From positions 6,448,001-6,512,000 of the forward strand of contig NZ_CP015098.1 in the NCBI RefSeq assembly GCF_001611795.1: a stretch of 64,000 nucleotides of DNA, read 5' to 3'. Position numbers and translations under genes: made by a program. The stretch comes from Streptomyces qaidamensis (GTDB taxonomy: Bacteria; Actinomycetota; Actinomycetes; Streptomycetales; Streptomycetaceae). The first letter of the stretch is position 1. The number at the start of each line of letters is the position of its first letter. Below, piece after piece: positions 1-64,000 of the stretch. The notes under the pieces were generated by a model. That model did not search any database and was not told the DNA's origin. It saw only the letters and a program-made list of their open reading frames with translations.

Positions 1-800
1 GGCACGTCGACCGCGACGCGGGCGGCGGCGGCATGGATGGAGTCGGTGAGCAGATCGAGGGTGGCCCATGCCGGCGGCGGATCGTCCGGCCCGTCGGGTC
101 CGTCGAAGCGGATCACGGCATGGAAGTGGACGGCCCCGCGCTTCTGGTACTCGGCGACCTTGCCGAAGGAGACGCGGGACTGTTCCTTGGCAGCCTTCTG
201 TGTGAGCCCGGCTCGCTTGGCGATCTCGCGGCGCAGGTAGATCGTGAAGTAGCGCCACAGCTCGGAAGCGTGGTTGTTCCACAGCACCGCGCACGCGTAG
301 TCGTAGCCGTCGGGGTCGAGCGGGGTGCCGAGTTCGGGTGCGTCCTCGCCGTGGCGGGTGCCGCAGCGGCAGGGCCGGTTTCCGGGGCGGTTGTGGACCG
401 GGCCGAACGAGGGCGCGGTGAGGGTGGCGAAGACCCTGGGGTGGTCGCGGATGGTGTGCGGGGTGCCTTTGGCAGGGTCGCCGACGAGGCCGGCGCGGAT
501 CAGATGGTAGGTGTCGCCCGCGTAGGTCCAGGCGCAGGCCGGGCAGCGGGACGCGCGGCGGTTGCCGCAGGCGACGCGGAGCCGTCCGCCGGGCTGGGTG
601 TCGGTCGAGTAGGAGTGCAGGACCTGCCCGGTGGTGGCGTCGCGGGTGACGGTGGTGCCTTGCAGGTGGATGGGGTCGGAGCAGCCGCCGGTGCGGCGGA
701 TCTGGTCTTGGATGCGGTCGAAGCCGGGGGACCCGGCCAGCCTCAGCACGTCGGCGAGGGTGGCCGGGTCCAGGCCCGCCATGGTGGCGGTGTCGGTCAC
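1..800 (-). CDS. repSA: RepSA-type replication initiator, cut by window start
   Basis: Reading is open from a GTG at 800 to base 1, giving the first 266 residues. A Cys-rich stretch (CGNRRASRCPAC) is followed by a histidine cluster in a hydrophobic context (VHFHAVIRFDG). The second motif resembles the HUH metal-binding motif of rolling-circle initiators; the catalytic tyrosine region would lie beyond the window. In pSAM2-type elements RepSA nicks the element origin to start rolling-circle replication after excision. The GTG overlaps the TGA of the preceding 80-aa gene (GTGA), so translation is probably coupled. An in-frame ATG at 782 is an alternative start. This gene is easily missed because it has no stop in the window. 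Confidence 0.82.
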   Translation of the reverse strand, partial: MTDTATMAGLDPATLADVLRLAGSPGFDRIQDQIRRTGGCSDPIHLQGTTVTRDATTGQVLHSYSTDTQPGGRLRVACGNRRASRCPACAWTYAGDTYHLIRAGLVGDPAKGTPHTIRDHPRVFATLTAPSFGPVHNRPGNRPCRCGTRHGEDAPELGTPLDPDGYDYACAVLWNNHASELWRYFTIYLRREIAKRAGLTQKAAKEQSRVSFGKVAEYQKRGAVHFHAVIRFDGPDGPDDPPPAWATLDLLTDSIHAAAARVAVDV

Positions 801-1039
801 ACGGCACCGTCCGAGGTGGTTTCGGTGATCCGGTCGAGGGCCGACGCGGCTTCCTCAGCGGCACGGGCCAGGGCGCGCAGGGCGTCGGCAGTGCCCTGAC
901 GGGCGATCAGCGCAAGGTCGACGAACTCTCCCCCGACACGGAGGCTGACGAAGCCTTCGTCCTCGGGCGTGGGAGCGAACACGCTTACGCGGGCGGTGGT
1001 GTCCGGCTCCAGGTGAGCTGAGGTGGTGATGGTCCTCAT
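797..1039 (-). CDS. Small conserved element protein, 80 aa
   Basis: Function not recognised. The protein is acidic and Ala-rich, with a predicted short beta segment (ARVSVFAPT, FVSLRVGGEFVDLALI) followed by a helix-forming Ala/Glu stretch; no membrane segment or Cys pair. I chose the ATG at 1039 because a GGGAGG sits 11 bases before it. A GTG at 1051 that overlaps the previous stop (GTGA) has no room for a ribosome-binding site. It lies between a Cys-rich small gene and repSA with overlaps on both sides, so it is part of the element operon. Confidence 0.7.
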   Translation of the reverse strand: MRTITTSAHLEPDTTARVSVFAPTPEDEGFVSLRVGGEFVDLALIARQGTADALRALARAAEEAASALDRITETTSDGAV

Positions 1040-1047
1040 GGCGGCGG

Positions 1048-1230
1048 TCACCTCCCGACACGGGCGAAGCGGGCGGCAGGCGCGTTGCCGGTGCCGTGGC
1101 AGGCCGGGCAGCCCACGGTGAGGGTCACGCGGGTGCCGTCGGTGTGGCGGCTGCCGGTGGTGATGACGACGGCGGCGAAGCCGTCGCAGTCACGGCAGAT
1201 CCGCGCAGCCGGGGCGTGCTGGGGCATCAT
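1048..1230 (-). CDS. Small Cys-rich (zinc-ribbon-like) protein, 60 aa
   Basis: Contains CRDC near the N-terminus and CPACHGTG near the C-terminus, two CxxC pairs that could bind one zinc ion. The second pair resembles the CxxCxGxG repeats of DnaJ-type zinc domains. Small proteins with such pairs are common in the transfer operon of Streptomyces integrative elements; their role is unknown. The start at the ATG at 1230 follows AAAGGC by about nine bases. An in-frame upstream ATG at 1245 has no clear ribosome-binding site. The stop is adjacent to the next gene. Confidence 0.68.
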   Translation of the reverse strand: MMPQHAPAARICRDCDGFAAVVITTGSRHTDGTRVTLTVGCPACHGTGNAPAARFARVGR

Positions 1231-1320
1231 GGGTTTGCCTTTCATGTCCGTTGGATCTGGAAGGTGGGAAGGCGCCCGGAGCGGCGGAAGTTTGGCGACC
1301 GAGGCCGCTCCGGGGGCCGT

Positions 1321-1644
1321 TCAGCGGTGGTTGTTGAGGTCCTTGATGAGCAGCCGCAAGACGACCGCGACCACGGCGACGGAGACGCCGGTGATGGCGA
1401 CCGCGAGGAGCATGGAGACCAGGACCGCGCCGACGACGAGGACCACCGCGCCACCACCGGCAGCGAGGGCGAGCGTGCTGCCCGGGGTGAGCTGGACCGT
1501 CGGCCGGTTCGAAGCGACGGGCGCGACCGAGGCCGGGGCCGGGGCGCGTGTCGGCTGGCCGGGCGCCGGGTTGTGGGCGGTCGCCGAGGTGGTGGCGGTG
1601 ACCGGGAGCGCGGTGTCCTGGGGCGGGTATTTCGGCGTGAACAC
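1321..1644 (-). CDS. SpdC/SpdD-like membrane protein of integrative element, 107 aa
   Basis: The N-terminal 50 residues are Pro/Ala/Thr-rich and hydrophilic. They are followed by two closely spaced hydrophobic stretches (about residues 56-95) and a short basic tail (RLLIKDLNNHR). Small membrane proteins of this form, called Spd for plasmid spread, follow the translocase gene in Streptomyces plasmids and integrative elements and help intramycelial spread of the transferred DNA. The exact Spd class cannot be fixed by eye. It lies in the same minus-strand run as traSA. Confidence 0.7.
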   Translation of the reverse strand: MFTPKYPPQDTALPVTATTSATAHNPAPGQPTRAPAPASVAPVASNRPTVQLTPGSTLALAAGGGAVVLVVGAVLVSMLLAVAITGVSVAVVAVVLRLLIKDLNNHR

Positions 1645-1659
1645 GAGGGCGGTTCCCTT

Positions 1660-1815
1660 CTATTTGAGGACGGTGCTGAGGGCGGGGGCGAGGAAACTGC
1701 TGGCGGCGAGGTAGCCGCCGACCAGGAGCACGGCGACCAGCCACCACGGCGGGCGGGCGAGCTTGACGCCGAGCCATCCGACGACGAGCAGGGCGAGCCA
1801 GAGCGGTACGTCCAT
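1660..1815 (-). CDS. Tiny membrane protein, 51 aa
   Basis: A short gene beginning at the ATG at 1815 with GGAGA eight bases upstream and ending with TAG at 1660. The product starts MDVPLWLALLVVGWLG and consists almost wholly of two hydrophobic stretches separated by a KLARPPWW turn, so it should span the membrane once or twice. It sits between the 62-aa mobile element transfer protein and the Spd-like 107-aa protein with short spacers on both sides. Its place suggests a role in plasmid spread, but nothing in the sequence gives a function. Confidence 0.7.
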   Translation of the reverse strand: MDVPLWLALLVVGWLGVKLARPPWWLVAVLLVGGYLAASSFLAPALSTVLK

Positions 1816-1829
1816 GGCGCGGTCTCCTG

Positions 1830-2018
1830 TCAGGCCTTGCAGCAGTGGGTGCGGGCGGCGAGTTCGGCGCCGGCGCGGGTGTCGTAGTCGGCGGCGAAGC
1901 CGCAGCCAGGGGCGGTGCAGGCGGCGGTGTGCTTGTCGCGGCCCCGGCCGTCGTAGGCGGTGGCGACCTGCACGGGGCCGATGCGGATCACGTTGCGGAA
2001 GCGGCGGTAAGCAGGCAC
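1830..2018 (-). CDS. Mobile element transfer protein, 62 aa
   Basis: Starts at the GTG at 2018, preceded by AAGGGAG at good spacing. The sequence begins VPAYRRFRNVIRIGPVQVA and has one CTAPGCGF cysteine pair with a C-terminal HCCKA, which may bind zinc. Proteins of this size and pattern are annotated as mobile element transfer proteins beside Spd genes in Streptomyces integrative elements. It follows the DUF2637 gene by about 20 bases. The longer reading frame starting upstream at 2201 overlaps that gene and is not used. Confidence 0.78.
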   Translation of the reverse strand: MPAYRRFRNVIRIGPVQVATAYDGRGRDKHTAACTAPGCGFAADYDTRAGAELAARTHCCKA

Positions 2019-2037
2019 GGGCGGTTCTCCCTTCGGA

Positions 2038-2721
2038 TCAGGCGAGCTGGAGTTGGGCGGCGATGGCGTCGGCCACCGGGGCAGGCAGACCAAGCCGGGC
2101 GGACAGGGCTTCGGCGGGCATCGGTGACCCGGTGGTGGCCTGGTGGGCGTCGGCGATCTTCCGGGCGTGGTCGAGGAGCGCGGCCGGAACAGCAGGGGCA
2201 CTGGAGGCTCGCTGTGGCGGTGCCTGAGTCAGCTCGGGCGCGGTCGCCGCAGGCTCCGGGGCGGGTGAGAGGCCGGGGGCGGTTTCGGCGGTGCGGTGGA
2301 TCTCGACTTCCGGCACGGGTGGCTCGTCGTCCACAGGCTGTGTCGAAGGGGCGGGCGGTTCGGCAGGGGTGTGGACCAGGAGGGTCCCGCCGAGGAAGGC
2401 CAGCGCGGGCCAGCCAGCGACGAGGATGCGCAGCCACGCAGGCACGTCCTGCAGGTCGAGCAGGCCTGCGGTGGCGATGTTCGCGCCGAGCGACGCAGCC
2501 AGGGCGATGACGAACCAGGTCCAGGCGGAGCGGTCGCGGCGGGCTGTGCGCAGCCGGTGCCAGGCGGCGACCAGGAGCAGATCAACTGAGACCGGGTAGG
2601 CCCAGGCCTTCCAGCCTGTCTGTCCGGCAGCTTCGGCCAGGTCGTGCAGGTGGGCGAAGGACAACGCACCGGCAATGACGGCCTGGATAAGAACGGCGTC
2701 CGGGCGGATCGAGCGAGACAC
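2038..2721 (-). CDS. DUF2637-containing SpdB-like membrane protein, 227 aa
   Basis: The N-terminal half has four hydrophobic segments (roughly residues 8-25, 38-55, 67-88 and 98-115) with the AWAYPVSVDLLLVAAW pattern of the DUF2637 family. The C-terminal half is hydrophilic and Pro/Ala/Glu-rich, ending in a helical region. DUF2637 proteins are found in Streptomyces plasmids and integrative elements, where they act with the FtsK-like translocase in spreading DNA between hyphal compartments. The GTG start at 2721 has GGGAGG nine bases upstream. The 124 bases before it, after the traSA stop, hold no supported gene. Confidence 0.8.
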   Translation of the reverse strand: MSRSIRPDAVLIQAVIAGALSFAHLHDLAEAAGQTGWKAWAYPVSVDLLLVAAWHRLRTARRDRSAWTWFVIALAASLGANIATAGLLDLQDVPAWLRILVAGWPALAFLGGTLLVHTPAEPPAPSTQPVDDEPPVPEVEIHRTAETAPGLSPAPEPAATAPELTQAPPQRASSAPAVPAALLDHARKIADAHQATTGSPMPAEALSARLGLPAPVADAIAAQLQLA

Positions 2722-2845
2722 GTGGGCACCTCCCTTCAGGGAGTCGGGCCGGGGCGGGCGGAGATCGATGTCCGGCCGCCCAGCGGCATGGCGGGGGTAG
2801 GGACCTGGCGCGATGCGGTCGCGCCGTCCGTGGCGGTACGGGGTG

Positions 2846-4186
2846 TTACTCGGTGACCGGGCGGGGCTTGACCAGCGATGGACCGGCCGCCGGCGCCACA
2901 GCGGGCAGGTGGGGGCGGAACGGTTCGAGGAACGGCAGGTCCGGGACCAGGTGGGCGAACTCCCGGCAGACGGATACCACTTCGTCCCGCGAGGTTTCCG
3001 GGGTGCGGATCTTCGACCAGCCGCCCGAGGGGTCCGCCGCGACAGCGGTTCCGGGGCGGTTCATGGGGATCAGGCTCGCTGCCGGGACCGCGTCCGGGGC
3101 CACGTCCGCCAGGCCCATTTCGGCGGTCTGCTTGTCATTGACGCGGTGCACCACACGGCCAGTGAGCTGAGCACGGAGCATGGTGGCACCCTTGCCCAGG
3201 TCGGAGCCGAAGCGCTGCCCGCAGATCTCCAGATGGATACCGATGGCGCGGGCCATCTGTGCGAGCCGGATCAACGCGGTCACGATCCGTTCCCGGCGCT
3301 CCTCATCCTTCTTGGAGGAGATCAGGAACAGTTCCGCCACCTCGTCGACCAGCACGACCACCGGCACCGGCCGCACCTCGTCGGGCAGCTCCCACAGGTC
3401 CGAGACGCCATGACGGCTCAGCAGGTCGAAGCGGTCCTCCATCTCCGCGACCAGCACGCCGAGCAGTGAGGCGGCATCGTCGGGGGTGGTGACCAGCGCC
3501 GACAGCCGGGGCGCGAACGCGGACTGTTCCACCCCGCGCTTGCAGTCGATGCCGATCAGGGCCACCGGCAGTTGCGCCAGACCCTTGATCAGGTTGCGCT
3601 GATACATGGACTTGCCCGAGTGGTTCGCGCCGAGGGTGAGCGCCATCGGGGCCTTGCGGTAGTCCCGCTCGAACGCGGTCCCGTCCTCGCGCACCGCGAC
3701 CGGCACGGCCATGTCGTGCGGGCGGGCCTTGCGCGGCATCCGCACCCGGCGCAGCACGTCATAGCCGGTCATCCGCAGTTCGACGAAACCGGGCTTCGTC
3801 TCGACCACGCTCACCGAGTGGACTCCCCAGGCGTGCCGGAGTCGCTCCGAGGAGGCCATCACATCCGCGGGCTCCAGGCCGGCGGGAAGCCGCAGGGTGA
3901 CCCGCAGCCCGGTCGAGGTGCCGCGTACTCGGCGGATCTTCGGCGGGACCGGCTGCACCTCACGGCGGGCCACGTTGCGGGTCATGAACGCCCGCAGACC
4001 CGACGGGTGCACCGTCAGTCCACACACGTCCATCGTCGAGCGGTACGAGAGGGTGAAGCGTCCCCAGGTGACCGGCATCCCGACCAGCGACCAGTACACG
4101 CGCGGCGCACGCACCTTCGCGTAGCCGAGACCACCGGCGCCCGCTAAGGCACCCGTGGCCTCCAGCCACATCGTCAGGTCGCTCAT
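2846..4186 (-). CDS. traSA: FtsK/SpoIIIE-type DNA translocase TraSA
   Basis: A 446-aa P-loop ATPase of the FtsK/SpoIIIE type used by mycelial actinomycetes to move double-stranded DNA between cells during conjugation. Residues 180-200 carry the Walker A motif (GANHSGKS, 186-193) and VVVLVDE at 276-282 is Walker B. The N-terminal 170 residues form the element-specific part with a weak hydrophobic stretch for membrane contact. The length is usual for pSAM2-type transfer proteins. The gene starts two bases after the stop of the 109-aa gene and should be transcribed with it from the divergent promoter region at 4519-4663. Confidence 0.9.
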   Translation of the reverse strand: MSDLTMWLEATGALAGAGGLGYAKVRAPRVYWSLVGMPVTWGRFTLSYRSTMDVCGLTVHPSGLRAFMTRNVARREVQPVPPKIRRVRGTSTGLRVTLRLPAGLEPADVMASSERLRHAWGVHSVSVVETKPGFVELRMTGYDVLRRVRMPRKARPHDMAVPVAVREDGTAFERDYRKAPMALTLGANHSGKSMYQRNLIKGLAQLPVALIGIDCKRGVEQSAFAPRLSALVTTPDDAASLLGVLVAEMEDRFDLLSRHGVSDLWELPDEVRPVPVVVLVDEVAELFLISSKKDEERRERIVTALIRLAQMARAIGIHLEICGQRFGSDLGKGATMLRAQLTGRVVHRVNDKQTAEMGLADVAPDAVPAASLIPMNRPGTAVAADPSGGWSKIRTPETSRDEVVSVCREFAHLVPDLPFLEPFRPHLPAVAPAAGPSLVKPRPVTE

Positions 4187-4188
4187 GG

Positions 4189-4518
4189 TCAGGCCACCGG
4201 GGTGATCGCGACCGCGCGGAACGAGATCCCGTGCCGCTTCTGGCCGTTGAACTCGTTCTCCCAGTCACGCGCCTTCAGGCCGACGACCTTCACCGGCATG
4301 CCCGGCGCCAGACCCTCCTGGTAGCCCGTCTCCGGAATGGTGACCTGGTAGAGGTTCCCCTCCCCCTCGTCCGAGACCAGCAGACCCACGGTCGACAGCG
4401 GGGCGCCGGTCTCCCGGTCCATGGCCCGCTCACCCGTCTTGGCGTTGGCCAGCTTCGGCACGGGTGCGGTCGCTACGAACACGACAGCGGACGAAGTGTC
4501 GATCTTGAACGACGGCAT
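4189..4518 (-). CDS. First gene of transfer operon, 109 aa, function unknown
   Basis: A soluble protein starting MPSFKIDTSSAVVFVA and made mostly of predicted beta strands with conserved-looking blocks (AKTGERAMDRETG, MPVKVVGLKARDWEN). This pattern is seen in small proteins encoded just before the FtsK-like translocase in many Streptomyces elements; an OB-type fold is possible but cannot be shown by eye. The ATG at 4518 has AGGAG eight bases upstream. It is the promoter-proximal gene of the transfer operon and faces the KorSA-like repressor, so it is a likely direct target of that repressor. Confidence 0.72.
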   Translation of the reverse strand: MPSFKIDTSSAVVFVATAPVPKLANAKTGERAMDRETGAPLSTVGLLVSDEGEGNLYQVTIPETGYQEGLAPGMPVKVVGLKARDWENEFNGQKRHGISFRAVAITPVA

Positions 4519-4577
4519 GGGTACTCCTGATGTCTCACGGCTTTGAAGCAGCCCAAAGAAGGCCTTTCCTTCCCGCT

Positions 4578-4629
4578 GTCCTAGGACTGCGGCGGGCTTG
4601 GCAAGACTGTGGCACGCAGTCCTAGGACT
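4578..4629. promoter_or_regulatory. Two palindromic operators in divergent transfer/korSA promoter region
   Basis: GTCCTAGGAC occurs at 4578-4587 and again at 4619-4628. The second copy sits in a perfect 14-bp palindrome, CAGTCCTAGGACTG (4617-4630). Centres are 41 bp apart, about four helical turns. Between them lies TTGGCAA, which could supply a -35-like element to either side, and the TAGGAC within each palindrome could act as the -10 for each direction, though spacers of 15 and 19 are not ideal. The position between the KorSA-like gene and the transfer operon suggests binding sites of that repressor, controlling both units. Confidence 0.65.
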
Positions 4630-4663
4630 GTGCTTGACTGGAGGTGTCGAGAGGAGTCATGCA

Positions 4664-5458
4664 ATGACGCCCAAGTGGCGGGAGCTGGCGGACAAGCTGG
4701 CTGAACAGGTCAAGAGGGGTGAGTACGCGCCCGGCCAGCAGCTCCCGCAGATCAGGGAGTTGGTCGCAGCGGGTGAGGGCTCCAAGTCCACCGTCCACCA
4801 GGCGTACAAGGCTCTTGAGGCAGAGGGCCTGGTGACGTCTTCTCGCGGTCACGGAACCGTGGTGCGGGAGCGAGTGCCTCTGAAGCGTCTCGGCATCGCC
4901 AGGTACGACAAGGCGAAGTGGCGGGACGGCGACGAGGTCGCCTTCATCGCGGACCGTGTGGCTTCCGGACGGGGGTACCGGCGGAACGAGCAGACCCAGA
5001 CGGTCACTCGCGTTGTAGCGCCACCAGAGGTGGCGGCCGCACATGGGCTGCCGGAAGGCGCCGAGGTCTACGCCCGCGCGCGACTGGTCAAGGAAGGCGA
5101 CCAGCCGACACACACGCTGACCAGCTACTACCGTCCCGAGCATGTTGAGGGAACACGCCTGGTGGATCCCACGCCGGGGCCCGCCGGCCGAGGCGGCGGA
5201 TTTCGCGTGCTGTACGACGCGGGTTACGAGATCGATCACATGAGGGAGCGACTCTTTGCCCGTGCTGCTACACCGGACGAGGTGAAGCAGTTGCAGCTAC
5301 CGCCGGGCGAACCCGTCGTCGAGTTGCACCGGACGACGTACACGGCCGCGGGCACCGTCGTGGAATTCGCCGTTGGGGTCCACGCGGCATCCCGCTTCGC
5401 ATGGGAGTACGACTTCAAGGTGCCCGACTCGGCCAAGGACAGGAAGGGGCAGCAGTGA
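4664..5458 (+). CDS. korSA: KorSA-like GntR-family repressor
   Basis: A 264-aa GntR/HutC-type regulator. Residues 1-70 form the winged helix-turn-helix (GQQLPQIRELVAAGEGSKSTVHQAYKALEAEGLV), and the rest is a UTRA-type effector domain (RERLFARAATPDEVKQLQLPPGEPVVELHRTTYT). In pSAM2 the related KorSA silences transfer and replication genes. The ATG at 4664 has GAGGAG at good distance. A longer TTG-initiated reading is possible but would run through the second palindrome. The gene ends in a GTGA overlap with a YdcF-like gene. Two palindromes directly upstream suggest autorepression. Confidence 0.85.
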   Translation: MTPKWRELADKLAEQVKRGEYAPGQQLPQIRELVAAGEGSKSTVHQAYKALEAEGLVTSSRGHGTVVRERVPLKRLGIARYDKAKWRDGDEVAFIADRVASGRGYRRNEQTQTVTRVVAPPEVAAAHGLPEGAEVYARARLVKEGDQPTHTLTSYYRPEHVEGTRLVDPTPGPAGRGGGFRVLYDAGYEIDHMRERLFARAATPDEVKQLQLPPGEPVVELHRTTYTAAGTVVEFAVGVHAASRFAWEYDFKVPDSAKDRKGQQ

Positions 5459-6120
5459 TCTCGACACAGAACTGGGCAGACGCCCGACGCGTGTGGGACT
5501 ACCACCAGATGGGCCACTCTCCCCGGCCGTGCTCGGTGGCCATCGGACTTGGCAGCCACGACCTGGGCGTAGCCGATAGAGCAGTGGACCTGTACAAGCG
5601 CGGCATGGCCCCCCTGCTCCTCTTCACCGGTGCCACGAGCCCCACGACACGGGAACGCATGCCCCGTGGCGAGGCCGTCCACTACCGGGAGCGGGCAGTG
5701 GAACTCGGGGTCCCCAGCAGTGACGTTCTGGTCGAGCCTCGCGCCCGCAACACTGGCGAGAACATCCGCTTCTCGCGAGAGTTGTTGGAGGAGGTCGGGG
5801 TGGAGGTGTCCTCGGTGCTCCTGATCAGCAAGCCGTACGAGGAGCGGCGGGCGTACGCCACCGCGCGGAAGCTCTGGCCCGGAGTCGAGGTCGTCAGCGC
5901 CTCCAGTCCGATGACGCTGGACGAGTACGTCGACTCCATCGGTGATGCCCGCTTGGTGATCGACATGCTGGTCGGTGCGCTCCAGCGGTTGATGGTCTAC
6001 CCGGAGCAGGGCTTCATGATCAGCCAGCCCCTACCTGCCGACGTGATCGAGGCGTACGAGCGCCTTTGCCAAGCCGGATTCACGAGTCGACTCCTGACCA
6101 GCGGTGCATCTTCAGCCTGA
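5455..6120 (+). CDS. YdcF/DUF218-family protein
   Basis: A 221-aa protein starting with GTG inside the stop of the KorSA-like gene (GTGA overlap), preceded by GAAGGGG, so the two are translationally coupled. The pattern is that of the YdcF/SanA/ElyC family: an early Gly-Leu-Gly strand-turn (SVAIGLGSHDLG), LLLFTGATSP, EPRARNTGENIRFS and VLLISKPYEERRAYATARKLWP. The family has a nucleotide-binding-like Rossmann fold and is linked in enterobacteria to envelope processes; the reaction is not established. No N-terminal membrane helix is seen here, unlike SanA or ElyC, so it should be cytoplasmic. Confidence 0.78.
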   Translation: MISTQNWADARRVWDYHQMGHSPRPCSVAIGLGSHDLGVADRAVDLYKRGMAPLLLFTGATSPTTRERMPRGEAVHYRERAVELGVPSSDVLVEPRARNTGENIRFSRELLEEVGVEVSSVLLISKPYEERRAYATARKLWPGVEVVSASSPMTLDEYVDSIGDARLVIDMLVGALQRLMVYPEQGFMISQPLPADVIEAYERLCQAGFTSRLLTSGASSA

Positions 6121-6198
6121 CCCGGCGACAGCGAAGCTGTTACAGGTTTCTCTACCTCATCAAGGCCCGCGCACAGCGCGGGTGCGCACCGCCTTGTC

Positions 6199-6239
6199 GG
6201 CGGGGCCGCCGCCCTGTCTTCGCCAGCGGCGGCCCCGCC
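6199..6239 (+). terminator. Strong GC-rich hairpin after YdcF-like gene
   Basis: GGCGGGGCCGCCGC at 6199-6212 pairs perfectly with GCGGCGGCCCCGCC at 6226-6239 across a 13-base loop. It lies about 80 bases after the stop of the korSA/ydcF unit. There is no U-run, which is common for actinobacterial terminators. A smaller hairpin (CCCGCGC...GCGCGGG) just upstream may add to it. Confidence 0.6.
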
Positions 6240-6308
6240 CGGCGGCGCGCTACGTGCAGCGGACAAGGACGGAAAACGATCTACCGCATGCCCAGCGGGC
6301 ACACCATG

Positions 6309-6734
6309 ATGGCGCTTATGGGGGAATCCATCGAGCGCACAGCGTTCCGTCTGACGTTCACCGACTACCACCAGGACCCGAACGACAGCGACGTCCTCCG
6401 GCGAGCAGTGACGATCCATGCCGACCGGATCACGTTCGACGACGGCCACCTGAACCTCTGGCTCACGGGCACCCACGTCGGAGAGTTCCCGCTCGACATC
6501 ATCGAGTCCGTCTGCCCTCACGGCGATGCCGACAGGAAGCGTGAGGCGCCAGAAGAGCTACGGGCCCGTTTTCCGCGGATGGGCCACCCATGGTCACCAG
6601 AGGACGACGCCCACCTCCTTGCGCTCTACCAGCAAGGAGAACGCGACTTCGACGCCCTCGGGAAGCAGTTCGGCCGGAAGCCCAGCGCCATCCGGTCACG
6701 ACTGGCCAAACTTGGTCTCGAAAGCCTTGCCTGA
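6309..6734 (+). CDS. Small protein with C-terminal Myb/SANT-like domain
   Basis: About 141 residues. The C-terminal 50 (HPWSPEDDAHLLALYQQG...FDALGKQFGRKPSAIRSRLAKLGL) form a three-helix, tryptophan-led domain like the SANT/Myb-type module attached to some actinobacterial helicases and nucleases. It is probably a DNA- or protein-binding domain. The N-terminal 85 residues form a beta-rich domain (ERTAFRLTFTDYHQDPND...HLNLWLTG) that I do not recognise. In-frame ATGs exist at 6288, 6306, 6309 and 6318; none has a strong ribosome-binding site, so the start is uncertain. It stands alone between the hairpin after the YdcF-like gene and the next small gene. Confidence 0.65.
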   Translation: MALMGESIERTAFRLTFTDYHQDPNDSDVLRRAVTIHADRITFDDGHLNLWLTGTHVGEFPLDIIESVCPHGDADRKREAPEELRARFPRMGHPWSPEDDAHLLALYQQGERDFDALGKQFGRKPSAIRSRLAKLGLESLA

Positions 6735-6891
6735 CAGGTCCAGACGTCGGTGGCTGGGGCGGTCGGCTCCACGGCTTTAGAGGTCGTTCTCTTTCCGAAC
6801 CTCGTGTGTGGTTCTCGCTGGTCAGGCATGAGATGGCCGCGGTCGCGGGAGTCTCGGCTCGTTGCTGGCTGAGATGTCGTGGGGGTGGCGG

Positions 6892-7407
6892 ATGCCGTCG
6901 ATGCGGGCGGTGTTGGAAGCGCGGCGGAAGTCCGCGGCGGTGCGGGTGGAGGAACTCGAAGCCGAGCTGGAGCGGGTGCGGGCGGCTCTGGCGGACGCGG
7001 AAGAGGCGCTCAGGCGCCGGGTGATCGGCCTGGAGCAGTATCTGGAGGCACTGGCCGAGGCGGATGCGCCCGCCGAAGTGATCGGCGGGGTGTCACAGCG
7101 GAAGCCGGTGGGACCGCGCCGGGCGGTGCCTCACCGGCAGAACGCCACCGGAACAGAGGAGTTGTCGCCGGACTATCAGGCGTTGATGGCCGCCGCGGTG
7201 GAAGCAGGAGCCGATGGGCTGGGTGCCCGGCGGGCAGCGGTGGTGCTGGGCTGGGACAGCGCCTCCGCCTCCCGTGTCGAGGGAGCGAGGGCCCGGCTGA
7301 AGCGGCTGGTGGAACGGGGCTGGCTGGTCGAGGAGAAGCCGGGAAGGTTCAAGCCGCCGATACCGGAACAGGTTCCTGGTGCTGGACGGTCAGGCGGCGG
7401 CTCATGA
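6892..7407 (+). CDS. Coiled-coil protein of unknown function, 3' end altered by IS
   Basis: A 171-aa protein. Residues 5-60 form a strong Glu/Arg/Ala heptad coiled coil (EELEAELERVRAALADAEEA), followed by a Pro-containing linker and a C-terminal region (YQALMAAAVEAGADGLGARRAAVVLGWDSASASRVEGARARLKRLVERGWLVEEKPGRF) with the look of a winged helix-turn-helix. Such proteins are scattered in Streptomyces genomes, often near transposases. The last 20 or so codons overlap the 3' end of the convergent transposase gene by 59 bases, so the natural C-terminus was probably replaced when the element inserted. The ATG at 6892 has a GGGGGTGG upstream; in-frame alternatives are 6874 and 6901. Confidence 0.6.
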   Translation: MPSMRAVLEARRKSAAVRVEELEAELERVRAALADAEEALRRRVIGLEQYLEALAEADAPAEVIGGVSQRKPVGPRRAVPHRQNATGTEELSPDYQALMAAAVEAGADGLGARRAAVVLGWDSASASRVEGARARLKRLVERGWLVEEKPGRFKPPIPEQVPGAGRSGGGS

Positions 7408-8281
7408 GCATGGTCATCGACCACAGAACGACGGCTTCGCTGGTCTCGGTGCGCCGTTCGTAGTCACGGACCAGGCGCCGGCTGCGCAGGAGCCAGGCGA
7501 AGGATCTTTCGACGACCCAGCGGCGGGGCAGGACCTGAAAACCCTGGACGTCGTCGCTGCGGCGGACGATGTCGAGGACGACTCCGAGGTGCTGGGTGGT
7601 CCAGTCGGTGAGGTGGCCGGTGTAACCGCCGTCGGCCCAGATCCGCGCCAGCCGCCGGAAGTGATTCTTCGCTGCGGGTAGCAGGACGCGGGCGGCATCC
7701 CGGTCGGTCGTGGAAGCCGGCGTGACCAGCACGGCCAGCAGGAGCCCGAGAGTGTCGGTCAGCAAGTGCCGCTTGCGCCCGTTGATCCTCTTCCCTGCGT
7801 CGAACCCCCGCGAGTGGTGAGCAACAGTGGCGTCCGCCTTCACCGACTGCGAGTCAACGACCGCCGCACTCGGCTCCTGGTCACGGCCCTCAGCCCGGCG
7901 GACGCCCTCGCGCAGCCGTTCATGCAGCTCGGCCACCAGCCCCGTATCCCGCCAGCGGGCGAAGAAGGCATACACCCGCGGCCAGGGCGGGAAGTCGGAC
8001 GGCATCGCCCGCCATTTGATGCCGTTGTCAACGAGATAGCGCACCGCGTCGATCATCTGCCGGTGGCAGTAGCCCTCCGGCCGCCCGCCCCGGCCCGCCA
8101 GCCATCCCGGCACCGGCAACAGATCCCGCACCAGAGCCCACTCGGCATCGCTCATGTCCGAGCCATACCGAGGCCGACGCTCTGGCCGGTCGGCCGCGTT
8201 CCCGAACCGATGGGCGAGACAGTCACACCTGGGAGTGGCCGGACTGGACCCGGCAACCACGACCACGCGACACTTCGACAA
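7349..8281 (-). CDS. IS5-family DDE transposase
   Basis: Up to 310 residues. It shows the IS5-type N-terminal block (YGSDMSDAEWALVRDLLPVPG, DAVRYLVDNGIKWRAMPSDFPPW) and the DDE catalytic triad: first Asp in AAVVDSQSVKA, second in IWADGGYTGH, and Glu in WVVERSFAWLLRSRRLVRDYE. The arginine cluster after the Glu is also typical. The frame is open throughout, so the enzyme may be active. The start is unclear: a TTG at 8281, GTGs at about 8260-8266 or the ATG at 8155 are possible, but the conserved block lies before that ATG, so a start upstream of it is needed. Confidence 0.85.
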   Translation of the reverse strand: MSKCRVVVVAGSSPATPRCDCLAHRFGNAADRPERRPRYGSDMSDAEWALVRDLLPVPGWLAGRGGRPEGYCHRQMIDAVRYLVDNGIKWRAMPSDFPPWPRVYAFFARWRDTGLVAELHERLREGVRRAEGRDQEPSAAVVDSQSVKADATVAHHSRGFDAGKRINGRKRHLLTDTLGLLLAVLVTPASTTDRDAARVLLPAAKNHFRRLARIWADGGYTGHLTDWTTQHLGVVLDIVRRSDDVQGFQVLPRRWVVERSFAWLLRSRRLVRDYERRTETSEAVVLWSMTMLMSRRLTVQHQEPVPVSAA

Positions 8282-8282
8282 C

Positions 8283-8335
8283 AGGGCCTCTTGCTTCTCG
8301 CTGGACTCGACAACCGCGAGCTACCAAGAGGCCCT
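8283..8335. repeat. Long perfect inverted repeat upstream of transposase
   Basis: AGGGCCTCTTG (8283-8293) is the exact complement of CAAGAGGCCCT (8325-8335). Inside it, CTCGC (8297-8301) pairs with GCGAG (8316-8320). The resulting two-stage hairpin lies immediately upstream of the possible transposase start. It may be the structured right end of the insertion sequence or a hairpin that keeps outside transcription from entering the transposase gene. Confidence 0.7.
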
Positions 8336-8434
8336 TCCTTCATGCCCCCACGTCGGCCAACTCACCCGATCCAGCGCGCTGTTCGAAGCAGACCGAGCAC
8401 ACGAACGGATAGAGAACGGCCAGTTAGGCAGCCA

Positions 8435-8545
8435 CTTTGGGGCGAGCCTCTAAGATCATGGCCCCAACGTCGTGCTTTAGCGGGCAGGTCCACAGACTGC
8501 CCGACTCGCCGGAAGCTTACGGGGCCATGATCACTCGCCCCAAAG
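8435..8545. repeat. 111-bp nested inverted repeat (MITE-like or structured RNA)
   Basis: CTTTGGGGCGAG (8435-8446) pairs with CTCGCCCCAAAG (8534-8545), and GATCATGGCCCC (8454-8465) pairs with GGGGCCATGATC (8521-8532). The left arm has seven and the right arm one unpaired base between the two stems. The apical part contains a further hairpin, CGGGCAG (8481-8487) with CTGCCCG (8497-8503). The whole lies between the insertion sequence and the HEPN gene, in a stretch (8282-8612) with no supported protein gene. It could be a miniature inverted-repeat element, a bidirectional terminator or a structured RNA. Confidence 0.75.
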
Positions 8546-8612
8546 CAGCTCCAGCCCAAAGCCGCTCCGCCGACCTGGCTCTATGCGCCCTGCCTGCATT
8601 CTTGCAGAAGCT

Positions 8613-9872
8613 TCACTCGCTTGACATGAGTTTGGCTTGCACGTCATCCCGCCACTTTTGAGACTGTCGCAACCAGGAGTCTTCGTGCGGTGCAACGTCC
8701 GACGAGAAGTGTTGCATGAAGCTGCACCATTTATTGCGCCGCCTTAGTCCTTCCTCTCCCAAAAATAGCAGGGCAGTCCTCGGGGAACTTTTCCTCTTGG
8801 CGGCGAGGCGATCCCAGCAGTATGAGGATAGCGAATGTACTGATTCCAGAGCGGTCTGCGCCTCGAGACGGGTGGGGCTATACCCGCCGTGGACTACTCT
8901 GTGGCGCAGTCGGTAACACCGATGAAACCATTCGGCTACCGGCGTGTTCCCGTCCAGAGTCCACTTTCCTCCGAGAAGGCTTGCAAACTGCGACTTGACT
9001 CGCCGTGCTAGCCGCCCTTCGGCGAAAACCTCCGCCACGTCTTCTGCATCGTTCCCTGCCTCCCATAGCAGAGTTGCCAAGAGGGAGTCGAGTAGTACTT
9101 CGCTGGCGGTATTACTCAACGTCACAGCCGCGCCATACTGGCCTTCGATCTTCAGTGCCCTGTGGGCCTCGACGAATCGCTCCCGCCAAACGAAGAGCGG
9201 GGCTCCTGCATGCCTGAGATTTTCAAAGAACTCTAGGCGACCTATGTTCTCCTGGCTTATCTCCGGCCCGTCCGTAACGTCTGGAATGTTGACGTGATCC
9301 AGCATGAGGGCGTTGACGGGACCCCACTCAGAGGAATCCAGAGAGAATCCTTCTTCTTCTTGCGTCATAACGACTGATTGAGTCGTTTGGAATGGAATGA
9401 AGATGTCCAGCAGCTCATACGAGGGGAGTGTGCAGGGAACCTCAAAAGCCGCCCTGTATGCGCGGATTACTTCCTGTAGCGTATAGATGCATCTATTTAG
9501 GGCGTCATGTTCAATGGGGACGTCTTGGGGGGACATCCATTCGTCATCTGATGCAATTTCGGCGTTGCTTAGAGTGGTCGCGATGACGGTGGTGTAATTG
9601 CCATCTAGATTCGACGGCATGCTCTCGCTGTCGTCATCTGCTACTTGTCCGAGACGTTTAATTGCTTCGGCCGCAGAGGAGAATGAACCGTGGCGCCTTG
9701 ATGTGTTACGCGATTGCATGAATCGCAGATGAACGAAAAGGTGATTCATTGATCGGGAGGCATACGGCTCAGGGACTACGGGTGCACCCTTGTAGATGTA
9801 TCCATCAGGTACGGGGAAGGGGTCGGGCAGTGTAATGAAAAAGCGAACTAGCGATCGATTGTTGTCTGGCAT
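8613..9872 (-). CDS. HEPN-domain protein (ApeA-like), foreign base composition
   Basis: A 419-aa protein starting at the ATG at 9872, with AGAGGAG at good spacing. The C-terminal part (about 235-350) is helical, with HEPN features: a helix EAHRALKIEGQYGAAVTLSNTASEVLLDSLLA and the motif RLRHRVVHGGY, where Arg323-His324-x3-His328 matches the Rx4-6H ribonuclease signature with a polar residue after Arg. This arrangement resembles HEPN domains of ApeA-type anti-phage proteins. The N-terminal 200 residues are not recognised. G+C is far below that of its neighbours (27 of 60 bases at 9361-9420), which indicates recent transfer. The upstream extension of this frame across rlmN is not coding. Confidence 0.72.
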   Translation of the reverse strand: MPDNNRSLVRFFITLPDPFPVPDGYIYKGAPVVPEPYASRSMNHLFVHLRFMQSRNTSRRHGSFSSAAEAIKRLGQVADDDSESMPSNLDGNYTTVIATTLSNAEIASDDEWMSPQDVPIEHDALNRCIYTLQEVIRAYRAAFEVPCTLPSYELLDIFIPFQTTQSVVMTQEEEGFSLDSSEWGPVNALMLDHVNIPDVTDGPEISQENIGRLEFFENLRHAGAPLFVWRERFVEAHRALKIEGQYGAAVTLSNTASEVLLDSLLATLLWEAGNDAEDVAEVFAEGRLARRVKSQFASLLGGKWTLDGNTPVAEWFHRCYRLRHRVVHGGYSPTRLEAQTALESVHSLSSYCWDRLAAKRKSSPRTALLFLGEEGLRRRNKWCSFMQHFSSDVAPHEDSWLRQSQKWRDDVQAKLMSSE

Positions 9873-10130
9873 CAACACTCCTCTACCTTTGTTTGCTGAG
9901 ATGCTGTCACGCAGGTCACTTTCGGCGCACGCGAATTCCGCGTTGCCTTGCGTGTGAAGCTGCTGGACTTGACTCCTGTTCTCGCGGGACGGTGAGTGTG
10001 CGAGGCGGCGCCTGGGCCGTCCCTGGGCCGTCCGAAGCCGACCAACGCCGACAGACGGCACCCACAGGTGACCACCCCCACCCCACTCTGGCCTGGGCAA
10101 CCGGAGTTGATCTGCCACACTGGATGGGTT

Positions 10131-11237
10131 ATGCCTGCACCCGGAGAACTCACTTTCGTAGCCCCCCGCGGAGCCAAGAAGCCGCCGCGGCATCTCGCCG
10201 ATCTCACTCCTGCCGAGCGCAAGGAGGCCGTTGCCGCTGTCGGGGAGAAGCCGTTTCGTGCCAAGCAGCTCTCGCAGCACTACTTCGCGCGGTACGCGCA
10301 TGATCCGGAGCAGTGGACCGATATTCCGGCCGGTGCCCGGGGGCGGCTGCAGGAGGCGCTGCTGCCCGAGCTGATGACCGTCGTGCGGCATCTGTCGACC
10401 GACCAGGGCACCACCCGCAAGACGCTGTGGCGGCTGTTCGACGGGACGCTCGTCGAGTCCGTGCTGATGCGCTACCCGGACCGGGTCACCATGTGCATCA
10501 GTTCCCAGGCCGGGTGCGGGATGAACTGCCCGTTCTGCGCGACCGGGCAGGCGGGTCTCGACCGGAATCTGTCCACCGCCGAGATCGTCCATCAGATCGT
10601 GGACGGCATGCGGGCGCTGCGCGACGGGGAGGTCCCCGGCGGTCCCGCGCGGCTCAGCAACATCGTCTTCATGGGCATGGGCGAGCCGCTCGCCAACTAC
10701 AACCGGGTCATCGGATCCATCCGGCGGCTCACCGACCCCGAGCCCGACGGGCTGGGGCTCTCGCAGCGCGGCATCACCGTCTCGACGGTCGGGCTCGTCC
10801 CGGCCGTCCACCGGTTCGCCGACGAGGGCTTCAAGTGCCGCCTCGCCATCTCGCTGCACGCCCCCGACGACGAGCTGCGCGACACGCTCGTGCCGGTGAA
10901 CACGCGCTGGAAGGTCCGGGAGGTGCTGGACGCCGGCTTCGAGTACAGCGCCAAGTCCGGGCGCCGGCTGTCCATCGAGTACGCCCTGATCCGGGACATC
11001 AACGACCAGGCCTGGCGGGGTGACCGGCTCGGGCGGCTGCTCAAGGGCAAGCCCGTGCACGTGAACCTGATCCCGCTGAACCCGACGCCCGGCTCCAAGT
11101 GGACCGCCTCCAGGCCCGAGGACGAGAAGGCGTTCGTGGAGGCGATCGCCGCTCATGGTGTGCCGGTGACGATCCGGGACACCCGTGGTCAGGAGATCGA
11201 CGGGGCGTGTGGTCAGCTAGCGGCCACCGAACGGTAG
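10131..11237 (+). CDS. rlmN: 23S rRNA / tRNA A37 C2-methyltransferase RlmN
   Basis: A 368-aa radical SAM enzyme that methylates C2 of A2503 in 23S rRNA and A37 in some tRNAs. The cluster-binding motif CGMNCPFC gives Cys129, Cys133 and Cys136, and the Cys near the C-terminus (Cys360, in GACGQL) corresponds to the residue that is transiently methylated. GMGEPLANY and STVGLVP are further family marks. The ATG at 10131 is the first Met before the conserved N-terminus ([20 protein letters not shown]); no clear ribosome-binding site precedes it, so the mRNA may be leaderless or nearly so. This gene marks the return to core chromosome. Confidence 0.95.
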
Positions 11238-11267
11238 TCTGACCGCCGTAAGAACATCTGCATATTC

Positions 11268-11437
11268 CGACAGGGGAGCGCCACAGCGCTGAGAGTGCGG
11301 CACACGGTCGCAGACCCTCCGAACCTGGCCCAGGTCATTCTGGGTAGGGAGATCGGTCATCACTCGAGCTGTTGCGCCCTGCCCGGGACCCCGGAAGTCC
11401 CGGGCGGGGCCGCGTCTTCTCCTGGTCACTCCAGGAG
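11268..11437 (+). promoter_or_regulatory. TPP riboswitch with RBS-masking hairpin
   Basis: The TPP (THI-box) aptamer spans about 11268-11356: CAGGGGAGC, GCTGAGAGTGCGG, GACCCTCCGAACCTG and GGGTAGGGAGA appear in the right order. Downstream, GCCCGGGA (11381-11388) pairs with TCCCGGGC (11398-11405). Further on, CTCCTGG (11419-11425) pairs with CCAGGAG (11431-11437) across a five-base loop. That last right arm contains the AGGAGG of the following gene, so ligand binding probably switches translation initiation. There is no U-run to support a transcription terminator. Confidence 0.92.
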
Positions 11438-11444
11438 GAATCCA

Positions 11445-12530
11445 GTGAGCATCAACGCAAAGCGGCTGACGGCGGCGGTCGTCGGGCTCGGCATGGCCGG
11501 CACGCTCGCCGCGTGCGGGTCGTCCGACGGCGGCCAGGGGTCCGGCGACTCCAAGACCGTGACGCTCGTCAGCCACGACTCGTGGGCGGCGTCCGAGGAC
11601 GTCATCGCGGCCTTCGAGAAGCAGTCCGGGTACAAGGTCCAGGTCCTCAAGGACGGCGACGCCGGGCAGGCCGTGAACAAGGCCATCCTGACCAAGGACA
11701 ACCCGCAGGGCGACGTCCTCTTCGGCGTCGACAACACCCTGCTGTCCCGCGCCCTCGACAACGGCCTCTTCCAGCCGTACGAGGCGAAGGGGTCGGAGCA
11801 GATCGAGACGGGGTACCGCGTCGACCAGGACAAGCACCGCGTCACGCCCATCGACACCGGCGACATCTGCGTCAACTACGACAAGAAGTACTTCGCCGAC
11901 CACGAGCTGGAGCCGCCGAAGAGCTTCGACGACCTGGTCGAGCCGCAGTACAAGAACCTGCTCGTGACCGAGAACGCCTCCGCCTCCTCGCCCGGCCTCG
12001 GCTTCCTGCTCGGCACCGCCGCCAAGTACGGCGACGACGGCTGGGAGGGGTACTGGAAGAAGCTCAAGGCCAACGGTGTGAAGGTCGTCGACGGCTGGGA
12101 GCAGGCCTACAACGAGGAGTTCTCCGGCTCGGCCGGCGGCAAGAAGGCCAAGGGCGACCGGCCGCTCGTGGTGTCCTACGCCTCCTCGCCGCCCGCCGAG
12201 GTCGTCTTCGCCGACCCGAAGCCGGGCACGGCCCCGACCGGGGTCGCCGAGGGCACCTGCTTCCGGCAGGTCGAGTACGCCGGACTGCTCAGCAACGCCG
12301 AGAACACCAAGGGCGGCAAGGCCCTCCTCGACTTCCTCATCAGCAAGAGGTTCCAGGAGGACATGCCGATGAACATGTTCGTGTACCCGGTGACCGAGGG
12401 CGCCCAGGTGCCGCCGGAGTTCGTGAAGTACGGGCCGCAGGCGAAGGACCCGGAGACCATGGACCCGGCGAAGATCGCCGAACACCGTGACCAGTGGGTC
12501 AAGTCGTGGACCTCACTCGTACTGAAGTAG
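11445..12530 (+). CDS. thiB: Thiamine-type ABC transporter substrate-binding lipoprotein
   Basis: A 361-aa periplasmic-binding-type protein with an N-terminal lipoprotein signal: short basic start, hydrophobic core and lipobox LAAC. The mature part shows the iron/thiamine-binding family pattern (VTLVSHDSWAASEDVIAAFEKQSGYKV, GDVLFGVDNTLLSRALDNGLF, VLCRTGDIC-like DTGDICVNYDKKYF). It should be anchored outside the membrane and deliver thiamine to the permease that follows. The GTG at 11445 has AGGAGG seven bases upstream. The TPP riboswitch directly upstream is strong evidence that the substrate is thiamine or a derivative. Confidence 0.9.
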   Translation: MSINAKRLTAAVVGLGMAGTLAACGSSDGGQGSGDSKTVTLVSHDSWAASEDVIAAFEKQSGYKVQVLKDGDAGQAVNKAILTKDNPQGDVLFGVDNTLLSRALDNGLFQPYEAKGSEQIETGYRVDQDKHRVTPIDTGDICVNYDKKYFADHELEPPKSFDDLVEPQYKNLLVTENASASSPGLGFLLGTAAKYGDDGWEGYWKKLKANGVKVVDGWEQAYNEEFSGSAGGKKAKGDRPLVVSYASSPPAEVVFADPKPGTAPTGVAEGTCFRQVEYAGLLSNAENTKGGKALLDFLISKRFQEDMPMNMFVYPVTEGAQVPPEFVKYGPQAKDPETMDPAKIAEHRDQWVKSWTSLVLK

Positions 12531-14170
12531 CCGCACGCAAGCGGAGCGCGGCGGCGCGGTTCGGTCTGCTGGCCGCGCCCGTCGCGTTCTTCGCGGTCTT
12601 CTTCGCCTACCCCGTCGCCGCGATCGTCGCGCGCGGCCTGAAAACCGACGGGACGTGGCACCTCGGGCGGATCGGGGAGGTGCTGGCGCAGTCCGACGTC
12701 CGGCACGTGCTGTGGTTCACCACCTGGCAGGCGCTGGTCTCCACGGTGCTCACGCTGATCGTCGCGCTTCCCGGCGCGTACGTCTTCGCGCGTTTCGACT
12801 TCCCGGGCAAGCAAGTCCTGCGGGCGGTCGTGACCGTGCCGTTCGTGCTGCCGACGGTCGTCGTCGGTACGGCGTTCCTGGCGCTGGTCGGGCGGGGCGG
12901 GCTGCTCGACGAACTGTGGGGCGTACGCCTGGACACCACCGTGTGGGCGATCCTGCTCGCGCACGTCTTCTTCAACTACGCGGTCGTCGTCCGGACGGTC
13001 GGCGGGCTCTGGGCACAGCTCGACCCGCGGCAGGAGGAGGCCGCTCGGATGCTCGGGGCGTCTGAGCTGAGGGCCTGGCGGCAGGTGACGCTCCCCGCCC
13101 TCGCCCCGGCCGTGGCCGCCGCGGCGCTCATGGTCTTCCTGTTCACCTTCACCTCCTTCGGCGTCGTGCAGATCCTCGGCGGGCCCACCTTCTCCACCCT
13201 GGAGGTGGAGATCTACCGGCAGACGTCCGAGATCTTCGACCTGTCCACCGCCGCCGTACTGACCATGATCCAGTTCGTGGCGGTGGGGGCGATTCTCGCG
13301 GTGCACGCCTGGACCGTGCGGCGGCGGGAGACCGCGCTGCGACTGGTGGACGCGTCCGTGACCGCGCGCCGGCCGCGCGGCGCAGGGCAGTGGGCGCTGC
13401 TGGGCGGGGTGCTCGTCACCGTCGCCGTGCTGCTCGTGCTGCCGCTCGCCGTGCTGGTGCAGCGGTCCCTGAGCGCCCCGGGCTTCGGCTACTACCGGGC
13501 GCTGACCAGAGAGGACGGCGGAGTCTTCCTGGTCCCGCCGATCGAGGCGGTCGGCAACTCCCTGTCGTACGCCGTCGCCGCCACGCTCATCGCCGTGGTG
13601 ATCGGCGGTCTCGCCGCGGTCGCGCTCACCCGTCGGGACGCCGGGCGGTTCGTGCGCGGCTTCGACGCGCTGCTGATGCTGCCGCTCGGGGTGTCCGCGG
13701 TGACCGTCGGCTTCGGGTTCCTGATCTCCCTCGACGAGCCGCCGCTGGACCTCAGGTCCTCCTGGATCCTGGTACCGCTCGCGCAGGCCCTGGTCGGGGT
13801 GCCGTTCGTCGTGCGGACCATGTTGCCCGTGCTGCGGGCGGTGGACGTCCGGCTGCGGGAAGCGGCCTCGGTGCTGGGGGCCTCGCCCTGGCGGGTGTGG
13901 CGGGAGGTGGACCTGCCGATGGTACGGCGGGCGCTGCTGATCGCGGCCGGGTTCGCCTTCGCCGTGTCCCTCGGGGAGTTCGGCGCGACGGTGTTCATCG
14001 CACGGCCCGACAACCCGACGCTGCCGGTGGCCGTGGCCCGGCTGCTGGGGCGACCCGGTGACCTCAACTACGGCCAGGCGATGGCCCTTTCGACGATTCT
14101 GATGGTGGTGTGCGCCGTGGCCCTGCTGGTGCTGGAGAGGCTTCGCACGGACCGGACGGGGGAGTTCTGA
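12506..14170 (+). CDS. thiP: Thiamine-type ABC transporter permease, fused two-domain
   Basis: About 554 residues with two binding-protein-dependent permease halves and some twelve hydrophobic segments. Each half has an EAA-type loop (EEAARMLGASELRAWRQVTLPAL near residue 180 and REAASVLGASPWRVWREVDLPMV near residue 450). This duplicated layout matches ThiP. The gene overlaps the end of the binding-protein gene. The GTG at 12506 is preferred; another GTG at 12494 is in frame. Translation is probably coupled. The stop overlaps the ATG of the ATPase gene (TGATG). Confidence 0.9.
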   Translation: MDLTRTEVAARKRSAAARFGLLAAPVAFFAVFFAYPVAAIVARGLKTDGTWHLGRIGEVLAQSDVRHVLWFTTWQALVSTVLTLIVALPGAYVFARFDFPGKQVLRAVVTVPFVLPTVVVGTAFLALVGRGGLLDELWGVRLDTTVWAILLAHVFFNYAVVVRTVGGLWAQLDPRQEEAARMLGASELRAWRQVTLPALAPAVAAAALMVFLFTFTSFGVVQILGGPTFSTLEVEIYRQTSEIFDLSTAAVLTMIQFVAVGAILAVHAWTVRRRETALRLVDASVTARRPRGAGQWALLGGVLVTVAVLLVLPLAVLVQRSLSAPGFGYYRALTREDGGVFLVPPIEAVGNSLSYAVAATLIAVVIGGLAAVALTRRDAGRFVRGFDALLMLPLGVSAVTVGFGFLISLDEPPLDLRSSWILVPLAQALVGVPFVVRTMLPVLRAVDVRLREAASVLGASPWRVWREVDLPMVRRALLIAAGFAFAVSLGEFGATVFIARPDNPTLPVAVARLLGRPGDLNYGQAMALSTILMVVCAVALLVLERLRTDRTGEF

Positions 14171-15189
14171 TGCTGCTGGCTCTGCGGGGCGCGACGGTCC
14201 GATTCGGCGGGCCGGCGGTGCTGGACGCCGTCGATCTGGAGGTCGCCGAGCACGAGATCGTGTGCGTGCTCGGGCCCAGCGGCAGCGGCAAGTCGACCCT
14301 GCTGCGGGCGGTGGCCGGGCTGCAACCCCTGGACTCCGGGCAGGTGGTGCTCGACGGCCGCGACCAGGCGGGCGTGCCCGCGCACAGGCGCGGCGTCGGG
14401 CTGATGTTCCAGGACCATCAGCTGTTCCCGCAGAGGGACGTGGCCGGGAACGTCGCCTTCGGGCTGCGGATGCACGGCGAGCCGCAGCGGCAACAGGCCG
14501 AGCGGGTACAGGAGTTGCTGGACCTGGTCGGGCTGCCGGGCGCGGGCCGCCGGTCCGTCGCGATGCTGTCCGGCGGGGAGCAGCAGCGGGTGGCGCTGGC
14601 CCGGGCTCTCGCGCCGAGCCCGCGGCTGCTGATGCTGGACGAGCCACTGGGGCAGCTCGACCGGTCGCTGCGCGAGCGGCTGGTCGTCGAACTGAGGGAG
14701 CTCTTCGGCCGGTTGGGCACGACCGTGCTCGCCGTGACGCACGACCAGGGCGAGGCCTTCGCACTGGCCGACCGGGTCGTGGTGATGCGGGACGGGCGGA
14801 TCGCCCAGTCCGGTACGCCTCTGGAGGTATGGCAGCGGCCCGCCGACGCGTTCGTCGCCCGCTTCCTCGGGTTCGAGAACGTGGTCGAGGCGACGGTCGG
14901 GGCGGAGGCCGCGGACACGCCCTGGGGCAAGGTGCCGGTGCCGGAGGGCGCGCCGCAGGGCACCCGGACCCTGCTGGTGCGGCCGGCCGGGGTGCACCTG
15001 GTGCCCGCGGACTCCGGCCTGCGCTGCACGGTGGCCGCGCGTACCTTCCGGGGCACGCATGTCGCCGTGCACCTCCAGCCCGAGGGCGCACCGCGCCTGG
15101 AGGCGGCGTGCGCGCTGCGGGCGGCACCGGAGGTCGGGGACGAGGTGGGCGTGGAGTTCGACGCCGCGGAAATGGTGGTGCTCGGCTGA
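14170..15189 (+). CDS. thiQ: Thiamine-type ABC transporter ATP-binding protein
   Basis: A 339-aa ABC ATPase. It has Walker A GPSGSGKST, Q-loop MFQDHQLFPQ, signature LSGGEQQRVALARAL, Walker B LLMLDEP and H-loop VTHD, all canonical. The C-terminal 110 residues form a beta-rich regulatory extension of the MOI/TOBE type. The ATG at 14170 shares its first base with the stop of the permease gene. It is the last gene of the riboswitch-controlled importer unit. Confidence 0.9.
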   Translation: MLLALRGATVRFGGPAVLDAVDLEVAEHEIVCVLGPSGSGKSTLLRAVAGLQPLDSGQVVLDGRDQAGVPAHRRGVGLMFQDHQLFPQRDVAGNVAFGLRMHGEPQRQQAERVQELLDLVGLPGAGRRSVAMLSGGEQQRVALARALAPSPRLLMLDEPLGQLDRSLRERLVVELRELFGRLGTTVLAVTHDQGEAFALADRVVVMRDGRIAQSGTPLEVWQRPADAFVARFLGFENVVEATVGAEAADTPWGKVPVPEGAPQGTRTLLVRPAGVHLVPADSGLRCTVAARTFRGTHVAVHLQPEGAPRLEAACALRAAPEVGDEVGVEFDAAEMVVLG

Positions 15190-15214
15190 TCGTCCTCTGC
15201 CTAGGGTGCGAGGT

Positions 15215-16012
15215 ATGACGCCACTCGCGCACGACCGCTACTGCGACGAAATCGCCTACCAGATCGTCCTGTTGCGGCAGGTGGTGACCTCCGGGGCAGA
15301 CTTGTCCGGCACCGTGCCCACCTGCCCCGACTGGTCGCTGGAGGAACTCGTCCGGCACACGGGCGGTGCGCTGCGCTGGGCGGAGCTGATGGTGCGGACC
15401 GGGGCCGAGGAGGAGGTGCCGGAGGAGCAGGTGCCGGGCGTGGCCGGTCCCGAGGCCGTCGGCGACGCCGCCGCACTGGACGCCTGGCTGGCGGAGACGG
15501 GCGAGCGGATCGTCGCCACGCTGCGGAAGGCCGGGCCGGACGCGAAGGTGTGGGGCTGGGCCGGGATCCAGAGCTCCGGGTTCTGGGCCCGCAGGATGAC
15601 GCACGAGATCACCGTGCACCGCGCCGACGCCGCACTGGCCGCCGGGCTGCCCTACGAGGTCGCGCCCGAGGTCGCCGCCGACGCGATCGACGAGTGGCTC
15701 CAGATCGTGGAGTACGTGCAGCGGACGGAGCCGCAGGACGTGGTGGGGGAGCTGGTCGGCCCGGGCAGCAGCATCCATCTGCACGCCACCGACACCGGAC
15801 CGGACCTGAACGCCGAGTGGGTCGTCGAGCTCACCGAGGACGGTGTCCGCTGGCGGCGGGGCCACGAGAAGGCCACGGTCGCCCTGCGCGGACCGCTCAC
15901 CTTCGTGCTGCTCGCGTTCTACCGTCGGCTGCCGCTGGACGCGAAGGAGCTGGAGGTCCTGGGCGAGCGGGAGTTGCTGGAGTTCTGGCTGGAGCGGGCC
16001 ACCTTCGGCTGA
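15215..16012 (+). CDS. Maleylpyruvate isomerase-family mycothiol-dependent enzyme
   Basis: A 265-aa protein of the actinobacterial DinB-like family typified by mycothiol-dependent maleylpyruvate isomerase. It has the N-terminal four-helix pattern with PTCPDWSLEELVRHTGGALRW and the metal-ligand block RRMTHEITVHRADAALAAG, followed by a small C-terminal alpha/beta domain (LHATDTGPDLNAEWVVELTEDGVRW). Members bind a divalent metal by three His and use mycothiol as thiol cofactor; the substrate of this one cannot be told. The ATG at 15215 is preceded by GCGAGG. It follows the thiamine operon by 25 bases and may be read through from it. Confidence 0.78.
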   Translation: MTPLAHDRYCDEIAYQIVLLRQVVTSGADLSGTVPTCPDWSLEELVRHTGGALRWAELMVRTGAEEEVPEEQVPGVAGPEAVGDAAALDAWLAETGERIVATLRKAGPDAKVWGWAGIQSSGFWARRMTHEITVHRADAALAAGLPYEVAPEVAADAIDEWLQIVEYVQRTEPQDVVGELVGPGSSIHLHATDTGPDLNAEWVVELTEDGVRWRRGHEKATVALRGPLTFVLLAFYRRLPLDAKELEVLGERELLEFWLERATFG

Positions 16013-16020
16013 GACGGGAC

Positions 16021-16050
16021 GTGGCCCGCCCCCGGGAGGGGACGGGCCAC
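16021..16050. terminator. Bidirectional hairpin between convergent genes
   Basis: GTGGCCCG at 16021-16028 pairs with CGGGCCAC at 16043-16050. A further CCCC/GGGG pairing lies within the loop. It sits between the isomerase-family gene and the convergent LAETG protein gene, so it can serve both. Confidence 0.7.
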
Positions 16051-16072
16051 ATCAGGGTGGGTGCCGCGGGCG

Positions 16073-16774
16073 TCAGCTGTCGTGGTTCGCCCCGCGACGG
16101 CGCATGCCGAAGAACACCGCACCGCCACCGACGACGACCAGGGCCGCCGCGATGCCGGCGATGATGCCGGTGTTGGAGTCGGCACCGGTCTCGGCGAGGT
16201 TGGAGTCACCGGCCGGGGCGGGCACGTTGCCCGCCGGGGAAGTGCTCTGGCTCTCCGACGGCTCCGGAGCCGGGCTCTCGCTCTCCTCGGCGGGCTGGGA
16301 GGGGGAGGCCGACGGGGTCGGCGTCGCCGGGGGAGTCGAGGCCGGAGGAGTCGAAGGAGGCTCCTCCTCCTTCTTGCAGGCCGTCGCCGGGGTGACGAGG
16401 TTCGGCTTGATGTCCTCGTCGACGTAGCCGGCGGCCTTGACGTGGATGCGGTACTCGGCGTCCGGCTTCCAGTTCTCGGCGAAGGTGATGGTGGTGCCCT
16501 CGCGCGAGCCCTTCACCTCCTGCTCGCCGATCTTCTTCACGTCGGCGCCGTTGTTCTCCAGGTACACGGTGACCGTCGCCGGGATGCCGGCGGGGTCGAC
16601 GTCGGTGACGGTGATGACGCCCTTGTCGCCATCGCACTTCGCCTCGGCGGAGAACTCGCTGATGTCGCAGGCGAGCGCGTTGCCGGAGGCGCCGAGCGCG
16701 AGCGCGGCCGAAGCGGAGACGACACCGAGGACGCGCACGGCACGGGCGCGGCGGGATACGGACAGAACTGCCAC
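16073..16774 (-). CDS. LAETG-anchored cell-wall surface protein
   Basis: A 233-aa secreted protein. An N-terminal signal peptide ends near ALACD; a beta-rich domain follows (residues 40-135: [30 protein letters not shown]). Then comes a Pro/Ser/Thr/Glu-rich wall-spanning linker (140-190), the sorting motif LAETG (193-197), a hydrophobic helix and a basic tail ([10 protein letters not shown]). LAxTG is the signal used by class E sortases of Streptomyces, so the protein should be linked to peptidoglycan. The single domain resembles immunoglobulin-like repeats of surface proteins. The GTG start at 16774 has AAAGGA at good distance. Confidence 0.85.
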
Positions 16775-16854
16775 GTTTGTCCTTTACAGGATTGCTCAAG
16801 CGGGGGGTTGAGGCAGTGTTGACCGGGCGTCAGCACTACCGGGAGGCTCACAGG

Positions 16855-16907
16855 TCTATAAGCGCTGCATAAGCAGTGTCAACGCATATGCAGCTTGCAA
16901 GCACTTG
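16855..16907 (-). promoter_or_regulatory. Promoter and overlapping palindromes for LAETG protein gene
   Basis: On the minus strand a -35 TTGACA (16882-16877) and -10 TATAGA (16860-16855) are 16 bases apart, giving a leader of roughly 75 bases before the GTG at 16774. Just upstream are overlapping palindromes: GCTTGCAAGC (16893-16902) and GCAAGCACTTGC (16897-16908), plus CTGCATAAGCAG (16865-16876) between the two promoter boxes. This short stretch is AT-richer than its surroundings and looks like a regulated promoter. Confidence 0.6.
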
Positions 16908-16920
16908 CTTTGCCTTCTTA

Positions 16921-18042
16921 TTAACCGCCGAGACGTTTCAACGCCTCCGGCGCCTCCTCGATCCGGTCCACCAGCGCGATCCTCGCTTCCATCGAGCGGC
17001 CCCCGGCCAGCGACCGGAGCAGCGGCCACGCGGGCAGCTTCTCCGTCCAGTGCACGCGGTTCACCAGCACCATCGGCGTCGGCTCGCCGCGCGACTCGTA
17101 GTAGTTGGGCGTCGCGTTGTCGAAGATCTCCTGTACGGTCCCGGCGGCGCCCGGCAGGAACACCACACCGGCATTGGACCGCGCCAGCAGGCCGTCCTCG
17201 CGGGTGGCGTTGGCGAAGTACTTGGCGATGTGGGAGGCGAAGGCGTTCGGCGGCTCGTGGCCGTAGAACCAGGTCGGGATGCCCACCGAGCGGCCGCCCT
17301 GCGGCCAGCGCGTGCGGATCTCGAAGGCGGCCGCGGCCCACTGGGTGATCGACGGGGTGAAGTGCGGCGCCTTGCCGAGGAGTTCGAGCGACTCGGTGAG
17401 CATCTCGTCGCCGAAGGGGGCGGCGTACGCGCCGAGGTTCGCCGCCTCCATCGCGCCCGGGCCGCCGCCGGTGGCGATCGTGAAGCCGGCGCGGGCCAGC
17501 TCCCGGCCGAGCCGTGCGGCGCCCGCGTACTCCTCGGTGCCGCGGGCCATCGCGTGGCCGCCCATGACGCCCACGACCCGGGCGCCGGACAGGAGTTCGT
17601 CGAGCGCGTCCGAGACGGAGTCGTCGTGGACCGAGCGCAGCATCGAGGCGTAGATGTCGCGGTCGGCCTTGGTGCGCTGGAACCAGGCGTAGGCGAGGGC
17701 GTCGGGGGTGGCCTCGTAGCCGTCGGCCAGCGACGCGAAGAGTTCGTCCGGCGAGTAGACCAGGCCGCGGTACGGGTCGAACGGCAGACCCGGGACCGGC
17801 GGGAAGACCAGGGCGCCGTCGGCCCGGACCTTCGCGTCCGCGTCCTCGCGCATCGCGCAGCCGAGGAAGACCGCGCCCGCGGTGTCCGTGGTGAGCAGCT
17901 CGCGCGTACGGTCCGTCAGGTCGACGGCCTGGACGCGGTGTCCGGCCAGGGTGCCGCGCGCCGAGACGGTGGCGTCGAACTCCTGAAGGGTCTCTATCTC
18001 ACGGTCGTCGTGGTGGGCCGCATGGGCGGGCATCGTCTGCAC
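16921..18042 (-). CDS. LOG-family protein (nucleotide phosphoribohydrolase type)
   Basis: A 373-aa protein of the LOG family once called lysine decarboxylases. It has the Rossmann-like core VVGVMGGHAMARG, the nucleotide site GGGPGAMEAANLGAYA and the second motif LPGAAGTVQEIFD. The usual form of the second motif is PGGxGTxxE; here the second Gly is Ala. Family members cleave the N-glycosidic bond of nucleoside monophosphates. The length and the ~130-residue N-terminal extension fit the long PpnN-like group rather than the short cytokinin-activating group. The start at 18042 is the first Met; a second Met three codons on is equally possible. Confidence 0.8.
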   Translation of the reverse strand: MQTMPAHAAHHDDREIETLQEFDATVSARGTLAGHRVQAVDLTDRTRELLTTDTAGAVFLGCAMREDADAKVRADGALVFPPVPGLPFDPYRGLVYSPDELFASLADGYEATPDALAYAWFQRTKADRDIYASMLRSVHDDSVSDALDELLSGARVVGVMGGHAMARGTEEYAGAARLGRELARAGFTIATGGGPGAMEAANLGAYAAPFGDEMLTESLELLGKAPHFTPSITQWAAAAFEIRTRWPQGGRSVGIPTWFYGHEPPNAFASHIAKYFANATREDGLLARSNAGVVFLPGAAGTVQEIFDNATPNYYESRGEPTPMVLVNRVHWTEKLPAWPLLRSLAGGRSMEARIALVDRIEEAPEALKRLGG

Positions 18043-18066
18043 TCGCCCATGCTGGCACAGCCGCCG

Positions 18067-18474
18067 TCAGCCCTGGACGGCCGCCGGGTCCATCCACACG
18101 ACCTCGAAGGTGTGGCCGTCCACGTCGTCGAAGGCGCGGCCGTACATGAAGCCGTGGTCCTGCGTCTCGCCCGAGACGGAACCGCCCGCCGCGACCGCCT
18201 TCTCGACCAGCTCGTCGACCTTCTCGCGGCTCTCGGCGCTCAGCGCGATCAGGACCTCGCTGGTCTTCGTCGAGTCCACGATGTCCTTCTTCGTGAACTG
18301 CGCGTACTTCTCCTTGGTGTGCACCATCACCACGATGGTCTCGCTGATCACGACCGAGGCGGTCGTGTCGTCGCTGAACTGCTCGTTGATCGTGAAGCCC
18401 AGCTCCGTGAAGAACTTCTTCGAGGCGCCGAGGTCGCCGGTGCACAGGTTCACGAAGATCATCTGCTGGTACAT
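18067..18474 (-). CDS. VOC-family (glyoxalase/bleomycin-resistance fold) protein
   Basis: A 135-aa single-domain VOC protein, from MYQQMIFVNLCTGDLGASKKFFTELGF to DVDGHTFEVVWMDP, with the paired beta-alpha-beta-beta-beta layout of the fold. The C-terminal GHTFEVVWMDP supplies the usual Glu metal ligand. Which reaction it performs cannot be told; close relatives are described only as glyoxalase-like. The 129 bases upstream hold TTTTTCGTACGAGTTTT (near 18556), an AT-rich stretch around a TCGTACGA palindrome that may be its promoter or operator. Confidence 0.8.
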   Translation of the reverse strand: MYQQMIFVNLCTGDLGASKKFFTELGFTINEQFSDDTTASVVISETIVVMVHTKEKYAQFTKKDIVDSTKTSEVLIALSAESREKVDELVEKAVAAGGSVSGETQDHGFMYGRAFDDVDGHTFEVVWMDPAAVQG

Positions 18475-18603
18475 GCGAGGTCTCTCCCATCAAGTCCGTG
18501 TCGTTACGCGGGGATAGACCGGGCGCCCGTCCGGAACTCATCGCCCTACGGGAATCTTTTTCGTACGAGTTTTCCGGCGGACCTTCCCGCGGCGGCCGCG
18601 GAC

Positions 18604-20286
18604 TCAGCGCGCTAGGGGGAGCGCAGCCAGTTCCGCGACCGTCAGGGTGAGCGGACCGAACACGGCGAGCAGCGCGCCGGCGCGGAGGGCGGCGGCGCTG
18701 CGCAGCGTCGTGGTGGGGGCGCCGAGCCGCATCAGGGCGGCGGTGGTGCCGGCGCGGGCCTGCCGGGCCTCGACGGCCGCCGTGAGGAGCGTCGCCGTGG
18801 TGCACCCGGTCACGAGCAGCACGCCGAGGGTGGTGAGCGGGCCGAGCGAGAGCCCGTCCGGGGCGTGCAGCAGCACCATCGCCCAGGCGGCGGACAGCAC
18901 CGCGCAGACGACGCCCAGGGGACGCCCGATGCGGACGGCCTCCGCCATGAGGATGCGGCCGGCGAGGAGCCGCAGGGCGCCGGGGCGGGCCGACTGGAGC
19001 AGCCGTCCGCACAGATGGGTCAGGCCCGGACCGGCCAGGGTCAGGCCGACGGCGGCCAGCACCCAGCCCGCCAGCACGCCCGGGGAGGCGCCCGAGAAGG
19101 AGAGGTCGGGGGGTGTCGGAGCGGTACGGCTCGTGTAGCTCACCACGGCGAGGCCCGCGGCCAGCACGGTGATGCCCCACGGCAGACCGGAGGGAGCGGC
19201 GACGGTGTCCGGCAGGGCCGCGTCGGAGGCCTCGTCGGGAGCGTCGGGCGCCGCGGGGACCGGGTGCCGGGCCAGGGCTCCGGCGGGGCTGATGGCTCCG
19301 GCCGCGTCCGGCGCCGCCGCGTGCGCGCTGAGCCGCTGGGCGGGATCGCCGGCTTGACCCCTCACGCCGGCCGGGTGCGGGGTGGCGGGCGGAGCAACTC
19401 CCGCGGCCGGGTCCACGGTGCCCGGATCCACGGTGCCCGGGTCCACGGCGGCCGGGTCCATGGCGGCCGGGTCCACGGCGGCCGGGTCCACGGTGCCCGG
19501 GTCCACGGCGCCCGGGTCCACCGCGGGCGGTCGAGCGGGGTCCGCGACCACGCTCACGGTCCCGGCCGGGCCCGCGGCCGCAGCCGGGGCCGACCCGCCG
19601 GTCCGGGCCGCCGGCGGACCGCTCTTCGCGGCGGGGTCTGCGGCACGGCCGTCCGTAGGCCGGACGATCTGCCGGCCGAACCGGCCGTACGCCCCGAAGG
19701 TCTCGCGGGTGCTCGTGCGCCGGTAGGCGCCGAAGCGGCCGTACGTCCGGGCCGCCCGGGGCGCGGCGCGCCCCGCCTCGCGCGGTCGCACGGCCAGGGC
19801 CACCGCCACCGACGCGCCGACGGGCACGAACGCCAGCAGGGTCAGGGCACCCGGCAGCGGCAGGGGCCGGCCCGCGGCGAGGGACTCGGCGGCGGCGCCG
19901 TCGAAGGGCATGCCCGTCAGGTCGCCCCGCAGGTGCAGGAACGCGAGCAGGGCCAGCATCGACCCCAGCGTGCAGGACAGGGCCGTCGTCGTCGCCGAGA
20001 GGGCCATCATGCGGACCGGTCCGAGGCCGATGGCCGAGAGGCCGGAGCGGGGCTTGGTGCCGGGGTCGGTACGGGCCACGGCGACCGCGAAGTACACCGT
20101 GGCGGCCAGCGGGGCCGCGCACCAGGCCAGTCGCAGCGCGGCGGAGCCGGGGGAGCCGGGGTGGCCCAGCGCGTAGCCCAGGGCGCAGAGCAGCAGGAAG
20201 CCCGTGCCGGCCGAGGCCGCCGTGACCATCAGGCGGCGCAGCTGGACGGCGGGGTGGGCGCCGCGGGTCAGACGGAGAGCGAGCAC
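18604..20286 (-). CDS. ABC transporter permease with repeat-rich linker
   Basis: A 560-aa membrane protein starting at the GTG at 20286, overlapping the end of the ATPase gene by 19 bases. About four hydrophobic segments lie in residues 18-170 and four more in 350-560. They are separated by a 170-residue hydrophilic linker rich in Pro, Ala, Asp and Gly, which contains eight tandem five-residue units of the form VDP(A/G)(A/T/V). The layout suggests the membrane part of an ABC exporter of the lipoprotein/antimicrobial-peptide type, with the linker on one face of the membrane. The substrate is unknown. Confidence 0.7.
   Translation of the reverse strand: MLALRLTRGAHPAVQLRRLMVTAASAGTGFLLLCALGYALGHPGSPGSAALRLAWCAAPLAATVYFAVAVARTDPGTKPRSGLSAIGLGPVRMMALSATTTALSCTLGSMLALLAFLHLRGDLTGMPFDGAAAESLAAGRPLPLPGALTLLAFVPVGASVAVALAVRPREAGRAAPRAARTYGRFGAYRRTSTRETFGAYGRFGRQIVRPTDGRAADPAAKSGPPAARTGGSAPAAAAGPAGTVSVVADPARPPAVDPGAVDPGTVDPAAVDPAAMDPAAVDPGTVDPGTVDPAAGVAPPATPHPAGVRGQAGDPAQRLSAHAAAPDAAGAISPAGALARHPVPAAPDAPDEASDAALPDTVAAPSGLPWGITVLAAGLAVVSYTSRTAPTPPDLSFSGASPGVLAGWVLAAVGLTLAGPGLTHLCGRLLQSARPGALRLLAGRILMAEAVRIGRPLGVVCAVLSAAWAMVLLHAPDGLSLGPLTTLGVLLVTGCTTATLLTAAVEARQARAGTTAALMRLGAPTTTLRSAAALRAGALLAVFGPLTLTVAELAALPLAR
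19411..19530. repeat. Eight 15-bp tandem repeats inside permease gene
   Basis: Eight head-to-tail 15-base units (GTCCACGGYGSCCGG and close variants) from 19411 to 19530. They are in frame and on the minus strand encode repeats of VDPGT/VDPAA/MDPAA. Because the unit is a multiple of three, copy-number change would lengthen or shorten the linker without shifting the frame. Confidence 0.9.
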
Positions 20287-21017
20287 GCGGCCCGGCCTTC
20301 CGGTTCGCTGGTCTCGGCGACCGGCGGAAGGTGGACCGTCTGCACGCGCCGCCCGTCGAGCAGCGACACCGTGCGGTCGGCGAGGGCCGCCGTCTCGGCG
20401 TCGTGGGTGGCCAGGACGACGGTGATGCGGTGGGAGCGGGCCGCCGTGGTGAGGGTGCGCAGCACATGGGCGCGGTCGGCGCGGTGCAGGGGCGCCGTGG
20501 GCTCGTCGGCGAACAGCACCGACGGGGCGGGGGCCAGGGCGCGGGCGATGCAGACCCGCTGCCGCTCGGCCTGCACCAGCTGGTGCGGCCGTTTGCGGGC
20601 GCTGTCGCCGATGTCCAGGCGCTCCAGCCACTCCAGTGCCGCGGTCTTGGCGCGCCGCCTGCTGGTGCCGCGCAGCATCAGCGGCAGGGCGGTGTTCTCC
20701 CAGGCGTTGAGCTCCGGCACCAGGGAGGGGGCCGGGTCGATCCAGCCGAAGCGGTCGCGGCGCAACCGCTCGCGGGTGAGGGGGCCCATGGTGTGCACGG
20801 GCACGCTGTTGAACCAGACCTCGCCGCGCCGGACGGGCACCAGGCCGGACAGACACCGCAGCAGGGTCGTCTTGCCGCTGCCGCGCGGTCCGCCGATGGC
20901 GAGGATCTCCCCCTCGCGCACGCCGAGCGAGACGCCGCAGAGCGCGGGCGAGCCGTCGTCGTGCTGGAAGTGCAGGGCGCGTGCCCAGAGCACGTCGTCG
21001 TCCGGCAGGGCCTCCAT
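20268..21017 (-). CDS. Divergent ABC transporter ATP-binding protein
   Basis: A 249-aa ABC-type ATPase of the LolD/MacB size class. Walker A (GGPRGSGKTT), Walker B (SVLFADEP) and the H-loop (LATHDAET) are intact. The signature motif LSGGQ is replaced by LVQAE in HQLVQAERQRVCIARALA, and the Q-loop Gln is replaced in FGWIDPAPSLVPEL. Such changes should lower or alter ATP hydrolysis. The ATG at 21017 (MEALPDDD) is preferred; the upstream frame to 21197 is Arg/Pro-rich and unlikely to be coding. It forms a unit with the overlapping permease gene. Confidence 0.78.
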   Translation of the reverse strand: MEALPDDDVLWARALHFQHDDGSPALCGVSLGVREGEILAIGGPRGSGKTTLLRCLSGLVPVRRGEVWFNSVPVHTMGPLTRERLRRDRFGWIDPAPSLVPELNAWENTALPLMLRGTSRRRAKTAALEWLERLDIGDSARKRPHQLVQAERQRVCIARALAPAPSVLFADEPTAPLHRADRAHVLRTLTTAARSHRITVVLATHDAETAALADRTVSLLDGRRVQTVHLPPVAETSEPEGRAACSLSV

Positions 21018-21139
21018 GCGCGTACACCTCGGTTCAGATCCGTAGTTCCCGTGTCCATCCCCCGTGCGGGGGAACGAAGGCAGGGCCGATCGGTCACTGG
21101 GCACGCTAGGCAGAAGGCGGCGGGGCGCCGGACAGCACG

Positions 21140-21186
21140 CGGCCCCGGGCCGCCGTTTCTCACTCGAACGGGCGGCACCGGGGCCG
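21140..21186. terminator. Hairpin terminator after aminotransferase gene
   Basis: CGGCCCCGG (from 21140) pairs with CCGGGGCCG (ending at 21186), and CCGCC/GGGCGG extend the stem inward. It is 40 bases beyond the stop of the minus-strand aminotransferase gene and upstream of the ATPase gene. Confidence 0.65.
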
Positions 21187-21224
21187 TTGTTGATCATCCA
21201 GGCAGACGATCGGAGCGACGCGGG

Positions 21225-22586
21225 TCAGAGCTTGGTCCACGCCTCCGAGAGGGTGGCGCGCAGGATCTGCTCGATCTCGTCGAACGTCGACTGGTCGGAG
21301 ATCAGCGGCGGGGCGAGCTGGACGACCGGGTCGCCGCGGTCGTCGGCGCGGCAGTACAGGCCGTTGCCGTACAGCGCCTTGGAGAGGAAGCCGTACAGGA
21401 CGCGCTCGGTCTCCTCGTCGTTGAAGGACTCCTTGGTGTGCTTGTCCTTCACCAGCTCGATGCCGTAGAAGAAGCCGTTGCCGCGGACGTCGCCGACGAT
21501 CGGCAGGTCGTGGAGCTTCTCCAGGGTGGCGCGGAAGCTGCCCTCGTTGTCCAGGACGTGCTGGTTGAGGTTCTCGCGCTCGAACAGGTCGAGGTTGGCC
21601 AGGCCCACGGCCGCGGAGACCGGGTGGCCGCCGAAGGTGTAGCCGTGCAGGAACGTGTTGTCGCCCTTGTAGAACGGCTCGGCCAGGCGGTCGGAGATGA
21701 TGCACGCGCCGATCGGGGAGTAGCCCGAGGTCATGCCCTTGGCGCAGGTGATCATGTCCGGCACGTAGTCGAACTTGTCGCAGGCGAAGTAGGTGCCCAG
21801 GCGGCCGAAGGCGCAGATGACCTCGTCCGAGACGAGCAGCACGTCGTACTGGTCGCAGATCTCGCGGACCCGCTGGAAGTAGCCGGGCGGGGGCGGGAAG
21901 CAGCCGCCCGCGTTCTGCACCGGCTCCAGGAAGACCGCGGCGACGGTGTCCGGGCCCTCGAAGAGGATCTGCTGCTCGATCTGGTCGGCGGCCCAGCGGC
22001 CGTAGGCCTCGGGGTCGTCGCCGTGGATCGGGGCGCGGTAGATGTTGGTGTTCGGGACCTTGTGCGCACCCGGGACCAGCGGCTCGAAGGGGGCCTTCAG
22101 CGCCGGCAGGCCGGTGATGGACAGGGCGCCCTGCGGGGTGCCGTGGTAGGCGACCGCGCGTGAGATGACCTTGTGCTTGGTGGGCTTGCCGGTCAGCTTG
22201 AAGTACTGCTTGGCGAGCTTCCAGGCGGTCTCCACCGCCTCACCGCCGCCGGTGGTGAAGAAGACCTTGTTCAGGTCGCCCGGCGCGTGCCCGGCGAGAC
22301 GCTCGGCCAGTTCGACGGCCTTGGGGTGGGCGTAGGACCACACCGGGAAGAACGCCAGCTCCTGCGCCTGCTTGAAGGCGGTCTCGGCGAGCTCGACCCG
22401 GCCGTGCCCGGCCTGCACCACGAAGAGGCCGGCGAGGCCGTCCAGGTAGCGCTTGCCCTTGTCGTCGTAGATGTACGTGCCCTCGCCCCGGACGATGGTG
22501 GGGACGGGGGCCTTCTCGTACGACGACATGCGCGTGAAGTGCATCCACAGGTGGTCGTACGCGGACTGGGAGAGGTCCTTGCTCAC
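21225..22586 (-). CDS. Class III aminotransferase, putrescine/polyamine type
   Basis: A 453-aa fold-type I PLP enzyme. The cofactor Lys is in CAKGMTSGYSPIG, the phosphate-binding block in TTGGGEAVETAWKLAK, and the Asp that contacts the pyridine nitrogen in LLVSDEVICAFGR. FFPVWSYAHPKAVELAERL and EPVQNAGGCFPPPPGYF are typical of the SpuC-like putrescine/diamine aminotransferases, which move an amino group from a diamine to pyruvate or 2-oxoglutarate and release an aminoaldehyde. The neighbouring divergent Lrp regulator and aldehyde dehydrogenase fit that role: the dehydrogenase would oxidise the product to GABA. Confidence 0.87.
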   Translation of the reverse strand: MSKDLSQSAYDHLWMHFTRMSSYEKAPVPTIVRGEGTYIYDDKGKRYLDGLAGLFVVQAGHGRVELAETAFKQAQELAFFPVWSYAHPKAVELAERLAGHAPGDLNKVFFTTGGGEAVETAWKLAKQYFKLTGKPTKHKVISRAVAYHGTPQGALSITGLPALKAPFEPLVPGAHKVPNTNIYRAPIHGDDPEAYGRWAADQIEQQILFEGPDTVAAVFLEPVQNAGGCFPPPPGYFQRVREICDQYDVLLVSDEVICAFGRLGTYFACDKFDYVPDMITCAKGMTSGYSPIGACIISDRLAEPFYKGDNTFLHGYTFGGHPVSAAVGLANLDLFERENLNQHVLDNEGSFRATLEKLHDLPIVGDVRGNGFFYGIELVKDKHTKESFNDEETERVLYGFLSKALYGNGLYCRADDRGDPVVQLAPPLISDQSTFDEIEQILRATLSEAWTKL

Positions 22587-22605
22587 GGCTATCGGGTCCT
22601 CACGG

Positions 22606-23145
22606 TTATCGGGTTCCCCACATGTAGGTCTGCTTCTTGAGCTTGAGGTAGACGAAGCTCTCGGTGGAGCGCACTCCGGGCACCGCCCGTATGCGTTTGT
22701 TGATGACGTCCAGGAGGTGGTCGTCGTCCTCGCAGACGATCTCCACCATCAGGTCGAAGGAGCCTGCGGTCATCACCACGTACTCGCATTCGGACATGGC
22801 CGACAGCGCGTCCGCGACCGCCTCCACGTCGCCCTCGACGTTGACGCCGACCATCGCCTGTCTGCGGAAGCCCACGGTGAGCGGGTCCGTGACGGCGACG
22901 ATCTGCATCACGCCCTGGTCGAGCAGCTTCTGGACGCGCTGGCGCACGGCCGCCTCCGACAGGCCGACGGCCTTGCCGATGGCGGCGTACGGCCGGCGGC
23001 CGTCCTCCTGGAGCTGCTCGATGATGGCGAGGGACACGGCGTCCAGCTGCGGCGAGCTGCCGTTCCTGGACTCGCGGGAGGGCTCGCGGTGCTCCCGCGA
23101 GCCCTTCTGGTCTGCGCTTCGACTGGCCACGAGGTCACTGTGCAC
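22606..23145 (-). CDS. Lrp/AsnC-family transcription regulator
   Basis: About 179 residues. The helix-turn-helix (AIIEQLQEDGRRPYAAIGKAVGLSEAAVRQRVQKLLDQGVMQ) is followed by a RAM effector domain (MVGVNVEGDVEAVADALSAMSECEYVVMTAGSFDLMVEIVCED). It lies 20 bases before the aminotransferase gene on the same strand and diverges from the dehydrogenase gene, so it probably controls both in response to an amino acid or amine. The GTG at 23145 is chosen; a GTG at 23130 is as likely, and the first 30 residues are a charged, poorly structured extension. Confidence 0.85.
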   Translation of the reverse strand: MHSDLVASRSADQKGSREHREPSRESRNGSSPQLDAVSLAIIEQLQEDGRRPYAAIGKAVGLSEAAVRQRVQKLLDQGVMQIVAVTDPLTVGFRRQAMVGVNVEGDVEAVADALSAMSECEYVVMTAGSFDLMVEIVCEDDDHLLDVINKRIRAVPGVRSTESFVYLKLKKQTYMWGTR

Positions 23146-23240
23146 GAGGTCTCGACACTTCCGCAAGCCTGGATCGATGAAATTCGTTGTTTGAGTGCCA
23201 TACTCCTGCGGATTCCGCACGATCGAAGGGAGCGGGGGTG

Positions 23241-23268
23241 TTGAAAACGTGGGTCGGCCGACTAGGGT
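23241..23268 (+). promoter_or_regulatory. Vegetative-type promoter for aldehyde dehydrogenase gene
   Basis: TTGAAA at 23241-23246 and TAGGGT at 23263-23268 with a 16-base spacer match the actinobacterial housekeeping promoter. Transcription would begin near 23275, leaving a leader of about 35 bases before the GTG at 23310. Confidence 0.6.
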
Positions 23269-23309
23269 GGGTGTCTCAAGTACTGGACATCCGAACTGGA
23301 GGGCCGGCA

Positions 23310-24749
23310 GTGAGCACCGAGCTGCGTCGTCTGCGCAACTACATCGGCGGTGAGTTCAAGGACGCCGCCGACGGACGGACCACCGACGTGGTCAATCCCG
23401 CCACGGGCGAGGCGTACGCGACCGCTCCGCTGTCCGGGCAGGCGGACGTGGACGCCGCGATGGCGGCGGCCGCCGAGGCCTTCCCCGGCTGGCGCGACAC
23501 GACGCCCGCCGAGCGCCAGAAGGCCCTGTTGAAGATCGCGGACGCCTTCGAGGAGCGCGCCGAGGAGCTGATCGCGGCCGAGGTGGAGAACACGGGCAAG
23601 CCGGTCGGGCTGACCCGCTCCGAGGAGATCCCGCCGATGGTCGACCAGATCCGCTTCTTCGCCGGAGCGGCGCGGATGCTGGAGGGCCGCTCGGCCGGTG
23701 AGTACATGGAGGGCCTGACCTCCATCGTGCGCCGCGAGCCGGTCGGTGTCTGCGCGCAGGTCGCGCCGTGGAACTACCCGATGATGATGGCCGTGTGGAA
23801 GTTCGCCCCGGCGATCGCGGCGGGCAACACCGTCGTGCTGAAGCCGTCGGACACCACTCCGGCCTCGACGGTCCTCATCGCCGAGATCATCGGCTCGATC
23901 GTCCCCAAGGGCGTCTTCAACGTCATCTGCGGCGACCGCGAGACCGGCCGTCTGATGGTCGAGCACGAGACCCCGGCGATGGCCTCCATCACCGGCTCGG
24001 TGCGCGCCGGCATCCAGGTCGCCGAGTCCGCCTCCAAGGACGTCAAGCGCGTTCACCTGGAGCTGGGCGGCAAGGCGCCGGTCGTGGTGTTCGAGGACAC
24101 CGACATCGCCAAGGCCGTCGAGGACATCTCGGTCGCCGGCTACTTCAACGCCGGCCAGGACTGCACCGCCGCCACGCGCGTGCTCGTCCACGAGTCCATC
24201 CACGACGAGTTCGTCTCCGCGCTCGCGAAGGCCGCCTCCGAGACCAAGACCGGGCAGCCGGACGACGAGGACGTGCTGTTCGGCCCGCTCAACAACCCCA
24301 ACCAGCTCAAGCAGGTCGAGGGCTTCATCGACCGGCTGCCCGCGCACGCGCGCGTGGAGGCCGGCGGCAAGCGGGTCGGCGACAAGGGCTACTTCTACGC
24401 GCCGACCGTCGTCTCGGGGCTGAAGCAGACCGACGAGATCATCCAGAAGGAGGTCTTCGGCCCGGTCATCACCGTGCAGTCCTTCTCCGACGAGGAGCAG
24501 GCCGTGGAGTGGGCCAACGGCGTGGAGTACGCGCTGGCCTCCTCCGTGTGGACCAAGGACCACGGCCGCGCCATGCGGATGTCCAAGAAGCTCGACTTCG
24601 GCTGCGTGTGGATCAACACGCACATCCCGCTGGTCGCCGAGATGCCGCACGGCGGCTTCAAGAAGTCCGGCTACGGCAAGGACCTCTCGGGCTACGGCTT
24701 CGACGACTACACGCGGATCAAGCACGTGATGACGTCGCTGGACGCGTAG
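23310..24749 (+). CDS. Aldehyde dehydrogenase, gamma-aminobutyraldehyde type
   Basis: A 479-aa NAD-dependent aldehyde dehydrogenase. It has the cofactor-binding GNTVVLKPSDTTP, catalytic Glu in HLELGGKAP, catalytic Cys in FNAGQDCTAATR and the C-terminal EMPHGGFKKSGYGKDLSGYGFDDYTRIKHVM. The ending and the GQDCTAATR block are those of PatD-like enzymes that turn 4-aminobutanal into GABA. The GTG at 23310 has GGAGGG at good spacing; the upstream in-frame extension is not needed. It diverges from the Lrp and aminotransferase genes, giving a compact putrescine-to-GABA module. Confidence 0.88.
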   Translation: MSTELRRLRNYIGGEFKDAADGRTTDVVNPATGEAYATAPLSGQADVDAAMAAAAEAFPGWRDTTPAERQKALLKIADAFEERAEELIAAEVENTGKPVGLTRSEEIPPMVDQIRFFAGAARMLEGRSAGEYMEGLTSIVRREPVGVCAQVAPWNYPMMMAVWKFAPAIAAGNTVVLKPSDTTPASTVLIAEIIGSIVPKGVFNVICGDRETGRLMVEHETPAMASITGSVRAGIQVAESASKDVKRVHLELGGKAPVVVFEDTDIAKAVEDISVAGYFNAGQDCTAATRVLVHESIHDEFVSALAKAASETKTGQPDDEDVLFGPLNNPNQLKQVEGFIDRLPAHARVEAGGKRVGDKGYFYAPTVVSGLKQTDEIIQKEVFGPVITVQSFSDEEQAVEWANGVEYALASSVWTKDHGRAMRMSKKLDFGCVWINTHIPLVAEMPHGGFKKSGYGKDLSGYGFDDYTRIKHVMTSLDA

Positions 24750-24765
24750 TCACACGTTCGTTCTC

Positions 24766-24802
24766 ACGGCCCCGGGCGGCACTCCGCCTCGCCCGGGGCC
24801 GT
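24766..24802 (+). terminator. Hairpin terminator after aldehyde dehydrogenase
   Basis: ACGGCCCCGGGCG at 24766-24778 pairs with CGCCCGGGGCCGT at 24790-24802. The stem is perfect and the loop short, 17 bases after the stop. Confidence 0.8.
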
Positions 24803-24824
24803 TGTGCTGCCCGCAGGGGCATTT

Positions 24825-24838
24825 TTGAACATGTTCAA
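24825..24838. promoter_or_regulatory. Perfect 14-bp palindrome upstream of membrane-protein gene
   Basis: TTGAACATGTTCAA is self-complementary over all 14 bases and lies 23 bases before the ATG at 24862. In this GC-rich setting an AT-rich palindrome so close to a start codon is a good candidate operator for a TetR- or MarR-type regulator. No such regulator gene is adjacent. Confidence 0.55.
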
Positions 24839-24861
24839 CTTCGAGCGTAGAGTGCCCCCCC

Positions 24862-25386
24862 ATGAGCGACAGAGCCGCCCTGCTGAAGGGCATTCGCGCG
24901 TGGCTGGTCTTCTTCGTCGTGTGCCTGGTGCTCAGCGGTGCCACGGCCTTCCCGCTGGTGCACGAAGTGCGCTGGACCGAGGACCTGTTGCGCGAGCTGT
25001 CGGTGGGGGAGTACCTGCCCGGGCTGACGGAGTGGATCGGGCGGGTGCGGGCCGGTCTCGACGAGGCCGACGCGGAGTACCCGTTCCTCCTCTACGGCAC
25101 GGACTGGCTGGCCTTCGCGCACCTGGTGATCGCGGTCGCCTTCTACGGGCCCTACCGCGACCCCGTCCGCAACATCTGGGTCGTCGAGTTCGGCATGATC
25201 GCCTGCGCGGGGATCATCCCGCTCGCCCTGATCTGCGGGCCGCTCCGCGGAATCCCCTTCTGGTGGTCCGTGATCGACATGGCCTTCGGAGTGTTCGGGG
25301 TGATCCCGCTGTACGTCGTCCGGCAGCGGATCAAGCGGCTGGAGGCGCTGACCGCGCCCCCGGCCGCCCCGGCGTTCGGCGGCTGA
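24862..25386 (+). CDS. Integral membrane protein of unknown function
   Basis: A 174-aa protein with four hydrophobic segments (about residues 12-30, 77-95, 106-125 and 130-150). Between the first two is a large charged extracytoplasmic-type loop (HEVRWTEDLLRELSVGEYLPGLTEWIGRVRAGLDEADAEYP). The C-terminus is short and basic (RQRIKRLEAL). I do not recognise a named family beyond conserved actinobacterial membrane protein. It is monocistronic, with a palindrome in its promoter region and a terminator of the previous gene upstream. Confidence 0.75.
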   Translation: MSDRAALLKGIRAWLVFFVVCLVLSGATAFPLVHEVRWTEDLLRELSVGEYLPGLTEWIGRVRAGLDEADAEYPFLLYGTDWLAFAHLVIAVAFYGPYRDPVRNIWVVEFGMIACAGIIPLALICGPLRGIPFWWSVIDMAFGVFGVIPLYVVRQRIKRLEALTAPPAAPAFGG

Positions 25387-25514
25387 GAAAAACTGTTATC
25401 CCGAGAACCTTCACGCCGTCTCCCCGCATGTGATCCCCCCCATGGTCAAGACCCCCGTCCTGCCTGAGAGGGTGCGTGCGGAGAAGTACCGATCCCGGCA
25501 GGCGAGAGGCTCCC

Positions 25515-27167
25515 GTGGACAGTGAGCAATGGCGCGCCGTCATCACGGCGGCGCAGGCCGGCGACCGGCGGGCGCTGGACGAACTGGTCGCGGGCTGGCT
25601 GCCGCTGGTCTACAACATCGTGGGCCGGGCCCTGAACGGTCACGCCGACGTCGACGACGTCGTGCAGGAGACCATGCTGCGCGCCGTCGGCAACCTGGGT
25701 TCGCTGCGCGACCCCGACAGCTTCCGGTCCTGGCTGGTGGCGATCGCCATGCGGCAGATCCGCGACCGGGCCCGGCGCAAGACCCCGGACCGGCTGGAGG
25801 AGGCACCGGCCTCCGACTTCGCCGACCTGACCGTGCTGCGGCTCCAGTTGGAAGGGCAGCGGCGCGAGGTCGCCGAGGCGGTGCGGTGGCTCGACGACGA
25901 GGACCGCCGGCTGCTGTCGCTGTGGTGGCTGGAGGTCGCGGGCGAGCTGACCCGGCGCGAACTGGCCGCCGCCGTCGGCATCACCCGGCAGCACGCCGCC
26001 GTGCGCGTCCAGCGGATGAAGGAGCGCCTGGAGACCTCGCGCGGCATCGTCCGCGCCCTCGACGGTGCCTGCCCCGGCCTGCGCGAGGTCACCGGCCGCT
26101 GGGACGGCCGGCCCGACTCGGTGTGGCGCAAGCGGCTGGCCCGGCACATCCGCGGCTGCGGCTACTGCGGCGACACCCGCGAGGCCGTCGTCCCGGCCGA
26201 ACGCCTCCTGGTCGGCATCGCCCTCGTCCCGCTGCCCGTCGGGTTCACCCTGTCGCTCGCCTTCGGCGGCAAGACGGCCGTGGCCGCCACCTCCGCCGGC
26301 TGGTCCAAGCTGCTCGGCGCGCTCACCAAGCCGGCCGTCGCGGTGACGGCGAGCGCGACGATCGTCGCGGGCGGCGCCTTCGTCGTCACCCAGCCGCCGG
26401 ACGCCCCGCCGCCCCGGGCCGCGGTCACGCCCACGGCGACGGCCACGTCCGAACCGCCGCCTTCCGCCGGCCCCACCTCCACGCCCACCTCCACGCCCAC
26501 TTCCACGCCCTCCCCGTCGGCGAAGAGGAAGACCGACCCGTACGGCACGGTCGTCGACGCCGTCGACCGCGCCCCCGACCCGGACGCCCGGCCCGCCGCC
26601 CTGCCCCGACGCCCCGAGTCCGGCATCACCAGCACCGGCGGCCCGAGGGCCGTCATGCAGCACCGTGGCGACAGTGTGACGCTGAGCGGTCAGGGCTATG
26701 TCCTGGTCCGTTGGCAGATCTCGCCGCACGCCCGGCCCGGCGCGGTGGTCATGCCGACCTGGACCGGTCTGAAGGGCAAGCTGTTCCACGTGGCCTCCGG
26801 CGGCTCGCGCCGCATGGACGACCCGCTGCCCGGCGCCCCGAACGGCTACGTCACCGGCATGGGCGGCCCGGACATCGGCTACGCGGTCCTCCCGCCCGGC
26901 ACCCAGCAGATGTGGCAGAACGAGTACTTCTACCTCGACGGCACCGTCACCCTCAACCAGAACGAACGGGGCTGCGACTACGGGATCGCCGTCTCCCCGT
27001 CGAACCGGGACGCGGTGGTGAAGGACGTCAACGAGGGTCCTGCCGACGGCGCCCTCCGCTACGGGCTCGTCCGCGACACCGGCACGGACAGCGCGCCGGT
27101 GCCGCAGTACCTCACGCGCTCGGCCCCGGCCGATCCGGCGACGGTGCCGCAGCGCTCGCGCGTGTAG
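25515..27167 (+). CDS. ECF sigma factor fused to zinc-finger, membrane and extracytoplasmic domains
   Basis: A 550-aa protein starting at the GTG at 25515. Residues 10-90 form sigma region 2 (HADVDDVVQETMLRAVGN, SFRSWLVAIAMRQIRDRAR), and 115-175 region 4 with its helix-turn-helix (TRRELAAAVGITRQHAAVRVQRMKERL). At 211-218 is HIRGCGYC, the Hx3Cx2C pattern of zinc-type anti-sigma factors. Hydrophobic segments follow near 236-255 and 281-299, then a Thr/Pro/Ser linker with TSTP repeats, and a 200-residue domain that should lie outside. Sigma factor, anti-sigma-like part and sensor appear joined in one chain, as in actinobacterial ECF groups with long C-terminal extensions. The 3' end overlaps the convergent GDPD gene by 56 bases. 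Confidence 0.82.
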   Translation: MDSEQWRAVITAAQAGDRRALDELVAGWLPLVYNIVGRALNGHADVDDVVQETMLRAVGNLGSLRDPDSFRSWLVAIAMRQIRDRARRKTPDRLEEAPASDFADLTVLRLQLEGQRREVAEAVRWLDDEDRRLLSLWWLEVAGELTRRELAAAVGITRQHAAVRVQRMKERLETSRGIVRALDGACPGLREVTGRWDGRPDSVWRKRLARHIRGCGYCGDTREAVVPAERLLVGIALVPLPVGFTLSLAFGGKTAVAATSAGWSKLLGALTKPAVAVTASATIVAGGAFVVTQPPDAPPPRAAVTPTATATSEPPPSAGPTSTPTSTPTSTPSPSAKRKTDPYGTVVDAVDRAPDPDARPAALPRRPESGITSTGGPRAVMQHRGDSVTLSGQGYVLVRWQISPHARPGAVVMPTWTGLKGKLFHVASGGSRRMDDPLPGAPNGYVTGMGGPDIGYAVLPPGTQQMWQNEYFYLDGTVTLNQNERGCDYGIAVSPSNRDAVVKDVNEGPADGALRYGLVRDTGTDSAPVPQYLTRSAPADPATVPQRSRV

Positions 27168-27837
27168 CGCACAGCACGTCGACGCGGTTCGTCGTGATCG
27201 AGTCCACGCCCGCCCGAAGCAGTCGTCGCATGGAGCGGCGGGTGTCGGGGGTCCAGACGGAGACCAGGTAGCCGTCGGCGTGCACGCGCTCGGCGAGCGG
27301 GCGGTCCACCAGCGAGAAGCGGTAGTTGAGCCAGCGCGGGCGGATCGCCTCCAGCAGCACGGGCCGGGGCGGGGCCAGGGTCGTCCAGGTGAGGGCGATC
27401 TCGGCGGCCGGATCCGCCGCGCGCACGGCGAGCATGGCGTCGGCGCCCGCGCAGTAGTAGACCCGGTCCGCCGCTCCGGACTCCGCCACGACGCCCATGA
27501 TCCGGCGCACCGCCCGCACATCGGGCGACCCGGGCAGGTCGATCATCACCCGGTGCCCGTCGGTCGCGGGCAGGGCCTCGGCCAGGGCCGGAACCCCGCC
27601 GCCGGTCAGCCCGCGCACCTCCTCGGACGACAGCGCGAGCACCGGCCGTTCGTGCTCCCACAGCCGCTTCAGCGTCGCGTCGTGCAGCAGCACCGGCACG
27701 CCGTCGCGGGTGAGCCGTACGTCGATCTCCACCGCGTCCGCGCCCCGGCGCAGCGCGGAACGCAGCGAGGCGACGGTGTTCTCCCGGACGCGGTAGGGGT
27801 CGCCCCGGTGGGCGACGGCGACCGGCGCGGACGTCAC
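27112..27837 (-). CDS. Glycerophosphodiester phosphodiesterase family protein
   Basis: A 241-aa TIM-barrel enzyme of the GDPD family, which releases an alcohol and glycerol-3-phosphate from glycerophosphodiesters. It has the N-terminal VAHRGDPYRVRENTVAS, the metal site VEIDVRLTRDGVPVLLHDATL and the C-terminal VSVWTPDTRRSMRRLLRAGVDSITTNRVDVL. There is no signal peptide, so it should be cytoplasmic. The GTG at 27837 overlaps the stop of the adenosine deaminase gene (GTGA), so the two are coupled. The last 18 codons overlap the end of the sigma-factor gene on the other strand. Confidence 0.87.
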   Translation of the reverse strand: MTSAPVAVAHRGDPYRVRENTVASLRSALRRGADAVEIDVRLTRDGVPVLLHDATLKRLWEHERPVLALSSEEVRGLTGGGVPALAEALPATDGHRVMIDLPGSPDVRAVRRIMGVVAESGAADRVYYCAGADAMLAVRAADPAAEIALTWTTLAPPRPVLLEAIRPRWLNYRFSLVDRPLAERVHADGYLVSVWTPDTRRSMRRLLRAGVDSITTNRVDVLCATRASAAAPSPDRPGPSA

Positions 27838-28895
27838 CGGGAGAGCCACTGCGCGGTGTAGGTGTCGATCTCGCCGGCGATCCGGGCCTTGCCCGCCGCG
27901 TCCAGGAAGGACGCCTCGACGGCGTTCTTCGCCAGCTCGGCCAGGCCCCGCTCGTCGAGGTCGAGCAGCCGGGAGGCGACCGCGTACTCGTTGTCGAGGT
28001 CGGTGCCGAACATCGGCGGGTCGTCGGAGTTGATGGTGACGACGACCCCGGCCCGCACGAACTCCTTGATCGGGTGCTCGTCGAGGGTGCGGACCGCGCG
28101 GGTGGCGATGTTCGAGGTCGGGCACACCTCCAGCGGGATCCGGTGCTCGGCGAGGTGCGCGAGCAGCTTCGGGTCCTGCGCGGAGCTGGTGCCGTGTCCG
28201 ATGCGCTCGGCCCGCAGGTGGGTCAGCGCGTCCCACACCGTCTGCGGGCCGGTCGTCTCACCGGCGTGCGGTACGGAGTGCAGCCCGGCGGCGATCGCCC
28301 GGTCGAAGTACGGCTTGAACTGCGGCCGCTCCACGCCGACCTCGGGACCGCCGAGACCGAAGGAGACCAGGCCCTCCGGGCGCAGCCGGTCGTCGGTGGC
28401 GAGCCGGGCCGTCTCCTCGGCGGCCTGCAGACCTGCCTCGCCGGGGATGTCGAAGCACCAGCGCAGCACGGTCCCGAAATCGGCCTCGGCGGCCTTGCGG
28501 GCGTCCTCGATCGCGTCCATGAAGGCGCGCTCGTCGATGCCGCGCCGGGTGGACGAGAAGGGCGTGATGGTCAGCTCGGCGTAGCGCACCCGCTGCCGGG
28601 CCAGGTCCCGGGCCACCTCGTACGTCAGCAGCCGGACGTCCTCCGGCGTGCGGATCAGGTCGACGACCGACAGATACACGTCGATGAAGTGCGCGAAGTC
28701 GGTGAACGTGAAGTAGTCGGCCAGGGCCTCGGGGTCGGTCGGCACCTTCGAGTCGGGGTGCCGCGCGGCCAGTTCGGAGACGATCCGGGGGGAGGCGGAT
28801 CCCACGTGGTGCACATGCAGTTCGGCCTTGGGCAGATCGGCGATGAAAGCCCTGAGGTCGCGAGGGGCGTGCGGGTCGACGAGATGCTGGGTCAA
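27834..28895 (-). CDS. add: Adenosine deaminase
   Basis: A 353-aa metal-dependent deaminase that converts adenosine to inosine. Metal and substrate residues are in KAELHVHHVGSASP, SVPHAGETTGPQ (His, Glu), ERIGHGTSS and TINSDDPPMFGTDL. The gene begins with TTG at 28895, preceded by GGGGAGGAACC, which clearly marks the start; no ATG or GTG in the frame fits the family N-terminus. HVHHVGS in place of the common HxHLdG is a variant shared by a sub-family of actinobacterial enzymes. It leads a two-gene unit with the GDPD gene. Confidence 0.87.
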   Translation of the reverse strand: MTQHLVDPHAPRDLRAFIADLPKAELHVHHVGSASPRIVSELAARHPDSKVPTDPEALADYFTFTDFAHFIDVYLSVVDLIRTPEDVRLLTYEVARDLARQRVRYAELTITPFSSTRRGIDERAFMDAIEDARKAAEADFGTVLRWCFDIPGEAGLQAAEETARLATDDRLRPEGLVSFGLGGPEVGVERPQFKPYFDRAIAAGLHSVPHAGETTGPQTVWDALTHLRAERIGHGTSSAQDPKLLAHLAEHRIPLEVCPTSNIATRAVRTLDEHPIKEFVRAGVVVTINSDDPPMFGTDLDNEYAVASRLLDLDERGLAELAKNAVEASFLDAAGKARIAGEIDTYTAQWLSR

Positions 28896-28983
28896 GGTTC
28901 CTCCCCGGAACGGCGCTCCGGCCGGCGCAGGGCGGGCGGGCGCGGGTGATCGGCTGATCGATGACTCGGCATCATCGTAGGCC

Positions 28984-29050
28984 GTGGCGCAGCACCCCTT
29001 CCCGGCAGGCCGCGGCGCAGCGCCCCTTCCCGGGGTGCGGTGGCGCAGCG
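28984..29050. repeat. Imperfect 28-bp-period direct repeats in intergenic region
   Basis: A 22-base unit (GTGGCGCAGCACCCCTTCCC plus GG) at 28984-29005 recurs at 29012-29033 with two mismatches. Its first 12 bases recur again near 29039-29050. They lie in the 306-base gap between the add start (28895) and the DUF4190 gene (29202). The rest of the gap holds divergent leaders and no supported gene. Confidence 0.6.
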
Positions 29051-29201
29051 ATCTGCGGCTCCGCCGCGTCGGGCCGCGCGGGGTCGACCCGACGCCGGTG
29101 GACGCGGCCACGGGCATCGGAGGCCGCGGCGCACCCGCCCTGCGGCCCGCACCGGGCGGCCCCGTAGCATGACGGGACGATCGACCCAGGGGGGACGCAC
29201 G

Positions 29202-29849
29202 ATGACGGACGCGACGCAGCCCGACGGAGGCAGCCACGACCCGTGGGCGCCACCGGAGAGCAAGCCCTCGCTCGACAAGAACCCGGCGCCACAGCCACCG
29301 TCCGTGCACGACCAGGCCACGGTCACCTCCATGCCGGGATTCACCCCGCCCACCGGCACACCGCAGTTCGACCCGTCCGGTGCCGGCACCGGAGCCGTCC
29401 CGCCCCCGCCCGTGGCTCCCACCGGCCCGGGAGCGCCAGGCGGTTACGGGTACCCGGGCGGCTACCCCCAGGGCGGCTACCCCCAGGCCGGCTACGGCTG
29501 GCCCGGCATGCCCATGGCCCCGCAGAACGGCATGGGCGTCGCCGCGATGGTGCTCGGCATCATCTCCTGCACCCTCTTCTGCCTGTACGGCGTGGTCTCC
29601 CTGGTCACCGGGATCCTCGCCGTCGTCTTCGGCATCAAGGGCCGCAAGCGCGCCGAGGCCGGGGTGGCCACCAACCACGGGCAGGCCCAGGCCGGGCTGA
29701 TCATGGGCATCATCGGGATCATCCTCGGCATCACGGTGATCGTCCTGATCGCCGTCGGCATCACGGCCGCGATCAACAGCGACGACCCCGACGACGACCC
29801 GTACTACGGAACCCTCGGGCCGGTGGCCACCGCTCCGTCCCACCGCTGA
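29202..29849 (+). CDS. DUF4190 membrane protein with Gly/Pro/Tyr-rich N-terminus
   Basis: A 215-aa protein. Residues 1-110 are hydrophilic and Pro/Gly/Tyr-rich with YPGGYPQGGYPQAGYG repeats. Residues 113-185 contain two membrane helices separated by a short basic loop (GIKGRKRAEAGVATNHGQAQAG), the DUF4190 pattern. Proteins of this kind are abundant in Streptomyces, and their role is not established. The ATG at 29202 has GGGGGGA at good spacing. The C-terminal 25 residues are acidic and lie outside the family core. It is followed by a second gene of the same type. Confidence 0.8.
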   Translation: MTDATQPDGGSHDPWAPPESKPSLDKNPAPQPPSVHDQATVTSMPGFTPPTGTPQFDPSGAGTGAVPPPPVAPTGPGAPGGYGYPGGYPQGGYPQAGYGWPGMPMAPQNGMGVAAMVLGIISCTLFCLYGVVSLVTGILAVVFGIKGRKRAEAGVATNHGQAQAGLIMGIIGIILGITVIVLIAVGITAAINSDDPDDDPYYGTLGPVATAPSHR

Positions 29850-29916
29850 AACACGGGCTCTGCGGGCCGACTTGGCCACTACGATGCCCTGGTCTGACAA
29901 CGGAGGGGAGATCGTC

Positions 29917-30381
29917 ATGTCCAACACCAATCCGCCCCCGGGTGGGTTCGGCCCGCCCGCCCAGCCGCCGCAGCAGCCGGCCCCGGGGTACGGCTATCCG
30001 CAGCAGCCCGGCCCGGGCTACGGCTACCCCCAGGGCAGCCCCGGCTACCCGGCGGCGCCGCCCGTGGGTTACCCGCAGGCGCCCGGCTACGGGATGCCCG
30101 CGCAGCCGAGCAACGGCATGGGAACCACGGGACTGGTGCTGGGCATCATCGGCGTGGTGTGCAGCGTGACGTTCATCCTGTGGTTCTTCGGCGTGATCCT
30201 GGGCATCCTCGCGATCATCTTCGGCGCCGTCGGCCGCGGCAAGGCCACGCGGGGTGAGGCCACCAACAAGGGCGCGGCCACCGCGGGCCTGGTCTGCGGC
30301 ATCATCGCCACCGTGATCCTGCCGCTGCTCGGCTTCCTGCTGTTCGCCAGCATCATGGGCGGGCTCGGCGCGGCGGCCTGA
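29917..30381 (+). CDS. Second DUF4190-type membrane protein
   Basis: A 154-aa paralogue of the preceding product: Pro/Gly/Tyr-rich N-terminus (GYGYPQQPGPGYGYPQG), then NGMGTTGLVLGIIGVVCS, a loop (GRGKATRGEATNKGAATAG) and a second hydrophobic helix. The two genes are 67 bases apart on the same strand, and each has its own ribosome-binding site (here GGAGGGGAG before the ATG at 29917). They look like a tandem duplication with divergence. Confidence 0.8.
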   Translation: MSNTNPPPGGFGPPAQPPQQPAPGYGYPQQPGPGYGYPQGSPGYPAAPPVGYPQAPGYGMPAQPSNGMGTTGLVLGIIGVVCSVTFILWFFGVILGILAIIFGAVGRGKATRGEATNKGAATAGLVCGIIATVILPLLGFLLFASIMGGLGAAA

Positions 30382-30399
30382 AGGCAGCTCCCGGGGTTC

Positions 30400-30432
30400 G
30401 TGAGGGGCCGGTCCACGGGACCGGTCCCTCAC
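30400..30432. terminator. Bidirectional hairpin between DUF4190 and NADAR genes
   Basis: GTGAGGGGCCGGTCC at 30400-30414 pairs with GGACCGGTCCCTCAC at 30418-30432 with one mismatch and a three-base loop. It lies between convergent genes and reaches to the stop codon of the minus-strand gene. Confidence 0.8.
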
Positions 30433-31008
30433 TCATGCTCTCGCCGTCCCCAGCCGCTCCCGCGCCTCCATCAGCGCGAAGCCCAGCAGATTCGACCCCC
30501 GCCACCGCTCCGGATCCATCGCCGCCTCGTCGTCCGCGGCCAGCCCGATGCCCCACACCCGGTCCACGGGGCTGGCCTCCACCAGCACCCGGTCACCCGT
30601 GCCCAGCAGGTACGCCAGCAGCTCGGGATGCGCGCCGAACTTGTGGACGCTGCCCTCGACGACGATCCGGAACCGCTCCCGTGCCCAGGTCGCCTCGTCG
30701 AAACCGCGCACCATGCGCCCGGCCTTCTTCGCCTCGGCGGGATGCCCCGCGGCCAGCGCGGCACGCTCCGCCGCCGCGTCCTCGAAGAGCCGGGCCTTGG
30801 CCGCCATCATCCAGTGCTCGGCCGTCGCGTAGGCCACGCCGTCGACCGTGAACGGCGCCGGCCACCACTGGCTGAGACAGCTCGCCCCGATCCGGCCGTC
30901 CGGCCGCGGCCGGTGCCCCCAGAAGTGCAGATACCTGATCCTTGCCCCGTCGCGGACCGCCCTGATCAGGGCCTCCTGCGAGCCGACCGCCCCCGTGATC
31001 CTCTCCAT
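30433..31008 (-). CDS. NADAR-family (YbiA-like) protein
   Basis: A 191-aa protein with the NADAR/YbiA pattern: IRYLHFWGHRP, CLSQWWPAPFTVDGVAYATAEHWMMAAKARLF and DRVWGIGLAADDEAAMDPERWRGSNLLGFALMEARERL. YbiA-type enzymes cleave the N-glycosidic bond of early riboflavin-pathway intermediates, thereby removing reactive by-products. Related NADAR proteins also occur in ADP-ribose-linked systems. The ATG at 31008 gives the family length; the upstream frame (to 31128) is Arg-rich and not needed. Confidence 0.87.
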   Translation of the reverse strand: MERITGAVGSQEALIRAVRDGARIRYLHFWGHRPRPDGRIGASCLSQWWPAPFTVDGVAYATAEHWMMAAKARLFEDAAAERAALAAGHPAEAKKAGRMVRGFDEATWARERFRIVVEGSVHKFGAHPELLAYLLGTGDRVLVEASPVDRVWGIGLAADDEAAMDPERWRGSNLLGFALMEARERLGTARA

Positions 31009-31103
31009 GCACGCGAGTCTGGCACGCACCACTGACACAGCGTCCTGCCTTTTCGCGGCGAACTCGACACCTGGTCGACAGATTCCGTCGCGTAACCAAA
31101 AAT

Positions 31104-31158
31104 CAACAACGGAATCACTTGTTGGCATGCCGTACCTCTGTCAGGATCGGCACTCAAA
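31104..31158. promoter_or_regulatory. Possible regulatory sites upstream of polyamine operon
   Basis: In the divergent region between the NADAR gene and the dehydrogenase gene, CAACAA (31104-31109) and TTGTTG (31119-31124) form an inverted repeat. GGCACTCAAA (31149-31158) is the complement of TTTGAGTGCC found at 23190-23199 in front of the other dehydrogenase gene. The shared 10-mer may be a common regulator site; it could also be chance. Confidence 0.3.
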
Positions 31159-31207
31159 TCGAGCCTGAGCCACGCCGGCCCCATCAGGGGACACGGAGGA
31201 GAGCGAC

Positions 31208-32743
31208 ATGCACAACCCGGGCACTGCCACCCCGGACCGATTCCCGGCGGAGGAGCGCTTCGCGCAGGGCGCGCAGTACATCGCGGGGCGCCTGACCAGG
31301 GGTACCTCCGGCCGTACGCACGCCGTCGTCGACCCGGCGTCCGGCGAGGAGGTCCTCACCTACGAACTGGCGGGAACGGCCGACGTCGACCGGGCCGTCG
31401 CCGCCGCCCGCGCGGCCTTCCCCGGCTGGGCGGGAACCACCCCCGGCGAGCGCTCCGACGCCCTTCACCGGTTCGCCGCGGTCCTCGCCGACCGGGCGGA
31501 GGACTTCGCCCGCGCCGAGTCGCTCCAGTGCGGCAAGCCGCTGAAGCTGACCCGCGAGTTCGACGTCCCCGGCACCATCGACAACGCCGCCTTCTTCGCC
31601 GGTGCCGCACGGCATCTGCAGGGACAGTCGGCCGGCGAGTACTCCGGCGACCACACCTCGTACGTGCGGCGCGAGCCCATCGGGGTCGTCGGGTCGATCG
31701 CGCCCTGGAACTACCCCCTCCAGATGGCCGCCTGGAAGATCCTCCCGGCGGTCGCGGCGGGCAACACCATCGTCCTGAAGCCCGCCGAGCTCACCCCGCT
31801 GACCTCGCTGCTCTTCGCCCAGGCGGCCACCGACGCCGGGATCCCGGACGGCGTCATCAACATCGTCACCGGCACCGGCAGGGAGGCCGGAGAGCACCTC
31901 GTCGGCCATCCCGACGTGGCCATGACGTCCTTCACCGGCTCCACCGCCGTCGGCAAGCGCGTCGCCGAGGTCGCCACCGCCACGGTCAAGCGCCTCCACC
32001 TGGAGCTCGGCGGCAAGGCGCCCTTCGTGGTCTTCGACGACGCCGACCCGGAGGCCGCCGCGCACGGCGCGGTCGCGGGCTCGCTCATCAACACCGGGCA
32101 GGACTGCACGGCCGCCACGCGCGCGTACGTGCAGCGGCCGCTGTACGAGGCCTTCGTGGAGCGGACCGCGGCGCTCATGGAGACGGTCCGGCTCGGCGAC
32201 CCCTTCGCCGCCGGCACCGACCTCGGCCCGCTGATCTCCCACGTGCAGCGGGACCGGGTCGCCGGGTTCGTGGACCGGGCGCGGGCCTACGCGCGCGTGG
32301 TGACCGGCGGCGAGGCTCCCGAGGGGGAGCTCGCCAAGGGCGCCTACTACCGGCCCACCCTGATCGCCGACGCGGCCCAGGACAGCGAGGTCGTCCAGGC
32401 CGAGATCTTCGGACCGGTCCTGGTCGTGCTGCCGTTCGACACCGACGACGAGGGACTCGCACTCGCCAACGACACCCCGTACGGGCTGGCCGCGTCCGCC
32501 TGGAGCCGGGACGTGTACCGCGCGAACCGGGCCACGCGTGAGATCAAGGCCGGCTGCGTCTGGATCAACGACCACATCCCGATCATCAGCGAGATGCCGC
32601 ACGGCGGCTACAAGTCCTCCGGCTACGGCAAGGACATGTCCGCGTACTCGTTCGAGGAGTACACCCAGATCAAGCACGTCATGTTCGACAACACCGCGGC
32701 CGCCGCGAAGGACTGGCACCGCACCGTGTTCGGGGACCGATAG
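31208..32743 (+). CDS. Aldehyde dehydrogenase, second gamma-aminobutyraldehyde type
   Basis: A 511-aa NAD-dependent dehydrogenase with catalytic Glu in HLELGGKAPF and catalytic Cys in NTGQDCTAATRAY. Its C-terminal EMPHGGYKSSGYGKDMSAYSFEEYTQIKHVM closely matches that of the enzyme at 23310, so the two are paralogues with the same likely reaction on an amino-aldehyde. It has an N-terminal extension of about 25 residues. The gene lies 56 bases before a PotD-like binding-protein gene and heads the transport operon, so the aldehyde is probably made from the imported polyamine. Confidence 0.87.
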   Translation: MHNPGTATPDRFPAEERFAQGAQYIAGRLTRGTSGRTHAVVDPASGEEVLTYELAGTADVDRAVAAARAAFPGWAGTTPGERSDALHRFAAVLADRAEDFARAESLQCGKPLKLTREFDVPGTIDNAAFFAGAARHLQGQSAGEYSGDHTSYVRREPIGVVGSIAPWNYPLQMAAWKILPAVAAGNTIVLKPAELTPLTSLLFAQAATDAGIPDGVINIVTGTGREAGEHLVGHPDVAMTSFTGSTAVGKRVAEVATATVKRLHLELGGKAPFVVFDDADPEAAAHGAVAGSLINTGQDCTAATRAYVQRPLYEAFVERTAALMETVRLGDPFAAGTDLGPLISHVQRDRVAGFVDRARAYARVVTGGEAPEGELAKGAYYRPTLIADAAQDSEVVQAEIFGPVLVVLPFDTDDEGLALANDTPYGLAASAWSRDVYRANRATREIKAGCVWINDHIPIISEMPHGGYKSSGYGKDMSAYSFEEYTQIKHVMFDNTAAAAKDWHRTVFGDR

Positions 32744-32799
32744 CCGTATGCAGGCCGCCTGACCACCGGCCGTCCATCCTCCGAAAGGGCACCACGCGC

Positions 32800-34047
32800 A
32801 TGGAGCAGTACGAGCCCGACCGCCTGTCAGCGGCCCAAAGGGCCGCCATGAGGCGCAGTTTCACCAACGGCAGGGCCGCCCTCACCCGGCGGTCCCTGCT
32901 GCGCGCCTCCGCGGGCGGGGCGCTCGCGGCCGGCGGACTGGGGGCGCTGAGCGCCTGCGGCATCCCTGCGGCCGGCAAGGCGCAGGGCGGCGTCTCGGCC
33001 GAGGACCACTCGGCCAAGGAGAAGACGGTGAACTTCTCCAACTGGACCGAGTACATGGACGTCGACGACAGCGGCAAGCACCACCCCACGCTGGACCAGT
33101 TCGCCGAGCGCACCGGCATCAAGGTCAAGTACACCGAGGACATCAACGACAACAACGAGTTCTTCGGCAAGATCAAGCCGCAGCTCGCCGCGGGCCAGGA
33201 CACCGGCCGCGACCTGATCGTCCTCACCGACTGGCTGGCCGCCCGCCTCATCCGCCTCGGCTGGGCGCAGAAGCTCGACCCGAGCAACCTGCCGCACGCC
33301 TACGCCAACCTGTCGGCCCAGTTCCGCAGCCCCGACTGGGACCCGGGCCGCGCCTACTCGTACGTCTGGCAGGGCATCTCGACCGTCATCGCGTACAACA
33401 AGAAGGCCCTCGACGGCGTCGAGGTGAAGTCGATATCCGACCTGCTGGACAACCCCAGGCTCAAGGGCCGGGTCGGCTTCCTGTCGGAGATGCGCGACAG
33501 CATCGGCATGACCCTGCTCGACATGGGCAAGGACCCGGCCGACTTCACCGCCGACGACTACGACGCGGCCATCGCCCGCCTCCAGAAGGCCGTCGACAAG
33601 GGCCAGATCCGCCGCTTCACCGGCAACGACTACACCTCGGACCTGACCAGCGGTGACTTCGCGGCCTGTGTCGCCTGGGCCGGTGACGTCGTCCAGCTCA
33701 AGGCGGACAGCCCCGACATCGACTTCCTCATCCCGGACAGCGGCTACGTGACGTCGACCGACAACCTGCTGATCCCCAACAAGGCCCGCCACAAGACCAA
33801 CGCCGAGCGGCTCATCGACTTCTACTACGAGCCGAAGGCGGCCGCCGAACTCGCCGCGTACATCAACTACGTGTGCCCCGTCGACGGCGTGCAGGCCGAG
33901 CTGGAGAAGATCGACGAGGACGCGGCGAACAACCCGCTGATCATTCCCGACAAGGCCATGGCCGCCAAGTCCCATGCCTTCCGCTCGCTGAGCTCGAAGG
34001 AAGAGACCGAGTTCGAAGCGAAGTTCGCGAAGCTGACGGGGGCGTGA
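32800..34047 (+). CDS. potD: Polyamine ABC transporter substrate-binding lipoprotein
   Basis: A 415-aa protein. The export signal has a twin-arginine (LTRRSLLRASAGGALAAGG) and a lipobox (LSAC), so it should be a Tat-exported lipoprotein. The mature part follows the PotD/PotF pattern: VNFSNWTEYMD, FAERTGIKVKYTEDINDNNEFFGKI, DLIVLTDWLAARL, YVWQGISTVIAYNKKAL and GDVVQLKADSPDIDFLIPDSG. It binds the polyamine outside the cell and feeds the PotABC components encoded next. The N-terminal 28 residues before the twin-arginine are longer than usual. Confidence 0.9.
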   Translation: MEQYEPDRLSAAQRAAMRRSFTNGRAALTRRSLLRASAGGALAAGGLGALSACGIPAAGKAQGGVSAEDHSAKEKTVNFSNWTEYMDVDDSGKHHPTLDQFAERTGIKVKYTEDINDNNEFFGKIKPQLAAGQDTGRDLIVLTDWLAARLIRLGWAQKLDPSNLPHAYANLSAQFRSPDWDPGRAYSYVWQGISTVIAYNKKALDGVEVKSISDLLDNPRLKGRVGFLSEMRDSIGMTLLDMGKDPADFTADDYDAAIARLQKAVDKGQIRRFTGNDYTSDLTSGDFAACVAWAGDVVQLKADSPDIDFLIPDSGYVTSTDNLLIPNKARHKTNAERLIDFYYEPKAAAELAAYINYVCPVDGVQAELEKIDEDAANNPLIIPDKAMAAKSHAFRSLSSKEETEFEAKFAKLTGA

Positions 34048-34052
34048 CCACC

Positions 34053-35198
34053 ATGACGAACCAGACCGGTCCCAGCGGCGACGTCCGCCTCACGGGCATA
34101 GCCAAGACCTACGGCGCCTTCACCGCCGTGCACCCGCTCGATCTCACCGTGCCGCAGGGCTCCTTCTTCGCCCTGCTCGGCGCCTCGGGCTGCGGCAAGA
34201 CCACCACCCTGCGCATGATCGCCGGCCTGGAGGAACCTTCCGCCGGCACCGTGCACCTGGGCGACCAGGACGTGACCACCCTCCCGCCGTACAAGCGGCC
34301 GGTGAACACGGTCTTCCAGTCCTACGCCCTCTTCCCGCACCTCGACATCTTCGAGAACGTCGCCTTCGGCCTGCGCCGACGCGGATGGAAGTCGGTGAAG
34401 AAGCAGGTCGAGGAGATGCTGGAGCTCGTCCAGCTCGGCGAGCAGGCCCGCAAGAAGCCGCACCAGCTCTCCGGCGGCCAGCAGCAGCGCGTCGCCGTCG
34501 CCCGCGCCCTGATCAACCACCCCAAGGTGCTCCTGCTCGACGAGCCGCTCGGCGCCCTCGACCTCAAGCTGCGCCGCCAGATGCAGCTGGAGCTCAAGCG
34601 CATCCAGACCGAGGTCGGCATCACCTTCATCCACGTCACGCACGACCAGGAGGAGGCCATGACGATGGCCGACACGGTCGCCGTGATGAACGCCGGCCGC
34701 GTCGAGCAACTGGGCGCCCCCACCGACCTCTACGAGAACCCGCGCACCACGTTCGTCGCGAACTTCCTCGGCACCTCCAACTTCATCGAGGCCGAGGTCG
34801 ACTCCAGGAGCGGCGAGGAGATCGTGCTGAAGGCGGGCGGCGGCAAGCTCGTCCTGCCCGGGGCGCGCTGCTCCGCGCCCACCGCGACCGGCGGCAAGGT
34901 GCTGGTCGGCGTCCGCCCGGAGAAGATCTCCCTCAGCCACGCGGACGACGCCGGTGAGATCCCCGAGGGCCGCAACCGCATCACGGGCCGGATCGCCGAC
35001 TCCAGCTTCATCGGCGTCTCCACGCAGTACGTCGTCGACAGCCCGGTCTGCTCCGACTTCGAGGTCTACGCCCAGAACATCGACCGCGACCCCCGCCTGG
35101 TGCCCGGCGCCGAGGTCGTCCTGCACTGGAACCCGGCCCACACCTTCGGTCTGGACGCCGCCCAGGACGCCGACGCCGGAGTGGAAGAGGCGGTCTGA
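34053..35198 (+). CDS. potA: Polyamine ABC transporter ATP-binding protein
   Basis: A 381-aa ABC ATPase with Walker [11 protein letters not shown]-loop [10 protein letters not shown], signature [15 protein letters not shown], Walker [12 protein letters not shown] and H-loop VTHDQEEAM, all canonical. The C-terminal TOBE domain ([18 protein letters not shown]) is that of PotA. The ATG at 34053 is ten bases after GGGGG. A GTG at 34044 overlapping the previous stop (GTGA) is an alternative. Its stop overlaps the start of the first permease gene. Confidence 0.92.
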
Positions 35199-36127
35199 TG
35201 AGCACACTCACCGAGGCGCCACCGCCGCTCGCGCCCGGGGCGCCCGAACCGAAGCCGCCGAAACGCAGAGGCCGCTTCACGCCGTACTGGCTGCTGCTGC
35301 CCGGCATCCTCTGGCTGGTCGTCTTCTTCGCGCTGCCGATGATCTACCAGGCCTCCACGTCCGTGCAGACGGGCTCCCTGGAGGAGGGCTACAAGGTCAC
35401 CTGGCACTTCGCCGCCTACTGGGACGCGCTGTCCGCGTACTGGCCGCAGTTCGTCCGCTCGGTGCTCTACGCGGGCACGGCGACGATCCTGTGCCTGCTG
35501 CTCGGCTACCCGCTCGCGTACCTGATCGCCTTCCGCGCGGGCCGCTGGCGGAACCTGATCATGATCCTGGTGATCGCGCCGTTCTTCACCAGCTTCCTGA
35601 TCCGCACCCTCGCCTGGAAGACGATCCTCGCGGACGGCGGCCCCGTCGTCGGCGCGCTGAACACGCTGCACGTCCTGGACGTCACCGACTGGCTCGGCAT
35701 GACCGCCGGTGACCGCGTCCTCGCCACGCCCCTCGCGGTGGTGTGCGGTCTGACGTACAACTTCCTGCCGTTCATGATCCTGCCGCTCTACACCTCGCTG
35801 GAGCGCATCGACGGACGGCTCCACGAAGCCGCCGGGGATCTGTACGCGCGGCCCTCGACGACGTTCCGCAAGGTCACCTTCCCGCTGTCGATGCCGGGTG
35901 TCGTCTCCGGCACGCTGCTCACCTTCATTCCGGCGGCCGGTGACTACGTGAACGCCGATCTGCTCGGATCCACCGACACCCGCATGGTCGGAAACGTCAT
36001 CCAGACACAGTTCCTGCGAGTCCTCGACTATCCGACGGCCGCGGCGCTCTCCTTCATCCTCATGGCGGCCATCCTGCTCATGGTCACCCTCTACATCCGC
36101 AGGTCCGGGACGGAGGATCTGGTCTAA
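35198..36127 (+). CDS. potB: Polyamine ABC transporter permease PotB-like
   Basis: A 309-aa permease with six hydrophobic segments. The cytoplasmic EAA loop is LHEAAGDLYARPSTTFRKVTFPLSMPG, about 90 residues from the C-terminus. The N-terminal 25 residues are Pro-rich and cytoplasmic. TYNFLPFMILPLYTSLERID and AAGDYVNADLLGS are typical of PotB. The ATG overlaps the stop of potA by one base (TGATG), and potC follows immediately. Confidence 0.9.
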   Translation: MSTLTEAPPPLAPGAPEPKPPKRRGRFTPYWLLLPGILWLVVFFALPMIYQASTSVQTGSLEEGYKVTWHFAAYWDALSAYWPQFVRSVLYAGTATILCLLLGYPLAYLIAFRAGRWRNLIMILVIAPFFTSFLIRTLAWKTILADGGPVVGALNTLHVLDVTDWLGMTAGDRVLATPLAVVCGLTYNFLPFMILPLYTSLERIDGRLHEAAGDLYARPSTTFRKVTFPLSMPGVVSGTLLTFIPAAGDYVNADLLGSTDTRMVGNVIQTQFLRVLDYPTAAALSFILMAAILLMVTLYIRRSGTEDLV

Positions 36128-36928
36128 ATGCCCTTCGTCAACTGGCTCAAGAGAAATCTCGTCGTCCTGGCGGGACTGCTGACCCTCGGCTATCTGCTCC
36201 TGCCGAACGTCGTCGTGACGGTGTTCTCCTTCAACAAACCGAAGGGGCGCTTCAACTACGAATGGCAGCAGTTCTCCCTGGACGCCTGGAAAGATCCGTG
36301 CGGCGTCTCCGGACTGTGCGACTCGCTGTCCCTCAGCCTCCAGATCGCGTTCTGGGCGACCCTCGGCGCCACGCTCCTCGGCACCCTGATCGCCTTCGCC
36401 CTGGTGCGCTACCGGTTCCGCGCCCGCGGTGCCGTGAACTCGCTGATCTTCCTGCCGATGGCGATGCCCGAGGTCGTCATGGCCGCCTCGCTGCTCACCC
36501 TGTTCCTCAACATGGGCGCTCAGCTGGGCTTCTGGACGATTCTCATCGCCCACATCATGTTCTGCCTGAGTTTCGTGGTCACGGCCGTCAAGGCGCGTGT
36601 GATGTCGATGGACCCGAAACTGGAGGAGGCGGCACGGGACTTGTACGCGGGCCCGTTCCAGACCTTCGTCCGGGTCACCCTGCCGATCGCGGCGCCGGGA
36701 ATCGCGGCGGGCGCACTGCTCGCTTTCGCGCTCTCCTTCGACGACTTCATCATCACGAATTTCAACGCCGGCTCGACCGTCACCTTCCCCATGTTCGTCT
36801 GGGGCTCGGCGCAGCGCGGAACGCCCGTTCAGATCAATGTCATCGGCACGACCATGTTCGTCGTCGCCGTACTGTTCGTCCTGGTTTCCATGATCGCCGG
36901 AAACCGCCGCAACAGGCACAAGGCATAA
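36128..36928 (+). CDS. potC: Polyamine ABC transporter permease PotC-like
   Basis: A 266-aa permease with six hydrophobic segments, the EAA loop LEEAARDLYAGPFQTFVRVTLPIAAPG and the PotC-type SFDDFIITNFNAGSTVTFPMFVWG. It begins directly after the stop of the potB-like gene. With PotB it forms the membrane channel of the importer. The gene is followed after 18 bases by an FAD oxidase gene, so uptake and first oxidation step are probably co-expressed. Confidence 0.9.
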   Translation: MPFVNWLKRNLVVLAGLLTLGYLLLPNVVVTVFSFNKPKGRFNYEWQQFSLDAWKDPCGVSGLCDSLSLSLQIAFWATLGATLLGTLIAFALVRYRFRARGAVNSLIFLPMAMPEVVMAASLLTLFLNMGAQLGFWTILIAHIMFCLSFVVTAVKARVMSMDPKLEEAARDLYAGPFQTFVRVTLPIAAPGIAAGALLAFALSFDDFIITNFNAGSTVTFPMFVWGSAQRGTPVQINVIGTTMFVVAVLFVLVSMIAGNRRNRHKA

Positions 36929-36946
36929 CCGTAGGGAGTTGACATC

Positions 36947-38365
36947 ATGGCCCCGAGCGCCATGAACCAGTGGACCCGTTCGCTTTCCGACGCCCAGCCG
37001 GTTCCGTACTGGCTGGACGACCCCGGCCGGCCCCGCCCCGAACCCGCCCTCACCACCTCCGAGACCTGCGACCTGCTGGTCGTCGGCGGCGGCTACAGCG
37101 GGCTGTGGACGGCGCTGATCGCCAAGGAGCGCGATCCGCAGCGGGACGTGGTGCTGGTGGAGGGCCGTGAGGTGGGCTGGGCCGCCTCCGGCCGCAACGG
37201 CGGATTCTGCGCCGCCTCCCTCACCCACGGCCTGCCCAACGGCCTCACCCGCTGGCCCGACGAGATCCACAGGCTCCAGGAGCTGGGCGCCCGCAACCTC
37301 GACGGGATCGAGGCCGCGGTCGCCCGGCACGGCATCGACTGCGACTTCGAACGCACCGGCGAGATCGACGTCGCCACCGAGCCCTACCAGGCCCGTGAGC
37401 TGCGCGAGTGGCACGAGGAGACGGCCCGGCAGGGCCTGGCCGACGGCGTCGAGTTCCTGGACGCCGACGCCGTACGGGAGCAGGTGAACTCACCCACCTT
37501 CCAGGCGGGGCTGTGGGACCGCAGGGGCGTCGCCATGCTGAACCCGGCGAAGCTCGCCTGGGGCCTGAAGCGGGCGTGCGTGGAACTGGGCGTACGCGTC
37601 TACGAGCACACCCCCGCCCTCAACCTGAAGCCGTACGGCCCCGGCATGGCCGTCCGCACCCCCTACGGCCAAATCCGCGCCCGCCGCGTCGCCCTCGGCA
37701 CCAACATCTTCCCGAACCTGGTCAGACGTGTCCGCTCGTACACCGTCCCGGTCTACGACTACGCCCTGATGACCGAGCCGCTCACCTCAGGACAGCTCGA
37801 CTCGATCGGCTGGAAGAACCGCCAGGGCCTCGGCGACAGCGCCAACCAGTTCCACTACTTCCGGCTGTCCGCAGACAACCGGATCCTCTGGGGCGGCTAC
37901 GACGCGATCTACCCCTACGGCGGCCGCGTCCGCGCCGAGTACGACGACCGCCCCGAGACCTACGCAAAGCTCGCCGGGCACTTCTTCACCTGCTTCCCGC
38001 AACTGGAGGGCGTCCGCTTCAGCCATGCCTGGGGCGGCGCGATCGACACCTGCTCCCGCTTCTCGGCGTTCTTCGGCACCGCCCACCACGGCAAGGTGGC
38101 GTACGCGGCCGGGTACACCGGCCTCGGCGTCGGCGCCACCCGGTTCGGCGCCGAGGTGATGCTGGACCTGCTGGCGGGGGAGCGCACCGAGCTCACCGAG
38201 CTGGAGATGGTCCGCAGGAAGCCCCTGCCGTTCCCGCCGGAGCCGTTCGCCTGGACGGGCATCGCCCTCACCAAGTGGTCACTGGCCCGCGCGGACGCCC
38301 AGGGCGGCCGCCGCAACCTGTGGCTGCGCACGATGGACCGGTTGGGGCTGGGATTCGACAGCTGA
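36947..38365 (+). CDS. FAD-dependent oxidoreductase, gamma-glutamylputrescine oxidase type
   Basis: A 472-aa DAO-family flavoenzyme. The N-terminal FAD-binding Rossmann motif is DLLVVGGGYSGLWTAL, followed by EGREVGWAASGRNGGFC, which in this family often carries the flavin contacts. The C-terminal part has GYTGLGVGATRFGAEVMLDLL. Enzymes of this type (PuuB, glycine oxidase-like) oxidise secondary amines to aldehydes with oxygen. Being the last gene of a polyamine-uptake operon that also holds an aldehyde dehydrogenase, it most likely oxidises putrescine or its gamma-glutamyl form; other amines remain possible. Confidence 0.85.
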   Translation: MAPSAMNQWTRSLSDAQPVPYWLDDPGRPRPEPALTTSETCDLLVVGGGYSGLWTALIAKERDPQRDVVLVEGREVGWAASGRNGGFCAASLTHGLPNGLTRWPDEIHRLQELGARNLDGIEAAVARHGIDCDFERTGEIDVATEPYQARELREWHEETARQGLADGVEFLDADAVREQVNSPTFQAGLWDRRGVAMLNPAKLAWGLKRACVELGVRVYEHTPALNLKPYGPGMAVRTPYGQIRARRVALGTNIFPNLVRRVRSYTVPVYDYALMTEPLTSGQLDSIGWKNRQGLGDSANQFHYFRLSADNRILWGGYDAIYPYGGRVRAEYDDRPETYAKLAGHFFTCFPQLEGVRFSHAWGGAIDTCSRFSAFFGTAHHGKVAYAAGYTGLGVGATRFGAEVMLDLLAGERTELTELEMVRRKPLPFPPEPFAWTGIALTKWSLARADAQGGRRNLWLRTMDRLGLGFDS

Positions 38366-38506
38366 CCGACCGGGTGTGATCCGGTTCACTCCAACGAGGT
38401 GCCGGAACCCGCGTAATGGCCGGAGGGACACCCCCTTCTCCCTCGTGATGCCCTCCGGACGCCCCGCGCGTCCGTGAGGTTCGCGAGAGAGAAGGGGGTC
38501 TTTCCG

Positions 38507-38977
38507 ATGACCGGTGCGAAGACGGCGGTGGAGTGGCTCGCATCCGTCGCACCCGATCCCGAGGCCTGCCGCTGGGAGTGGGAGCGCAACCCGCTCGGGG
38601 TGGCGCTGCTGCCGGCCGGCAGCGCCTGGGACGTGCTCATCCTGCCCGGCGAACTCGGCTACGCCACGCTCGACGTGCTGAGCCGTGTCCTGGACCGGCA
38701 GGGGCCCGTGCTCGTCGACTTCGGTGACGCGCGCATGGGCTTCTTCGTGCCCCCGGGCACCGCCGCCCGCTGGCTCGGCACCGGCATCCGCACGGCGGGC
38801 GCCGGCACCTGGATCGTCGTGCCGTACCCGGGCCGCTCCTCCCCCGGTGGCGTCCGCTGGCTGGTACCACCCGACGGCTCGGGACTGCTGACCGACCCGG
38901 CCCTGCTGGAACTGGCCATGCACGAGGCGGCGGCAGGGCTGGCGACGGAGAACGACGGTCAGGGACCTGGTGGTTGA
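38507..38977 (+). CDS. Small protein resembling primase/polymerase N-terminal domain
   Basis: A 156-aa single-domain protein starting at an ATG preceded by GAAGGGGG. The order CRWEWERNPLGVALLPAGSAWDVLILPGELG, GPVLVDFGDARMGFFVPPG, TWIVVPYPG and VRWLVPPDGSGLL recalls the N-terminal bifunctional DNA primase/polymerase-like domain found as a stand-alone protein in Streptomyces. The acidic residues expected for a polymerase active site cannot be assigned, so activity is doubtful. The 3' end overlaps the convergent PAP2 gene by 19 bases. Confidence 0.65.
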   Translation: MTGAKTAVEWLASVAPDPEACRWEWERNPLGVALLPAGSAWDVLILPGELGYATLDVLSRVLDRQGPVLVDFGDARMGFFVPPGTAARWLGTGIRTAGAGTWIVVPYPGRSSPGGVRWLVPPDGSGLLTDPALLELAMHEAAAGLATENDGQGPGG

Positions 38978-39630
38978 GACCGGCCGGGCATGGTCACCGC
39001 CCGGACGGACAGCCACAGCGACGTCAGCAGCACCGAACACAGACACCAACTGCCCACCACGTCCAGCGGCCAGTGGTAGCCGCGGCGGACCAGGCCGTAG
39101 CTCGCGCCGAAGACCAGGGCGACGCAGAGGGTGATCAGGGTGCGGCGGGCCAGGGCCGTGCGGAGCCAGGGGAGCAGCAGCAGGGTCGCGCAGCCGTAGG
39201 CGACGGCGGCGGTGGCGGTGTGACCCGAGGGGTAGTAGCCGGTGCCGGGCGGGACGACCGGGGTGCCCGGGCGGTCGGTGAGTTCCTTGAGCGGGACGAC
39301 CAGCGCCGGGACCAGGGCCATGAGCAGCGCCCCCGCGGCGACGGGCAGCCACCACCGGTCTCCGCCCGCGCGGCGGTGGCGTACGGCGACGTACCCGAGC
39401 GCGACGGCGAGGACGGGGACGGCGACCTGGACGTTGCCCAGGTCGGCGAGGAGTTCGGAGCAGCGGTCCGGGTTCACCAGGACACGGCTGAGCCGCTCGT
39501 CGAGCCGCACGAGCGGGCCGTCGGTGACGACCTGCCAGGTGATCACGGCGAAGAGGAGGGCCGGAAGGGCGAGCAGGAGAGCGACGGAGCCCGGGAGCGC
39601 GGTGCGTTCCTGGTTCGCGGCGATCGGCAT
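38959..39630 (-). CDS. PAP2-family phosphatase
   Basis: A 223-aa membrane protein with six hydrophobic segments and the three PAP2 motifs: KELTDRPGTPV (KxxxxxxRP type), YPSGHTATA, and SYGLVRRGYHWPLDVVG (SxxxRxxxxxHxxxD). It should remove phosphate from a lipid such as phosphatidic acid, undecaprenyl diphosphate or a relative, with the active site on the outer face. The ATG at 39630 gives the short cytoplasmic N-terminus typical of the family. Confidence 0.87.
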   Translation of the reverse strand: MPIAANQERTALPGSVALLLALPALLFAVITWQVVTDGPLVRLDERLSRVLVNPDRCSELLADLGNVQVAVPVLAVALGYVAVRHRRAGGDRWWLPVAAGALLMALVPALVVPLKELTDRPGTPVVPPGTGYYPSGHTATAAVAYGCATLLLLPWLRTALARRTLITLCVALVFGASYGLVRRGYHWPLDVVGSWCLCSVLLTSLWLSVRAVTMPGRSQPPGP

Positions 39631-39686
39631 GGGGCACAGCTTGGCACGAGCACCGACGTCCACTCGCGGCCCCTGCGGAGGATCAC

Positions 39687-41360
39687 GTGAACCACCCGTC
39701 ACCCGACGACGGCCTCTTCGAGCACTGTCCGTGGCTCTTCGCCGGACAGGCCTCGGAACGGCAGCGGGCGGCCCAGGAGCAGCGGCAGAAGCGGCTGTTC
39801 ACGGGGCCCGGGGAGGTGCGACTGGGCGAGGACTGCTTCGTCGCGGAGAGCGCCGCGGTGCACCCGGACGTCCTGCACCTGGGCGACCGCTCGTACATCG
39901 CGGCCCAGGCCTATGTCACCGGCGAGATACGCACGGGAGCGGACTGCACCGTCAACCCCTTCACGGTGGTGCGGGGCACCGTCACCCTCGGGGACGGGGT
40001 GCGCATCGGCGCCCACACCGCGCTCCTCGGCTTCAACCACGGCTCCGCGCCCGACCTGCCGGTTCACCGGCAGCCGGTCACCTGCCGGGGGATCACGGTC
40101 GGGGACGACGTGTGGATCGGCTCGCACGTGGTCGTCGTGGACGGGGTCACCATCGGCGACCACTGCGTCATCGGCGCGGGGGCGGTCGTCACCAAGGACC
40201 TGCCGGCGTGGTCGGTGGCGGCGGGCAATCCGGCACGCCGCCTCCGTGACCGGCGCGAGCCGCGCGGAGCGCAGCGCCCGGCCCGCCCCGAAGCGCTCGC
40301 CGAGGAACTCAGGGCGTTCGCCCGTACCGCCCGGGCCCAGGCGACCGACCTCCTCGACCGCTCCTGGCGCCCGGACACCGGCCGCTACGCCGACCGGCCC
40401 GGCACCGCGCCGACCGTCCGGGCCCACTGCGACGCCGTCGAGATCGCCGACCTGCTCCTCGGCGACGTACCGCCGCACCTGACCGCCCCCGAACACCTGG
40501 AGCGGCTCCGGGCGTTGCAGGACCCCGCCACCGGCCTGGTCCCCGAGTACGGTGCCCCCGCGCCGCTCCCGGGCCCCGCCGGGCCGCCGGACGGCGACTG
40601 CGCCTACCACGTGCTGTGCGTCGGCTACGCGCTCGACCTGCTCGGCAGTTCCTTCGCCCACCCGGTCCACGCGGTGCGGACCACGACGGCCGGCCGGCTG
40701 GTCCGGCACCTCGGCGAACTGCCCTGGACCGACCGTGCCTGGCACGCCGGGGCGTGGGTCGACTCCTGGGCCACCGCCGCGCACTGGAACCTGCGCGCCG
40801 GAGGCGAGGCGGCCGCGCCGGGCGCGCTGGAGGCGCTGTTCGGCTGGCTGCACACCCACGCGGATCCGTGGACCGGGATGTGGGGCTCACCCACCCGGGA
40901 GTCCGGGCGCCTGCAGATGGTCAACGGCTACTACCGGCTCACCCGCGGTTCCTTCGCGCAGTTCGGCCTGCCCGTGCCGTACCCGGAGCGGGTGATCGAC
41001 ACCGTCCTCGACCACGCGCGCGACCCCCGCCACTTCACCCCGGGCCGGGACAACGCCTGCAACGTCCTGGACGTGATCCACCCCCTGTGGCTCTGTGCCC
41101 GGCAGACCACCCACCGGGGCGAGGAGGCCCGCGCCTGGGCGGCGTCCCGGCTCTCCGCCGCCCTGGGCCGCTGGCACCCCGGCCAGGGCTTCGGTTTCGG
41201 CCCCACGTCCGACGGCACCGGCCCGGGACGTGAACCCGGGCTTCAGGGCACGGAGATGTGGCTGGCGATCATCTGGCTGCTCGCGGACGTCGTCGGCGTC
41301 GCCGACGTCCTGGGCTACCGCCCGCGGGGGATTCACCGCCCGGAGCCCGCGAAGGCTTGA
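39687..41360 (+). CDS. Hexapeptide-repeat acyltransferase-like protein fused to helical toroid domain
   Basis: A 557-aa protein starting at a GTG preceded by GGAGG. Residues 45-185 are a left-handed beta-helix of hexapeptide repeats (VHPDVLHLGDRSYIAAQAYVTGEI, DDVWIGSHVVVVDGVTIGDHCVIGAGAVVTKDLPAWSVAAGNPAR), as in maltose/galactoside O-acetyltransferases. The presumed acceptor His is in LLGFNHG. Residues 200-540 are a separate helical domain with WHAGAWVDSWATAAHWNL and GLQGTEMWLAIIWLLADV, like an alpha/alpha toroid of glycan lyases or glycosidases. Such a fusion suggests acetylation coupled to recognition of a polysaccharide; the substrate is unknown. Confidence 0.78.
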   Translation: MNHPSPDDGLFEHCPWLFAGQASERQRAAQEQRQKRLFTGPGEVRLGEDCFVAESAAVHPDVLHLGDRSYIAAQAYVTGEIRTGADCTVNPFTVVRGTVTLGDGVRIGAHTALLGFNHGSAPDLPVHRQPVTCRGITVGDDVWIGSHVVVVDGVTIGDHCVIGAGAVVTKDLPAWSVAAGNPARRLRDRREPRGAQRPARPEALAEELRAFARTARAQATDLLDRSWRPDTGRYADRPGTAPTVRAHCDAVEIADLLLGDVPPHLTAPEHLERLRALQDPATGLVPEYGAPAPLPGPAGPPDGDCAYHVLCVGYALDLLGSSFAHPVHAVRTTTAGRLVRHLGELPWTDRAWHAGAWVDSWATAAHWNLRAGGEAAAPGALEALFGWLHTHADPWTGMWGSPTRESGRLQMVNGYYRLTRGSFAQFGLPVPYPERVIDTVLDHARDPRHFTPGRDNACNVLDVIHPLWLCARQTTHRGEEARAWAASRLSAALGRWHPGQGFGFGPTSDGTGPGREPGLQGTEMWLAIIWLLADVVGVADVLGYRPRGIHRPEPAKA

Positions 41361-41401
41361 CCAGAAGTCGCGATGCCGTACAAGGGGGCGGAAACGGAGG
41401 T

Positions 41402-41441
41402 CGGCCGCCCCGGAACAGGGGGGGTGGTTCCGGGGCGGCCG
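41402..41441. terminator. Very strong hairpin downstream of hexapeptide fusion gene
   Basis: CGGCCGCCCCGGAAC at 41402-41416 is the exact complement of GTTCCGGGGCGGCCG at 41427-41441. The loop has ten bases. Confidence 0.85.
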
Positions 41442-41711
41442 TACGGACCGGAACGTCGCGCGCCCCGGGGGGTTTGGGGCGGGCGACTGTCCGATCGGTG
41501 AGGAGATCCAGAGCCTCAGGCTCCGGTTGTGTGCGCGAGGGCACGACCAGGTCGAAGCTGGGGAGGCCCCGGCCTGATGTCACCCACAGTCCCCTGCGGG
41601 CGGGGTGTATCTCTCATCTGGGTAGAACCTACGACAGGGGCGGGGCGCAGGACAGGCCATGGGGCCCCCTGTCATCCACCTCGCACACCTTCTTCACACG
41701 CTCTGCCGCTC

Positions 41712-41739
41712 GCCGCCCCGGTAGCGGAACCGGGGCGGC
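41712..41739 (-). terminator. Hairpin terminator after gabT
   Basis: GCCGCCCCGG at 41712-41721 pairs perfectly with CCGGGGCGGC at 41730-41739. It lies 43 bases past the gabT stop on the minus strand. Confidence 0.75.
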
Positions 41740-41781
41740 TCACCTGCCCCGACGGGGGCTCAGATGCGCGCGTCAGGGGGT

Positions 41782-43116
41782 TCAGATACGGGAGAACGCC
41801 TGCTCGATGATGTCGAGGCCCTCGTTCAGCAGGTCCTCGCCGATCACCAGCGGGGGCAGGAAGCGGAGTACGTTGCCGTAGGTGCCACAGGTCAGGACCA
41901 GCAGGCCCTCGGCGTGGCACGCCTTGGCGAGCGCGCCGGTCGCCTCCGGGTTCGGCTCCTTCGTGGCGCGGTCCTTGACCAGCTCGATGGCGATCATCGC
42001 GCCGCGCCCGCGCACGTCGCCGATGATGTCGAACTTCTCGGCCATGGCACCGAGGCGGGCCTTCATGATCGCCTCGATGTTCTTCGCCTTGGCGTTGAGG
42101 TCGAGCTCCTTCATCGTCTCGATCGAGCCGAGCGCACCCGCGCAGGCGACCGGGTTGCCGCCGTAGGTGCCGCCCAGGCCGCCGGCGTGCGCGGCGTCCA
42201 TGATCTCGGCGCGCCCGGTGACGGCCGCGAGCGGCAGACCGCCCGCGATGCCCTTCGCCGTCGTGATCAGGTCCGGGACGATGCCCTCGTCCTCACACGC
42301 GAACCACTGGCCCGTACGGCAGAAGCCGGACTGGATCTCGTCGGCGACGAAGACGATGCCGTTGTCCTCGGCGAACTTGCTGATCGCCGGCAGGAAGCCC
42401 TTGGCCGGCTCGATGAAGCCGCCCTCGCCGAGCACCGGCTCGATGATGACCGCGGCGACGTTCTCGGCGCCGACCTGCTTGCTGATCTGGTCGATGGCCT
42501 GCGCGGCGGCCTCGGGGCCGGCGTTCTCGGGCCCGGTCGGCCAGCGGTAGCCGTACGCCACCGGCACCCGGTACACCTCGGGGGCGAACGGGCCGAAGCC
42601 GTGCTTGTACGGCATGTTCTTCGCGGTCAGCGCCATGGTGAGGTTGGTGCGGCCGTGGTAGCCGTGGTCGAACACCACGACGGCCTGGCGCTTGGTGTAC
42701 GCCCGCGCGATCTTCACGGCGTTCTCGACGGCCTCGGCGCCGGAGTTGAACAGGGCGCTCTTCTTGGCGTGGTCACCGGGGGTCAGCTCGGCGAGCGCCT
42801 CGGCGACCTCGACGTACCCCTCGTAGGGCGTGACCATGAAGCAGGTGTGGGTGAAGTCGGCGAGCTGCGCCGACGCCCGCCGTACGACGGCCTCGGCGGA
42901 GGCACCCACGGACGTCACGGCGATGCCCGACCCGAAGTCGATCAGCCGGTTCCCGTCGACGTCCTCGATGATCCCGCCACCGGCACGCGCCGTGAACACG
43001 GGCAGCACGGACCCCACGCCCTGCGCGACCGCGGCGGTACGGCGGGCCTGAAGCTCCTGCGACTTCGGGCCGGGAATGGCGGTGACGACGCGGCGCTCCT
43101 GCGGAAGTGCGGTCAT
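41782..43116 (-). CDS. gabT: 4-aminobutyrate aminotransferase GabT
   Basis: A 444-aa PLP enzyme that transfers the amino group of GABA to 2-oxoglutarate, giving succinate semialdehyde. It has the phosphate-binding LFNSGAEAVENAVKIARAYT, YHGRTNLTMALT, EPVLGEGGFIEPAKGFL, VADEIQSGFCRTG with the pyridine-contacting Asp, and the cofactor Lys in TTAKGIAGGLPLAAV. These match GabT closely. The gene diverges from a membrane ATPase gene, and its partner succinate-semialdehyde-type dehydrogenase is encoded 4.3 kb away behind a PucR regulator. The promoter region should be within 43117-43368. Confidence 0.93.
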   Translation of the reverse strand: MTALPQERRVVTAIPGPKSQELQARRTAAVAQGVGSVLPVFTARAGGGIIEDVDGNRLIDFGSGIAVTSVGASAEAVVRRASAQLADFTHTCFMVTPYEGYVEVAEALAELTPGDHAKKSALFNSGAEAVENAVKIARAYTKRQAVVVFDHGYHGRTNLTMALTAKNMPYKHGFGPFAPEVYRVPVAYGYRWPTGPENAGPEAAAQAIDQISKQVGAENVAAVIIEPVLGEGGFIEPAKGFLPAISKFAEDNGIVFVADEIQSGFCRTGQWFACEDEGIVPDLITTAKGIAGGLPLAAVTGRAEIMDAAHAGGLGGTYGGNPVACAGALGSIETMKELDLNAKAKNIEAIMKARLGAMAEKFDIIGDVRGRGAMIAIELVKDRATKEPNPEATGALAKACHAEGLLVLTCGTYGNVLRFLPPLVIGEDLLNEGLDIIEQAFSRI

Positions 43117-43368
43117 GCGGGGCTCCTGGGGTGGTGCGGATGGTCTCGACGGACGCTTGGCTTCTTTTCTCGCAGGCTAGGGCGGGGACAGGGGGGTGGG
43201 CATGCTCCATGTGGGCGTTGTCGGCGGAGCGCCTTGTCCGGGGTGGACATGGCAGTCTCGTGGACCCGGTGCCCACGACCCGGCCGTGTAAGCGGTGAAC
43301 TCCCCAGGGGAGGGCGTTAGATTGGCTCGCTGATGGTGGACGGAGCGGCTGGTCAGGGGGCAAGGGCG

Positions 43369-45501
43369 ATGGACAGCGACGGGACGCAGGACGCGCGGGG
43401 TACGCATGCGAGTCCCGTACCGCGCCCGGCGGGGCCTCCGGAGGTGCCCGCGATGCCTCCCCTGCCCCCCCGGGCGCCGGTGACACCGCCGCTGCCGGAC
43501 GGGTCGGCCTTCCTCGCCTGGCTGCGCGCGCCTCGGCCCGACGCCGCGCCGGGCGTGTGGCGGTTCGGCCACCGGCCGCGGCCCGCGGAGGAACCCGAGG
43601 AGATCCCTACCCGGCAGCTGCTGAGCGGGGCGCTGATCGCCTTCCTCGTGGGATGGCTGGTCTGGTCGCTGCTGCAGAACGGCTACCTCGGCACCTGGTG
43701 GTGGGTGCCGTTCGACCTGATCGTTCCCGACGCCTGGCGCGGCGGCGACAGCGATCTCGGGGAGACCGGGACGTTCATCGTCTACCAGGGTTACGAGCTG
43801 CTCGTCGCCCTGGCGATCATGGTCGGGGCGGCCCGGCTCGGCCGCTGGGGCGAGCTGTGGCGCCGCTTCGTCACCCCGCGTTTCCGCCGGTCTCAGCCGC
43901 AGGAGACCCGTACCGCGCCCGAGGACGACCCGGCCCAGTGGAACGAGCTGCGCGCCGCCGGGGCCGCCGACGCCGCCGAGCGCCTCGCCGCCGAGGCCCG
44001 CACCGGGCTGATGCGGGACGTCGACCACGCCCGGATCCTCCGAGCCTGGCAGGGCGTGCGCACCGGACGGCACAGCCTCGCCACCTTCAGCGGCGCCGTC
44101 CTCAAGGACGGCGCCGCCGCGTGCCTGCACCCCTCCGGGGAGCGCGACCTGCCCGCCCGGCTCGCCCGGCACGACCTCGTCACCGGGCAGGTGCGGCTCG
44201 GCACCACCGTGGACGACGCCCGCAACCCGTACGCCTACCGCGGCACGGGGCTCGCCCTCGGGCCCGACCTGCTCGGCACCTCGCTCGTCGTCGTCGGCCC
44301 CGCCGGATCCGGCAAGACCGGGACCGTCGTCCGCCCGCTCGCCGAGTCGCTCTGCCTGCACGCCCTCGCCGGGCGCGCCGCCGTGGTCGTCGTCGGGGCG
44401 GCCGGCGCGGGGCTCGGACCGGCCGACGCGTACGACGTGGTCGTACGGATCGGGAACCAGGACTCCGAGTACGACCTCGATCTCTACGGCGGCAGCACCG
44501 ACCCGGACGAGGCCGCGGCCGTGCTCGCCGAGGCGCTCGTCGGGGACCTCGCCGATCCGCACCCCGGCAGCGACAGCCGCCGCTCCACCACCGTCCTCGC
44601 CCAGCTGCTCGGGCCGTTCCGGGCCGTGCACGGGCGTTTCCCCTCAGTACCCGAGCTGCGGCAGCTTCTGGACGGGGCGCCGGGGCCGTTCGCCGCGCTG
44701 CGGCAGGGACTCCAGGAAGCCGGGCAGGAGTCGCTGCTGCGCGAACTCGACGCCCGGGAGCGGCAGATGGGGCAGCCCGGTGACGTCGCCGGGGTGCTCG
44801 GCGACCGTGTCGCGCTGCTCGACCGGCCGGCCTTCGCCGGGTTCTTCGACACCTCCGGGCAGTCCCGGCCCTTCACGCTCAAGGCCCTCGACCACCCGGT
44901 GCGGGTGCGCGTCGACCTGCCCCAGCGCGGCCACGCCGACGCCTCCAAGATGCTGGCCCGGCTGGTGCTCGCGCAGTTCACGGCCAGTGTCGCCGTGCGC
45001 GAGGACCGGTCGCTGTTCGCCTGCCTGCTGCTGGACGACGCCACCGGCGTGGTGACGCCCGAGGCCGTGCGCGGCATCCAGCGGCTGCGGTCCGGCAACG
45101 CCGGGGTCGTGCTGACCCTGCGGACCCTGGACGACGTGGCCCGGCCGCTGCGCGGGCCGCTGCTCGGCGCGACCGGCTGCCGGATGGCGCTGTCGGGGCT
45201 CACCCCGTGGGACGGGCAGGACTTCGCCGAGGTGTGGGGCAAGGAGTGGACCGAGGCCCGCGACGTCACCGACCGGCAGATCATCGCGGAGACCCCGGCC
45301 GGCAAGGCCGTCCACATGCTGCGCCGGGTGATCACCGGCAAGGCCGCGACCGCGCGGGCGGTGACCGTGCGGCAGGTCGAGCGGGAGCGCTGGTCCGCCT
45401 CCGAGCTGGCGCACGGGGTACCGGCTGGGCACGCGGTGCTGTCGCTGACCGACGTCAAGGGCGAGCACGCGCCTCCGCTGCTGGTGAATCTGCGGGGCTG
45501 A
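43369..45501 (+). CDS. Membrane-anchored P-loop ATPase (TraD/FtsK-like), function unknown
   Basis: About 710 residues. A Pro-rich N-terminus is followed by two hydrophobic segments near residues 83-100 and 138-156. A coiled region and an NTPase domain come next, with Walker A VVGPAGSGKTGTV (about 317) and a Walker-B-like CLLLDDATGV (about 555), then GNAGVVLTLRTLDDVA. The order recalls conjugation coupling proteins and FtsK-like motors, but there are no transfer genes nearby, and this protein occurs beside gabT in Streptomyces. The ATG at 43369 follows a GGGGG; an in-frame ATG at 43333 is an alternative start. Confidence 0.75.
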   Translation: MDSDGTQDARGTHASPVPRPAGPPEVPAMPPLPPRAPVTPPLPDGSAFLAWLRAPRPDAAPGVWRFGHRPRPAEEPEEIPTRQLLSGALIAFLVGWLVWSLLQNGYLGTWWWVPFDLIVPDAWRGGDSDLGETGTFIVYQGYELLVALAIMVGAARLGRWGELWRRFVTPRFRRSQPQETRTAPEDDPAQWNELRAAGAADAAERLAAEARTGLMRDVDHARILRAWQGVRTGRHSLATFSGAVLKDGAAACLHPSGERDLPARLARHDLVTGQVRLGTTVDDARNPYAYRGTGLALGPDLLGTSLVVVGPAGSGKTGTVVRPLAESLCLHALAGRAAVVVVGAAGAGLGPADAYDVVVRIGNQDSEYDLDLYGGSTDPDEAAAVLAEALVGDLADPHPGSDSRRSTTVLAQLLGPFRAVHGRFPSVPELRQLLDGAPGPFAALRQGLQEAGQESLLRELDARERQMGQPGDVAGVLGDRVALLDRPAFAGFFDTSGQSRPFTLKALDHPVRVRVDLPQRGHADASKMLARLVLAQFTASVAVREDRSLFACLLLDDATGVVTPEAVRGIQRLRSGNAGVVLTLRTLDDVARPLRGPLLGATGCRMALSGLTPWDGQDFAEVWGKEWTEARDVTDRQIIAETPAGKAVHMLRRVITGKAATARAVTVRQVERERWSASELAHGVPAGHAVLSLTDVKGEHAPPLLVNLRG

Positions 45502-45658
45502 CCCCTCCTCCCGCCGGGGTGGAAGGCAGGGACCGTGGGGCCCCTTCCCACCCGTGCGGGCACGAAGGGACCGTACGGTGAGGCAGAATCGTCACAGGTC
45601 GTTCATACGCGGCGGCCAAAAGACACAGTGATCACACAGCCCTGACGCAGAAGGCCTC

Positions 45659-47332
45659 ATGCCCCCGACGCTCGCCTCGCTCGTCCACCACTCCGCGCTG
45701 AAGCTGACCGTGCGGGCGGGCGCAGACCGCCTCGACGTGCCGGTCCGTTGGGCGCACCCCAGCGAGCTCGCCGACCCCGTCCCCTACATGGAGGGCGGGG
45801 AACTGCTGCTGATCACCGCGCTCAAGCTGGACGCCGAGGACCCTCAGGCCATGCGCCGCTACGTGCGACGGCTGGCCGGGGCCGGAGTGGCCGGGCTCGG
45901 CTTCGCCGTCGGCGTCAACTACGAGGAGATCCCCGCCGCGCTCGTCGACGCGGCCGAAAAGGAGGGCCTGCCGCTGCTGGAGGTCCCGCGCCGCACCCCC
46001 TTCCTCGCCATCAGCAAGGCCGTCTCCGCCGCGATCGCCGCCGACCAGTACCGGGCCGTCACCGCCGGGTTCGCCGCCCAGCGCGAGCTGACCCGGCAGG
46101 CCCAGGCCGGCGGGCCGGAGGGGCTGCTGGCCGCGCTGGCCGCGCAGGTCGACGGCTGGGCGGCGCTGTACGACGCCTCGGGCGCGGTCGTCGCCACGGC
46201 ACCGGAGTGGGCGGCGCGGCGCGCCGCGCGCCTCACCGGTGACGTGCAGAAGCTGCGGGACCGTCCCGCGCCCGCCTCCTCCGTGGTCGGCGGCCCGGAG
46301 AACGAGGACCGGGTCGAGCTGCACACCCTCGGCACCGGCCGCCGCCCCCGGGCGGCCCTGGCCGTGGGCACGGCCGCCGCCCCGGGCACCGCCGAGCGCT
46401 ACGCCGTCCACTCGGCCATCGCGCTGCTGACCCTGACCACGGAACGCTCCCGGTCCCTCCAGGCCGCCGAGCAGCGGGTCGGTACGGCGGTGCTGCGCAT
46501 GCTGCTGGCCGGAGAGCCGGACCACGCCCGTGCGGTCGCCGGTGACCTGTACGGCGGGCTGCTGGACGCGCCGTTCCGGATGCTGGTCGCGGAGCGGGTG
46601 CCGGTGTCGGCGTCGGCCGCGCTGGCCCGCGCCGAGGTCCACAAGGGCGCTGCCCCCGCCGAGCGGCACTCGGCCGCCGCGCTCGCCGCGGCCGACCCCG
46701 GCGGCGACCCCCTCGCGGCCCTCGCCGACGTCGTGGAGTCCGCGGCGGCCCGGGCCGGCGAGGCCGTGCTGGTGGTGCCGGAGGGGGAGCGGCTGGTGGT
46801 GCTGGCCGCGGACGGCGGCGCCGCCGCGGCGGCCTGCGGGGAGTACGCGGCCGCCCTGGAGACGGCCCGGGCGGGGATACGCGAGAAGGTGCCGGGCGGC
46901 GAGGAGGACGAACTGGTCGTGGGCCTGTCGGCACCGGCCGGGCCCATCGCCGCGTCCGCCGCGTACAAGCAGGCCGAACAGGCGCTGTCGGTGGCGCGGC
47001 GGCGCGGGCGCGTCCTCGTGGAGCACGAGCGGATGGCGGCCGGATCGGTGCTGCCGCTGCTGGCGGACGACGCGGTGCGGGCCTTCGCCGACGGCATGCT
47101 GCGGCCGCTGTACGAGCACGACGCCACGGGCCGCGGCGACCTCGTCGCGTCCCTGCGCGCCTGGCTGTCCAAGCACGGCCAGTGGGACGCGGCGGCGGCC
47201 GACCTCGGCGTCCACCGGCACACCCTGCGCTACCGCATGCGCCGGGTGGAGGAGATCCTCGGCCGGTCCCTGGACGACCCGGACGTCCGGATGGAGCTGT
47301 GGCTGGCCCTGAAGGCGGCCACCACCGAGTAG
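45659..47332 (+). CDS. PucR-family transcription regulator
   Basis: A 557-aa regulator. Residues 5-130 form the PucR N-terminal domain (LKLTVRAGADRLDVPVRWAHPSELADPVPYMEGGELLLITAL). A middle domain of the GAF/GGDEF-derived type follows. The C-terminal PucR helix-turn-helix is LRAWLSKHGQWDAAAADLGVHRHTLRYRMRRVEEILGRSLDDPDVRMELWLALK. It lies 120 bases before the succinate-semialdehyde-type dehydrogenase gene on the same strand. PucR members near gabT and gabD act as GABA-responsive activators in some actinobacteria, and that role is likely here. Confidence 0.87.
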   Translation: MPPTLASLVHHSALKLTVRAGADRLDVPVRWAHPSELADPVPYMEGGELLLITALKLDAEDPQAMRRYVRRLAGAGVAGLGFAVGVNYEEIPAALVDAAEKEGLPLLEVPRRTPFLAISKAVSAAIAADQYRAVTAGFAAQRELTRQAQAGGPEGLLAALAAQVDGWAALYDASGAVVATAPEWAARRAARLTGDVQKLRDRPAPASSVVGGPENEDRVELHTLGTGRRPRAALAVGTAAAPGTAERYAVHSAIALLTLTTERSRSLQAAEQRVGTAVLRMLLAGEPDHARAVAGDLYGGLLDAPFRMLVAERVPVSASAALARAEVHKGAAPAERHSAAALAAADPGGDPLAALADVVESAAARAGEAVLVVPEGERLVVLAADGGAAAAACGEYAAALETARAGIREKVPGGEEDELVVGLSAPAGPIAASAAYKQAEQALSVARRRGRVLVEHERMAAGSVLPLLADDAVRAFADGMLRPLYEHDATGRGDLVASLRAWLSKHGQWDAAAADLGVHRHTLRYRMRRVEEILGRSLDDPDVRMELWLALKAATTE

Positions 47333-47452
47333 CCAAACCGGAGTGTCCGCGTCCCGCACTGCTACGGCTCGGACAAACGCCGTTCGGTCACCTCGCCCCT
47401 ACCGTTGATCCCGCAGCACAGGATCACCCCCAACGCCGAAGGGCCGGAACCC

Positions 47453-48898
47453 ATGACCTCCACCCACGCCTTCTGGCTCGCCGGCCGCCAGGCCACCGGC
47501 GAGGACACCTTCGACGTCACCTCCCCCTGGGACGGGCGGCTCGTCGGCACGGTGAGCGTGCCGACGGACGCGCAGGTCGAGGAGGCCGTGGCCGCCGCGC
47601 ACGCCGTTCTGGACGAGTTCGCCGCCACCCCCGCCCATGTCCGGGCCGCCGCGCTCGACCACGTCAGCAAGCGCCTCGTCGAGCGCACCGAGGAGATCGC
47701 GCGGCTGATCTCCGCCGAGAACGGCAAGCCGATGAAGTGGGCGCGCGGCGAGGTCGGCCGGGCCGTGTCCGTCTTCCGGTTCGCGGCCGAGGAGGCCCGG
47801 CGGTTCAACGGCGGCGAGGCCCAGCGGCTCGACACCGACCTCGGCGGCCAGGGCCGGCTCGCCCTGACCCGCCGCTTCCCGAAGGGTGTCGTGCTCGGCA
47901 TCGCGCCCTTCAACTTCCCGCTGAACCTCTGCGCCCACAAGATCGCCCCGGCCATGGCCGCCGGCGCCCCGATCATCCTCAAGCCGGCCCCGGCGACCCC
48001 GCTGTCCGGCCTGATCATCGGCGATCTGCTCGCCGAGACCGAGCTGCCCGCGGGGTCCTGGAGCATCCTCCCCGTCGCCAACGACAAGATGCCGGCCCTG
48101 GTGCAGGACGAGCGGCTGCCCGTCATCTCCTTCACCGGTTCCGAGAAGGTCGGCTACGCGATCATGGACTCGGTGCCGCGCAAGCACTGCACCCTGGAGC
48201 TGGGCGGCAACGGCGCGGCCGTCGTCCTCGCCGACTGGGCGAGCGACGAGGACCTTCAGTGGGCGGCGAACCGCATCGCCACGTTCTCCAACTACCAGGG
48301 CGGCCAGTCCTGCATCTCCGTGCAGCGGGTCATCGCCGACGCCTCGGTGTACGACCGGCTGCTGCCGCGCATCGTCGCCGCCGTCGAGGCCCAGGTCACC
48401 GGCGACCCGGGCGATGACGCCACCGACGTCGGCCCGCTGGTCAGCGAGGACGCCGCCAAGCGCGTCGAGACGTGGGTCCAGGAGGCCGTGGACGCCGGGG
48501 CGCGGCTGCTCACCGGTGGCAAGCGCGACGGCGCCTCCTACGCGCCGACCGTCCTGGCCGAGGTCCCCGCCGACGTCACGATCTCCTGCGAGGAGGTCTT
48601 CGGACCGGTCCTCACCGTGCAGAAGGCGGACGGCGAGGCCGCTGCCTTCGCCGCCGTCAACGACTCCAAGTACGGCCTCCAGGCGGGCGTGTTCACCCAC
48701 GACCTGCAGACCGCCTTCCGCGCCCACCGGGCCCTGGAGGTCGGCGGTGTCGTCATCGGCGACGTGCCGTCCTACCGCGCCGACCAGATGCCGTACGGCG
48801 GCGTCAAGCAGTCCGGCGTGGGCCGTGAGGGCGTGCGGTTCGCCATGGAGGACTACACGTACGAGCGGGTGCTGGTCCTCACCGGCATCGACCTCTAG
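47453..48898 (+). CDS. gabD: Succinate-semialdehyde-type aldehyde dehydrogenase
   Basis: A 481-aa aldehyde dehydrogenase with catalytic Glu in TLELGGNGAAVV and catalytic Cys in YQGGQSCISVQR, the SCISVQR form seen in a branch different from the two PatD-like paralogues in this window. FPKGVVLGIAPFNFPLNLCAHKIAPA is the substrate/cofactor block. The position beside PucR and near gabT points to succinate semialdehyde as substrate; the branch also contains enzymes for other semialdehydes, so gabD is given by context. The ATG at 47453 starts the family N-terminus (FWLAGRQATGEDTFDVTSPWDG). Confidence 0.83.
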   Translation: MTSTHAFWLAGRQATGEDTFDVTSPWDGRLVGTVSVPTDAQVEEAVAAAHAVLDEFAATPAHVRAAALDHVSKRLVERTEEIARLISAENGKPMKWARGEVGRAVSVFRFAAEEARRFNGGEAQRLDTDLGGQGRLALTRRFPKGVVLGIAPFNFPLNLCAHKIAPAMAAGAPIILKPAPATPLSGLIIGDLLAETELPAGSWSILPVANDKMPALVQDERLPVISFTGSEKVGYAIMDSVPRKHCTLELGGNGAAVVLADWASDEDLQWAANRIATFSNYQGGQSCISVQRVIADASVYDRLLPRIVAAVEAQVTGDPGDDATDVGPLVSEDAAKRVETWVQEAVDAGARLLTGGKRDGASYAPTVLAEVPADVTISCEEVFGPVLTVQKADGEAAAFAAVNDSKYGLQAGVFTHDLQTAFRAHRALEVGGVVIGDVPSYRADQMPYGGVKQSGVGREGVRFAMEDYTYERVLVLTGIDL

Positions 48899-48902
48899 CT
48901 GA

Positions 48903-48917
48903 TGAGAACCATTTTCA
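48903..48917. promoter_or_regulatory. Zur-box-like palindrome in convergent gap
   Basis: TGAGAACCATTTTCA at 48903-48917. Its complement, TGAAAATGGTTCTCA, fits the 15-base streptomycete zinc-uptake-regulator (Zur) box as I recall it, with two deviations. TAAGCT, a good -10 hexamer, follows at 48920-48925. Any transcript would meet the terminator at 48935 at once, and neither flanking gene starts here. Confidence 0.35.
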
Positions 48918-48934
48918 TGTAAGCTCCATGAAGA

Positions 48935-48966
48935 GGCCCGGCACCGATGCCTTCCGGTGCCGGGCC
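48935..48966. terminator. Hairpin terminator between gabD and GH3 genes
   Basis: GGCCCGGCACCG at 48935-48946 pairs perfectly with CGGTGCCGGGCC at 48955-48966, followed on the plus strand by CCTTCTTT. It serves the plus-strand dehydrogenase gene and may also stop the convergent GH3 transcript. Confidence 0.88.
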
Positions 48967-48995
48967 CCTTCTTTACGCCGGCCTGCTCCGGACCC

Positions 48996-51833
48996 TCAAC
49001 CGGAGAAGCCGACGTGCGCGAGCCGCAGCGGGCCGCGCAGCCTGAGGTGCACGTCGTGGACGCCCGCGGCGACGACGGACGCGCTCAGTGAGACGTAGTC
49101 GTACGGGCCCGGGGTCGGTGCGGCGGGCGACAGCACCGCCAGGACCGGGCCGCCGTCGAGGGACAGCTCGACCGTTCCCTCGCCGGCCACCTCCACCGTC
49201 ACCTCGGAGATGCCCCGCCCGAAGTCACAGGCGCGGTAGACCAGTTCGCCCGTCGCCGGGCCCGCCGGGGTCACCGCGTCGCCCGACACCTTCGTCCGGT
49301 CGACGATCTCGATGCCGTCGTGCTCGTCGAACCCGGCGGCGGGAAGGCCGTTCGCGACGACCGCGCGCGGCAGGGCCGGCTCGCCGTCGAGCGTGATCAC
49401 CTCCCGCAGCCGGACGTCCTCACTGGACGCCCCGGCCAGCAGCTCGTACGCGCCCGGGGCCACGCGCCACCGGTCCTGCGCGACGTCGAAGCACCCGAAG
49501 GCGCTCAGCGGGACGTCGAAGCCCAGCTCGGCCGTCGCCCCCGGGTCGAGGGTGACGCGGCGGTGGTCCAGCAGCTCGCGGCGCGGCCGCGGCACGCAGG
49601 CGTCGACCGCCCGGGCGTAGAGCTGGGCCACCTCGTCGGCCGTGACGTCACCGGTGTTGGTGACGGAGAAGGAGACGCGCACGGTCTCCTCGCCGGCCCG
49701 GGCCGTCAGGTCGCCGTACCCGAACCGGGCGTACGACAGGCCGTGTCCGAAGGGGAACAGGGGCGTCCCCTCGAAGTAGAGGTACGTCTGGCGGGAGCCG
49801 ATCACGTCGTAGTCGAGGAGGCCGGGCAGGTCGGCGTCGTCGGCGTACCAGGTCTGCGGGAGGCGGCCGGCGGGGGAGACGTCACCGGCCAGGACACGGG
49901 CCAGGGCGGTGCCGGCCGCCTGGCCGCCGTGCGCGGTCCACAGCACCGCCGGGAGCCCGGCGGGGTCGACGGCGTACGGGTAGGCGGAGACCAGCGCCAG
50001 CACGGTGGCCGGGTTCGCCGCGCGGGCCGCCCGCAACAGCCGTTCCTGGTGTTCCGGCAGGCGCAGGGTCGTACGGTCCTCGGTCTCGCGGCCGTTGATG
50101 TACGGGTCGTTGCCCGCGACCACCACGACCACGTCGGCCCCCGCGGCGGCACGCGCCACCGCATCCTCGCCCCGCTCGGCGACGACCAGCTCGAAGACCT
50201 CGGAACCTTCGTCGGCAACCTTCACGCCGTCGGCGGAGACACACACGTGGCGACCTGTCCCCAGGTGCTTGAGGAGGTGCCCGTTCCCGTGCGGTTCCAG
50301 GCGGAAGGTCTCCTGCACGATCCAGCCGCCCGGCTGGTCGGCGGAGGCGCGGAGGTAGCCGTCGTCCGCCACCGAGAGGTAGCGGCCGTCGGGGGCGCGC
50401 AGAGTGAGGACGCCCCCGCCCCAGTCGGCGAGCGCCAGTTCGGTGCCGTCGGCGTCGGTCGTGAGCGCGGGCAGGTCGGTGCGGCCCGTGAGCAGGGCCG
50501 GGTCGAGCGCGCCCTCGGCCCCGCGCGCCTCGGCGGCGGCCCCCTCGGCCACCGGCACGTGCAGGAACGCACCCGTGGAGGTCTTCAGCCGGACCCGGTC
50601 CACGCCCTCCGCGAACTCCACCCGCTCCGCGCCGAACCGCTCGTACAGGCCCTCCAGCGGGGTCGAACGGTGGATGAGGCTGCCGCTGTACCAGTCGAGC
50701 TTGCACTCGTCGGCGAGCAGGCCCACCACGGCGATCCGGGTGTCCGGGGCGAGCGGCAGTACCCCGTCGTTCTTGAGCAGCACGATCGCCTGCTCGGCGG
50801 CCTCCTGGGCGAGGGCGCGGTGCGCCGGGGTGTCGAACTCGCCGGTCGCGTCGTGCGGGTCGTACTCCGGGTCGAACTCGCCGAGCCGGAAACGGACCGA
50901 GAGCTGGCGGCGGACGGCCGTGTCGACATCGGCCTCGGTCAGCAGACCGCGCTCCAGGGCGCCGCGCAGCCGCCCGGTCATCTGCGAGGAGTCCGTGCCG
51001 TGGTCGGTGAAGCTGTCGACCCCCGCGACGAGGGAGGCGGCGGTGGCCTCCTCGTGGGTGTCGAAGTAGTGCTCGGAGTCCACCAGGTTGCTCGGCGCGC
51101 CCGCGTCCGAGCAGACCAGCAGGTCCTCCTCGGTCCAGGTCCGCAGATGCTCGGACAGGTACGGGGAGACGTGGTTGGGACGGCCGTTGACCAGGTTGTA
51201 CGCCGGCATCACCCCGGCCACCGCGCCCGCCTCGACGGTCTCGCGGAAGGCCCGCAGGTCGTACTCGTGCAGCACGCGCGGGCGCACCGAGCTCGACGCA
51301 GTGGAACGGTCGGTCTCGTTGTTGTGGGCCAGCCAGTGCTTCAGCACGGGCGCGGTGCGCCAGTAGGTGGGGTGGTCACCGCGCAGACCGTGCGTGTAGG
51401 CCGTGGCGATCGCCGAGGTGAGCTTCGGGTCCTCCGAGTAGCCCTCCTCGTTGCGCCCCCACAGGGGGTGGCGCAGCAGGTTGACCGTCGGGGCCCAGAC
51501 GTTGAGGCCGACCCGGTCGTCCTTGGCGCGCATCGCGCGGACCTCCCTGGACACCGCGTCGCCCACGCGCCGCACCAGCTCCGGGTTCCAGGTGGCGCCG
51601 AGGCCCACCGCCTGCGGGAACACCGTCGCCGGGCCCATCCACGCCACGCCGTGCAGGGCCTCCTGGCCGGTACGGAAGGCGGCGATACCGAGCCGCTCCA
51701 CGGCGGGCGCGAACTGGTGCAGGAAGGCGGTCTTCTCCTCGATCGTGAGCCGCGACAGGAGGTCGTCGATCCGCTTGGCGAACGGCAGGCGCGGATCGCG
51801 GAACGGCGGCATGGGCGGCGGGTGTGCGGTCAC
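48996..51833 (-). CDS. GH3 beta-glucosidase with internal fascin-like insert
   Basis: A 945-aa glycoside hydrolase family 3 enzyme without signal peptide. Residues 15-310 are the barrel, with substrate-binding KHWLAHNNETDR (165-176) and the nucleophile Asp243 in LLVCSDAGAPS. Residues 330-660 are the alpha/beta sandwich, interrupted by a beta-trefoil-like insert (GGGVLTLRAPDGRYLSVADDGYLRAS, GTGRHVCVSADG) resembling fascin/ricin modules. A fibronectin-III-like domain and a C-terminal carbohydrate-binding-like beta domain follow. The GTG at 51833 has AAGGGA upstream. It should release glucose from imported oligosaccharides and is controlled from the shared divergent promoter region. Confidence 0.88.
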   Translation of the reverse strand: MTAHPPPMPPFRDPRLPFAKRIDDLLSRLTIEEKTAFLHQFAPAVERLGIAAFRTGQEALHGVAWMGPATVFPQAVGLGATWNPELVRRVGDAVSREVRAMRAKDDRVGLNVWAPTVNLLRHPLWGRNEEGYSEDPKLTSAIATAYTHGLRGDHPTYWRTAPVLKHWLAHNNETDRSTASSSVRPRVLHEYDLRAFRETVEAGAVAGVMPAYNLVNGRPNHVSPYLSEHLRTWTEEDLLVCSDAGAPSNLVDSEHYFDTHEEATAASLVAGVDSFTDHGTDSSQMTGRLRGALERGLLTEADVDTAVRRQLSVRFRLGEFDPEYDPHDATGEFDTPAHRALAQEAAEQAIVLLKNDGVLPLAPDTRIAVVGLLADECKLDWYSGSLIHRSTPLEGLYERFGAERVEFAEGVDRVRLKTSTGAFLHVPVAEGAAAEARGAEGALDPALLTGRTDLPALTTDADGTELALADWGGGVLTLRAPDGRYLSVADDGYLRASADQPGGWIVQETFRLEPHGNGHLLKHLGTGRHVCVSADGVKVADEGSEVFELVVAERGEDAVARAAAGADVVVVVAGNDPYINGRETEDRTTLRLPEHQERLLRAARAANPATVLALVSAYPYAVDPAGLPAVLWTAHGGQAAGTALARVLAGDVSPAGRLPQTWYADDADLPGLLDYDVIGSRQTYLYFEGTPLFPFGHGLSYARFGYGDLTARAGEETVRVSFSVTNTGDVTADEVAQLYARAVDACVPRPRRELLDHRRVTLDPGATAELGFDVPLSAFGCFDVAQDRWRVAPGAYELLAGASSEDVRLREVITLDGEPALPRAVVANGLPAAGFDEHDGIEIVDRTKVSGDAVTPAGPATGELVYRACDFGRGISEVTVEVAGEGTVELSLDGGPVLAVLSPAAPTPGPYDYVSLSASVVAAGVHDVHLRLRGPLRLAHVGFSG

Positions 51834-52204
51834 GTGGGAATCCCTTTGCGATGGAGCGGCAAGACCCTTTCGAAGCGCTTCGATGCTCATTGGATGTGGG
51901 GGTGGGTGTCAAGACACACCGGTGCAACAACTCCGGGCTTTCGGTGGCATTCCAAGCGGCGAGCGCGGCTGGTTTCGATCGTGCACACCTCGGAGGAATC
52001 TTGGAATCGCCCCTTGTGCGCCCCTGGGTGTTCACTTAACCTCGCAGCAACATCGAAGCGCTTCGACTGTGAAGTCCGCCACCCGGTGGTGCACATTCCG
52101 CGTCACGCGTCGGAGTATCGCTTCGGCTCAGCCAGTTCCACTCGAGACACCGCAGCCGACGGCCCTCCGCCGGGTGTCCTGGTGCGCCATGAAGGGTTGA
52201 CGCA
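51834..52204. promoter_or_regulatory. Divergent promoter region of sugar-utilisation locus with two LacI-type operators
   Basis: This 371-base gap between the GH3 gene and the binding-protein gene holds two identical perfect palindromes, TCGAAGCGCTTCGA, at 51870-51883 and 52053-52066. Their centre (GCGC flanked by AA/TT) is the usual form of LacI-family operators. The first copy lies 37 bases before the GH3 start, the second 139 bases before the binding-protein start. The region between is less GC-rich than the genes and should hold both promoters. No LacI gene is within the window. Confidence 0.85.
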
Positions 52205-53890
52205 ATGACGAACGCCGCCTCCGCCTCCTCCGGACCCAGCCGGAGAAGCTTCCTCGCCTCCACGGCGGTCGCCACCGCGGCCGTGGCGGGCGGGATGCCG
52301 CTGCTCGCCGCCTGTGGTGGCGGGCAGGAGGGACAGAAGGACGGGGCCACGTCGGGCAAGAAGGCCGCGAAGATCCTCCCGGCCTTCGTCGCGTCGCAGG
52401 TCGTGACCCCGGACATCCCCTCGAAGAACGGCTCGCCGGTCGGCTTCACCAAGGCGATCCCGGCCGCCGAGCTGAAGACCTCGGTGGCGCAGAAGCTGGG
52501 CAGCGGCGGCAAGCTGACCATCATGGCCCCCTACTGGGGCGCCCCGCCCAAGGGCGACAACCCGTACTACACGGCCATGAACAAGGCCATCGGCGTGGAC
52601 ATCACCTGGCAGAACCAGGACGGCGTCACCTACGACCAGAAGCTCGGCGCGATCCTCGCCTCCAGCGACATCCCCGACGCCGTGGTGGTGCCCGACTGGA
52701 ACCTGACGGGCCGGATACCCAGCGCGATCAACGCCAAGTTCGCCGACCTCGGCCCGTACCTGTCCGGCGACAAGGTCAAGGACTACCCGAACCTCGCGGC
52801 GGTGCCCACCGACGCGTGGCAGCGAGGGATCTTCGGCGGCCAGCTCCGCGCGATCCCGATGCCGAGCTCCTACGTCACCGGCATGGCGGCCATGTACCGC
52901 AAGGACCTCTTCGACAAGGAGGGCTACGCCGTCCCGAAGAGCCCCGAGGAGTTCCTGTCCTGGGCGAAGGAGGCGACCCGGGCCAAGTCGAAGGTGTGGG
53001 CCTGCGACGACATGAAGTGGTCGGCCCTGCAGATCTTCGGTGTCCAGCCGGGCGGCGACAAGGCGCTGTGGTGGAACATGGAGGACGGCAAGCTCGTCAA
53101 CCGCATCGAGACCGAGCAGTACCTGGAAGCCCTGGAGTGGACGCGCAAGCTCTACGCGGCGAAGGTGGTCCACCCGGACGCGGTCTCGGGCAAGGCCGGC
53201 GGCAGCGCGGCCAACCGCTTCACCGCCGGACAGGTTCTGGTCTACAACAACAACATCTCCGACTGGTGGGGCAAGACCGCCGAACAGCGGACCCAGAACC
53301 CCGACTTCGAGATGGGCGTGTTCGACATCTTCGGGCCCGACGGGGGCGATCCCACGCTCTGGGCCGGCCAGCCGGGCGGCATGTTCACCTTCATCAGCAA
53401 GAAGGCGAGCAAGCAGCAGATCAAGGACTTCCTCGCGCTCTGCAACTTCTGCGCCGCTCCCTACGGCACCAAGGAGTTCATGCTCACCGCCTACGGCGTC
53501 GAGGGCACCGACTACACGGTGAAGAACGGCCTGCCGACCAAGACGCAGCAGGGCATCAACGAGGTCAGCAGCACCTACGACCTCACGGGCAACCCCGCAC
53601 CGTACGTCGCCTACCCCGACTTCCCGGACATCACCCGGGGCATCGTCGAGTGGCAGCAGCGCATGGGGGCCTTCACCAAGAAGTCCACCTTCTACGGGCT
53701 GACCGTCACCGAGCCCACCCGCTGGGCCAACCTCGCCGACGACTTCGAGCAGCTCGAGGACGACGTGGTGCGCGGCCGGAAGAAGATCAGCGACGTGCAG
53801 CAGGCCGTGGCCGACTGGAAGAAGAAGGGCGGCGACGACCTGCGCGACTGGTACAAGAAGCTGCTCGACGACAACGGCTCGGCGAACTGA
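52205..53890 (+). CDS. Oligosaccharide ABC transporter substrate-binding lipoprotein
   Basis: A 561-aa solute-binding protein with a Tat-type lipoprotein signal (PSRRSFLASTAVATAAVAGG, lipobox LAAC). The mature protein is long and of the LplA type seen with LplB/LplC permeases (VDITWQNQDGVTYDQKLGAILASSDIPDAVV, AIPMPSSYVTGMAAMYRKDLFDKEGY, WWGKTAEQRTQNPDFEMGVF). The size suits binding of large, branched oligosaccharides. Neighbouring GH74, GH12, GH42 and GH95 genes suggest xyloglucan fragments as ligand. The ATG at 52205 follows GAAGGG. Confidence 0.87.
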   Translation: MTNAASASSGPSRRSFLASTAVATAAVAGGMPLLAACGGGQEGQKDGATSGKKAAKILPAFVASQVVTPDIPSKNGSPVGFTKAIPAAELKTSVAQKLGSGGKLTIMAPYWGAPPKGDNPYYTAMNKAIGVDITWQNQDGVTYDQKLGAILASSDIPDAVVVPDWNLTGRIPSAINAKFADLGPYLSGDKVKDYPNLAAVPTDAWQRGIFGGQLRAIPMPSSYVTGMAAMYRKDLFDKEGYAVPKSPEEFLSWAKEATRAKSKVWACDDMKWSALQIFGVQPGGDKALWWNMEDGKLVNRIETEQYLEALEWTRKLYAAKVVHPDAVSGKAGGSAANRFTAGQVLVYNNNISDWWGKTAEQRTQNPDFEMGVFDIFGPDGGDPTLWAGQPGGMFTFISKKASKQQIKDFLALCNFCAAPYGTKEFMLTAYGVEGTDYTVKNGLPTKTQQGINEVSSTYDLTGNPAPYVAYPDFPDITRGIVEWQQRMGAFTKKSTFYGLTVTEPTRWANLADDFEQLEDDVVRGRKKISDVQQAVADWKKKGGDDLRDWYKKLLDDNGSAN

Positions 53891-53916
53891 TCCGGGGCTC
53901 AGGCAAGGAGAAGGCC

Positions 53917-54960
53917 GTGTCCAACAGCACGGTGCCTCGGACGACGACCGAGGCGAAGACCCCCGCGAGGACTCCGGCGGCGTCCGGCGGCGCCGCCGGA
54001 CGCCGGGCCCGCGGCGGGAAGAAGAACCCGGGCAAGCTGAGCCTGAAGCTCAGATTCAGGCGTGACCGCACGCTGATCCTCATGACACTGCCGGCGGTCC
54101 TGCTGATCCTGGTCTTCAACTACATACCGATCCTCGGCAATGTGGTGGCCTTCCAGGACTACGACCCGTACGCCGGTGACAACGGCTTCGTCGCCATCTT
54201 CAACAGCCCCTGGATCGGCATCGAGCAGTTCGAGCGGATCTTCGCCGACTCGGCCTTCTGGCACGCGGTGCAGAACACCCTGGTCCTGTTCTTCCTGCAG
54301 CTGGTGCTCTACTTCCCGATCCCCATCCTGCTCGCGCTGCTCATCAACAGTGTGGTCAGGCCCCGGGTGCGGGCGGTGGCCCAAGCGGTCATGTACCTGC
54401 CGCACTTCTTCTCCTGGGTCCTCGTCGTCACCGTCTTCATGCAGATCTTCGGCGGCGCCGGGATCATCGCCCAGACCCTGCGCCAGCACGGCTACGAGGG
54501 CTTCGACGTGATGACCGACCCGGAGGTCTTCAAGTACCTGGTCACGGCCCAGACCGTCTGGAAGGACGCGGGCTGGGGCATCATCGTCTTCCTCGCCGCG
54601 CTCTCCTCGGTCTCCGGCGACCTGTACGAGGCCGCCGCCATGGACGGGGCCGGACGCTGGCGGCGCATGTGGCACATCACGCTGCCCGCCCTGAGGCCGG
54701 TGATCGCCCTCCTGCTCGTGCTGCGCGTCGGCGACGCCCTCACCGTCGGATTCGAGCAACTGCTCCTCCAACGACAAGCCGTGGGTGTCAACGCCTCGGA
54801 GGTCCTCGACACCTACGTGTGGTGGAACGGCATCCGCAACCAGGACTTCAGCTATGCCGCCGCCGCCGGGCTCATCAAGGGCGTGGTCGGGCTGGCGCTC
54901 GTACTGATCGCCAACAAGGTGGCCCATCTCATGGGTGAGCAGGGGGTGTACAAGAAGTGA
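53917..54960 (+). CDS. Sugar ABC transporter permease, LplB type
   Basis: A 347-aa permease with a basic, Ala/Pro-rich cytoplasmic N-terminus of about 50 residues and six hydrophobic segments. The EAA loop is LYEAAAMDGAGRWRRMWHITLPALRP. NYIPILGNVVAFQDYDPY and VLDTYVWWNGIRNQDFSYAAAAGLIKG are typical of LplB. The GTG at 53917 has AAGGAG at good spacing. Its stop overlaps the next permease gene (GTGA). No ATPase gene is in the locus; Streptomyces sugar importers commonly share the MsiK ATPase encoded elsewhere. Confidence 0.9.
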   Translation: MSNSTVPRTTTEAKTPARTPAASGGAAGRRARGGKKNPGKLSLKLRFRRDRTLILMTLPAVLLILVFNYIPILGNVVAFQDYDPYAGDNGFVAIFNSPWIGIEQFERIFADSAFWHAVQNTLVLFFLQLVLYFPIPILLALLINSVVRPRVRAVAQAVMYLPHFFSWVLVVTVFMQIFGGAGIIAQTLRQHGYEGFDVMTDPEVFKYLVTAQTVWKDAGWGIIVFLAALSSVSGDLYEAAAMDGAGRWRRMWHITLPALRPVIALLLVLRVGDALTVGFEQLLLQRQAVGVNASEVLDTYVWWNGIRNQDFSYAAAAGLIKGVVGLALVLIANKVAHLMGEQGVYKK

Positions 54961-55910
54961 CCGCCGTCCTCGACACTCCGCCCGACGACGCGCATGGCGT
55001 CAGGAAACCGAGCCGGTGGGCGGCCCCGCCCCGCCCCGTCTGGGAGGAGCCGCCCAACAAGGCCGGACTGGCCGGCAAGGGAATCGCCCTGACCCTTGCC
55101 TGCCTGGCCATCCTCTTCCCGCTGTGGATCGTCATCGTCACCAGCCTCCAGTCCAAGAAGACCATCGACGAGGCCGGCGGCCTGGTGGTGATCCCCCAGG
55201 GCATCACCTTCATCGCCTACCAGGAACTCCTCAGCGGCGGACAGGTCCAGAAGGCCACCCTGGTCAGCATCGGTGTGACCGTGGTCGGCACGCTGTTCAG
55301 CATGACGGTGTCGGTCCTGTGTGCGTACGGCCTGTCGCGCAGCGGCTCGCTCGGACACCGCGGAATCCTGATGACGCTGCTGGCGACGATGTTCTTCGGG
55401 GCCGGCCTCATCCCCACCTATCTGCTGGTGCAGGCCCTCGGCCTGACGGACACCTATCTGGCGCTGATCCTGCCGAGCGCCGTGAGCGTCTTCAACATCC
55501 TGGTGCTGCGCGCGTTCTTCATGAACATCTCCCAGGAGCTGATCGACAGCGCCCGCATCGACGGGGCCGGCGACTGGCGGATCCTGTGGAAGATCGTTCT
55601 GCCGCTCTCCCGCGCGGTCCTCGCCGTGATCGGCCTCTTCTACGCCGTCGGCTACTGGAGCGCCTGGTTCAACGCGTCGATCTACCTGACCGACCAGGAG
55701 ATGATGCCGTTGCAGAACGTGATGATCCAGCTGGTGCAGATGCAGCAGCGTCCGGTGGGCCTCCAGGCACAGATCAACACCGGCCAGCTCTCGCCGCTCG
55801 CGATCCAGATGGCGGTGATGGTGCTGGCCCTGCTGCCGGTGGCCGTCCTCTCCCCGTTCGTCCAGAAGCACTTCAAGAAGGGCATGCTCACGGGGGCCGT
55901 CAAGGGGTAA
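54957..55910 (+). CDS. Sugar ABC transporter permease, LplC type
   Basis: A 317-aa permease with six hydrophobic segments and the EAA loop LIDSARIDGAGDWRILWKIVLPLSRAV. TMFFGAGLIPTYLLVQALGLTDTYLALILPSAVSVFNILVLRAFF is the LplC-type core. It starts at a GTG overlapping the stop of the first permease. The C-terminal FVQKHFKKGMLTGAVKG is the usual ending. Together with the binding protein and a shared ATPase it would import xyloglucan oligosaccharides. Confidence 0.9.
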   Translation: MTAVLDTPPDDAHGVRKPSRWAAPPRPVWEEPPNKAGLAGKGIALTLACLAILFPLWIVIVTSLQSKKTIDEAGGLVVIPQGITFIAYQELLSGGQVQKATLVSIGVTVVGTLFSMTVSVLCAYGLSRSGSLGHRGILMTLLATMFFGAGLIPTYLLVQALGLTDTYLALILPSAVSVFNILVLRAFFMNISQELIDSARIDGAGDWRILWKIVLPLSRAVLAVIGLFYAVGYWSAWFNASIYLTDQEMMPLQNVMIQLVQMQQRPVGLQAQINTGQLSPLAIQMAVMVLALLPVAVLSPFVQKHFKKGMLTGAVKG

Positions 55911-56045
55911 TGCCCCTTGGATGAGTGCTCGCCGTAGCTGTCGGTCTGTGTGTCGAGCGCGGCTTCGTCGTGGTTGTTCGCGCAGTTCCCCGCGCCCCCG
56001 AGAAGGGGCATCCACTTCCCCTTTGTGCAAGAACCGAGGTATGTC

Positions 56046-58253
56046 ATGCGCACGTTCCACCTCAGCAGACGAGCCGTGCTCGCCGGGACCGCTGCCGCCG
56101 CCGCCGTCACCGCCCTTCCGATGACCCAGGGGCGTGCGCAGGCCGCCGCCTCCGCGGAGACCGCCTACCGCTGGCGCAACGCCGTCCAGGGCGGCACGGG
56201 ATTCGTCACCGGGGTGCTGTTCCACCCTTCCGTCCGCGGCCTCGCCTACGCCCGCACCGACATCGGCGGTGCCTACCGCTGGGACGACCGGACCGACCGG
56301 TGGGTCCCGCTGACCGACCACATCGGCTGGGACGACTGGAACCTGCTCGGGGTGGAGGCCATGGCCGTCGACCCGGCCCATCCGAACCGGCTGTACCTCT
56401 CTCTGGGTACGTACGCGCAGTCCTGGGCCGGCAACGGTGCCGTGCTGCGGTCCGAGGACCGCGGCGCGACCTGGAAGCGCACCGACCTCACCGTGAAGCT
56501 CGGAGCCAACGAGGACGGGCGCGGCTGCGGTGAGCGACTGCTGGTCGACCCCCGGGACAGCGACACGCTGTGGCTCGGCACCCGCCACGACGGGCTGCTC
56601 AAGTCCACCGACCGGGGAGCCACTTGGCAGGCCGTGAGCTTCCCGGCCGCCCCGAGCGCCACCGGGCAGGGCATCACACTCCTCGTCGCCGCGGGCCGTA
56701 CCGTCTACGCCGGCTGGGGCGACTCCGACGGCACCTCCGCGAACCTCTACACAACCGCCGACGGCACCACCTGGAAGGCCGTCCCCGGGCAGCCCAAGGG
56801 CACCGCCGCCAAGGTCCCGGTCCGGGCCGCGTACGACCGGCACACCTGCGAGCTGTACGTGACGTACGCCAACGCGCCGGGCCCCAACGGCCAGTCCGAC
56901 GGCAGCGTGCACAAGCTGCGTACGACCACCGGGAAGTGGACCGAGGTCACACCCGTGAAGCCCGGCGGGCCGACGGGCGACGGCGGGACCGACTCCTTCG
57001 GCTACGGCGGCTGTGCCGTCGACGCCCGCCGCCCCGGCACCGTCGTCGTGTCCACCAACAACCGCTGGTCGCTGATCGACACCCTGTACCGCACCACCGA
57101 CGGCGGCCGCACCTGGAAGTCCCTGAAGGACAAGGCCGTCCTCGACGTCTCCGAGACGCCCTTCCTCACGTTCGGCGCCGACAAGCCCAAGTTCGGCTGG
57201 TGGATCCAGGCCGTCGGCCTCGACCCGTACGACTCCCGGCACGTCGTCTACGGCACCGGCGCCACCCTCTACGGCACCCGCGACCTCAAGCACTGGGCTC
57301 CGCAGATCCGCGGCCTGGAGGAGGCGTCCGTCCGCCAGCTGGTCTCGCCTCCGAGCGGCGAGGCGCATCTGATCAGCGGCTCCGGGGACGTCGGCGTGAT
57401 GTACCACGAGCGGCTCACGGCATCGCCGTCGCGCGGCATGGCGTCGAACCCGGTGTTCGGCTCGGCGACGGGCCTGTCCCTGGCCGCGGCCAAGCCGTCG
57501 TACGTGGTCCGGTCAGGCTGGGGCGACAACGGCAACGGCGCCTTCTCGAACGACGGCGGTAAGACCTGGGCGCCCTTCAAGGCGCAGCCCGCCATCGCCA
57601 AGGACGCGCCCGGGCCGATCGTCACCAACGCCGACGGCAGCGTGCTGCTGTGGTCCTTCGCGCACTGGGACGGCACCAAGTACCCGGCCCACCGCTCGGC
57701 GGACAACGGCGCCACCTGGACCGAGGTCACCTCCTACCCGAAGGGTGCCGCGCCGGTCGCGGACCCCGTCGACCCGACCCGCTTCTACGCCTTCGACACC
57801 ACCACCGGCACGCTCCACGCCAGCACCGACGGCGGCCGGACCTTCACCGCGCGGGCCACCGGCCTGAACTCGGGGGACACCGAATTCCAGCTCGCCGTCA
57901 CGCCCGGGCGCTCCGGTCACCTGTGGCTGAGCCTGAAGTGGAACGGGCTGTACCGGTCGACCGACGGCGGCGCGACCTTCACCAAGGTCGCCAGCTGCTG
58001 GGCCTCGTACACCCTCGGCTTCGGCAAGGCGGCCGAGGGCGCCTCCTACCCGGCGATCTACATGGTCGGCTCCACGGAGACCATCACCGCCGTGTACCGC
58101 TCGGACGACGAGGCGAAGACCTGGACGCGGATCAACGACGACCAGCACCAGTGGGGCTGGATCGGCGCCGCCGTCACCGGCGACCCGCGCGTCTACGGCC
58201 GGGTCTACATCGCCACAAACGGCCGCGGCGTGCAGTACGGGGAGCCCGTCTGA
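56046..58253 (+). CDS. Secreted GH74 xyloglucanase
   Basis: A 735-aa glycoside hydrolase family 74 enzyme. The N-terminus has a Tat signal (LSRRAVLAGTAAAAAVTALP). The rest is a double seven-bladed beta-propeller with repeated Asp-box units (STDRGATWQAV, RTTDGGRTWKSL, STDGGRTFTAR, RSTDGGATFTKV). One catalytic Asp is Asp72 in YARTDIGGAYRW. No cellulose-binding module follows, so it is the minimal catalytic form. The enzyme should cut the glucan backbone of xyloglucan outside the cell. The gene starts 136 bases after the permease; its stop overlaps the start of the GH42 gene (TGATG). Confidence 0.9.
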   Translation: MRTFHLSRRAVLAGTAAAAAVTALPMTQGRAQAAASAETAYRWRNAVQGGTGFVTGVLFHPSVRGLAYARTDIGGAYRWDDRTDRWVPLTDHIGWDDWNLLGVEAMAVDPAHPNRLYLSLGTYAQSWAGNGAVLRSEDRGATWKRTDLTVKLGANEDGRGCGERLLVDPRDSDTLWLGTRHDGLLKSTDRGATWQAVSFPAAPSATGQGITLLVAAGRTVYAGWGDSDGTSANLYTTADGTTWKAVPGQPKGTAAKVPVRAAYDRHTCELYVTYANAPGPNGQSDGSVHKLRTTTGKWTEVTPVKPGGPTGDGGTDSFGYGGCAVDARRPGTVVVSTNNRWSLIDTLYRTTDGGRTWKSLKDKAVLDVSETPFLTFGADKPKFGWWIQAVGLDPYDSRHVVYGTGATLYGTRDLKHWAPQIRGLEEASVRQLVSPPSGEAHLISGSGDVGVMYHERLTASPSRGMASNPVFGSATGLSLAAAKPSYVVRSGWGDNGNGAFSNDGGKTWAPFKAQPAIAKDAPGPIVTNADGSVLLWSFAHWDGTKYPAHRSADNGATWTEVTSYPKGAAPVADPVDPTRFYAFDTTTGTLHASTDGGRTFTARATGLNSGDTEFQLAVTPGRSGHLWLSLKWNGLYRSTDGGATFTKVASCWASYTLGFGKAAEGASYPAIYMVGSTETITAVYRSDDEAKTWTRINDDQHQWGWIGAAVTGDPRVYGRVYIATNGRGVQYGEPV

Positions 58254-60235
58254 TGCCGGAGCCGACGGTGCCCGCCCTCAGCGATGCGACCCGGGGCCGT
58301 CTCCTCTACGGCGGCGACTACAACCCCGAGCAGTGGCCCGAGGAGACCTGGCACGAGGACGTCCGGCTGATGAAGGCCGCCGGCGTCAACTCGGTCACCC
58401 TCGGCGTCTTCTCCTGGTCGGCGCTCGAACCGGAGCCGGGAGCGCGGGAGTTCGGCTGGCTGGACACGCTGATGGACCTGATGCACGACAGCGGCATCGG
58501 CGTCGTCCTCGCCACCCCCACCTCCTCGCCCCCGCCCTGGATGGGCCGGCTGCACCCCGACACCCTTCCCGTCACCGAGGACGGCCGCACCGAGTGGTGG
58601 GGCGGCCGGCAGCACTTCTCGCACTCCAGCGCCACCTACCGGCGCTACGCCGCCGCCATCACCGAGGACCTGGCCGCCCGCTACGGCGGCCACCCGGCCC
58701 TGACGATGTGGCACATCAACAACGAGTACTGCACCTACGACTACGGCGACGAGGCGGCCGCCGCCTTCCGCCGCTGGCTGCGCGAGAAGTACGGCACGCT
58801 CGACGCCCTCAACGAGGCCTGGGGCACCGCCTTCTGGAGCCAGGGCTACGACACCTGGGACGGCATCCTGCCGCCCCGCCTGCCGCACTACCTGCGCAAC
58901 CCCGGCCAGGTCCTGGACTTCCGCCGCTTCACCTCCGACATGCTCCTGGAGTGTTACACCGCCGAACGGGACATCGTCCGGCGGCACACCCCGCACCTGC
59001 CGGTCACCAGCAACTTCATGCCGCTGTGGTTCGGACAGGACGCCTGGCGCTGGGCCGAGGAGGAGGACGTCGTCTCCGTCGACCTCTACCCGGACCCGCG
59101 CGACCCGCTCGGCGCGCAGAACGGCGCCCTGGTCCAGGACATGACCCGCTCCCAGGCGCGCGGGCCCTGGATGCTGATGGAGCAGGCGGCCGGGCCGGTC
59201 AACTGGCGGGGCGTGAACCACCCCAAGCCGCGCGGCCTCAACCGGCTCTGGTCCCTCCAGGCCGTGGCCCGGGGCGCCGACGCCGTCTGCTACTTCCAGT
59301 GGCGCCAGTCCCGGCAGGGCGCGGAGAAGTTCCACTCCGGCATGGTCAGCCACGCGGGGGAGGAGGGCCGGACGTACCAGGAGGTCAAGCGGCTCGGCGC
59401 CGACCTGGAGCGGATCGCGCCCGAGGTGAGCGGCCGGCACCTCACCGCGAACGTCGCCGTCCTGCACGACTGGCACGCCTGGTGGGCCGGCGCCCAGGAC
59501 GGCCGCCTGTCCAGCCGGGTGGAGTACCCGGACGTCCTGCGCGCCTGGCACCGGGCCCTGTGGCAGGCACACCTCACCACCGACTTCGCCCACCCCGAGC
59601 ACGACCTGACGCCGTACTCGCTGGTCGTCGTGCCGCAGCTGTACGCCCTCACCGACACCGCGACCGACAACCTCCTCGCCTATGTACGGCAGGGCGGCAC
59701 CCTCGTCTGCGGGTTCCAGACCGGTGTCGCCGACGAGGACGACCGGGTCCGCCCCGGCGGCATGGACGCCCGGCTGCGCGAACTGTTCGGCATCCGCACG
59801 CTGCACGAGTGGTGGCCCCTGGACGAGGGGGAGACCGTCGCCTGCGAGGGCTTCAGCGGAACGCTGTGGTCCGAGGAACTGGAGGGAGACGGCACCGCCG
59901 AGGAGACCGTCCCGTACAAGGGCGGCGAACTCGACGGACTGCCCGCCGTCCTGCGCAAGGGCCGGGCCTGGTACGTCTCCACGCTCCCCGAGCCCGGGGC
60001 GCTGCGGGGCCTGCTGGCCTCGATCGCCGCCAAAGCGGGTGTCCGGCCGGTGCTCGACGGGCTCCCCGAGCAGGTCGAGGCCGTACGCCGGGGCGAGGTG
60101 CTGTTCGTGTTCAACCACGGCCGCGAGCCGGTGACCGTCGAGGTGCCCGGCACCCACCGTGACCTGCTGACCGGTACCGACGTCACCGACCGGGTCACCC
60201 TCGGCCGCTACGAGGCGGCGGTGCTCCGGCCATGA
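58253..60235 (+). CDS. GH42 beta-galactosidase
   Basis: A 660-aa glycoside hydrolase family 42 enzyme without signal peptide, so cytoplasmic. The family start LLYGGDYNPEQWPEETW is present. The acid/base Glu158 is in WHINNEYCTYDYG and the nucleophile Glu310 in WMLMEQAAGPVNW. The middle trimerisation-type domain and the C-terminal beta domain (VLFVFNHGREPVTVEVPG) are complete. In this setting it would remove galactose from imported galactosylated xyloglucan oligosaccharides after the fucose is gone. The ATG overlaps the GH74 stop and the TGA overlaps the GH95 start, so the three are coupled. Confidence 0.92.
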   Translation: MPEPTVPALSDATRGRLLYGGDYNPEQWPEETWHEDVRLMKAAGVNSVTLGVFSWSALEPEPGAREFGWLDTLMDLMHDSGIGVVLATPTSSPPPWMGRLHPDTLPVTEDGRTEWWGGRQHFSHSSATYRRYAAAITEDLAARYGGHPALTMWHINNEYCTYDYGDEAAAAFRRWLREKYGTLDALNEAWGTAFWSQGYDTWDGILPPRLPHYLRNPGQVLDFRRFTSDMLLECYTAERDIVRRHTPHLPVTSNFMPLWFGQDAWRWAEEEDVVSVDLYPDPRDPLGAQNGALVQDMTRSQARGPWMLMEQAAGPVNWRGVNHPKPRGLNRLWSLQAVARGADAVCYFQWRQSRQGAEKFHSGMVSHAGEEGRTYQEVKRLGADLERIAPEVSGRHLTANVAVLHDWHAWWAGAQDGRLSSRVEYPDVLRAWHRALWQAHLTTDFAHPEHDLTPYSLVVVPQLYALTDTATDNLLAYVRQGGTLVCGFQTGVADEDDRVRPGGMDARLRELFGIRTLHEWWPLDEGETVACEGFSGTLWSEELEGDGTAEETVPYKGGELDGLPAVLRKGRAWYVSTLPEPGALRGLLASIAAKAGVRPVLDGLPEQVEAVRRGEVLFVFNHGREPVTVEVPGTHRDLLTGTDVTDRVTLGRYEAAVLRP

Positions 60236-62421
60236 CCGCCTCCGCCCCCGTCCACGGCACCTGGGAGCCGCACCCGGCCGCCCGCTGGGAGGACGCCTTC
60301 CTCAGCGGCAACGGCCGGCACGGCGCCCTGGTCTTCGGCGATCCGCACGCCGAGCGGGTCGTCGTCACCCACCACACGCTGGTGCGGCCCAACGGCCGGG
60401 ATCCCCGCCCCCCGCAGCTCGCCGCTGACCTGCCCGGGCTCCAGGACCGTCTCCTGGCGGGCGACACGACCGCCGCCGAGGGCTTCACCGACGGGCGCCC
60501 CCACCAGTGGGTGCAGCCTTTCCACCCCGCCTTCCAGGTCCGGCTGGTACGGCCCGGGGACGGCGGCCACGACTACCGGCGGGACGTCGACTTCACCACC
60601 GGAGTGGTGAGCACGACCTGTGCCGGGTGGGCCGGCCGCGTCTTCGTCTCCCGCGCCGACGACGTGATCGTCCAGCACGTCACCGGGCCCGGCCTCACCC
60701 TCGACATCGACCTGGACCCCCGGCTGCCCGGCGCCCCCGTCCGGCTGGGCATCGGCCACGGGGCCGTCCTCACCCCCGAGGGCGCCCTGCTCAGCCTGCG
60801 CGTCCGCTACCCGGACGGCGACCGGGCCTGCACCGGTGTCACCCAGGTCACCGTCACCGGCGGCACGGCCGCCCTCGTGCCTCCGGGCGTGCGCATCGAG
60901 GGCGCCCGGTCCGTGCTGCTCCTCACCCGGGTGCACCGGCACACCGGCGAGCTCGACGTGGTCGCCGAGGGACGGGCCCTGCGCGACCTGCCCACGGATT
61001 ACGACGAGCTCCTCGACCGCCACACCGCCCTGCACCGCACCGCCTACGAGCGGGTCACCCTCGACCTCGCCGCCGACCCCGCCGAACGGGCCCTGCCGGG
61101 ATCCGAGTTGCTGACGAGGCCCCGCAGCGCGGCCCTGCTGGAGCGTCTCTTCGCCGCCGGGCGCTACCACCTGCTGTCCTCCAGTGGCCTCTTCCCACCC
61201 CGTCTGACCGGACTGTGGACCGGCGACTGGGACACCGCCTGGTCGGGTGCGTTCACCAACGACGCCAACCTCAACCTCCAGACCGCCTCGGCCGCTGCCG
61301 CCGCCCTTCCCGAGGTCACCGAGGCCCTCGCGAACCTGGTACACCGCCAGCTCCCCGACTGGCGCGACAACGCCCGCGCGATCTTCGGCACCCGGGGCGT
61401 CGTCGCCCCCGCCCACACCGACGGCGAGTCCGGCCACTCCTACCACTACAACCGCGAGTACCCGCTGCACCTGTGGACCGCGGGCGCCGACTGGCTGCTC
61501 AAGCCGCTCGTCGACCACGACGAGACGCACGGCACCCGCGACCCCCGCACCGCCGCCGCCCTCGCCGAAGTCGCACTGTTCTACGAGGACTTCCTCACCA
61601 GGACGGACGAGAACGGCCACCTCGTGGTCGTCCCGTCCTACTCGCCCGAGAACCGGCCGGCGGGCGGGAGCTGGGGCACGATCAACGCCGCCATGGACCT
61701 CTCCGCGGCCCGCCACGCCCTGCGCACGGCCGCCGCCCACCACCCGGGCCCCGACGCCGACCGCTGGAACGCCCTCGCCGACCGGCTCCCCCCGTACCGG
61801 ATCAACGAGGACGGAGCCCTGGCCGAATGGGCCTGGCCCGGCCTCGCCGACTCCTATGACCACCGCCACCTCAGCCACCTCTACGGCGTCTGGCCGCTCG
61901 ACGAGATCACCCCCTACGACACCCCCGAACTGGCCGCCGCCGCACACCGGGCCCTCGAACTGCGCGGCGCCGAGAACGACTCCGCGCACGGCCACCTCCA
62001 CCACGCCCTCGTCGCGGCCCGGCTCCGGGACACGGACCGCGTCGCCCACGCCCTCGGCCAGGTCCTGGACGGCGACTTCTTCCACGCCTCCCTGATGAGC
62101 GCCCATTACCCGAAGCGCGACGTCTACAACGCCGACGCCGCGCACACCCTGCCCGCCGTGCTCATCGAGATGCTCGTCCAGTCGACCCCCGACCGGCTGG
62201 TCCTGCTGCCCGCGCTGCCGTCGGTGTACCCCGAGGGCGCCCTGCGCGGGGTGCGCACCCGGTTCGGGGCCGAGCTCGACCTCACCTGGACGCGGGACGG
62301 TGCCACCGCCGTCATCAGGCCCGGCCGCACCCACCGCGTCGAACTTCGGACTTCCTCCGGCGCAGAATCCCTCCACCTGGTCGCCGGAGAAGACCACCTC
62401 CTCACCCTGAGGACGTGGTAG
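60232..62421 (+). CDS. GH95 alpha-L-fucosidase-type glycoside hydrolase
   Basis: A 729-aa protein of glycoside hydrolase family 95. The order is an N-terminal beta-sandwich (WEDAFLSGNGRHGALVFGDPHAERVVVTHHTL), the alpha/alpha-six barrel with GLFPPRLTGLWTGDWDTAWSGAFTNDANLNLQ, PSYSPENRPAG and DSYDHRHLSHLYGVWPLDEITP, and a C-terminal beta domain. There is no signal peptide. Family members are inverting alpha-1,2-L-fucosidases or alpha-L-galactosidases; with a xyloglucan operon, fucose on galactosyl side chains is the likely target. FTNDANLNLQ differs slightly from the more usual TNINxxMNYW, so the specificity should be viewed with care. Confidence 0.85.
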   Translation: MTASAPVHGTWEPHPAARWEDAFLSGNGRHGALVFGDPHAERVVVTHHTLVRPNGRDPRPPQLAADLPGLQDRLLAGDTTAAEGFTDGRPHQWVQPFHPAFQVRLVRPGDGGHDYRRDVDFTTGVVSTTCAGWAGRVFVSRADDVIVQHVTGPGLTLDIDLDPRLPGAPVRLGIGHGAVLTPEGALLSLRVRYPDGDRACTGVTQVTVTGGTAALVPPGVRIEGARSVLLLTRVHRHTGELDVVAEGRALRDLPTDYDELLDRHTALHRTAYERVTLDLAADPAERALPGSELLTRPRSAALLERLFAAGRYHLLSSSGLFPPRLTGLWTGDWDTAWSGAFTNDANLNLQTASAAAAALPEVTEALANLVHRQLPDWRDNARAIFGTRGVVAPAHTDGESGHSYHYNREYPLHLWTAGADWLLKPLVDHDETHGTRDPRTAAALAEVALFYEDFLTRTDENGHLVVVPSYSPENRPAGGSWGTINAAMDLSAARHALRTAAAHHPGPDADRWNALADRLPPYRINEDGALAEWAWPGLADSYDHRHLSHLYGVWPLDEITPYDTPELAAAAHRALELRGAENDSAHGHLHHALVAARLRDTDRVAHALGQVLDGDFFHASLMSAHYPKRDVYNADAAHTLPAVLIEMLVQSTPDRLVLLPALPSVYPEGALRGVRTRFGAELDLTWTRDGATAVIRPGRTHRVELRTSSGAESLHLVAGEDHLLTLRTW

Positions 62422-62456
62422 TTCCCCCCATCCCCCCCCCCCATGGAAGGGACACC

Positions 62457-63170
62457 ATGGCATCACGCACGCTGAGCAGGGTCACCAAGGCCCTGCTGGC
62501 CCCCGCCCTGGCCCTCGGCGCCACCGTCGGCCTCGCCTCGGCCCCCGCCTCCGCCGCCGTCTGGAACTCCTGCGACCAGTGGGGCCAGACCAACCTGAAC
62601 GGCTACACGCTCTACAACAACATCTGGGGCAGTGGCGCCGGCAGCCAGTGCATCTGGGCCAACTCCGGTACCAACTGGGGCGTCTGGGCCAACCACCCCA
62701 ACACCGGCGGCATCAAGTCCTACCCGAACCAGACGAAGGCGATCAACAAGTCGATCACCTCGCTGCGCTCGCTCTCCAGCAGCTACAACGTCAGCGTCCC
62801 GTCGTCCGGCGCGTACAACACGTCGTACGACATCTGGGACACCGACCACGACTACGAGATCATGCTCTGGGTCAACAAGACCGGGCCCGTCGGCCCGATC
62901 GGCTCCTCGCAGGGCAGCGTCAGCCTCGGCGGCCACTCCTGGAACGTCTTCAAGGGCACCAACGGCGCCAACGAGGTGTTCTCGTTCATCCGCACCTCCA
63001 ACTCCAGCTCCGGCACCGTGAACATCCTGCCGATCCTGAAGTGGATCAAGGACACGAAGAAGTGGATGGGCAACGAGACGATCGGTGACGTGCAGTTCGG
63101 CTACGAGGTCACCTCGTCGTCCGGCGGGCTGAACTTCACCACCAACAACCTGACGGTCAGCAGCAGCTGA
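62457..63170 (+). CDS. Secreted GH12 endoglucanase / xyloglucanase
   Basis: A 237-aa single-domain enzyme. The signal peptide ends near ASAAVWNSC. It has the GH12 jelly-roll pattern, with nucleophile Glu134 in HDYEIMLWV and acid/base Glu217 in FGYEVTSSSGG. Family members cut beta-1,4-glucans, and several prefer xyloglucan. It lacks a carbohydrate-binding module. The ATG at 62457 has GGAAGGG upstream; the gene is 35 bases after the GH95 gene and ends the presumed operon. It would act together with GH74 outside the cell. Confidence 0.9.
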   Translation: MASRTLSRVTKALLAPALALGATVGLASAPASAAVWNSCDQWGQTNLNGYTLYNNIWGSGAGSQCIWANSGTNWGVWANHPNTGGIKSYPNQTKAINKSITSLRSLSSSYNVSVPSSGAYNTSYDIWDTDHDYEIMLWVNKTGPVGPIGSSQGSVSLGGHSWNVFKGTNGANEVFSFIRTSNSSSGTVNILPILKWIKDTKKWMGNETIGDVQFGYEVTSSSGGLNFTTNNLTVSSS

Positions 63171-63201
63171 TCCGTCGCGGGGGCCGGGGCCGGCCGTGCC
63201 G

Positions 63202-64000
63202 TCAGGCGCGGTCGACCCCGGCCCGCAGCACGTTGTAGTCCGCGAAGGCCGACTCGACCTCGTCGCGGGTCAGGCCGTAGCGGGACAGGTCGTAGGTGTG
63301 CTTGCGGGTGCCCTTGGGGCGGTCGACGGCCGCGGGGAGGCGGGCCGCGTCGGTCTCGGTCCACGGGGCGCCGACGGCGGCGTAGAGCTTCGGCGCGCCG
63401 GACGCCGGGTCGGAACCGAGCCAGGCGTACGGGGCGTCCACCAACTGCTCCGGCGGGATGGCCGCCCGGGCCGCGAGGCCGCGCGTCATGGCCCGGCTCA
63501 GCAGCTCCAGCCAGGTGGCTCCGATGCCGGCCAGGTCGACGGGGCGGGTGCTGACGGCCATGCCGTGCTCGATCAGGGAGCAGAAGGACGCCACGACGGT
63601 CACCGGATCGCGGTGGCACCACACGATCGTCGCGTCGGGGAACACCGTCAGCAGCGCGTCCAGGTTCTCCAGGTGCATGGGGGACTTGAGCATCCAGCGC
63701 CGCCGCGGACGGCCGTGCTGGAGCACCTGGTAGACCTGCTTGAGGTACCGGTAGTCGGCGGTGAAGTCCCGCGCGCAGTGCCAGGCCCGGTACTCGGGGA
63801 TGCGCGCCTGGGAGAACGGCATCAGGGCGTGCGGCAGCGCGAACGTGCACTCCTCCGGGCCCTCGGCGGCCATCGCGTGGATGTCGCGGAAGCGCGGCGC
63901 GAACAGGTCCGTGCCCCGGACCATCCGCCGCCCGGCCGCGATCGCCCTGCGCCGCTCCCGGGGCGGCAACTCCAGGTCCGGCGCCAGCAGTTCCCACAGC
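63202..64000 (-). CDS. Sulfotransferase family protein, cut by window end
   Basis: The C-terminal 265 residues or so of a sulfotransferase-like protein; the N-terminus with the PAPS-binding P-loop lies beyond base 64000. RRRWMLKSPMHLENLDALLTVFPDATIVWCHRDPVTVVASFCSL carries the conserved Lys-Ser-Pro and Arg-Asp-Pro blocks in which the 3'-phosphate of PAPS is bound. Actinobacterial proteins of this group may sulfate lipids or secondary metabolites. It converges on the GH12 gene with a 31-base gap containing GC-rich inverted sequence. Confidence 0.82.
   Translation of the reverse strand, partial: LWELLAPDLELPPRERRRAIAAGRRMVRGTDLFAPRFRDIHAMAAEGPEECTFALPHALMPFSQARIPEYRAWHCARDFTADYRYLKQVYQVLQHGRPRRRWMLKSPMHLENLDALLTVFPDATIVWCHRDPVTVVASFCSLIEHGMAVSTRPVDLAGIGATWLELLSRAMTRGLAARAAIPPEQLVDAPYAWLGSDPASGAPKLYAAVGAPWTETDAARLPAAVDRPKGTRKHTYDLSRYGLTRDEVESAFADYNVLRAGVDRA

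Follow-up and report, generated by a model that had tools for sequence, protein, structure and literature searches.

A low-GC gene inside an integrated element

The DNA analysed here (the window, 64 kb) covers positions 6448001-6512000 of a one-contig genome of 9.08 Mb. On its minus strand, at 8613..9872, lies an open reading frame for a protein of 419 aa (ATG at 9872, stop at 8613), which is present once in the genome and encodes a likely HEPN-type domain. The gene is situated inside a pSAM2-type AICE of approximately 12.3 kb, which is inserted at the 5′ end of rlmN and extends from about window position -2113 to 10140. The AICE gene set comprises a tyrosine integrase adjoining the left end, an HTH_17 protein assigned as excisionase by this domain and its position, and the replication initiator RepSA (minus strand; 1..800 for the part in the window, L060:2412-3800 for the full gene; PF20199, E 9e-155). 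Domain matches further identified a DUF2637 protein (2038..2721, minus strand), an FtsK/SpoIIIE-type transfer protein (Tra; 2846..4186, minus strand; PF01580, E 1.2e-30) and a GntR-UTRA regulator (4598..5458, plus strand), which by its position we take to be KorSA-like. An IS5-type transposase (7349..8281, minus strand), probably a later insertion, lies between this backbone and a conserved structured element of 152 nt (the hairpin; 8425..8576). No IS5-type transposase was found between DUF218 and the hairpin in locus L125. The DNA to the left of the hairpin in the window, on the IS5 side, departs from the consensus of other loci. The hairpin, located 36 bp after the HEPN stop codon, marks the slot described below; the HEPN gene lies between the hairpin and attR, and no other gene separates it from attR.

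The right end of the element is defined by the 11-nt direct repeat CCCGGAGAACT (attR core; 10140..10150) inside the start of rlmN (10131..11237, plus strand). This attachment gene encodes a 23S rRNA methyltransferase, with Pfam matches to RlmN_N and Radical_SAM on the open reading frame 9996-11237. The left copy of the repeat is located outside the window at genome positions 6445877-6445887 (L060:877-887). Two TGGGCCGTC repeats at 10013..10032 (starting at 10013 and 10024) are found also beside the left end (window -2041 and -2030) and are probable integrase arm sites. The left end of the element repeats the promoter and the start of rlmN, and after insertion rlmN may be expressed from element DNA. 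The start supplied by the element reads MPAPGEL, compared with MPKPGEL at the left copy (10131-10150 and window -2174 to -2112, respectively). In three relatives, the region upstream of rlmN was contiguous in one genome (G780) and interrupted by remnants in the other two (G786 and G784). A tRNA as attachment site was rejected, as none was found in the window and a tRNA scan at lowered threshold gave noise only. The rlmN insertion site was already known, because an AICE in rlmN with 11-nt repeats is reported in PMC9513070. By its description there, AICE03 of strain RLB3-6 resembles the present element in both the rlmN insertion and the 11-nt direct repeats. The diversity of AICE cargo and the existence of phage-resistance cargo are likewise in print in that paper.

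The G+C content of the HEPN gene amounts to 54.6% versus a window mean of 70.9% (sd 3.9), the lowest value among 1,260-bp windows stepped every 100 bp through the 64 kb, and the line 9361-9420 has 45% G+C. The original prediction of a 419-aa gene of foreign composition in GC-rich surroundings, carried as cargo by a mobile element, is borne out by these data. It had placed the gene at the edge of an integrative element; the gene does adjoin attR, but the wording understated the case, as the gene lies inside the AICE. The low-GC cargo unit as a whole is bounded by the hairpin on the left and the arm repeats on the right (8577..10010; 1,434 bp, 55.2% GC), its right boundary having been set from 13 other loci with the same arm-repeat sequence, and no gene besides the HEPN gene was recognised within it. 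In a comparison with a 68%-identical relative, pN was 0.205 and pS 0.763, with silent sites saturated; amino-acid changes were far rarer than silent ones. A related AICE in S. antibioticus DSM 40234 (RepSA 71% and int 62% identical) carries a 57%-identical HEPN homologue at the corresponding end, remote from the integrase. Genome G891 contains a backbone of about 90% identity (repSA 92%, FtsK 89%, GntR 91%) with the same hairpin and no HEPN gene in the stretch examined.

The candidate HEPN domain and its relatives

The HEPN region covers approximately residues 222-367 and is preceded by about 220 N-terminal residues without a recognised domain. As originally noted, the protein contains an Rx4H motif (R323-H324-R-V-V-H328). 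In an alignment of 18 proteins, the 419-aa protein included, A236, E258, R323, H328, G330 and P364 were invariant; judged from this alignment, the motif is beyond chance, with R and H retained in 18/18. The residue after the arginine was H in nine proteins, N in eight and G in one, i.e. polar in 17/18. According to PMC3710099, HEPN domains carry Rx4-6H where helix 3 ends and a conserved acidic residue within helix 2, and the residue after R is polar, mostly N, D or H. HEPN fragments from three loci (L020-L022) were excluded from the family alignments. Four of the 18 proteins are shorter and display a zinc-ribbon-like N-terminal cysteine pattern, as judged by eye. This group (L008-L011, about 300 aa), which shares the HEPN domain, comes from another taxonomic family of Actinomycetota. 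The subfamily of the 419-aa protein has its own N-terminal domain and a conserved C-terminal tail (PRTAL..LG..GL.RR..W). Joining of the HEPN domain to different N-termini would fit a sensor-effector layout.

Pfam, NCBIfam, PADLOC, PHROGs and PDB sequences gave no significant match with the 419-aa protein alone: none of 5027 PADLOC models matched at E<=10, and neither HEPN profiles in general nor HEPN_Apea (PF18739) matched at E<=1. A search of its own genome yielded 0 PF18739 candidates. The N-terminal part, which the original prediction had called unrecognised, had no significant library match either (best E 0.32 and 0.37). At the level of the family, 2/11 members touched DUF4145 (best E 0.02) and one touched a Csx1/Csm6 model (E 0.0029). 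The zinc-ribbon sister group matched the HEPN family PF05168 in 4/4 members at E<=1, its best match of 22.0 bits (E 1.9e-4) lying exactly at the cut-off of 22.0, and one of its genes also passed this cut-off in a genome search; HEPN_Apea matched weakly in 4/4 (best E 0.0053). Profile comparison with hhalign connected the 14 other family members with the zinc-ribbon group at a probability of 98%. Against a PF05168 sample (21 domains from 25 loci, four having been dropped for stops or a wrong frame), the same 14 members reached a score of 27.2, which exceeded 40/40 column-shuffled decoys (best decoy 18.8), but the probability was 31% over 33 columns. The zinc-ribbon group scored 17.7 against this sample, with a probability of 2% and no better than decoys. 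Comparisons with ApeA and DUF4145 gave probabilities <1%, with samples of just two and three sequences. Hence the profile similarity of the 419-aa protein is transitive and at the limit, leading from the family through the zinc-ribbon group to PF05168. In a search of the HEPN profile against PDB sequences, zinc fingers ranked above ApeA, probably because of the R-H-x3-H pattern, and were rejected as chance matches. The HEPN-type domain of the original prediction is thus considered likely from sequence comparison, by virtue of the motif, the invariant acidic residue and a sister group at the PF05168 cut-off, and we infer a metal-independent RNase activity for it. The subfamily is new to the libraries searched, and among open-licence papers on HEPN proteins no title on it was found.

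An AlphaFold2 model of the 419-aa protein, built from three sequences, reached a mean pLDDT of 46.9. Its better part (blocks of approximately 50-73) contains helices at 225-243, 245-271, 276-284, 288-299, 311-329 and 335-362. The end of helix 311-329 holds R323 and H328, and helix 245-271 contains E258, as PMC3710099 describes for the Rx4-6H motif and the acidic residue. The helical C-terminal domain that had been predicted was recovered, at low confidence, and a check for a four-helix bundle found helices in fitting order in this poor model. A model of the domain only scored lower (mean pLDDT 44.7). Foldseek with the poor model gave no match at E<=0.001. The best VIA-align rows mixed unrelated helical folds with a single HEPN structure tied with them, 2q00 (Z 5.6, 112 aligned, rmsd 4.6), listed as HEPN in PMC3710099. 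Because both structure models are poor, the fold searches were kept out of the proof.

ApeA is a single-protein HEPN defence in which HEPN_Apea (PF18739) occurs together with ApeA-NTD1. The 419-aa protein is similar in being a single protein with a C-terminal HEPN domain of the Rx4-6H type (here Rx4H). The N-terminal domain of ApeA consists mostly of beta strands (PMC3710099), and the low-confidence model likewise has strands in the N-terminal half of the 419-aa protein. In contrast to ApeA, it lacks a PF18739 or PADLOC match, possesses another N-terminal domain and is borne by an element in actinomycetes. With HEPN domains of the PF05168/DUF4145 type it has in common Rx4H, the polar residue after R and the invariant upstream acidic residue, whereas it belongs to a subfamily of its own below all library thresholds. 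On these similarities, the protein probably belongs to a known kind of immune effector, within which it forms a new subfamily.

Searches with the protein itself detected homologues in 4/394 genomes of Streptomycetaceae and in 8/396 genomes of Actinomycetota, own genome counted in both cases; four of the eight share the C-terminal domain only. The family profile detected homologues in 6/392 genomes of the genus (own genome counted, one match containing a stop codon and one genome giving two pieces), consistent with the expectation that the gene would not be conserved throughout Streptomyces. Homologues occurred in 4/72,556 plasmid records and in 0/50,697 phage records. No relative was found on viral contigs with family set A2, three family members or one motif pattern, nor in one genome-contig search with the 419-aa protein as query. 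Within 5 kb of 14 homologue loci no partner gene was seen in common, as would fit the lone gene that had been proposed; neighbours that recurred comprised AICE genes, GntR regulators, ABC ATPases, the hairpin region and pairs that were integrase-like or without assignment. A position at the hairpin was seen only for the three closest of the homologues examined, and 13 further homologue loci showed no hairpin within the flanks covered. At the three closest loci the DNA just 3′ of the HEPN gene is near-identical, and the upstream DNA aligns badly. On the Kocuria rosea plasmid NZ_CP127860.1 (L012), a distant homologue is located beside a TIR protein, an AriAB-like ATPase and a type IIG-like enzyme, plausibly a plasmid defence island. 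Neighbours of plasmid-borne and distant homologues matched PADLOC in 6/10 cases, the ten having been chosen for their defence-like look.

The conserved hairpin and the variable cargo next to it

The hairpin folds much better than shuffled sequences (z about -5). It had no match above the gathering score in Rfam; two matches far below gathering, one of them over the hairpin, were judged to be chance. Hairpin matches were present in 139/199 Streptomyces genomes (E<=0.001, partial matches counted) and in 70/109 genomes of the order, all within one genus of five. Furthermore, 21 plasmid records matched, four of these over >=80% of the hairpin length. Twenty were Streptomyces and one was listed as Kutzneria although titled Streptomyces. 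Phage records contained no hairpin match. Across 46 distinct copies, 99.1% of cells in the stem positions pair, compared with 28-41% in slid controls, and seven pairs change on both sides versus 2.1 expected, including G-C to C-G in 16 copies and A-U to U-A in six. None of 500 shuffles reached any of five observed covariation measures; relatedness was not preserved in the shuffles, and these sequences had also served to derive the structure. Without selection acting on the fold, in RNA or in single-stranded DNA, such a pattern would be difficult to account for. Long unpaired stretches of the hairpin are as invariant as its stems.

To describe the surroundings of the hairpin, we compared 54 loci, of which 51 had been selected through the hairpin and three (the window, L023 and L024) through the HEPN gene. 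The 51 hairpin-chosen loci (L125-L135 and L137-L176) are not a random sample: 11 were hand-picked, two of them for a similar backbone and one as the second copy of the own genome, and 40 were the best hit per genome taken in list order, with two at contig starts left out. In 52 aligned loci, conservation was 0.98 at 8575 and 0.85 at 8576 and fell to approximately 0.35 beyond. AICE core genes lie to the left of the hairpin in 36/54 loci and to the right in 0/54; the left stretch examined was free of such a gene in 18/54, three of these with short flanks. In all 49 hairpin-chosen loci with both flanks, the first 1 kb to the right had a lower G+C content than the first 1 kb to the left. The right flank was below 60% GC in 43/49 of them and the left flank in 0/49. 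Mean GC was 68.1% left and 55.9% right (51 loci, two HEPN loci among these). No second hairpin was found in the stretches examined of 54/54 loci, and no bases were shared at the cargo start.

The open reading frame adjacent to the hairpin, defined as the longest of >=100 aa starting within about 900 bp, is variable: those of the 54 loci fell into 49 BLAST clusters. In this set (A6), the 419-aa protein was substituted for the read-through frame of the window, and four members with GC over 64% (L125, L142, L146 and L162) may be spurious. The frame points at the hairpin in 33/54 loci, with the stop codon within 105 bp in 27/33, and away from it in 21. Among the best 25 of 75 Pfam families, counted per family and not per member, were NACHT (3), AbiEii-type AAA (2), Mrr (2) and Schlafen AlbA_2 (2), one each of cytosine methylase, HipA, MmeI, AbiTii, SacI and Fic, and also non-defence families, e.g. 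SfLAP and PQQ_2. PADLOC, counted in the same way, matched with 245 models at E<=1e-5, of which the best 25 each match just 2/54 members. A SEFIR domain was seen in L155, a TIR-like protein one gene further in L128, and a DUF4145 (HEPN) match in the frame of L139. These data show a recurrent cargo slot beside the hairpin, with the HEPN gene as one occupant. On a circular S. formicae plasmid the order is hairpin, 200-aa open reading frame, integrase, HTH protein and rep, which locates the slot between the hairpin and the integrase/att end. A search for an empty slot with one narrow pattern found 4/150 genomes that fit, none with the hairpin. The original prediction had missed this slot. Open-licence papers yielded no account of either the hairpin or a low-GC slot; a word search of PMC9513070 and PMC3218068 returned neither, and the words hairpin and GC content are absent from the main text of PMC9513070.

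Possible functions of the protein and the hairpin

The original interpretation was partly supported. We regard it as probable, though with considerable doubt, that the 419-aa protein acts as a lone HEPN protein, most likely a metal-independent abortive-infection RNase, carried as single-gene cargo of the pSAM2-type AICE in rlmN within the recurrent slot. Its N-terminal domain would sense infection or a rival element, and the HEPN domain would then cleave RNA and stop growth, as in other HEPN effectors. Alternatively, the protein might serve the element, by excluding or disabling rival AICEs and plasmids or as a maintenance toxin. Homologues in bacterial genomes and plasmids and none in the phage collection speak for such a role, as do the position of the gene next to att in an AICE and the 5-10 conjugative elements per strain with toxin-antitoxin cargo reported in PMC9513070; but no common neighbour such as an antitoxin was seen, and the slot also carries restriction and methylase genes, directed at a wide range of invaders, leaving this role rather unlikely. 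Still less probable, and in our view improbable, is a HEPN domain without catalytic function, serving in RNA binding or as a structural module, or a gene for an ordinary RNA-processing enzyme that plays no part in defence. PMC3710099 regards HEPN domains that lack conserved charged residues as binding domains, and PMC9513070 classes about one third of the AICE cargo as hypothetical and describes decay of many cargo genes; yet invariance of R and H throughout the alignment would be unexpected for a dead site, and the patchy distribution in the genus argues against housekeeping.

For the hairpin, its structure, the invariant unpaired stretches, the constant backbone side, its presence on AICE-like plasmids and its near-restriction to one genus suggest that it serves the element in cis, most likely as the single-strand origin of AICE rolling-circle replication. 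Single-strand origins are host-specific, and genes beside them have been proposed to move between rolling-circle plasmids (PMC5037232). A working single-strand origin was identified in an ICE (PMC4595007), and Streptomyces rolling-circle plasmids have such origins (PMC3583192, PMC4170104). Cargo would be exchanged between the hairpin and the att site. A doubtful alternative is a dedicated docking or exchange site that swaps cargo units by a specific mechanism, integron-like in effect. The sharp end of conservation at 8576/8577, the stop codons close to the hairpin in most hairpin-facing frames, the backbone genes on one constant side where seen and the earlier case of rolling-circle plasmids, in which genes move between the two origins (PMC5037232), are compatible with it. 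However, any conserved functional element next to variable DNA appears sharp, the narrow pattern found no empty slot, and the single hairpin, the mixed cargo orientation (33 and 21) and the lack of shared bases at the cargo start all count against it. We hold equally tentatively the extended form of this idea, that single low-GC defence units (restriction enzymes, NACHT, AbiTii, HEPN and numerous unknown families) are swapped precisely between the hairpin as docking site and the att site while the AICE replicates by rolling circle or integrates, as a circulating bank of immune genes in which the HEPN protein is a new single-gene abortive-infection RNase. A transfer site (clt) bound by the FtsK-like Tra, or a transcription terminator, next to an insertion-tolerant region is unlikely. 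The hairpin is strong and lies near tra and regulator genes, and according to PMC9513070 a clt is not known for pSAM2; but the invariant unpaired stretches are unneeded by a terminator, and the title of a paper cited in PMC9513070 names direct repeats as essential for clt, none of which were seen in the hairpin by eye.

Two further candidates for the hairpin were considered. A toxin-ncRNA pair, with the hairpin as partner RNA of the HEPN gene, was rejected because the hairpin is found in 139 of 199 genomes compared with 6 of 392 for the HEPN family, and because the nearest frame belongs to this family in 0/51 hairpin-chosen loci. A MITE-like passenger was considered less fitting, given that AICE core genes, where seen in the loci compared, occupy the left side of the hairpin and never the right, and that copies reside on AICE-like plasmids.

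Integron gene cassettes are single genes next to a structured site, each with its own attC and in fixed orientation. The slot resembles them in that single genes adjoin a structured site. It differs in having one hairpin per stretch examined, on the backbone side, and frames in both orientations. In the staphylococcal DSO-gene-SSO arrangement (qacC, lnuA; PMC5037232), a single gene beside a hairpin is likewise thought to be mobile without a transposase. Unlike that arrangement, the slot has a putative SSO, highly diverse and mostly low-GC cargo, and an att site at the other side.

The main value of the finding lies in the slot, whose occupants differ per element, some with defence domains and many unrecognised. 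As the 152-nt marker can be found by plain sequence search, it offers a guilt-by-location method for new anti-phage genes, applicable in Streptomyces, the main antibiotic producers. The slot also raises the testable question of single-gene exchange between mobile elements without a transposase; if the hairpin were a docking site, the genus would possess a circulating bank of immune genes.

A second hairpin locus in the own genome (3875041-3875190; L127:6041-6187) is accompanied by AICE genes. There the hairpin is followed by a 314-aa open reading frame (54.8% GC), probably the AbiTii match, and then by one of 463 aa (52.9% GC). Throughout the slot loci, cargo is mostly about 55% GC beside backbones of about 68%, despite unrelated genes. 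Lsr2 is an AT-binding silencing protein, and silencing by a protein of this kind might favour low-GC cargo.
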